In this document: positions 1-19,161 of the stretch, piece by piece
Numbering within the stretch: position 1 is the stretch's first letter
Layout: the number at the start of each line of letters is the position of its first letter
NCBI GenBank assembly: GCA_046760505.1
Contig: JBHIEG010000029.1
Location: 1 to 19,161, forward strand
Origin: CAYFZR01 sp046760505 [NCBI: Candidatus Hydrothermarchaeota archaeon]
GTDB taxonomy: Archaea > CAYFZR01
Reading direction: 5' to 3'
DNA: 19,161 nucleotides
Translations under genes and position numbers: made by a program
Notes under the pieces: model-generated
The model's input: only the letters and a program-made list of their open reading frames with translations
What the model was told of the DNA's origin: nothing
The model's database searches: none

Positions 1-49
1 AAAAAAAGAGTGAGTAAAAATTTGGAGAAAAATAGGTAAAAAACTCTCA
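1..49 (-). terminator. T-tract terminator after the TBP-DUF116 unit
   Basis: On the minus strand, immediately after the DUF116 stop codon, there are four T-runs of five to seven within 49 nt (A-runs at 1-7, 16-20, 28-32 and 38-43 on the plus strand). Archaeal RNA polymerase terminates at oligo-T stretches without needing a hairpin. The role is inferred from composition and position; only a weak 5-bp AGAGT/ACTCT pairing is visible. Confidence 0.4.
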
Positions 50-748
50 TCATATGTCTTCCGGAGCAATACTATCGGAAGAGCATTTCTTCGTGGATTT
101 TTCAAAAAACTCTTCAATGCCGCATTTGATTCTTTTGAAAAGTTCTTCTCTGTCAACTTCAGTTCTAACACAACCGTCTTTTGATAACATCACGCCTTGG
201 ACTGCGAAACCCTTTTGAGAGGCCTTCATCATCGCCATGTTCAACTCTTCATGACAAGCAACTCCTAAAGTGGCGGATGGCCTGTACTGTTTCAGTATGC
301 GCCATACGAATGTTGAACCGGGAACCACAAAGACCTTGTAACCATGAGCTTCTGCTTCCTTTTTTATATTGGGTACGATGCATCTACCACAGCCTTGACA
401 TTCGATACCTGTGGGTGTGAGTTTAGCAGGACAATCAATATGTCTGAGACATTGGGGCAGGAAAAGAACTCTGTTTTTCGGATCGACGTTTTTGAAACTT
501 TCGAAAGAGACTCTGTTTCTAATTTCAATGCCGATTGAGTCTACAATGCTATCATCAATACCAAATCTGGGCACAATTTTTTTTAGAAAGCCATAAAAAG
601 CATCGATTGTAAAAAGTGTGATCCTTGGTAAAATTAGCCAGTCCCTTTTAAACAAAAGAATGATAAAAACAATAGAAATCAAAAATAAAATCACGATGGA
701 AGTTACAAATAATAAAGTAATTGCTCCCAGCAAGGTTATTATGTCCAT
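50..748 (-). CDS. DUF116 family membrane-anchored cysteine-rich protein
   Basis: A 232-residue protein. One or two hydrophobic segments span roughly residues 5-33, followed by a basic stretch (FKRDWL), so it is probably membrane-anchored with the rest in the cytoplasm. The soluble part has the DUF116 pattern: C100, C106, then the cluster C117-x2-C120-x2-C123 (ECQGCGRC), then C165 in GVACHEE and C193 in KDGC. Such spacing suggests a metal or Fe-S site, but the family's biochemical role is not established to my knowledge. The ATG (746-748) follows the TBP stop codon (749-751) with no gap, so the gene is almost certainly co-transcribed and translationally coupled with TBP. The family assignment is fairly secure; the function is unknown. 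Confidence 0.8.
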   Translation of the reverse strand: MDIITLLGAITLLFVTSIVILFLISIVFIILLFKRDWLILPRITLFTIDAFYGFLKKIVPRFGIDDSIVDSIGIEIRNRVSFESFKNVDPKNRVLFLPQCLRHIDCPAKLTPTGIECQGCGRCIVPNIKKEAEAHGYKVFVVPGSTFVWRILKQYRPSATLGVACHEELNMAMMKASQKGFAVQGVMLSKDGCVRTEVDREELFKRIKCGIEEFFEKSTKKCSSDSIAPEDI

Positions 749-1288
749 CTACATCAGTCCTAGTCCTTTTAGTTCTTCTATTACTTTTTGTACGGCTCTC
801 TCAGCATCTTCTGGCTTCTTTGCTCCGGTACATACGAGTTTACCCGATCCGAATAGGAGAACAACAACCTTAGGATCTTTTAATCTGTAAACCAAGCCGG
901 GAAATTGCTCTGGTTCGTATTCAACATTTTCCAGCCCGAAACCTATCGCTATGGCATCTAGATTCAATTCCGTATTCAAGTCTGCAGAAGCAACCATATT
1001 CTGAATTACTATTTCGGGCTCTGTGGTGATCTCTACGCCTGCTTCGTTTATCTGAGCGATGGTTTTTTCAATTGCCCTACGTACATCTTCAATGCTTTTA
1101 GCGCCAGTGCACACCAACTTGCCGGAACCAAAGATCAGAGTAGCAGTTTTAGGATCTTTTAATCTGTAAACCAAGCCGGGAAATTGCTCTGGTTCGTATT
1201 CAGCATTTTCCAATGCTAGAGCTATCGTCTCTAAGTCTAGTTCCTTTTCTAGTGACGTGGATGCGACAACATTTTCTATCTTTATCAG
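749..1288 (-). CDS. tbp: TATA-binding protein (TBP), probable CTG start
   Basis: General transcription initiation factor that binds the archaeal TATA box and recruits TFB and RNA polymerase. The protein is the usual saddle of two direct repeats, each containing EYEPEQFPGLVYRLKDPK, then an LIFGSGKLVCTGAK or LLFGSGKLVCTGAK strand. With the start at 1288 it is 179 residues, the normal archaeal size. The first ATG/GTG/TTG in frame is a TTG at 1213, which would remove the first beta strand (IKIENVVAST) that other archaeal TBPs have. An in-frame TAG lies at 1313-1315. GGAGGT (1295-1300) stands 6 nt before CTG (1286-1288), giving fMet/Met-IKIENVVAS, so CTG is the best start. The stop abuts the DUF116 start. 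Identity is certain; the start codon is inferred. Confidence 0.93.
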   Translation of the reverse strand: MIKIENVVASTSLEKELDLETIALALENAEYEPEQFPGLVYRLKDPKTATLIFGSGKLVCTGAKSIEDVRRAIEKTIAQINEAGVEITTEPEIVIQNMVASADLNTELNLDAIAIGFGLENVEYEPEQFPGLVYRLKDPKVVVLLFGSGKLVCTGAKKPEDAERAVQKVIEELKGLGLM

Positions 1289-1294
1289 AGGAAA

Positions 1295-1300
1295 ACCTCC
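1295..1300 (-). promoter_or_regulatory. Ribosome binding site that decides the TBP start
   Basis: GGAGGT on the minus strand, a near-perfect anti-Shine-Dalgarno match. It sits 6 nt before a CTG codon and not near any ATG, GTG or TTG. It supports CTG initiation of TBP. Confidence 0.7.
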
Positions 1301-1332
1301 GTTAGGCTGTAACTATAACTCAATGGATGTTT

Positions 1333-1343
1333 CTATATATAAA
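1333..1343 (-). promoter_or_regulatory. TATA box of the TBP-DUF116 unit
   Basis: On the minus strand the sequence reads TTTATATATAG preceded by AAACC, a strong archaeal TATA element. It lies about 35-45 nt upstream of the GGAGGT, giving a short leader, and overlaps the 58-nt gap after the GalT-like gene. TBP therefore probably has its own promoter. Confidence 0.6.
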
Positions 1344-1346
1344 GGT

Positions 1347-2402
1347 TTATAAGTGAATTTCGTCTCTCATAAAAGAAGCAATTTCCTCAGGTTTAGAAAG
1401 CACAACCCATTCCAAATTCAATCTTTCCATGAATCCAGTATCATTGGTGTAGTACTTTTGAAAATTAGGTCTGCTTATGATTTTTGCATTTAGATTAAAG
1501 TAGTGACTGATGTCTTCATCTATTGGTCCAGAATACGTGGAGAGGGTGAAACTCTGGACCCCCAAACTTTGATAAGCCTTTAAAATAGAAGATATAGCCT
1601 GAGCGAACTCTTTTATTCCTCTATCATTTAATTGGTTAAGGGAAGAAATGCCCTCCTTAAACAGGATTAAAACCTCGTTGTTCCCTTGGGGAGCAAAGCT
1701 TGTCAATACAGCCAAAGAATCGTTTTCTCCAATGAATCTTTCCCCTATTTTTTTCTCTTTCTCCAACAATAGGTTCCAGAAATTGCGTTTATTTCTCTCG
1801 TAGAACGATCTACTCTTTTCCATATATTTAGAAAGTAGAAATGTTGGTTTTTCTTCGATTAGTATTTGCACGTGAGGATGTATTATGCTCGCTCCAGAAG
1901 GGGGCATGTGGTTCCAGCTGAACAAAGGATATCTGGCGTCTTTTTGTTTTTCATGGACTTTCTGGAAATACTTTAAGCATGCAGAGATGCAATCCTTTAT
2001 CAATTTTGGGCTAAAGTCACCAATTCTCAGAAAGTGGTCGCCAGAAAAAATTCCAACCGCATGATTTTTTCCAAATGGGAATAAATTTGGGAATATACAA
2101 GAATTCCCTATCTTTATCCTTTCAATCTCTTCTCCATCTTCTTCAATTCCAAAGAACTTTGGTGTACTTTTTTCTAAGTTTCCTGGACAGAAGAAACAAC
2201 CTTTTTGGGTACTTTTAATTACTTCAATCACATCTATTTCTTCGCTCACCTGTTTTTTCCTCGAAGCCCTCTCCACATTTATTCTGACCCACATTTCTAA
2301 AAGGGGGTCTTTCCTGTATTCAATTTCCTGTTCCTGAACATCAAAATTCAACAGGGGACTTCTGAGTTTTGCATTCCTTACAAATTTCTCTAACTTTATC
2401 AC
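1347..2402 (-). CDS. galT: Galactose-1-phosphate uridylyltransferase-like protein (HIT superfamily)
   Basis: Nucleotidyl transferase of the GalT branch of the HIT superfamily, expected to exchange UMP (or another NMP) between UDP-glucose and a sugar 1-phosphate. Seen: RSPLLNFDV and RKDP near the N-terminus, a zinc-type CFFC pair (C69, C72), WNHMPPSGASIIHPHVQ with the catalytic HPH (second His about residue 177), and a C-terminal half with a degenerate HIT repeat. Start choice: an ATG at 2456 (369 aa) is in frame, but no ribosome binding site precedes it. A TTTAAATA box (2426-2433) sits 24-31 nt before GTG at 2402, the geometry of a leaderless transcript, giving 351 residues beginning VIKLEKFVRNAKLRSP. 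It is divergent from the glycogen synthase gene, fitting UDP-sugar/glycogen metabolism. Exact substrate not provable. Confidence 0.85.
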   Translation of the reverse strand: MIKLEKFVRNAKLRSPLLNFDVQEQEIEYRKDPLLEMWVRINVERASRKKQVSEEIDVIEVIKSTQKGCFFCPGNLEKSTPKFFGIEEDGEEIERIKIGNSCIFPNLFPFGKNHAVGIFSGDHFLRIGDFSPKLIKDCISACLKYFQKVHEKQKDARYPLFSWNHMPPSGASIIHPHVQILIEEKPTFLLSKYMEKSRSFYERNKRNFWNLLLEKEKKIGERFIGENDSLAVLTSFAPQGNNEVLILFKEGISSLNQLNDRGIKEFAQAISSILKAYQSLGVQSFTLSTYSGPIDEDISHYFNLNAKIISRPNFQKYYTNDTGFMERLNLEWVVLSKPEEIASFMRDEIHL

Positions 2403-2425
2403 AAAATGCAGAGAATCGGAAGTAC

Positions 2426-2433
2426 TATTTAAA
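2426..2433 (-). promoter_or_regulatory. TATA box of the GalT-like gene
   Basis: TTTAAATA on the minus strand, centred about 27 nt before the GTG at 2402. It implies a leaderless mRNA and argues against the upstream ATG at 2456. Confidence 0.45.
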
Positions 2434-2583
2434 TCTTTACTTCGCTTTGAACACATTTATAAGAAATCTAATCCTAAATAGAAGAATAGTTAACATTACG
2501 AATTCCTTTTTTGGAAAATTATATATTCAGTTAATATAATTAATTTATCAACGAAAATTCAGCCGACATTTTAATAGTAGGGG

Positions 2584-2590
2584 TTATATA
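2584..2590 (+). promoter_or_regulatory. TATA box of the glycogen synthase gene
   Basis: TTATATA preceded by GGGG, about 44 nt before the ATG at 2628. Initiation about 25 nt downstream would leave a leader of roughly 15-20 nt containing GGTG (2618-2621), which is 6 nt before the ATG. Confidence 0.5.
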
Positions 2591-2627
2591 GTAGAACTCA
2601 AGAAAATAACGGTTCCCGGTGGGTTTC

Positions 2628-4349
2628 ATGCACAGGAGAACTATTATATTAGCGGGGGAAGAAGCAGGGCCTGTTTCCAATAAATTAGGTGGAATATGGA
2701 ATGTAATAAACAATGAAGCCATTACCCTAGCTAAACTGATCAGTAAAGGTGAGATAAAGGAAAATATTAGATTATTGATTGCTGGACCTTACTATCCACA
2801 CAAAGGAACAGACTGGAATGCTGGAAAAGACAGGGTGACTGATATCAGTGGGTTGAACAAATTGAATTTGGATGAAACCCTATCAAAAACTTTGAAAACC
2901 TTGAAAGAGAGGGGAATAGACACAATAACAGCCTCTAAAAAAGTTGAGGGGGTAGAAATAGGGTACATACTATTCGATACTTCAAGATTCAACGTTATAG
3001 AAATTGTGTACAAGAACAAGACTTACAGGCTTTCTGACATGATAAAAACAGAAGCATACGAACTATTTGGTCTAGATTCTCTAAAATACGAACTTTCAGG
3101 TTATGGTAAGGAATATACGCACTATTTGAATCTATCCTATGCGATTTCTGAGTTTGCTAAAGAATTATCTAAAAATGAACGTGTATCCCTTCACTGTCAT
3201 GAGTTCGGTGTTTTTTTTGCGGCTGCAAGATTAGAACTAAAAAGGGTTCCAATAAACACTTTGGCAACCTTTCATGCTACCATAGTGGGAAGATCTTATG
3301 GTGCGAGCGTGTTAGAGAAGGTATATAATAATGATCCCACATGGAACCCTGCTGCTCCGGAAGGATTGGCTAAACTAGAAGAACTGGCAAAGTATGCAGA
3401 TTCAATTACCTTTGTGGGTGATACCACAAGGAAAGAGGCGAGACTTTTCTATGGAGTAGATGGAATAGTGGTAAGAAATGGAATAGAAGTGGACAAAGAT
3501 CATATAGATTGGGAAAAAAAGGAAAAATGTAGAACAAGAATTCAGGAATTTGTTGCTAAGAATTTATACGAGTACTATGATGGAGAAAAAATAGATCCTG
3601 AACACCTGATACCCCTCTATACAATATCAAGAATAGAACTTGAAAACAAGGGTTACCCAGATTTGCTCGATTCTATGATTATCTTAGACAGATTACTGGC
3701 TAACTATATAAGAAATGGCTGGATAGATGAGGAGACAAAGGTAGTATGTTTTTTGATAACTGCTCATGGACCCAAAGAAAAGAGTAGACTTCCAAGAGGC
3801 TTTCCCATTTATCTTCCAGAAGAAGTTTTGGTCGGAGAAGAGCTTAGGTTGAGCAAAATGATTGATGATCGTAGATTGCACCCTAAATGCTTGGTTACGG
3901 AGAGAAGAGTCGTATCCACTATTTTATATCCTCAATGGGTCGGAAAAGATGATGGAGGATTAAACATGACTGCTTCCGAGATTGCAAGCGGATGTGTGGC
4001 AGGAATCTTCCCCTCAAAATACGAGCCATTTTTGTTAACCGGACTAGAGGCTTGCAGAGAAGGAACTCCGATTTTGGTGGGAAGATCTTGCGGATTCAGC
4101 GACGCGGCATTAGAGCATGAAATGAGGAAAGGTACATTAGGCGGAGTGATAGTGGTGGATAACATGGCTCTGCCTTATCAAGAGTACATATCGGATTATG
4201 CATTTGGAATGGGATTTTTGGTGAGTGAATTTATTCGTGACAAGGTCAAATACAGATTGCTATGTGGAGATGCGTTTGAACTTGCTAAGACAATGAGTTG
4301 GGAAGATCCTGTCAAAAAATATTACGAATTGTTATTAATAGAATCCTAA
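2628..4349 (+). CDS. Glycogen synthase, eukaryote-like GT3 family
   Basis: A 573-residue glycosyltransferase expected to elongate alpha-1,4-glucan from a UDP- or ADP-glucose donor in the cytoplasm. It looks like the GT3 (animal/fungal) type, not the bacterial GlgA (GT5) type. The N-terminal nucleotide loop is NKLGGIWNVI (compare NKVGGIYTV), followed by HCHEFGVFFAAARL and ATFHATIVGRSYGA, and the C-terminal EX7E signature is E466-PFLLTGL-E474 within SKYEPFLLTGLEACREGTPIL. The mid-region RIELENKGYPDLLDSM matches the GT3 RYEFSNKGVD-like segment. I chose the ATG at 2628, preceded by GGTG at 6-nt spacing, over the in-frame GTG at 2619. It is divergent from the GalT-like gene. Donor specificity is not readable from the sequence. 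Confidence 0.9.
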   Translation: MHRRTIILAGEEAGPVSNKLGGIWNVINNEAITLAKLISKGEIKENIRLLIAGPYYPHKGTDWNAGKDRVTDISGLNKLNLDETLSKTLKTLKERGIDTITASKKVEGVEIGYILFDTSRFNVIEIVYKNKTYRLSDMIKTEAYELFGLDSLKYELSGYGKEYTHYLNLSYAISEFAKELSKNERVSLHCHEFGVFFAAARLELKRVPINTLATFHATIVGRSYGASVLEKVYNNDPTWNPAAPEGLAKLEELAKYADSITFVGDTTRKEARLFYGVDGIVVRNGIEVDKDHIDWEKKEKCRTRIQEFVAKNLYEYYDGEKIDPEHLIPLYTISRIELENKGYPDLLDSMIILDRLLANYIRNGWIDEETKVVCFLITAHGPKEKSRLPRGFPIYLPEEVLVGEELRLSKMIDDRRLHPKCLVTERRVVSTILYPQWVGKDDGGLNMTASEIASGCVAGIFPSKYEPFLLTGLEACREGTPILVGRSCGFSDAALEHEMRKGTLGGVIVVDNMALPYQEYISDYAFGMGFLVSEFIRDKVKYRLLCGDAFELAKTMSWEDPVKKYYELLLIES

Positions 4350-4351
4350 AC

Positions 4352-4359
4352 TTTATATT
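4352..4359 (+). promoter_or_regulatory. TATA box of the isopropylmalate synthase-family gene
   Basis: TTTATATT directly after the glycogen synthase stop codon, about 40 nt before the ATG at 4395. GGTGAT (4386-4391) serves as the ribosome binding site. The gene therefore probably has its own promoter. Confidence 0.45.
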
Positions 4360-4394
4360 TTACCTTCTTTCATAATGTTAGCACTGGTGATTTC

Positions 4395-5915
4395 ATGGAA
4401 AAAATTACCGTGATGGACACCACGATGAGAGACGGTGAACAGACCCCTGGAATAGCGTTCACACCAGAAGAGAAAGCAATGCTGGGAAGGATGTTATATA
4501 ATGCTGGTGTGGACTTCATAGAGGTTGCCAGTGCCCAAGTATCTGGGGGAGAAAAATCTGGAGCCATAGCGGTAGTTAAAGAATTCGAGGAACATGGATA
4601 CCCAACCGATATTCTAGAGTGTCTCACCTACCTCACAAAAGAATCTGTAGACTGGGCTCACGATACCGGGGTTGGTGGTGTAAATATCCTTGCAAAATCT
4701 TCTGTGGAGCAAATAGAGAAACAGTTGAGAATGAAACCAGAAGATCAAACAAATCTGGTCTTAGATATAGTGGAGTATGCATATGATCTTGATATGAAGG
4801 TAAATCTATATTTGGAGCACTTTTCCAGTAAAGGAGGTGTAAAGGATACACCAGAATACGCAGATACCTTGATAAATGAATTACTACAAACAAAAAAGAT
4901 GCAAAGAATAACTTTCTGTGATACGCTCGGGTTATTCGATCCCGATGAAGTAAAAAGATACGTTGGCAAATTTGTGAAAAAATATCCAAAAGCTTTCTTT
5001 GATTTCCATGGACACAACGACTACGGCATGGCTGTTGCCAATACGCTGGAAGCGGTCAGAGTTCAATGTAAAGGAGTGCAGGTCACGGTTAACGGTCTTG
5101 GAGAAAGGACTGGCAACGCTCCCTTAGAGGAAGTTATAGTTGCAATACACGATAAGACTGATAAAAAGACAAATGTAAAAGAATACATGCTCAAAGAATT
5201 ATCAAGTCTGGTGGAACGTAGTTCTGGGGTAAGAATACCTCAAAATAAACCGATAGTTGGAAAATACGCCTTCACTCACAAATCAGGTATTCATGTAGAC
5301 GGTATGAGCAAAGCCAAATTATACGAGAGCATAGATCCTAGCAGATTTGGAAGAAGGCACGAGTACGATCTAGGAAAACATAGCGGAAAGGCAACTATCA
5401 GATCTCATCTGGAAGAAATGGGTATAAAACCAACTGATAAACTTATTGAGGGTATACTAAAGAGAGTGAAAGAATATGGAGACATGAAAAAAGTTTTGTC
5501 TTCTGAAGATTTACCCTACATAATTGCTGATCTCATGGAGGCACCTGAGGACATAAGAATAGAAATAGAAGACTGTGCAATTGTCACTGCCTTAGGAACT
5601 CATCCAGTGGCAACTGTAAGCATAAAAAGGAACGGAAAGATTTACAAGACAACCGGCTCCGGCGTGGGAGGATACGATGCCTTCATGAATGCGATCAGGA
5701 GTTTATTCAAAGAGGAACTCCCAAAACTGGTTGATTACGAAGTGACAATACCCCCAGGGGGCAAAACAGACGCTTTAGTTTATACTACCATTACATGGGA
5801 AGACAAGGACGGAAACGTGTTCAAAACAATCGGTGTGAGTCCTGATCAAACTTTTGCAGCGATAGAAGCCACAAAAAAAATGTTGAATCGGTTTTATAGA
5901 AATAAGAAAACATGA
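4395..5915 (+). CDS. 2-isopropylmalate/homocitrate/citramalate synthase family enzyme
   Basis: A 506-residue DRE-TIM metallolyase that condenses acetyl-CoA with a 2-oxo acid. The barrel (about 1-280) shows DTTMRDGEQ (R12, D13), the metal-binding HGHND (H205, H207) and NGLGERTGN (233-241). KSGIHVDG (296-303) and GKHSGK (327-332) belong to the communication region. Residues about 385-500 form a LeuA-type regulatory dimer domain (VTALGTHPVATVSI, GSGVGGYDAF, PPGGKTDALV). The barrel segment NLYLEHFSSKGGVKDTPEY and the tail VSPDQTFAAIEATKKMLN look like the divergent LeuA-like proteins of Bacteroidetes as I remember them, not like canonical LeuA, CimA or AksA. No leuCDB or aksDEF genes are near, so the oxo-acid substrate is open. 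Confidence 0.85.
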   Translation: MEKITVMDTTMRDGEQTPGIAFTPEEKAMLGRMLYNAGVDFIEVASAQVSGGEKSGAIAVVKEFEEHGYPTDILECLTYLTKESVDWAHDTGVGGVNILAKSSVEQIEKQLRMKPEDQTNLVLDIVEYAYDLDMKVNLYLEHFSSKGGVKDTPEYADTLINELLQTKKMQRITFCDTLGLFDPDEVKRYVGKFVKKYPKAFFDFHGHNDYGMAVANTLEAVRVQCKGVQVTVNGLGERTGNAPLEEVIVAIHDKTDKKTNVKEYMLKELSSLVERSSGVRIPQNKPIVGKYAFTHKSGIHVDGMSKAKLYESIDPSRFGRRHEYDLGKHSGKATIRSHLEEMGIKPTDKLIEGILKRVKEYGDMKKVLSSEDLPYIIADLMEAPEDIRIEIEDCAIVTALGTHPVATVSIKRNGKIYKTTGSGVGGYDAFMNAIRSLFKEELPKLVDYEVTIPPGGKTDALVYTTITWEDKDGNVFKTIGVSPDQTFAAIEATKKMLNRFYRNKKT

Positions 5916-5933
5916 GAAAAGAAAACATGAGAA
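5904..5933 (+). repeat. 15-nt perfect tandem duplication across a stop codon
   Basis: AAGAAAACATGAGAA occurs twice back to back (5904-5918 and 5919-5933). The first copy holds the last codons and TGA stop of the upstream gene; the second repeats K-K-T-stop in the same frame. It looks like replication slippage and leaves the protein end unchanged. Confidence 0.9.
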
Positions 5934-5953
5934 CTTTTATTTTGAACTTGGTA

Positions 5954-5966
5954 TTTTTATAAAAAG
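5954..5966 (+). promoter_or_regulatory. Probable TATA box of the SPFH gene
   Basis: TTTTTATAAAAAG about 50-60 nt before the ATG at 6017. A second AT motif, GTTTAAAC (5973-5980), is closer. Either could be the TATA element; the true start site is not decidable by eye. Confidence 0.35.
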
Positions 5967-6016
5967 AAAAAGGTTTAAACTCATGCAAAAAGTTACTAGT
6001 CTAGGAGGTGTATCAG

Positions 6017-6805
6017 ATGCCTAATGGGATTTTCGGATTATTTTCAGGAGTTTTTCCCATTGTAGTAATCTTAATACTATTTATTCTTTATTCTGCAATA
6101 AGAATCGTAAAGGAATACGAAAGAGGGGTAGTTTTCAGGTTAGGAAGATTAATGGGGGCTAGAGGTCCTGGACTGTTTTTCCTAATACCCATAGTTGAGA
6201 AGATGGTGAAAATAGATCTAAGAACCATTACGTTGGATGTCCCATCTCAGGATGTGATTACAAGAGATAACGTTCCAGTTAGAGTAAACGCAGTGGTTTA
6301 CTTTAGAGTAGTAGAGCCTGAAAAGGCAATAGTAGAAGTGGAAAACTACATGGCCGCCACTTCTCAAATATCTCAAACTACACTGAGAAGTGTAATTGGT
6401 CAGGTCGAACTAGACGAGGTACTTTCTGAGAGAGAGAAGTTGAATCGCACGCTACAGCAAATTATAGATTCTCAAACAGATCCATGGGGTATTAAGGTAA
6501 CCACAGTAGAGATAAAGGATGTAGAACTACCTGAAGGAATGAAAAGAGCAATGGCAAAACAGGCGGAAGCAGAAAGAGACAGGAGAGGTAGAATAATCTT
6601 AGCCGACGGTGAGGCGCAAGCCGCAGAAAAACTTAGAGCAGCGGCTGAAATTCTCTCAGAGAGCCCTGCTTCGATACAACTGAGATTCTTGCAGACATTG
6701 GCAGAAATATCAGCAGAAAAAACTTCCACAGTAGTGTTTCCCCTACCGATAGAGTTTATGGAGGCATTCCATTCCCCTGAAAAGAAGAAAGGTTCAAAAA
6801 AATAA
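6017..6805 (+). CDS. Stomatin/prohibitin (SPFH, band 7) membrane protein
   Basis: A 262-residue slipin-type protein: an N-terminal membrane segment (about 11-30, [17 protein letters not shown]), then the SPFH domain from [14 protein letters not shown] through [12 protein letters not shown] and [18 protein letters not shown] to [23 protein letters not shown]. An alanine/glutamate-rich helical region ([18 protein letters not shown]) and a charged tail follow. Such proteins oligomerise on the membrane and scaffold or regulate proteases and channels. The start at 6017 is set by GGAGGTG (6004-6010), 6 nt before ATG; an in-frame GTG at 6008 lies inside that site and is rejected. In many archaea a stomatin gene sits next to an NfeD-type membrane protease gene; none is adjacent here, so the partner is unknown. 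Confidence 0.92.
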
Positions 6806-6841
6806 AAACAGATCTTAGGATGCTAAAATACCCTCGGCACC

Positions 6842-6850
6842 CATATAAAT
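6842..6850 (+). promoter_or_regulatory. TATA box of ileS
   Basis: CATATAAAT, 53-61 nt before the IleRS ATG. GGAGG (6891-6895) follows, with 7-nt spacing to the ATG at 6903. Confidence 0.45.
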
Positions 6851-6902
6851 TAAATATTATTGAGTAATCAGAGATCCTTTATCATCTGATGGAGGCATCA
6901 GC

Positions 6903-9900
6903 ATGCCTATAGAACCAGCGAAAAAAAATTTCTCCAAAGAAGATGAATTAAAGATTCAGGAGTGGTGGAATAAAGAGAAAATATACGAAAAGACCAGAGA
7001 AAGAAGAAAAAATGGACCAAGATTCTACTTTTGTGACGGTCCTCCCTATACCACTGGGGAAATACACCTAGGAACCGCATACAATAAAACAATAAAGGAC
7101 GCAGTGCTAAGATATAAATCCATGAGAGGATATTTCGTCAGGGATCAAGCTGGTTGGGACATGCACGGACTTCCAATAGAAGTAAAAGTTGAAGAGCTTC
7201 TAGGCATTAGGAGTAAACATGAAATAGAAGATAAAGTTGGTATCGATGAGTTCGTTAAGAAATGCAGAGAATTTTCCTTAATAAACCTTGAAAAAATGAC
7301 CAAACAATTCAAAAGACTTGGAGTATGGTTAAACTGGGATACTCCTTACAGGACGATTGATAATAGTTATATAGAATCCGTGTGGTGGAGCATAAAGCGT
7401 GCTGGTGAGAGAGGCCTGCTCTATAAAGACCTTAGGGTAATAACTTGGTGTCCTAGGTGTGAAACTGCGCTAGCAGATGCAGAGATTGAATATAAAGATG
7501 TAAGGGATCCCTCGATTTATGTGAAGTTTAAGGTCCTGAACGAAGAAAATACCTACATACTAATATGGACCACTACTCCTTGGACAATTCCAGCGAACCT
7601 AGCCGTATGTGTGCATCCTGAGTACGTGTATGCAGAAATAAAAATCGATGATGAAAGATTAATTTTGGCAAAAGATCTCCTGGAGTCCATTGTTAAGCTA
7701 GCAGGTATAAAAGAATACGAAATTGTGAAAGAATTCTACGGTAACGAACTTTTAGGATTAAAGTATGAACATCCCTTAAGAGACGAGGTCCCATTTCATA
7801 GGGCGGTAGATGGAAAGTATGTTCACGCGATAATCTCCGGAACGCACGTAAAGCTAGATGAGGGCACTGGATGCGTTCATACTGCTCCCGGACATGGTCC
7901 GGATGACTATGAAATAGGAAAAGAATACGATATTCCCATCTTTTCACCAGTAGACGAAAAAGGAATATTTAAAGAGGAAGCAGGTAAATATAAAGGATCA
8001 TACGTAAAAAAAGCTGATGATGAGATTATAAATGATCTAAGAGAGAAAAATTCCTTGTTTTACCATGGAGAAATAGAGCACAGATACGGACACTGCTGGA
8101 GATGCAAGAGTCCGATTATCTACCGAGCGACTGAACAGTGGTTTTTGGGAATTACCAAGTTAAAGAGAAAGATGATGGAAGAGATAGACAGAGTAGAATG
8201 GATACCTGAATGGGCAGGAGCCAGTAGATTCAAGGACTGGGTAAGGAGTGCAAAAGACTGGACCATATCAAGACAGAGATACTGGGGAATTCCTCTTCCA
8301 GTCTGGATATGTGAAAAATGCAATGAAAAAAAGATTGTGGGTTCATTGGATGAACTCAAAAAATATGCAATTAATTTTGAAGATGAAATAGACTTGCATA
8401 GACCTTGGGTGGATAAAATAAAATTAAAATGTAAATGTAAATCAACAATGAAAAGAGTTCCTGATGTAATAGATGTATGGCTGGATTCTGGAACCGCAAC
8501 TTGGGCTTCATTGACTTATCCTTCTAAAAAGGAAGAATTCGAGAAATGGTGGCCAGCAGATTTTATAACTGAAGGTCATGATCAAACGCGGGGATGGTTT
8601 TATTCCCAACTAGGCGCAGGAGTAATCGCGCTTGACAGGGCCCCCTATGATCAAGTCCTTATGCATGGTTTTACCCTAGACAAGGAAGGAAAGAAGATGT
8701 CAAAGTCACTGGGCAACGTAGTAACTCCAGAATCTGTATTTGAGAGGTACGGGGCAGATGTCTTGAGGTTTTATTTCCTTTGGACGATTCCACCTTGGGA
8801 TGATCTTCACTTTAATTGGGACGAGGTGAGAGTGGTAAGTAGGATGCTCAATGTGCTATGGAACGTATATGTCTTCGCCACAACATACATGGCTCTTGAC
8901 AACTATCTACCCTCCAAATCTCACGCTTCCCATCTAAGAGAGGAAGACAGATGGATGATATCCAGAATTAACACCCTAATTAAGGAGGCCACATCTCACT
9001 TTGAGGAACTACAGTTACATAAGGTAACGAGGGCCATTCACGACTTTATACTTGAGGATTTGAGCAGGTGGTACATTAGACTTATCAGGGAGAGAGCATG
9101 GATAGAAAAGGAAGATCCTGATAAAAATGCAGCATACTATACTCTCTGGTATACCCTATGCAATCTTACCAGACTGATGGCTCCCTTTACACCTCATGTA
9201 ACGGAGGCAATATATCAGAACCTTATGAGAAACATTGTTTTCGAGTTCGAAAGCGTTCATATGTGCGATTGGCCTCAATGCGAAGAGGATCTAATAGATG
9301 AAAGACTTGAAGAGGATATGAAAATCGTAAAATCTGCCGTTGAACTCTCCTATTCTGCGCGCCAAAAGGCGAGACTGAAGTTAAGATGGCCTGTTAGATC
9401 AATTGCAATATCTGCTCCAAAGAAAAGAATTGAGGCAATTAGGAGACTAGAACACATACTGAAAACGCAAGCAAACGTTAAAGAGGTTATAACCCTATCC
9501 GAAGAGGAAACTCACCCTGAGGTTAGAACTAGAATAAAGCCTAAATTTGATGTTGTAGGTCCTAAATATAAAGGAAAGACATCACTGATAAAAAAGGCTC
9601 TGGAAGAAATTGATGGAGAATCTATTCGATCAAAAATATCTCAAGGTTATGTTCTTAAACTTTCAGATGGCTCTGAGGTAAAATTAACAGAAGAAGATAT
9701 CGAATTCATCACAGAATTACCAAAAGAGCTCGAAGTAGTGGAGTCTCCAGAAATGAAATTATACTTGGACAGAAAAATAACACCAGAACTTAAATCCGAG
9801 GGCTTAGCGAAGGAAGTAATTCGCAGGATACAGGAAATGAGAAAAGAGTTAAACCTTAGCGTTGAGGAGATGATAAGATCAAGTATCATCGTTAAGGAAG

Positions 9901-10076
9901 AAATAAGAGAGATGTTAGAAGAGAATATCGAACTCATAAAGACAGAGACGAGATCAAGGGAACTACTCTTTGAAGATTTGAAGGGTTACAGGAAAGAATG
10001 GGAAATAAATGGAAATAAATACGTAATAACAGTACAAAGAGATCTTGAGTTCCAGCAGATTCCAAGGGAGGAATAA
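6903..10076 (+). CDS. ileS: Isoleucyl-tRNA synthetase
   Basis: A 1057-residue class Ia synthetase that charges tRNA-Ile, the normal length for the archaeal/eukaryotic type. Landmarks: the HIGH-like HLGT (56-59) in PPYTTGEIHLGTAYNKT; the editing (CP1) domain with TTTPWTIPANLAV (about 223-235); GTGCVHTAPGHG; and KMSKS (598-602). Possible zinc-binding pairs are C183/C186, C398/C401, C470/C473 and C510/C512. The C-terminal anticodon-binding part contains WYIRLIRERAW and RLMAPFTPH. The start is fixed by GGAGG at 7-nt spacing before the ATG. The last codons (AAG GGA GGA) contain the ribosome binding site of the next gene, mptE, so the two are probably translated from one mRNA. Confidence 0.97.
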   Translation: MPIEPAKKNFSKEDELKIQEWWNKEKIYEKTRERRKNGPRFYFCDGPPYTTGEIHLGTAYNKTIKDAVLRYKSMRGYFVRDQAGWDMHGLPIEVKVEELLGIRSKHEIEDKVGIDEFVKKCREFSLINLEKMTKQFKRLGVWLNWDTPYRTIDNSYIESVWWSIKRAGERGLLYKDLRVITWCPRCETALADAEIEYKDVRDPSIYVKFKVLNEENTYILIWTTTPWTIPANLAVCVHPEYVYAEIKIDDERLILAKDLLESIVKLAGIKEYEIVKEFYGNELLGLKYEHPLRDEVPFHRAVDGKYVHAIISGTHVKLDEGTGCVHTAPGHGPDDYEIGKEYDIPIFSPVDEKGIFKEEAGKYKGSYVKKADDEIINDLREKNSLFYHGEIEHRYGHCWRCKSPIIYRATEQWFLGITKLKRKMMEEIDRVEWIPEWAGASRFKDWVRSAKDWTISRQRYWGIPLPVWICEKCNEKKIVGSLDELKKYAINFEDEIDLHRPWVDKIKLKCKCKSTMKRVPDVIDVWLDSGTATWASLTYPSKKEEFEKWWPADFITEGHDQTRGWFYSQLGAGVIALDRAPYDQVLMHGFTLDKEGKKMSKSLGNVVTPESVFERYGADVLRFYFLWTIPPWDDLHFNWDEVRVVSRMLNVLWNVYVFATTYMALDNYLPSKSHASHLREEDRWMISRINTLIKEATSHFEELQLHKVTRAIHDFILEDLSRWYIRLIRERAWIEKEDPDKNAAYYTLWYTLCNLTRLMAPFTPHVTEAIYQNLMRNIVFEFESVHMCDWPQCEEDLIDERLEEDMKIVKSAVELSYSARQKARLKLRWPVRSIAISAPKKRIEAIRRLEHILKTQANVKEVITLSEEETHPEVRTRIKPKFDVVGPKYKGKTSLIKKALEEIDGESIRSKISQGYVLKLSDGSEVKLTEEDIEFITELPKELEVVESPEMKLYLDRKITPELKSEGLAKEVIRRIQEMRKELNLSVEEMIRSSIIVKEEIREMLEENIELIKTETRSRELLFEDLKGYRKEWEINGNKYVITVQRDLEFQQIPREE
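10066..10071 (+). promoter_or_regulatory. Ribosome binding site that decides the MptE start
   Basis: GGGAGG inside the last codons of ileS. Counting from the GGAGG core, 7 nt separate it from an ACG codon (10079-10081) in the MptE frame. No ATG, GTG or TTG occurs in that frame between the in-frame TGA at 10046 and TTG at 10196. Confidence 0.65.
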
Positions 10077-10078
10077 AA

Positions 10079-10855
10079 ACGGAACTTATAGAGTGGATCT
10101 CTTTTTACAAGAAGATATTAAGTGACTTTGGATACGATGAGTACAGAGATAATCTATCCGCGATTCTTCTCAACTCTATTCTTGTCTCAGATTCTTTGAG
10201 CTTGGTGTACAATATAGGCAGGAGAATAAACAAAAAAACATGTATTATACTAGGTGCAGGGCCCTCTTTGGATGATGTGGTTGATTTCTTGGCCAAAGAA
10301 AAAACTAAAAAGTTCATTATCGCAGCAAATGGTGCTATAACCCCCCTGATTTCTAAAGGAAAACTTCCTAATCTTATTGTTACAGATCTAGATGGAGCTT
10401 TCGAGGATTTATTAAAGGCAAACATGTCTGGTGTCCCCCTAATGGTTCATGCTCATGGGGATAACATGGATAGGATCGGAACTCTGGTTCCAAGATTCAC
10501 CAATGTAATAGGCACTACTCAGGGGATACCTTTTGGTAAACTCCACAACTTCGGAGGTTTCACCGATGGGGACAGGGCATTCATGCTTGCAAGCCATTTT
10601 AATGCCGATCCAATAATCCTTGGTGGAATGGATTTTGGAGACATAGTTACTCCCTACTCAAAACCAGAACTTAAGTCTAATTCAAAAGCAGATCCGATAA
10701 AGAGGAAAAAACTCCAGTGGGCAAGACGCCTCATCGAATACGAGGTTAAAAAAAGAAATCTAAGGGTGTACAATATTTCCCAAGGTGAAAAAATCGAAGG
10801 AACAATGGATATAAAGATATCTGATTTAGATAAGATTTTAAAAAGCCTTGACTAA
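10079..10855 (+). CDS. mptE: MptE: 6-hydroxymethyl-7,8-dihydropterin pyrophosphokinase, probable ACG start
   Basis: DUF115-family archaeal enzyme that transfers pyrophosphate from ATP to 6-hydroxymethyl-dihydropterin, on the way to methanopterin or archaeal folates. Seen: the glycine-rich ILGAGPSLDDV, AANGAITPLI, LPNLIVTDLDG (acidic TDLDG), MVHAHGDNMD, NFGGFTDGDRA and ILGGMDFGD. The GAGPSL motif normally follows an N-terminal helical region of about 60 residues. Here that region (ELIEWISFYKKILSDFGYDEYRDN...) is plainly coding but lies upstream of the first standard start codon (TTG 10196). With ACG at 10079, 7 nt after GGAGG, the protein is 258 residues and complete. It overlaps no gene and begins 3 nt after the ileS stop. 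Its stop abuts that of the convergent tRNA thiolation gene. Function is well supported; the start is inferred. Confidence 0.88.
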   Translation, partial: TELIEWISFYKKILSDFGYDEYRDNLSAILLNSILVSDSLSLVYNIGRRINKKTCIILGAGPSLDDVVDFLAKEKTKKFIIAANGAITPLISKGKLPNLIVTDLDGAFEDLLKANMSGVPLMVHAHGDNMDRIGTLVPRFTNVIGTTQGIPFGKLHNFGGFTDGDRAFMLASHFNADPIILGGMDFGDIVTPYSKPELKSNSKADPIKRKKLQWARRLIEYEVKKRNLRVYNISQGEKIEGTMDIKISDLDKILKSLD

Positions 10856-11722
10856 TTAACCTCTTATTTCCTCAAGCATTTCGCAAGTCTTGCAAGTTCT
10901 CCTAGAACTAGGTTCTCCACATTTTTCGCAGGTCAGGACTCTTGCGTATTTTAGTCTTGGCAATTTTTCAATGGAGGCCATTATTCTGTGTTTAATGGCT
11001 TGCTTAATCTCTACACTATCTACGATCTCTCTTATCTTTGCTCTCAATGCATGACCTGAGTAAGGGCATACCCCGTCATGAGAGGGTATTCCCTTCAGGA
11101 GAGAATATATCTTTACCTCCTTCTCGCTCAGGTCAAATAGTGGTTTTATCCTTGGCAACATCCTATCATGAATTTTGTCTGATTTAGGAACAATCTTGAG
11201 AAGTCTCATCCAGTCTCCTCTTCCTATAGAAAGAAAAACAGATTGTATTTCATCATCTAAATTATGACCGGTAGCAACGTAAGAAGCCTTCAACTCTCTC
11301 GCGTGTTTGTTAAGCAAATACCTCCTAAATATTCCACAATAGAAACAACCTTTTTCAGGACCAAATTTTTCGACTAGCTCGTCTAATGTAAATCCAAATT
11401 CATCGTAAAAACTTAGTTCCACAATCGGTAGATCTTCTTTTAACCTGGCAATGATCTTCTTTGACTCTTCCCTGTATCCCCGTATGCCTTCATCAATGAA
11501 TATACCGAACACATCGTATCCCAGAGAATTTAAGATTTTTAAGGTAACTGTAGAGTCTTTTCCTCCAGAAATTCCCACACATATCTTTTCATTTTCTATT
11601 TTAAACTCTTTCATCCTTTTTTTTACAGTTTTTTCAAAGAATTCGCAGAAACAAGAATCACAGAGCCACTCTCCCAAGGACCTAGAGAAATATATGGCTT
11701 TAGAATTACACCTGCACCTCAT
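10856..11722 (-). CDS. tRNA 2-thiouridine synthesizing enzyme, TtuA/Ncs6 family (TIGR00269-like)
   Basis: A 288-residue PP-loop ATPase that activates a tRNA uridine by adenylation and inserts sulfur, using a ubiquitin-like sulfur carrier in related systems. Seen: an N-terminal zinc motif (C3, C5, C21, C24), the P-loop SGGKDST (52-58), the cluster-binding pair C126-FY-C129 (GCFYCGIFRR), TGHNLDDEIQS (151-161), C219 in GVCPYSG, and a C-terminal zinc motif (C265, C268, C277, C280). C126, C129 and C219 match the three cysteines that hold the catalytic Fe-S cluster in TtuA. The ATG is at 11722; a TTTATAGG box about 25-35 nt upstream suggests a nearly leaderless mRNA. Whether it acts at position 34 or 54 of tRNA cannot be told from sequence alone. 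Confidence 0.9.
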   Translation of the reverse strand: MRCRCNSKAIYFSRSLGEWLCDSCFCEFFEKTVKKRMKEFKIENEKICVGISGGKDSTVTLKILNSLGYDVFGIFIDEGIRGYREESKKIIARLKEDLPIVELSFYDEFGFTLDELVEKFGPEKGCFYCGIFRRYLLNKHARELKASYVATGHNLDDEIQSVFLSIGRGDWMRLLKIVPKSDKIHDRMLPRIKPLFDLSEKEVKIYSLLKGIPSHDGVCPYSGHALRAKIREIVDSVEIKQAIKHRIMASIEKLPRLKYARVLTCEKCGEPSSRRTCKTCEMLEEIRG

Positions 11723-12056
11723 TTTAACCTTCTATAAATTTGTTGAAATCCTATAAAAAGTTTGTAAAATAAAAGTTATAGATAACTCTTAAATTAAAAG
11801 AACCCTCAATTTCGGTGTCCCTCCACTAAAAAACTTAAACCAACATGAATAAGTTAAAAAAGGATTTTCTAACAAAAAATTGATTTTTTTGGCTTTAAAG
11901 ATATTTATAGGTGAGGAGAGAAATAAATAAGTGAGAAGACGAAAAGAAGAAATGGAGAAAAGAATGTTGTGAAATTTATAAAAAAAGAATTCCCTCTTGG
12001 TATCTGAGACTAAAAAACATAAATATGCTGTTTTTGGAAATTGAGAAGGAAGTTTG
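11723..12056 (+). other. AT-rich intergenic region, no recognisable gene
   Basis: 334 nt very rich in A and T. The left end holds the promoter of the minus-strand thiolation gene (TATA-like about 11745-11758). The middle has long A- and T-runs. About 11908-11970 is strongly purine-biased on the plus strand, with only micro-ORFs. CATAAATATG at 12018-12027 could be a TATA box for the small ORF at 12057. I found no C/D box set, tRNA or repeat array here. Confidence 0.6.
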
Positions 12057-12146
12057 ATGGGTAGAGCGATACGATGTTGGGCTGTGAGAAGTAATGCACT
12101 GAATTTGGATAAAAAACTTAAAGAATTTAAAAAGGTGGAGGATTGA
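12057..12146 (+). CDS. Possible 29-residue small protein or leader peptide
   Basis: ATG to TGA, 29 residues, beginning MGRAIRCWAVRSNAL and ending in a lysine-rich helix-like stretch (DKKLKEFKKVED). It has GAAGGAAG (12045-12052) 4 nt before the ATG and a TATA-like CATAAATATG 30-39 nt upstream. Its last codons (AAG GTG GAG GAT TGA) contain the GGTGGAGG that serves the membrane protein starting at 12148, one nucleotide after the stop, so the two would be translationally coupled. I recognise no family. It may be a real small protein, a leader peptide or chance; the ribosome-site spacing and the coupling are the only support. Confidence 0.35.
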   Translation: MGRAIRCWAVRSNALNLDKKLKEFKKVED

Positions 12147-12147
12147 C

Positions 12148-12402
12148 ATGGATTACTCAGAAATTTTATCTATTATTGGACTATTTTTTGATTTTTTAGG
12201 CGCAGTCATTTTGATGTTTCCTCTTTTTGAAAGCAAAGAAAAAATAAAAGAGCTTGTTTCTTCTACGGATTATAAACCTATTTTTGAGGAAGACAAGGCT
12301 CGATTAAAGGAATCTCTTCTGGAAGAGATAAATATTGGAATTATTGGTTTGACTTTTATATTCTCTGGTTTTCTCTTACAAATAATCGCTAAGTTCTATT
12401 GA
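12148..12402 (+). CDS. Small two-helix membrane protein, hypothetical
   Basis: 84 residues with two clear hydrophobic segments (about 7-27, LSIIGLFFDFLGAVILMFPLF, and about 62-82, NIGIIGLTFIFSGFLLQIIAKF). They are joined by a charged, probably helical loop of about 35 residues (ESKEKIKELVSS...KARLKESLLEE). The layout is a membrane hairpin. A good ribosome binding site (GGTGGAGG, 12134-12141, 6 nt before ATG) supports it as real. The pattern resembles widespread short two-helix proteins of unknown function, and no catalytic residues are visible. Confidence 0.7.
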   Translation: MDYSEILSIIGLFFDFLGAVILMFPLFESKEKIKELVSSTDYKPIFEEDKARLKESLLEEINIGIIGLTFIFSGFLLQIIAKFY

Positions 12403-12577
12403 TTTTATTCCCGAGCAATTTCACAAACAATTTTTCACCAATTGATTTCGAAATTTTTTATCATGATTTATCGTTACTGAAAAAGGTTATATTCTACAAA
12501 CTCAATAGGGGTTAAACAAAAGTGAGGGGAAAATAAGCAATCGGAAAAAAATTTTGTGAATCTTTTACCAAGATGGC

Positions 12578-13366
12578 GTGGTGGGGATGGCAAGTATCTA
12601 CCAGCAGGACGAAGATCTCAAATTGATAGAGACTTACGCCAACATACATGACGTTGTTCAGAACTTGCCTGATTCTCTTTACTCCAAGCATCAACTCGCT
12701 GAGTTAAGAGAAGTTACCGAAAAACTGGGGAGGGATCTCAAACTTTATTTATCTAAAGATAGAGACTCCAAAGAGATTGAAACGATGATCTCCACTGCAA
12801 TAGAAGAAGTAAAAAACAGAAGAAAGTTTTTTGGACTCTACGAAGTAGTTCCGTACTTTGAAAAAAAAGAAACAAACTTCCTAAAAGCCCTTCACAAAAA
12901 GGCGTTGGATTCTTCGATACTTGAGGTATTAAGCAGCGAGGGGGTAATTAAACTCGAAAAAGAAAAGAAAAAATCCATAAAAAGAAGCATATGGCTTGGA
13001 ACAGAACTGGAAATGTATGCAGTCCTTGGTAGTATTGAGATTCCTTCCGAATTTAGTTTTTCAGAGGAAATTATAGATAAGATCTCAAAGGAGTGCGTCA
13101 GGATCTTATACTCACGGATAAAAAACGAGAGAGAAAAATATCTAAGGCATTTACTCAGATTGCTCGATTTCAAACACAAGGTTGGAATTTATCATTTAGA
13201 CCCAGATCTCTGGCGTTTTTTTGTTGTAATAGAAGCGGATAGATTGCTTGACATTCGTGGCGAATTTATCCACGACCTTATAGAACTTTCGATATTGATC
13301 GAAAAGCTAAGGGAGTTAGGAGAGGAAATAGCCGTTGGAAAAAAAAGGCCCCGAAAAAACGGATAA
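12578..13366 (+). CDS. Unrecognised helical protein, 262 residues
   Basis: A long, clearly coding ORF that I cannot assign. It is predicted mostly alpha-helical and highly charged, with no signal peptide or membrane segment, one Cys and a basic tail (GKKRPRKNG). Visible stretches: IHDVVQNLPDSLYSKHQL near the N-terminus, FGLYEVVPYFEKKETNFLKALHKKALDSSILEVL in the middle (possible helix-turn-helix-like or protein-interaction region), and HLDPDLWRFFVVIEADRLLDIRGEFIHDLIEL near the C-terminus. The start is uncertain: GTG 12578 or ATG 12587, the latter with GGTGG only 2 nt away. A TTATATT box is at 12487-12493. The stop is 1 nt from the convergent guaAA stop. It faintly recalls a GINS subunit but not enough to name it. 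Confidence 0.7.
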   Translation: MVGMASIYQQDEDLKLIETYANIHDVVQNLPDSLYSKHQLAELREVTEKLGRDLKLYLSKDRDSKEIETMISTAIEEVKNRRKFFGLYEVVPYFEKKETNFLKALHKKALDSSILEVLSSEGVIKLEKEKKKSIKRSIWLGTELEMYAVLGSIEIPSEFSFSEEIIDKISKECVRILYSRIKNEREKYLRHLLRLLDFKHKVGIYHLDPDLWRFFVVIEADRLLDIRGEFIHDLIELSILIEKLRELGEEIAVGKKRPRKNG

Positions 13367-13367
13367 A

Positions 13368-13928
13368 TTACTCTCTACAGATCTTTAAGAAATTTTTGAA
13401 TATTTCAGGACCCTTTGGAGTATGAGCCACCTCTGGATGAAACTGGACGCCGAAAATGTCTTTTTTCTTGTGCATCATGGCTTCATTTTTACATACTTCG
13501 GAATGAGCTATTATCTCAAAATCCTTTGGAGTTTCTTCTATTTCATCCATATGAGATGCCCAAGCAACTATTTTTTTCCCTAATCCTTCCAAGATGCCTA
13601 CTGGCTTATCTATAATTATCTCGGTCTCTGCATATTCACCCTTCATTCCCCTTGCAACCTTCCCTCCGTAAGTTTTTGCAATAAGTTGGTGTCCCAAGCA
13701 TATGCCAAGGATTGGGATATTCAGTTCTTTTACAATGGATTCACAGTTTCCTACTCTGTCTAGGTCCGGACCACCACTCAGTATAACTCCGACAGGATCA
13801 AATTCTGCTATTTCTTCCACAGAAATTGTGTTCGGCACTATCTTTGCTTCCACATTTAAATAGCGAAGTGTTCTGTATATCCTATGGGTGTACTGCCCAT
13901 AGTTGTCCAGAATTAATATATCAACCAA
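13368..13928 (-). CDS. guaAA: GMP synthase glutamine amidotransferase subunit A
   Basis: 186-residue class I glutaminase that supplies ammonia to a separate GMP synthase ATP-pyrophosphatase subunit (B), converting XMP to GMP. Catalytic triad: C77 in GICLGHQ, H164 and E166 in VQFHPEV. The N-terminal ILDNYGQYTHRI and the ILSGGPDLDRVG segment are typical of the archaeal stand-alone subunit; the B subunit is not in this window. The start is TTG at 13926-13928, with GGTG 7 nt upstream; no ATG is available at the conserved N-terminus. It begins 14 nt after the pdxT stop, in an apparent pdxS-pdxT-guaAA operon. Confidence 0.95.
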   Translation of the reverse strand: MVDILILDNYGQYTHRIYRTLRYLNVEAKIVPNTISVEEIAEFDPVGVILSGGPDLDRVGNCESIVKELNIPILGICLGHQLIAKTYGGKVARGMKGEYAETEIIIDKPVGILEGLGKKIVAWASHMDEIEETPKDFEIIAHSEVCKNEAMMHKKKDIFGVQFHPEVAHTPKGPEIFKNFLKICRE

Positions 13929-13942
13929 GAAAAAACACCAAC

Positions 13943-14530
13943 TTACATACCTAGAAAGTACTTGTGTATCGTGGTATCATCGGTCAATTCTGGATGAAAG
14001 GCGACAGCGAGCATGTTTTTTTCTCTGGCTCCCACGATGAGATCTTCATACTTTGCTACTACCTCTACTCCCTTTCCCACTTCTAGAATTACTGGGGCCC
14101 TTATAAAGACCCCTGTTATTTTAGTCTTTTTCGGTAGAAATTCGATTTCAGCCTCAAAAGATTCTCTCTGCCTTCCAAAGGCATTTCTTTTTACATTAAT
14201 GTTCATCAATCTCATCAGGGGTTGTTTTGTTTTTTCCATGTCACCGTTTCCCTTTTTGGCTAAGAGTATTAAGCCTGCGCATGTCGCCAAAACAGGCAAG
14301 CCCTCAGAAATCTTTTCTTTTAACTCATCGAACATTTTGTTTATTACAAGCAGCTTTCCTATGGTGGTGCTTTCTCCCCCAGGGAGTATGATTCTATCGA
14401 TATCTTGCAAATGATCCTTGTTTTTCACTGGGATAATTTTCGGAGTGATTTCTAATTCTTCGCATGCTCTTCTCATTATTTCTGCATGCTCTGAGATGTC
14501 TCCCTGCAAAGCAAGGATTCCTATGTTCAT
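13943..14530 (-). CDS. pdxT: Pyridoxal 5'-phosphate synthase glutaminase subunit
   Basis: 195-residue class I glutaminase that hands ammonia to PdxS for vitamin B6 synthesis. Seen: ALQGDISEH at the N-terminus, LPGGESTTIGKL (49-60), nucleophile C84 in ATCAGLILL, GRQRESFEAE, and H179/E181 in AFHPELTDD. I place the start at ATG 14530, not the TTG 6 nt upstream: ATG overlaps the pdxS stop as TAATG (one shared base), with GAGGT just before it. Translation is thus coupled to pdxS. Confidence 0.96.
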   Translation of the reverse strand: MNIGILALQGDISEHAEIMRRACEELEITPKIIPVKNKDHLQDIDRIILPGGESTTIGKLLVINKMFDELKEKISEGLPVLATCAGLILLAKKGNGDMEKTKQPLMRLMNINVKRNAFGRQRESFEAEIEFLPKKTKITGVFIRAPVILEVGKGVEVVAKYEDLIVGAREKNMLAVAFHPELTDDTTIHKYFLGM

Positions 14531-15414
14531 TACCAACCTCTCACCTGGAGGAGCTGATCCTCGCTTAGAGTTTTTATATCCAATCCTCTCATAGCCTCTC
14601 CAAGGTTCTTTGAAACTTCTGCAAGGACGTCTGGTTTATCGTAGTTTGCGGTTGCTTCTACGATTGCTCTTGCTCTTGCCGGAGGATCCTGAGACTTGAA
14701 TATGCCCGAGCCAACGAAAACGCCATCTGCTCCTAACTGCATCATTAAAGCAGCGTCTGCAGGTGTGGCAATGCCTCCTGCCGCGAAATTAACCACTGGT
14801 AATCTTTGTAACTTAACCGTTTCTTCCAAAAGTTCCACAGGAGCAGCAATCTCTCTCGCATACTTTTCCAACTCAAGCCTATCCTTCGATTTTAAATCCC
14901 TTATAGTTCCCATTATGAGCCTCATATGCCTCACAGCTTCCATTACATTCCCAGTTCCTGCTTCCCCCTTTGTTCTTATCATCGCCGCGCCCTCGTTGAT
15001 CCTCCTCAGGGCTTCGCCCAAATCTCTTGCTCCGCAAACAAATGGCACGACAAATTTTCTTTTGTCTACATGGAATTTTTCGTCCGCTGGTGTTAGTACC
15101 TCGCTCTCATCTATCATATCTACGCCTAATGCTTGCAGGATCTGAGCCTCTACAAAATGCCCAATTCTGCATTTTGCCATCACTGGAATAGTCACTGCAT
15201 CCATAATCTCGATTATCTTGGCTGGATCTGCCATTCTTGCAACTCCGCCTGCCTCCCTTATATCTGCTGGAACCCTCTCTAGCGCCATTACAGCAACTGC
15301 TCCTGCGTCTTCGGCTATAATTGCCTGCTCAGCATTTGTAACATCCATTATCACTCCACCTTTCACCATCTTTGCGAATCCTCTCTTTAATCTCTCTGTT
15401 CCTTGGATTTTCAT
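14530..15414 (-). CDS. pdxS: Pyridoxal 5'-phosphate synthase lyase subunit
   Basis: 294-residue (beta/alpha)8 synthase that makes PLP from ribose 5-phosphate, glyceraldehyde 3-phosphate and PdxT-derived ammonia, forming a dodecamer coated by PdxT. Conserved residues: D24 in [12 protein letters not shown]81 in [15 protein letters not shown]149 in [10 protein letters not shown], plus [30 protein letters not shown]. Length is normal. GGAGGT (15421-15426) stands 6 nt before the ATG. The 76-nt gap after mbf1 has only a weak TATA candidate, so transcription may begin here or read through from mbf1. Confidence 0.98.
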
Positions 15415-15490
15415 ACAAAGACCTCCGAATAAAATCTATGATTAGAAAATACTTGATTGATAATGAAGTTTTCGGTGGCTGAGATATCTA

Positions 15491-15952
15491 TTACCCCTTC
15501 TTTTTGATCTTTGCAATATCTCCCAGAGTTAAAGATCTTGCCGATGATGCCACGCCCAAATGATTCTCTCTCATTTCCTGTCTGAGATTTATTTCCAACA
15601 ACCTTTCAAGTTTTTTTAGCAAATTTTCGTCTGGAATCATTTTTTCTGTCTCTATCCTTGCTATTACAGAAGTTTTTTCATTTAACCTCTTTGCTAAATC
15701 TTCCTGAGTCCATTCTCTTTTCTCTCTAGCCTTTTTTATGGTGGTTCCGTAATTTTCGATTAACTCGTATTCTTCCTTCGAAACTTTTCTTGGTTTTGGT
15801 TTTATCGTTCTTTTAAGGGGTTGTTTAAAAATTCTCATCGTGTTTTTTTCAGCGAACTTCTTGCATCTATTACAAACCTTCATCTCGGTCCTTTCAATGA
15901 AAACAACTCTGGCCTGTCCTTTTATTTCTGCTCCGCAGACCTCGCAATGCAA
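15491..15952 (-). CDS. Multiprotein bridging factor 1-like (MBF1), zinc ribbon plus helix-turn-helix
   Basis: 153-residue archaeal MBF1. The N-terminal zinc ribbon has C3-x2-C6 and C27-x2-C30 (CEVCGAEI, CNRC); a basic linker (PLKRTIKPKPRK) follows; then comes a cro/XRE-type helix-turn-helix around residues 66-120 (GTTIKKAREKREWTQEDLAKRLNEKTSVIARIE). Eukaryotic MBF1 bridges TBP and activators; archaeal forms have been linked to translation and general regulation. The start is TTG at 15950-15952, just before the first zinc Cys pair, with GGTGG 4 nt upstream. A TATA element at 15968-15980 is so close that the mRNA may be nearly leaderless. Divergent from PAN. Confidence 0.92.
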   Translation of the reverse strand: MHCEVCGAEIKGQARVVFIERTEMKVCNRCKKFAEKNTMRIFKQPLKRTIKPKPRKVSKEEYELIENYGTTIKKAREKREWTQEDLAKRLNEKTSVIARIETEKMIPDENLLKKLERLLEINLRQEMRENHLGVASSARSLTLGDIAKIKKKG

Positions 15953-15967
15953 GCTACCACCGTTTGA

Positions 15968-15980
15968 ATTTATATATTTT
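15968..15980 (-). promoter_or_regulatory. TATA box of mbf1
   Basis: On the minus strand AAAATATATAAAT, about 16-28 nt before the TTG start. It forms one half of a divergent mbf1/PAN promoter region (15953-16078). Confidence 0.5.
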
Positions 15981-16034
15981 AGGAGAGTAGATATAAAATT
16001 TGTCGAAGTTTACATGCCAACTGTCAACAAAAAA

Positions 16035-16042
16035 CTTATAAC
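16035..16042 (+). promoter_or_regulatory. TATA box of the PAN gene
   Basis: CTTATAAC, 37-44 nt before the GTG start. GGAGG (16066-16070) lies between, at 8-nt spacing to GTG 16079. Confidence 0.45.
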
Positions 16043-16078
16043 AAAAGAATTCCAAAACAACTATTGGAGGAGCATAAC

Positions 16079-17317
16079 GTGAAGTCAAGCGAAACTCCAA
16101 ATTCGAAGGGTAAAGACCCGGATGATTTTTCAAGATATCTACTTAATAGAGTAAAACAACTTGAAACTGCATATAGCCAAGCAAAGGAAGACCACAGAAG
16201 ACTAGAGAATGAGAAAAAATATATCGAAAGCGAAAGAATGCGCATGGAAAGGGAGGTTCGCAGACTTAGGAGCGAGTTAGAAAGGCTCAAAAGCCTTCCT
16301 CTGGTTGTGGCAAATGTTATCGATGTGTTAAACGATGACAAAGCCATCGTAAAAAGCTCAACAGGTCCCAATTTTGTTGTAAATATTTCTCAATTCGTAG
16401 ACAAAAAGAAACTTGTCCCTGGGGCACGTGTCGCTCTCAACCAACAATCATACGCCATAATTGGAACATTACCAACTGAGAAAGATCCATTCGTTAGAGG
16501 AATGGAGATAGAAGAGCGACCACCCACAAGATACGAGGACATAGGTGGATTAAAAGCTCAGATAAGAGAAATAAGAGAAACTGTCGAGCTACCCCTAAAA
16601 AGACCAGATTTATTTGAAAAAATTGGTATTGAACCGCCTAAGGGCGTGATGCTATACGGTCCGCCAGGCACAGGTAAAACTCTCCTTGCAAGGGCAGTAG
16701 CACATGAAACTGATGCCACGTTCATCAAAATTATTGGTTCGGAATTGGTCCAAAAGTATATTGGAGAAGGCGCAAGGATGGTAAGAGAAATTATACAACT
16801 TGCAAGGGAAAAGGCTCCAAGTATAATATTCATAGACGAACTAGACGCAATAGGTGCAAAAAGACTTGAGAGCGCAACAAGTGGAGATAGGGAGGTTCAA
16901 AGGACGCTGATGCAGTTGCTCGCTGAGATGGACGGATTTGATCCTAGGGGAAATGTAAGGTTTGTTGGAGCAACAAACAGACCTGACATCTTAGATCCTG
17001 CTCTTCTTAGACCCGGTAGGTTTGACAGACTTATAGAGGTCCCGATGCCAAACTACGAGGCGAGGGTGGAGATATTTAAGATACACACAAAAAACATGAA
17101 TGCCGAAAACATCGACATAGAAAACCTTGCAAAAATCACCGACGGGGCTACGGGTGCAGATATAAAGGTCATATGCACGGAAGCAGGCATGTTCGCGATA
17201 AGAGATGAGAGAGATACCGTCTATATGGATGACTTCCACAAGGCCATTGAGAAAGTCTTAAAATTAAATGGTAGAATTGGAGAGGTAAAAGAATCCGTAG
17301 GAATAATGTTCGGATGA
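16079..17317 (+). CDS. pan: Proteasome-activating nucleotidase (PAN)
   Basis: 412-residue hexameric AAA+ ATPase that unfolds substrates for the 20S proteasome. Domains in order: N-terminal coiled coil (about 18-72, heptad-like [11 protein letters not shown]...[13 protein letters not shown]), OB domain (about 74-135), AAA+ module with Walker A GPPGTGKT (194-201), Walker [10 protein letters not shown] (249-257), [20 protein letters not shown], and the C-terminal helical lid. GTG is chosen because GGAGG precedes it at 8 nt; an in-frame TTG at 16064 lies just upstream of that site and is rejected. The C-terminus is ...VGIMFG. PAN normally ends in a hydrophobic-Tyr-X motif that docks into the 20S alpha ring; here the position is Met-Phe-Gly, a conservative variant. 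The proteasome subunits are not in the window. Confidence 0.95.
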
Positions 17318-17327
17318 ATGCTCCTCC

Positions 17328-17377
17328 ATGATGAAATTTCTAAACTGATACCAGATGATGAATGATGGGCGAACTGA
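17328..17377 (+). ncRNA. C/D box sRNA (2'-O-methylation guide)
   Basis: All four boxes are present in order, with archaeal spacing: C box ATGATGA (17328-17334), a 10-nt D' guide, D' box CTGA (17345-17348), a 6-nt spacer, C' box ATGATGA (17355-17361), a 12-nt D guide ATGATGGGCGAA (17362-17373), and D box CTGA (17374-17377). The RNA would associate with L7Ae, Nop5 and fibrillarin. The D guide is complementary to TTCGCCCATCAT. Archaeal 23S rRNA, as I recall it, reads UUCGCCCAUUAA just after the A-loop (H92), giving 11 pairs including one G-U. The fifth-nucleotide rule places methylation on the C equivalent to E. coli 2558. The D' guide target is unclear. It begins 10 nt after the PAN stop and may be processed from the PAN transcript. 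The terminal stem is weak, as in many archaeal guides. The boxes are seen; the target is inferred. Confidence 0.75.
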
Positions 17378-17395
17378 TAACGCCATTTTTCGCCC
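17367..17395 (+). terminator. Inverted repeat and T-run after PAN/sRNA
   Basis: GGGCGAA (17367-17373) and TTCGCCC (17389-17395) are perfect 7-nt inverse complements around a 15-nt loop, with a T5 run (17386-17390) and an AT-rich tail. It could help end PAN transcription. One arm is the D guide of the sRNA, so the pairing may instead be fortuitous or regulatory. Confidence 0.35.
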
Positions 17396-17401
17396 TATTT
17401 A

Positions 17402-17674
17402 TTATCTGTGGTTATATTGTCTATTTCTTCTGTTGAGGTAGTATATTCTTTTGCTGATTCCTGCTTTCTTCCCGAACTTTTCGATATTCCTTCTTACAGT
17501 AGAGTAGTCTAGCGGATAGCCTTTGTTCTTGGTTCCGATGCCGACCCAAAGAGATGCATCCGGGTTTTCCTTTAGAGAGTGATTGTCCATCCAAGTGGCT
17601 AGGTAGGGAGAGTGTGAATTGTACCATGGTGCGGGAGACAAGACAGCTCCCTCAGTTCTAAATCCCTTTTTCAT
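17402..17674 (-). pseudogene. Tyrosine recombinase (XerC/D-like integrase) fragment
   Basis: A 90-codon remnant. Residues about 23-79 (YLATWMDNHSLKENPDASLWVGIGTKNK...YSTVRRNIEKFGKKAGISKRIY) match the middle of archaeal phage-integrase-type recombinases, which continue with Y-P-H-L-F-R-H and the catalytic HxxR. Here the sequence breaks off right after RIY: the expected HxxR, second His and nucleophile Tyr are missing, and the first 22 codons do not look like the family. I read this as a decayed piece of an integrated element. No partner ends, direct repeats or att site were recognised. The start ATG may be accidental. Confidence 0.65.
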
Positions 17675-17819
17675 TTAGGCTAATAAAAAATTAAGGCTAT
17701 CTTATATTAGTTTTTGATACTTAAATCTTTTATTTGTATTGTTATTGTAATAGAAAGTATATCTGAGAGATAGCGGTAGAAGAGTTTTATTTTAACTTTT
17801 AAAAGAAGAAAGCACTAGG
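17675..17819. other. AT-rich spacer between integrase remnant and cytochrome gene
   Basis: 145 nt without ORFs. A short hairpin-like ATCT-GAG-AGAT is at 17761-17771. The TTTTATTTTAACTTTTAAAAG stretch near 17785-17805 is AT-rich. T-runs read on the minus strand just after the cytochrome stop are few, so no clear terminator is seen. Confidence 0.4.
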
Positions 17820-18509
17820 TCAAACCAGCTTCCCGAGCGCGTGTATTACATCGGGCTTGTGACACTTCGTACACTCTGGTATCGTGATCTCGATAGTTCC
17901 GTGGCAATTCTCGCAAGTGGGCCCTTTCTTTCCTTCTTTTTCTAATCTCTTTTTTGCATGAATATAGTGAACTGTTCCATGACACTTATAGCATAATTCG
18001 TTGCCTTTAGCTATTTCGTGATGTATTCTCAGCAGGTTGTCTGCGTGACATGCTTGACAAATTATCTTGTCCTCCTCTACGGTAGGTTTAACTATTTCAG
18101 GAGGACTTTGATGGCATATTGCACAAGCTCCACCATGTATCTTTGCAACATCTGCTCCATGACATCTAGCACATATGACTTCTCCCACCTTAACATGCAA
18201 TTCCGTTACATCACCATGGCATGTTGTGCAGTTCTCTCTTGCTGGTCTTTCGTGGATTTCGTGTATGGGTGGAGAGTGACATTTTACACATTCAGGTATC
18301 TCTACGCTAGGCAAAAAGCCATGACAATCTGAGCAGCCTATCCATACATCTGCATGAATGCTGTGAGCCACATCGTGACAACCATAACAAAAGGACTTCG
18401 TATAATTCTTCTTTTCAGGATTCTGCGTCTTCTCCTCTGAGATGGTGGGTATTGATACTGTAACGAGAAGGATCACTACAAAAACTAAACCTATGGACAA
18501 TCTCTTCAT
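17820..18509 (-). CDS. Secreted decaheme c-type cytochrome
   Basis: 229 residues with an N-terminal signal sequence (KR then a hydrophobic stretch 5-20, VFVVILLVTVSIP) and ten CxxCH heme-binding motifs: 41, 59, 74, 94, 113, 129, 151, 173, 199 and 213 (first Cys of each). Extra histidines recur in IH or LH pairs between motifs (for example 49/52, 83/86, 105, 125, 163/164, 181/184, 223), enough for bis-His ligation of most hemes. No C-terminal anchor is present, so it is probably exported and soluble or complex-bound outside the membrane, passing electrons. ATG 18509 has GAGG at 5-nt spacing. The gene is alone; no cytochrome maturation or reductase genes are nearby. It is divergent from a small winged-helix protein gene. 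Confidence 0.93.
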   Translation of the reverse strand: MKRLSIGLVFVVILLVTVSIPTISEEKTQNPEKKNYTKSFCYGCHDVAHSIHADVWIGCSDCHGFLPSVEIPECVKCHSPPIHEIHERPARENCTTCHGDVTELHVKVGEVICARCHGADVAKIHGGACAICHQSPPEIVKPTVEEDKIICQACHADNLLRIHHEIAKGNELCYKCHGTVHYIHAKKRLEKEGKKGPTCENCHGTIEITIPECTKCHKPDVIHALGKLV

Positions 18510-18540
18510 GCCATCCTCTCAGTCTTATGATGGGAATAAT

Positions 18541-18548
18541 AATATAAA
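18541..18548 (-). promoter_or_regulatory. TATA box of the decaheme cytochrome gene
   Basis: TTTATATT on the minus strand, 32-39 nt before the ATG. It lies in the 87-nt divergent gap shared with the winged-helix gene, leaving little room for a regulator to bind without affecting both. Confidence 0.45.
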
Positions 18549-18596
18549 ATTATGTTGAGAAATTACCTATACTATTAAATTTCCCTATTTCTTGGA

Positions 18597-18824
18597 ATGG
18601 TTTTAAGATATCTAAAGTTCCTAAAAAACCAAGACTGGCCGGTAACGACCGAAATGGTTGCCAAAGAGGTTAAAATACCCTGGAACACAGCTCAGATCCA
18701 TCTTCTGAAATTAACATCTGAAGGATTAGTGAAAGGAAAGAAGGTCGGAAGGCAGAACCAGTGGATTATCACAAGAAAAGGCAAAAGTTTAATGGAAGAA
18801 GATTCAGCAAAGCATTCGTTTTAG
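18597..18824 (+). CDS. Small winged helix-turn-helix DNA-binding protein
   Basis: 75 residues, essentially one winged-helix domain: helix 1 LRYLKFLKNQ, helix 2 TTEMVAKEVK, recognition helix NTAQIHLLKLTSEGLV, and wing KGKKVGRQNQWIITRKGKSL. The layout resembles MarR/ArsR-like archaeal transcription regulators. A TATTAAA-type box (18573-18579) about 18-24 nt before the ATG suggests a leaderless mRNA. It is divergent from the decaheme cytochrome gene and 40 nt upstream of a BECR-like ORF; either could be its regulatory target. It has no ligand domain. Confidence 0.8.
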   Translation: MVLRYLKFLKNQDWPVTTEMVAKEVKIPWNTAQIHLLKLTSEGLVKGKKVGRQNQWIITRKGKSLMEEDSAKHSF

Positions 18825-18864
18825 AATAAGTAATTAAATATAAATTCCATCTCTAATCATATAC

Positions 18865-19161
18865 ATGGTTATTTTTAATGTTAAATCAAGGTTGGAAAGG
18901 AAGATTAGGCTCACAGAAGTTCAATGGGCACATACAAGAACTAGGCACAAAGAAATGGACGTGCAAACTCGAAAAATGATATTGACCCTGGAAGAACCTG
19001 ACCTTGTTTACCATTCACCTAAAGAGGAAAACTACCATTACTACAAGTTATTTAGGGAAACTCCTATAAGTGAAAAGTATTTATTGTTAATCGCTAAACA
19101 TTTAAATGGAGAGGGATTTGTAATTACAGCTTTCTTCGTTTCGAAAATAAGGGAGAAAGAT
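18865..19161 (+). CDS. Partial ORF, resembles BECR-fold (phage barnase/EndoU-like) nuclease domain
   Basis: 99 codons from ATG to the window edge with no stop; probably only the C-terminal end is missing. Visible: a lead-in VKSRLERKIRLTEVQWAHTRTRHKEM with two His, LEEPDLVYHSPKEENYHYYKLF, YLLLIAKHLNGEGFVITAFFVSKI. This pattern (helix with His, strand after LEEPDLV, two strands ending ITAFF) is like the small PBECR/DUF4258-type proteins found in mobile or toxin-like contexts. I assign it from pattern memory, with moderate confidence. ATTAAATATAAATT (18833-18846), 19-32 nt upstream, is a good TATA box for a leaderless mRNA. Whether the adjacent winged-helix protein is a partner is unknown. Confidence 0.6.
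   Translation, partial: MVIFNVKSRLERKIRLTEVQWAHTRTRHKEMDVQTRKMILTLEEPDLVYHSPKEENYHYYKLFRETPISEKYLLLIAKHLNGEGFVITAFFVSKIREKD

What the first reader, a model, noticed from the sequence alone, without database searches (positions are those of the whole stretch)
17328..17377. C/D box guide sRNA immediately downstream of PAN, predicted to target the 23S rRNA A-loop flank
Seen: ATGATGA - 10 nt - CTGA - 6 nt - ATGATGA - 12 nt - CTGA, a full canonical archaeal C/D layout. The D guide ATGATGGGCGAA would pair with 11 consecutive positions (one G-U) of UUCGCCCAUUAA, which I remember as the archaeal 23S sequence right after the A-loop. By the D-box-plus-5 rule, the modified base is the C equivalent to E. 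coli 2558, close to the peptidyl transferase A site. sRNA genes of this kind are usually missed by annotation pipelines.
Basis: partly seen in the sequence, partly recalled or inferred. Interest (0 to 1): 0.75.

Follow-up and report, generated by a model that had tools for sequence, protein, structure and literature searches.

The report
Archaeal guide RNA for ribosome methylation
Right after a proteasome gene in an unnamed archaeon lies what looks like a small guide RNA gene, of a well-known kind, that probably tells a methylating enzyme which letter to mark in the ribosome's amino-acid-accepting loop; the same guide sits at the same spot in methane-producing archaea.

Summary
Window 17328-17377 holds a complete box C / D' / C' / D layout, starting 11 nt after the PAN stop codon. 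It is the only strict layout in the window, and none appeared in 2000 shuffles. It is very probably a real archaeal C/D box sRNA gene. The same D guide, at the same place after PAN, occurs in Methanobacteriota: 29 of 30 loci chosen by PAN protein alone carry it, and the 30th is cut by a contig end. The same D guide recurs in 13 of 29 Altiarchaeota genomes, away from PAN in the 10 loci examined. A sequence model built without the window finds the element at E 1.3e-8; the next window hit has E 0.17. The D guide pairs 11 nt (one G-U) with UUCGCCCAUUAA of 23S helix 92, confirmed in real 23S genes, so the +5 rule predicts a methyl on C2558 (E. coli numbering). In Altiarchaeota the partner D' guide aims at U2552 of the same loop; in a Methanothermobacter-like genome it aims at C34 of pre-tRNA-Met. 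The window's D' guide differs and has no convincing target. The window's own 23S, and any RNA data, could not be examined. New member of a known kind.

The parts
17328..17377 (+). C/D box sRNA gene, box C to box D (50 nt)
   Evidence: layout read; model R1 built without the window, 29.3 bits, E 1.3e-8; 0 such layouts in 2000 shuffles
17328..17334 (+). box C (ATGATGA)
   Evidence: TGATGA identical in all 22 homologues aligned (required by the search patterns)
17335..17344 (+). D' guide (AATTTCTAAA), no convincing target
   Evidence: no run in sense 23S or tRNA that stands out; differs from the Methanobacteriota and Altiarchaeota D' guides
17345..17348 (+). box D' (CTGA)
   Evidence: CTGA in all 22 rows
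17355..17361 (+). box C' (ATGATGA)
   Evidence: TGATGA in all 22 rows
17362..17373 (+). D guide (ATGATGGGCGAA), pairs with 23S UUCGCCCAUUAA; fifth nt before box D faces C2558 (E. coli numbering)
   Evidence: shared with Methanobacteriota and Altiarchaeota sRNAs
17374..17377 (+). box D (CTGA)
   Evidence: part of every search pattern
16079..17317 (+). PAN, proteasome-activating nucleotidase, the upstream gene (probable co-transcription, not shown)
   Evidence: Pfam AAA, AAA_lid_3, Prot_ATP_ID_OB_C
17367..17395 (+). possible hairpin GGGCGAA (17367-17373) / TTCGCCC (17389-17395): the D guide paired with downstream target-like sequence; possible 3' end or terminator
   Evidence: 17362-17400: z -3.07, 3 of 200 shuffles fold as well; the larger stretch 17320-17400: z -1.70, 15 of 200; a chosen region, so weak evidence

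Best explanation
The element is an archaeal C/D box guide sRNA gene, probably transcribed as the tail of the PAN mRNA and trimmed to about 50-60 nt. By the known mechanism of the class, box C/D and box C'/D' form k-turns bound by L7Ae, with Nop5 and fibrillarin. The D guide pairs with helix 92 of 23S rRNA (UUCGCCCAUUA), and fibrillarin methylates the 2'-O of the C facing the fifth guide nucleotide, C2558 in E. coli numbering, in the stem that closes the A-loop. Shown here: the layout, its rarity, conservation of guide and boxes, synteny with PAN, and complementarity to real archaeal 23S. Inferred: transcription, processing, protein binding, methylation, and that this organism's own 23S has the target. 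The D' guide probably serves another RNA or nothing.
For: Strict layout 1 observed, 0 in 2000 shuffles. PAN-selected Methanobacteriota loci: 29 of 30 carry a C/D layout with this D guide 12-262 nt after the PAN stop, and the 30th is cut off by a contig end inside the element. Box C', box D' and the letters ATGAT before GGGCGA were not required by that pattern, yet appear in 86 of the 87 listed places. Altiarchaeota: 13 of 29 genomes. Model without the window: E 1.3e-8. Guide and target strings occur together in 7 of 29 Altiarchaeota genomes, and in the five of these set side by side the pairing holds. The guide letter next to box D varies (A/G/T/C) while the ten letters facing the target do not; up to nine of these ten were in search or extraction patterns, but the 29 PAN-selected loci keep GATGGGCGA without that selection. 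In Altiarchaeota the second guide of the same RNA aims at U2552 of the same loop. Homologues have a terminal stem with double-sided changes at all 6 pairs, 91.7% of cells paired against 55.8% in shuffles.
Against: No genome, 23S or RNA data for the window organism. The guide-target match alone is not decisive: shuffled guides do as well in 5-12 of 300 trials on five Halobacteriota 23S genes (one partial) and in 1 of 300 on a partial Methanobacteriota 23S. The window copy lacks the terminal stem. Its D guide can be locked in a hairpin with downstream sequence. No Rfam family reaches its gathering score. The D' guide has no clear target. No C/D homologue was seen in 392 sampled Halobacteriota genomes (5 and 4 genomes with pattern hits, none with the layout; those patterns allowed only A, or A/G, beside box D) or in 171 sampled Thermoproteota genomes, and none after 30 Halobacteriota PAN genes (one of the 30, L090, has only 19 nt downstream). 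In Altiarchaeota 6 genomes have the sRNA without the target string found and 8 the reverse; incomplete genomes may explain this.
Confidence: 0.86

Rival explanations
1. The stretch is the 3' end of the PAN transcript: a hairpin GGGCGAA/TTCGCCC followed by a T-rich tail acts as a terminator, and the C/D boxes are coincidental.
For: Fold of 17362-17400 has z -3.07, 3 of 200 shuffles fold as well; a run of five T at 17386-17390. The terminator scan lists no + strand site here, but it allows loops of 3-8 nt only and could not have found this 15-nt loop, so it does not count against.
Against: The downstream half of the hairpin (TTCGCC or TCGCCC within 40 nt of box D) is in 0 of 71 distinct homologous elements held, which keep boxes and guide. 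A full strict layout is not expected by chance. The larger stretch folds with z -1.70 only. Both can be true: the hairpin may end the precursor.
Confidence: 0.06
2. A real C/D sRNA whose D guide binds helix 92 mainly as a folding chaperone, with little or no methylation at C2558.
For: The literature proposes chaperone roles for archaeal C/D sRNAs (abstract of PMC4644070). C2558 is in a stem.
Against: The +5 base pair is Watson-Crick (G-C) in the targets examined, as productive guides need.
Confidence: 0.2
3. A decaying or orphan copy: the D' guide has no target, the terminal stem is gone, and the RNA may no longer be made.
For: No stem in the flanks; D' guide unmatched; next to a short ORF without a Pfam match.
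Against: All four boxes and the D guide are intact although the D' guide and spacer differ from the homologues. A reviewed study found flanks dispensable for maturation (PMC7994747 section 8).
Confidence: 0.1

Closest known systems
Archaeal C/D box sRNAs in general (PMC4644070, PMC7994747)
   Same: Boxes RUGAUGA/CUGA twice, two guides of 10-12 nt, about 50 nt, target by the +5 rule, placed just after an ORF.
   Different: Nothing that sets it apart as a class; expression untested.
Methanobacteriota PAN-linked C/D sRNA (L001, L003-L006, L116-L145 except L125, L164-L193 here)
   Same: Same D guide, box C' and D, same place after PAN.
   Different: D' guide ACCCTATGAGCT, which fits intron-containing pre-tRNA-Met at C34 in G549, against AATTTCTAAA in the window; a covarying terminal stem that the window lacks.
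Altiarchaeota C/D sRNA (L284-L293 here)
   Same: Same D guide core TGATGGGCGA.
   Different: D' guide GCGAACAACC, which fits the A-loop with U2552 at +5; no window protein, PAN included, matched in 10 loci with up to 1.5 kb flanks.
sR49-type guides of Cm34 in tRNA-Met and sR25 of P. abyssi for U2552 (passages of PMC2584109)
   Same: These known guides have the targets seen for the D' guides of the two homologue groups.
   Different: I did not compare their sequences; neither target is that of the window's D guide.
Rfam sR3 (RF01133), sR2, sR1, sR18, sR5
   Same: Weak box-driven matches over 17324-17380, E 0.0005 to 0.035.
   Different: All far below the gathering scores (for example 22.4 against 41 bits).

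Membership tests
Archaeal C/D box sRNA | Boxes C (RUGAUGA) and D (CUGA) at the ends, C' and D' inside | tested here: met
Archaeal C/D box sRNA | Two guides of about 9-12 nt between C-D' and C'-D, total about 50-60 nt | tested here: met
   10 and 12 nt, 50 nt in all
Archaeal C/D box sRNA | Guide complementary to rRNA or tRNA with a Watson-Crick pair at +5 | tested here: inconclusive
   met for the D guide on 23S of other archaea; the window's own rRNA is not held; no convincing target for the D' guide
Archaeal C/D box sRNA | Conservation of boxes and guide in other species | tested here: met
   not seen in the sampled Halobacteriota and Thermoproteota
Archaeal C/D box sRNA | Expressed as a discrete small RNA bound by L7Ae, Nop5 and fibrillarin | not testable with these tools
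   no RNA data
Archaeal C/D box sRNA | Terminal stem next to boxes C and D (common, not required) | tested here: not met
   no stem over 1 bp in the flanks scanned
PAN-linked sRNA of Methanobacteriota | D guide ATGATGGGCGA and location after PAN | tested here: met
PAN-linked sRNA of Methanobacteriota | D' guide ACCCTATGAGCT for pre-tRNA-Met C34 | tested here: not met
   window D' guide is AATTTCTAAA
Rfam archaeal C/D families (sR1, sR2, sR3, sR18, sR5) | Score above the gathering cut-off | tested here: not met

The most novel reading that the evidence does not exclude
One ancient guide module (box C', the A-loop guide for C2558, box D) has been kept in at least three deep archaeal lineages while the partner guide in the same RNA was exchanged: U2552 of the same loop in Altiarchaeota, C34 of pre-tRNA-Met in Methanobacteriota, and an unknown target here. 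Its link to the PAN gene would then be older than the split between Methanobacteriota and the window's lineage, or the sRNA moved between them.
Probability: 0.5. Interest if true: 0.5.

Novelty: new member of a known kind. Interest (0 to 1): 0.37.

Why it matters
The A-loop holds the incoming aminoacyl-tRNA during peptide bond formation and is a methylation hotspot in all domains (PMC4644070). A text search of that paper's main text finds U2552 and C2556 but no '2558'. A guide for C2558 kept over a large evolutionary distance, with a fixed neighbour in two lineages and a replaceable second guide, is a clean case for asking which rRNA methylations are truly maintained in archaea, and how guides are swapped. 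It can be tested in cultivable Methanobacteriales.

Tried and rejected
Searched for the organism: no genome is held. The best PAN identity is 69% in 392 sampled Halobacteriota and 68% in 151 Methanobacteriota. The PAN tree puts the window alone on a branch at the base of the Methanobacteriota plus Thorarchaeota side (support 95/80, midpoint root), and the tool warns of long branches. IleRS has 43-55% identity in the best stretch to 17 of 20 genomes searched, among them Halobacteriota, Thermoplasmata and Altiarchaeales, 36% to a Bathyarchaeota genome, and 26-27% (other stretches to 44%) to one Bathyarchaeota and one Methanobrevibacter genome. I therefore do not name the lineage.

Tested and dropped: a chance layout; an annotated Rfam family; a convincing target for the window's D' guide. 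Candidates such as CUUAGAAGCA, met in three 23S loci, pair over 7 nt with one G-U only. An exact search for the Methanobacteriota D' target in 10 genomes found 7 places in 7 genomes, which by their positions are the sRNA genes themselves; the full scan of G549 with pairing rules then found the intron-containing pre-tRNA-Met. That scan also lists further equally or nearly as good places for the D' guide elsewhere in G549 (27 in all, two of 11 Watson-Crick pairs besides the sRNA itself, one of them the tRNA). The first alignment mis-took two loci (L164, L172, wrong strand) and was not used. A plasmid blast gave one short match at E 0.3.

Selection effects: the invariance of GATGGGCGA is partly by construction, since search and extraction patterns required it; the unbiased set is the PAN-selected loci. 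From the 53 distinct elements listed I aligned 22 and 28, chosen to drop near-identical rows. The hit L125 (second place in G426) has no C/D layout and is counted as chance. Asgard, Thermoplasmatota and other phyla were not searched with the pattern.

Literature: searches. The pair Altiarchaeota + box sRNA gave 0 papers; Methanobacteriales + box sRNA gave 3, seen as search listings only. The C2558 search (five terms together) gave one paper on mitochondrial disease, seen as listing only. Seen of papers: PMC4644070 (abstract and outline, section 4 part 1 of 3, sections 9, 10, 16, passages), PMC7994747 (abstract and outline, section 4 part 1 of 2, section 8, passages), PMC2584109 (passages). Supplements, where full target lists lie, could not be opened, so 'not in print' is not claimed. 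PMC1370243 (A-loop modification mapping) is not held.

Full report
Observation. The sequence reads exactly as described: ATGATGA-10-CTGA-6-ATGATGA-12-CTGA at 17328-17377, starting 11 nt after the stop of PAN (ORF end 17317; domains). It lies between PAN and a short ORF on the other strand without a Pfam match (17402-17674). With a strict pattern (RTGATGA, 8-14, CTGA, 3-12, RTGATGA, 8-14, CTGA) the window holds one match on both strands and 2000 dinucleotide shuffles hold none; with a looser pattern the shuffles give 0.06 per window. The model described below also finds only that place there.

Conservation. In five named Methanobrevibacter PAN loci (L001, L003-L006) the same element lies 20-38 nt after the PAN stop; the other 23 of the 28 named PAN loci L001-L028 lack it. 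A pattern asking only for TGATGA, 15-45 nt, GGGCGARCTGA hit 85 of 151 Methanobacteriota genomes; the reversed pattern hit 0. Of the 87 places listed, 86 show box D', box C' and ATGAT before GGGCGA, none of which the pattern required. Of the 30 loci fetched, 29 have PAN upstream on the same strand, about 20-270 nt away. The least biased test is the 30 loci fetched by PAN protein alone: 29 have the C/D layout with GATGGGCGANCTGA 12-262 nt after the stop, and in the last, L187, the contig ends inside the element.

Beyond Methanobacteriota, 13 of 29 Altiarchaeota genomes carry a C/D sRNA with the same D guide; in 10 such loci no window protein, PAN included, had a match. Thermoproteota: 0 of 171 sampled. 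Halobacteriota: 5 of 392 and 4 of 392 sampled genomes with pattern hits, none with the layout, and none after 30 PAN genes there; those two patterns allowed only A, or A/G, beside box D. A sequence-only model of 22 homologues without the window finds 17329-17377 with 29.3 bits, E 1.3e-8; the next window hit has 6.5 bits.

RNA nature of the family. In 28 homologues the flanks form a 6-pair stem outside boxes C and D: 91.7% of cells paired against 55.8% in shuffles, all 6 pairs with double-sided changes, 0 of 500 shuffles reaching the covariation score. Two lineages contribute much of this, so cells are not independent events; the count of pairs with double changes alone is not unusual (108 of 500 shuffles reach it). 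The window copy has no such stem. Reviewed experiments say flanks are dispensable (PMC7994747 section 8).

Target of the D guide. 5'-AUGAUGGGCGAA-3' pairs with UUCGCCCAUUAA over 11 nt, one G-U, in the 23S of one Methanobacteriota genome, G527. In Altiarchaeota that 23S string is found in 15 of 29 genomes, 7 of which also have the sRNA; in the five of these that I set side by side the pairing holds over 11-12 nt including G-U. In five Halobacteriota 23S genes the third C is U, which costs one more G-U; in a sixth, L151, the string was not found. Numbering: PMC4644070 calls U2552 the first and C2556 the fifth nucleotide of the A-loop, so the C facing the fifth guide nucleotide is C2558, in the 3' strand of the loop's stem. 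The match alone would be modest evidence: shuffled guides score as well in 5-12 of 300 trials on the five Halobacteriota genes and 1 of 300 on the partial Methanobacteriota gene. Conservation of guide and boxes together carries the weight. The nucleotide beside box D varies (A, G, T or C) in the homologues, while the ten facing the target do not; part of that invariance is built into the patterns, but the PAN-selected loci show it without that.

Partner guides. Altiarchaeota D' guides (GCGAACAACC and variants) pair with the A-loop GGUUGUUCGC over 9-10 nt and place U2552 at +5 in the five genomes examined, so there one RNA addresses U2552 and C2558. The Methanobacteriota D' guide ACCCTATGAGCT pairs over 11 Watson-Crick pairs with intron-containing pre-tRNA-Met(CAU) of G549 (GGCUCAUAGGGU, running from the anticodon loop into the likely intron), placing C34 at +5. 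It is by far the best match among the 32 tRNAs found there (the next has 7 pairs), though one further place in that genome pairs as well. This agrees with published exonic guides of Cm34 in tRNA-Met that pair with part of the intron, and with 18 such candidates found in archaea (PMC2584109 passages); whether these include the Methanobacteriota RNA I could not see. The window's D' guide AATTTCTAAA resembles neither and has no convincing partner among the 23S genes and tRNAs held. A guide without a known rRNA target is normal: about a third of sRNAs (163 of 489) in PMC4644070 lacked an rRNA match.

Mechanism. Very likely the RNA is cut from the tail of the PAN transcript; the review says most archaeal C/D sRNA genes need no promoter of their own and many overlap or adjoin an ORF. 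k-turns, L7Ae, Nop5 and fibrillarin, and 2'-O-methylation of C2558 follow from the known biology of the class and were not tested. One feature is peculiar to the window: TTCGCCC at 17389-17395 can pair with GGGCGAA of the D guide (z -3.07 for 17362-17400, -1.70 for 17320-17400); 0 of 71 distinct homologous elements held have TTCGCC or TCGCCC within 40 nt of box D. It may be a 3' end signal or hold the guide shut before trimming; the region was chosen by me, so it is only a lead.

Whose genome. No genome is held. PAN is at most 69% identical to anything found, and the tree puts it on a lone branch at the base of the Methanobacteriota plus Thorarchaeota side. IleRS resembles Halobacteriota, Thermoplasmata and Altiarchaeales proteins (43-55%) more than that of the one Methanobrevibacter genome searched (27% in the best stretch, up to 36% in others). 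The shared PAN-sRNA pair could be inherited and lost elsewhere, or transferred; I cannot decide.

Verdict. The finding is right and the reading is supported: a real-looking member of a well-known RNA class, with a guide for 23S C2558 that proves to be shared by Methanobacteriota and Altiarchaeota.

Noticed in passing
L284-L293 (Altiarchaeota), and the A-loop loci L294, L296, L298, L299, L302: One sRNA whose two guides overlap on the same A-loop, predicted for U2552 (D') and C2558 (D); the two duplexes share target letters, so they should not form in full at once on one 23S molecule.
   Followed up: partly
G549 (L201-L282 joined), 166003-166111 complement: Apparently intron-containing tRNA-Met(CAU) whose anticodon-loop and following letters fit the D' guide of the PAN-linked sRNA over 11 Watson-Crick pairs.
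   Followed up: partly
L081-L110, first 70 nt after the PAN stop: A C-rich motif like CGGAACCTCCACC follows PAN in Halobacteriota relatives: C[TC]TCCA in 17 of 29 loci against 1 of 29 in the next 70 nt (the 30th locus is too short). The window has CTCCTCCA just before box C. Function unknown.
   Followed up: partly
window 17367-17395: D guide core GGGCGAA is followed 15 nt later by its complement TTCGCCC, not seen after 71 homologous elements.
   Followed up: partly
window 17820-18509, minus strand: Multiheme cytochrome c-like protein with ten CXXCH motifs (Pfam Cytochrom_c3_2), convergent with PAN.
   Followed up: no
window 17402-17674, minus strand: 90-aa ORF directly after the sRNA, no Pfam match; by eye it resembles a piece of a site-specific recombinase.
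   Followed up: no
Methanobacteriota genomes such as G463, G465, G459, G450: A second, more distant PAN-like gene (53-57% identity to the window's PAN) beside the canonical one in the genome.
   Followed up: no
G424, G448, G476, G549: No rRNA match in G424, G448 and G476, and 72 kb of N blocks in G549, which limits target checks.
   Followed up: no
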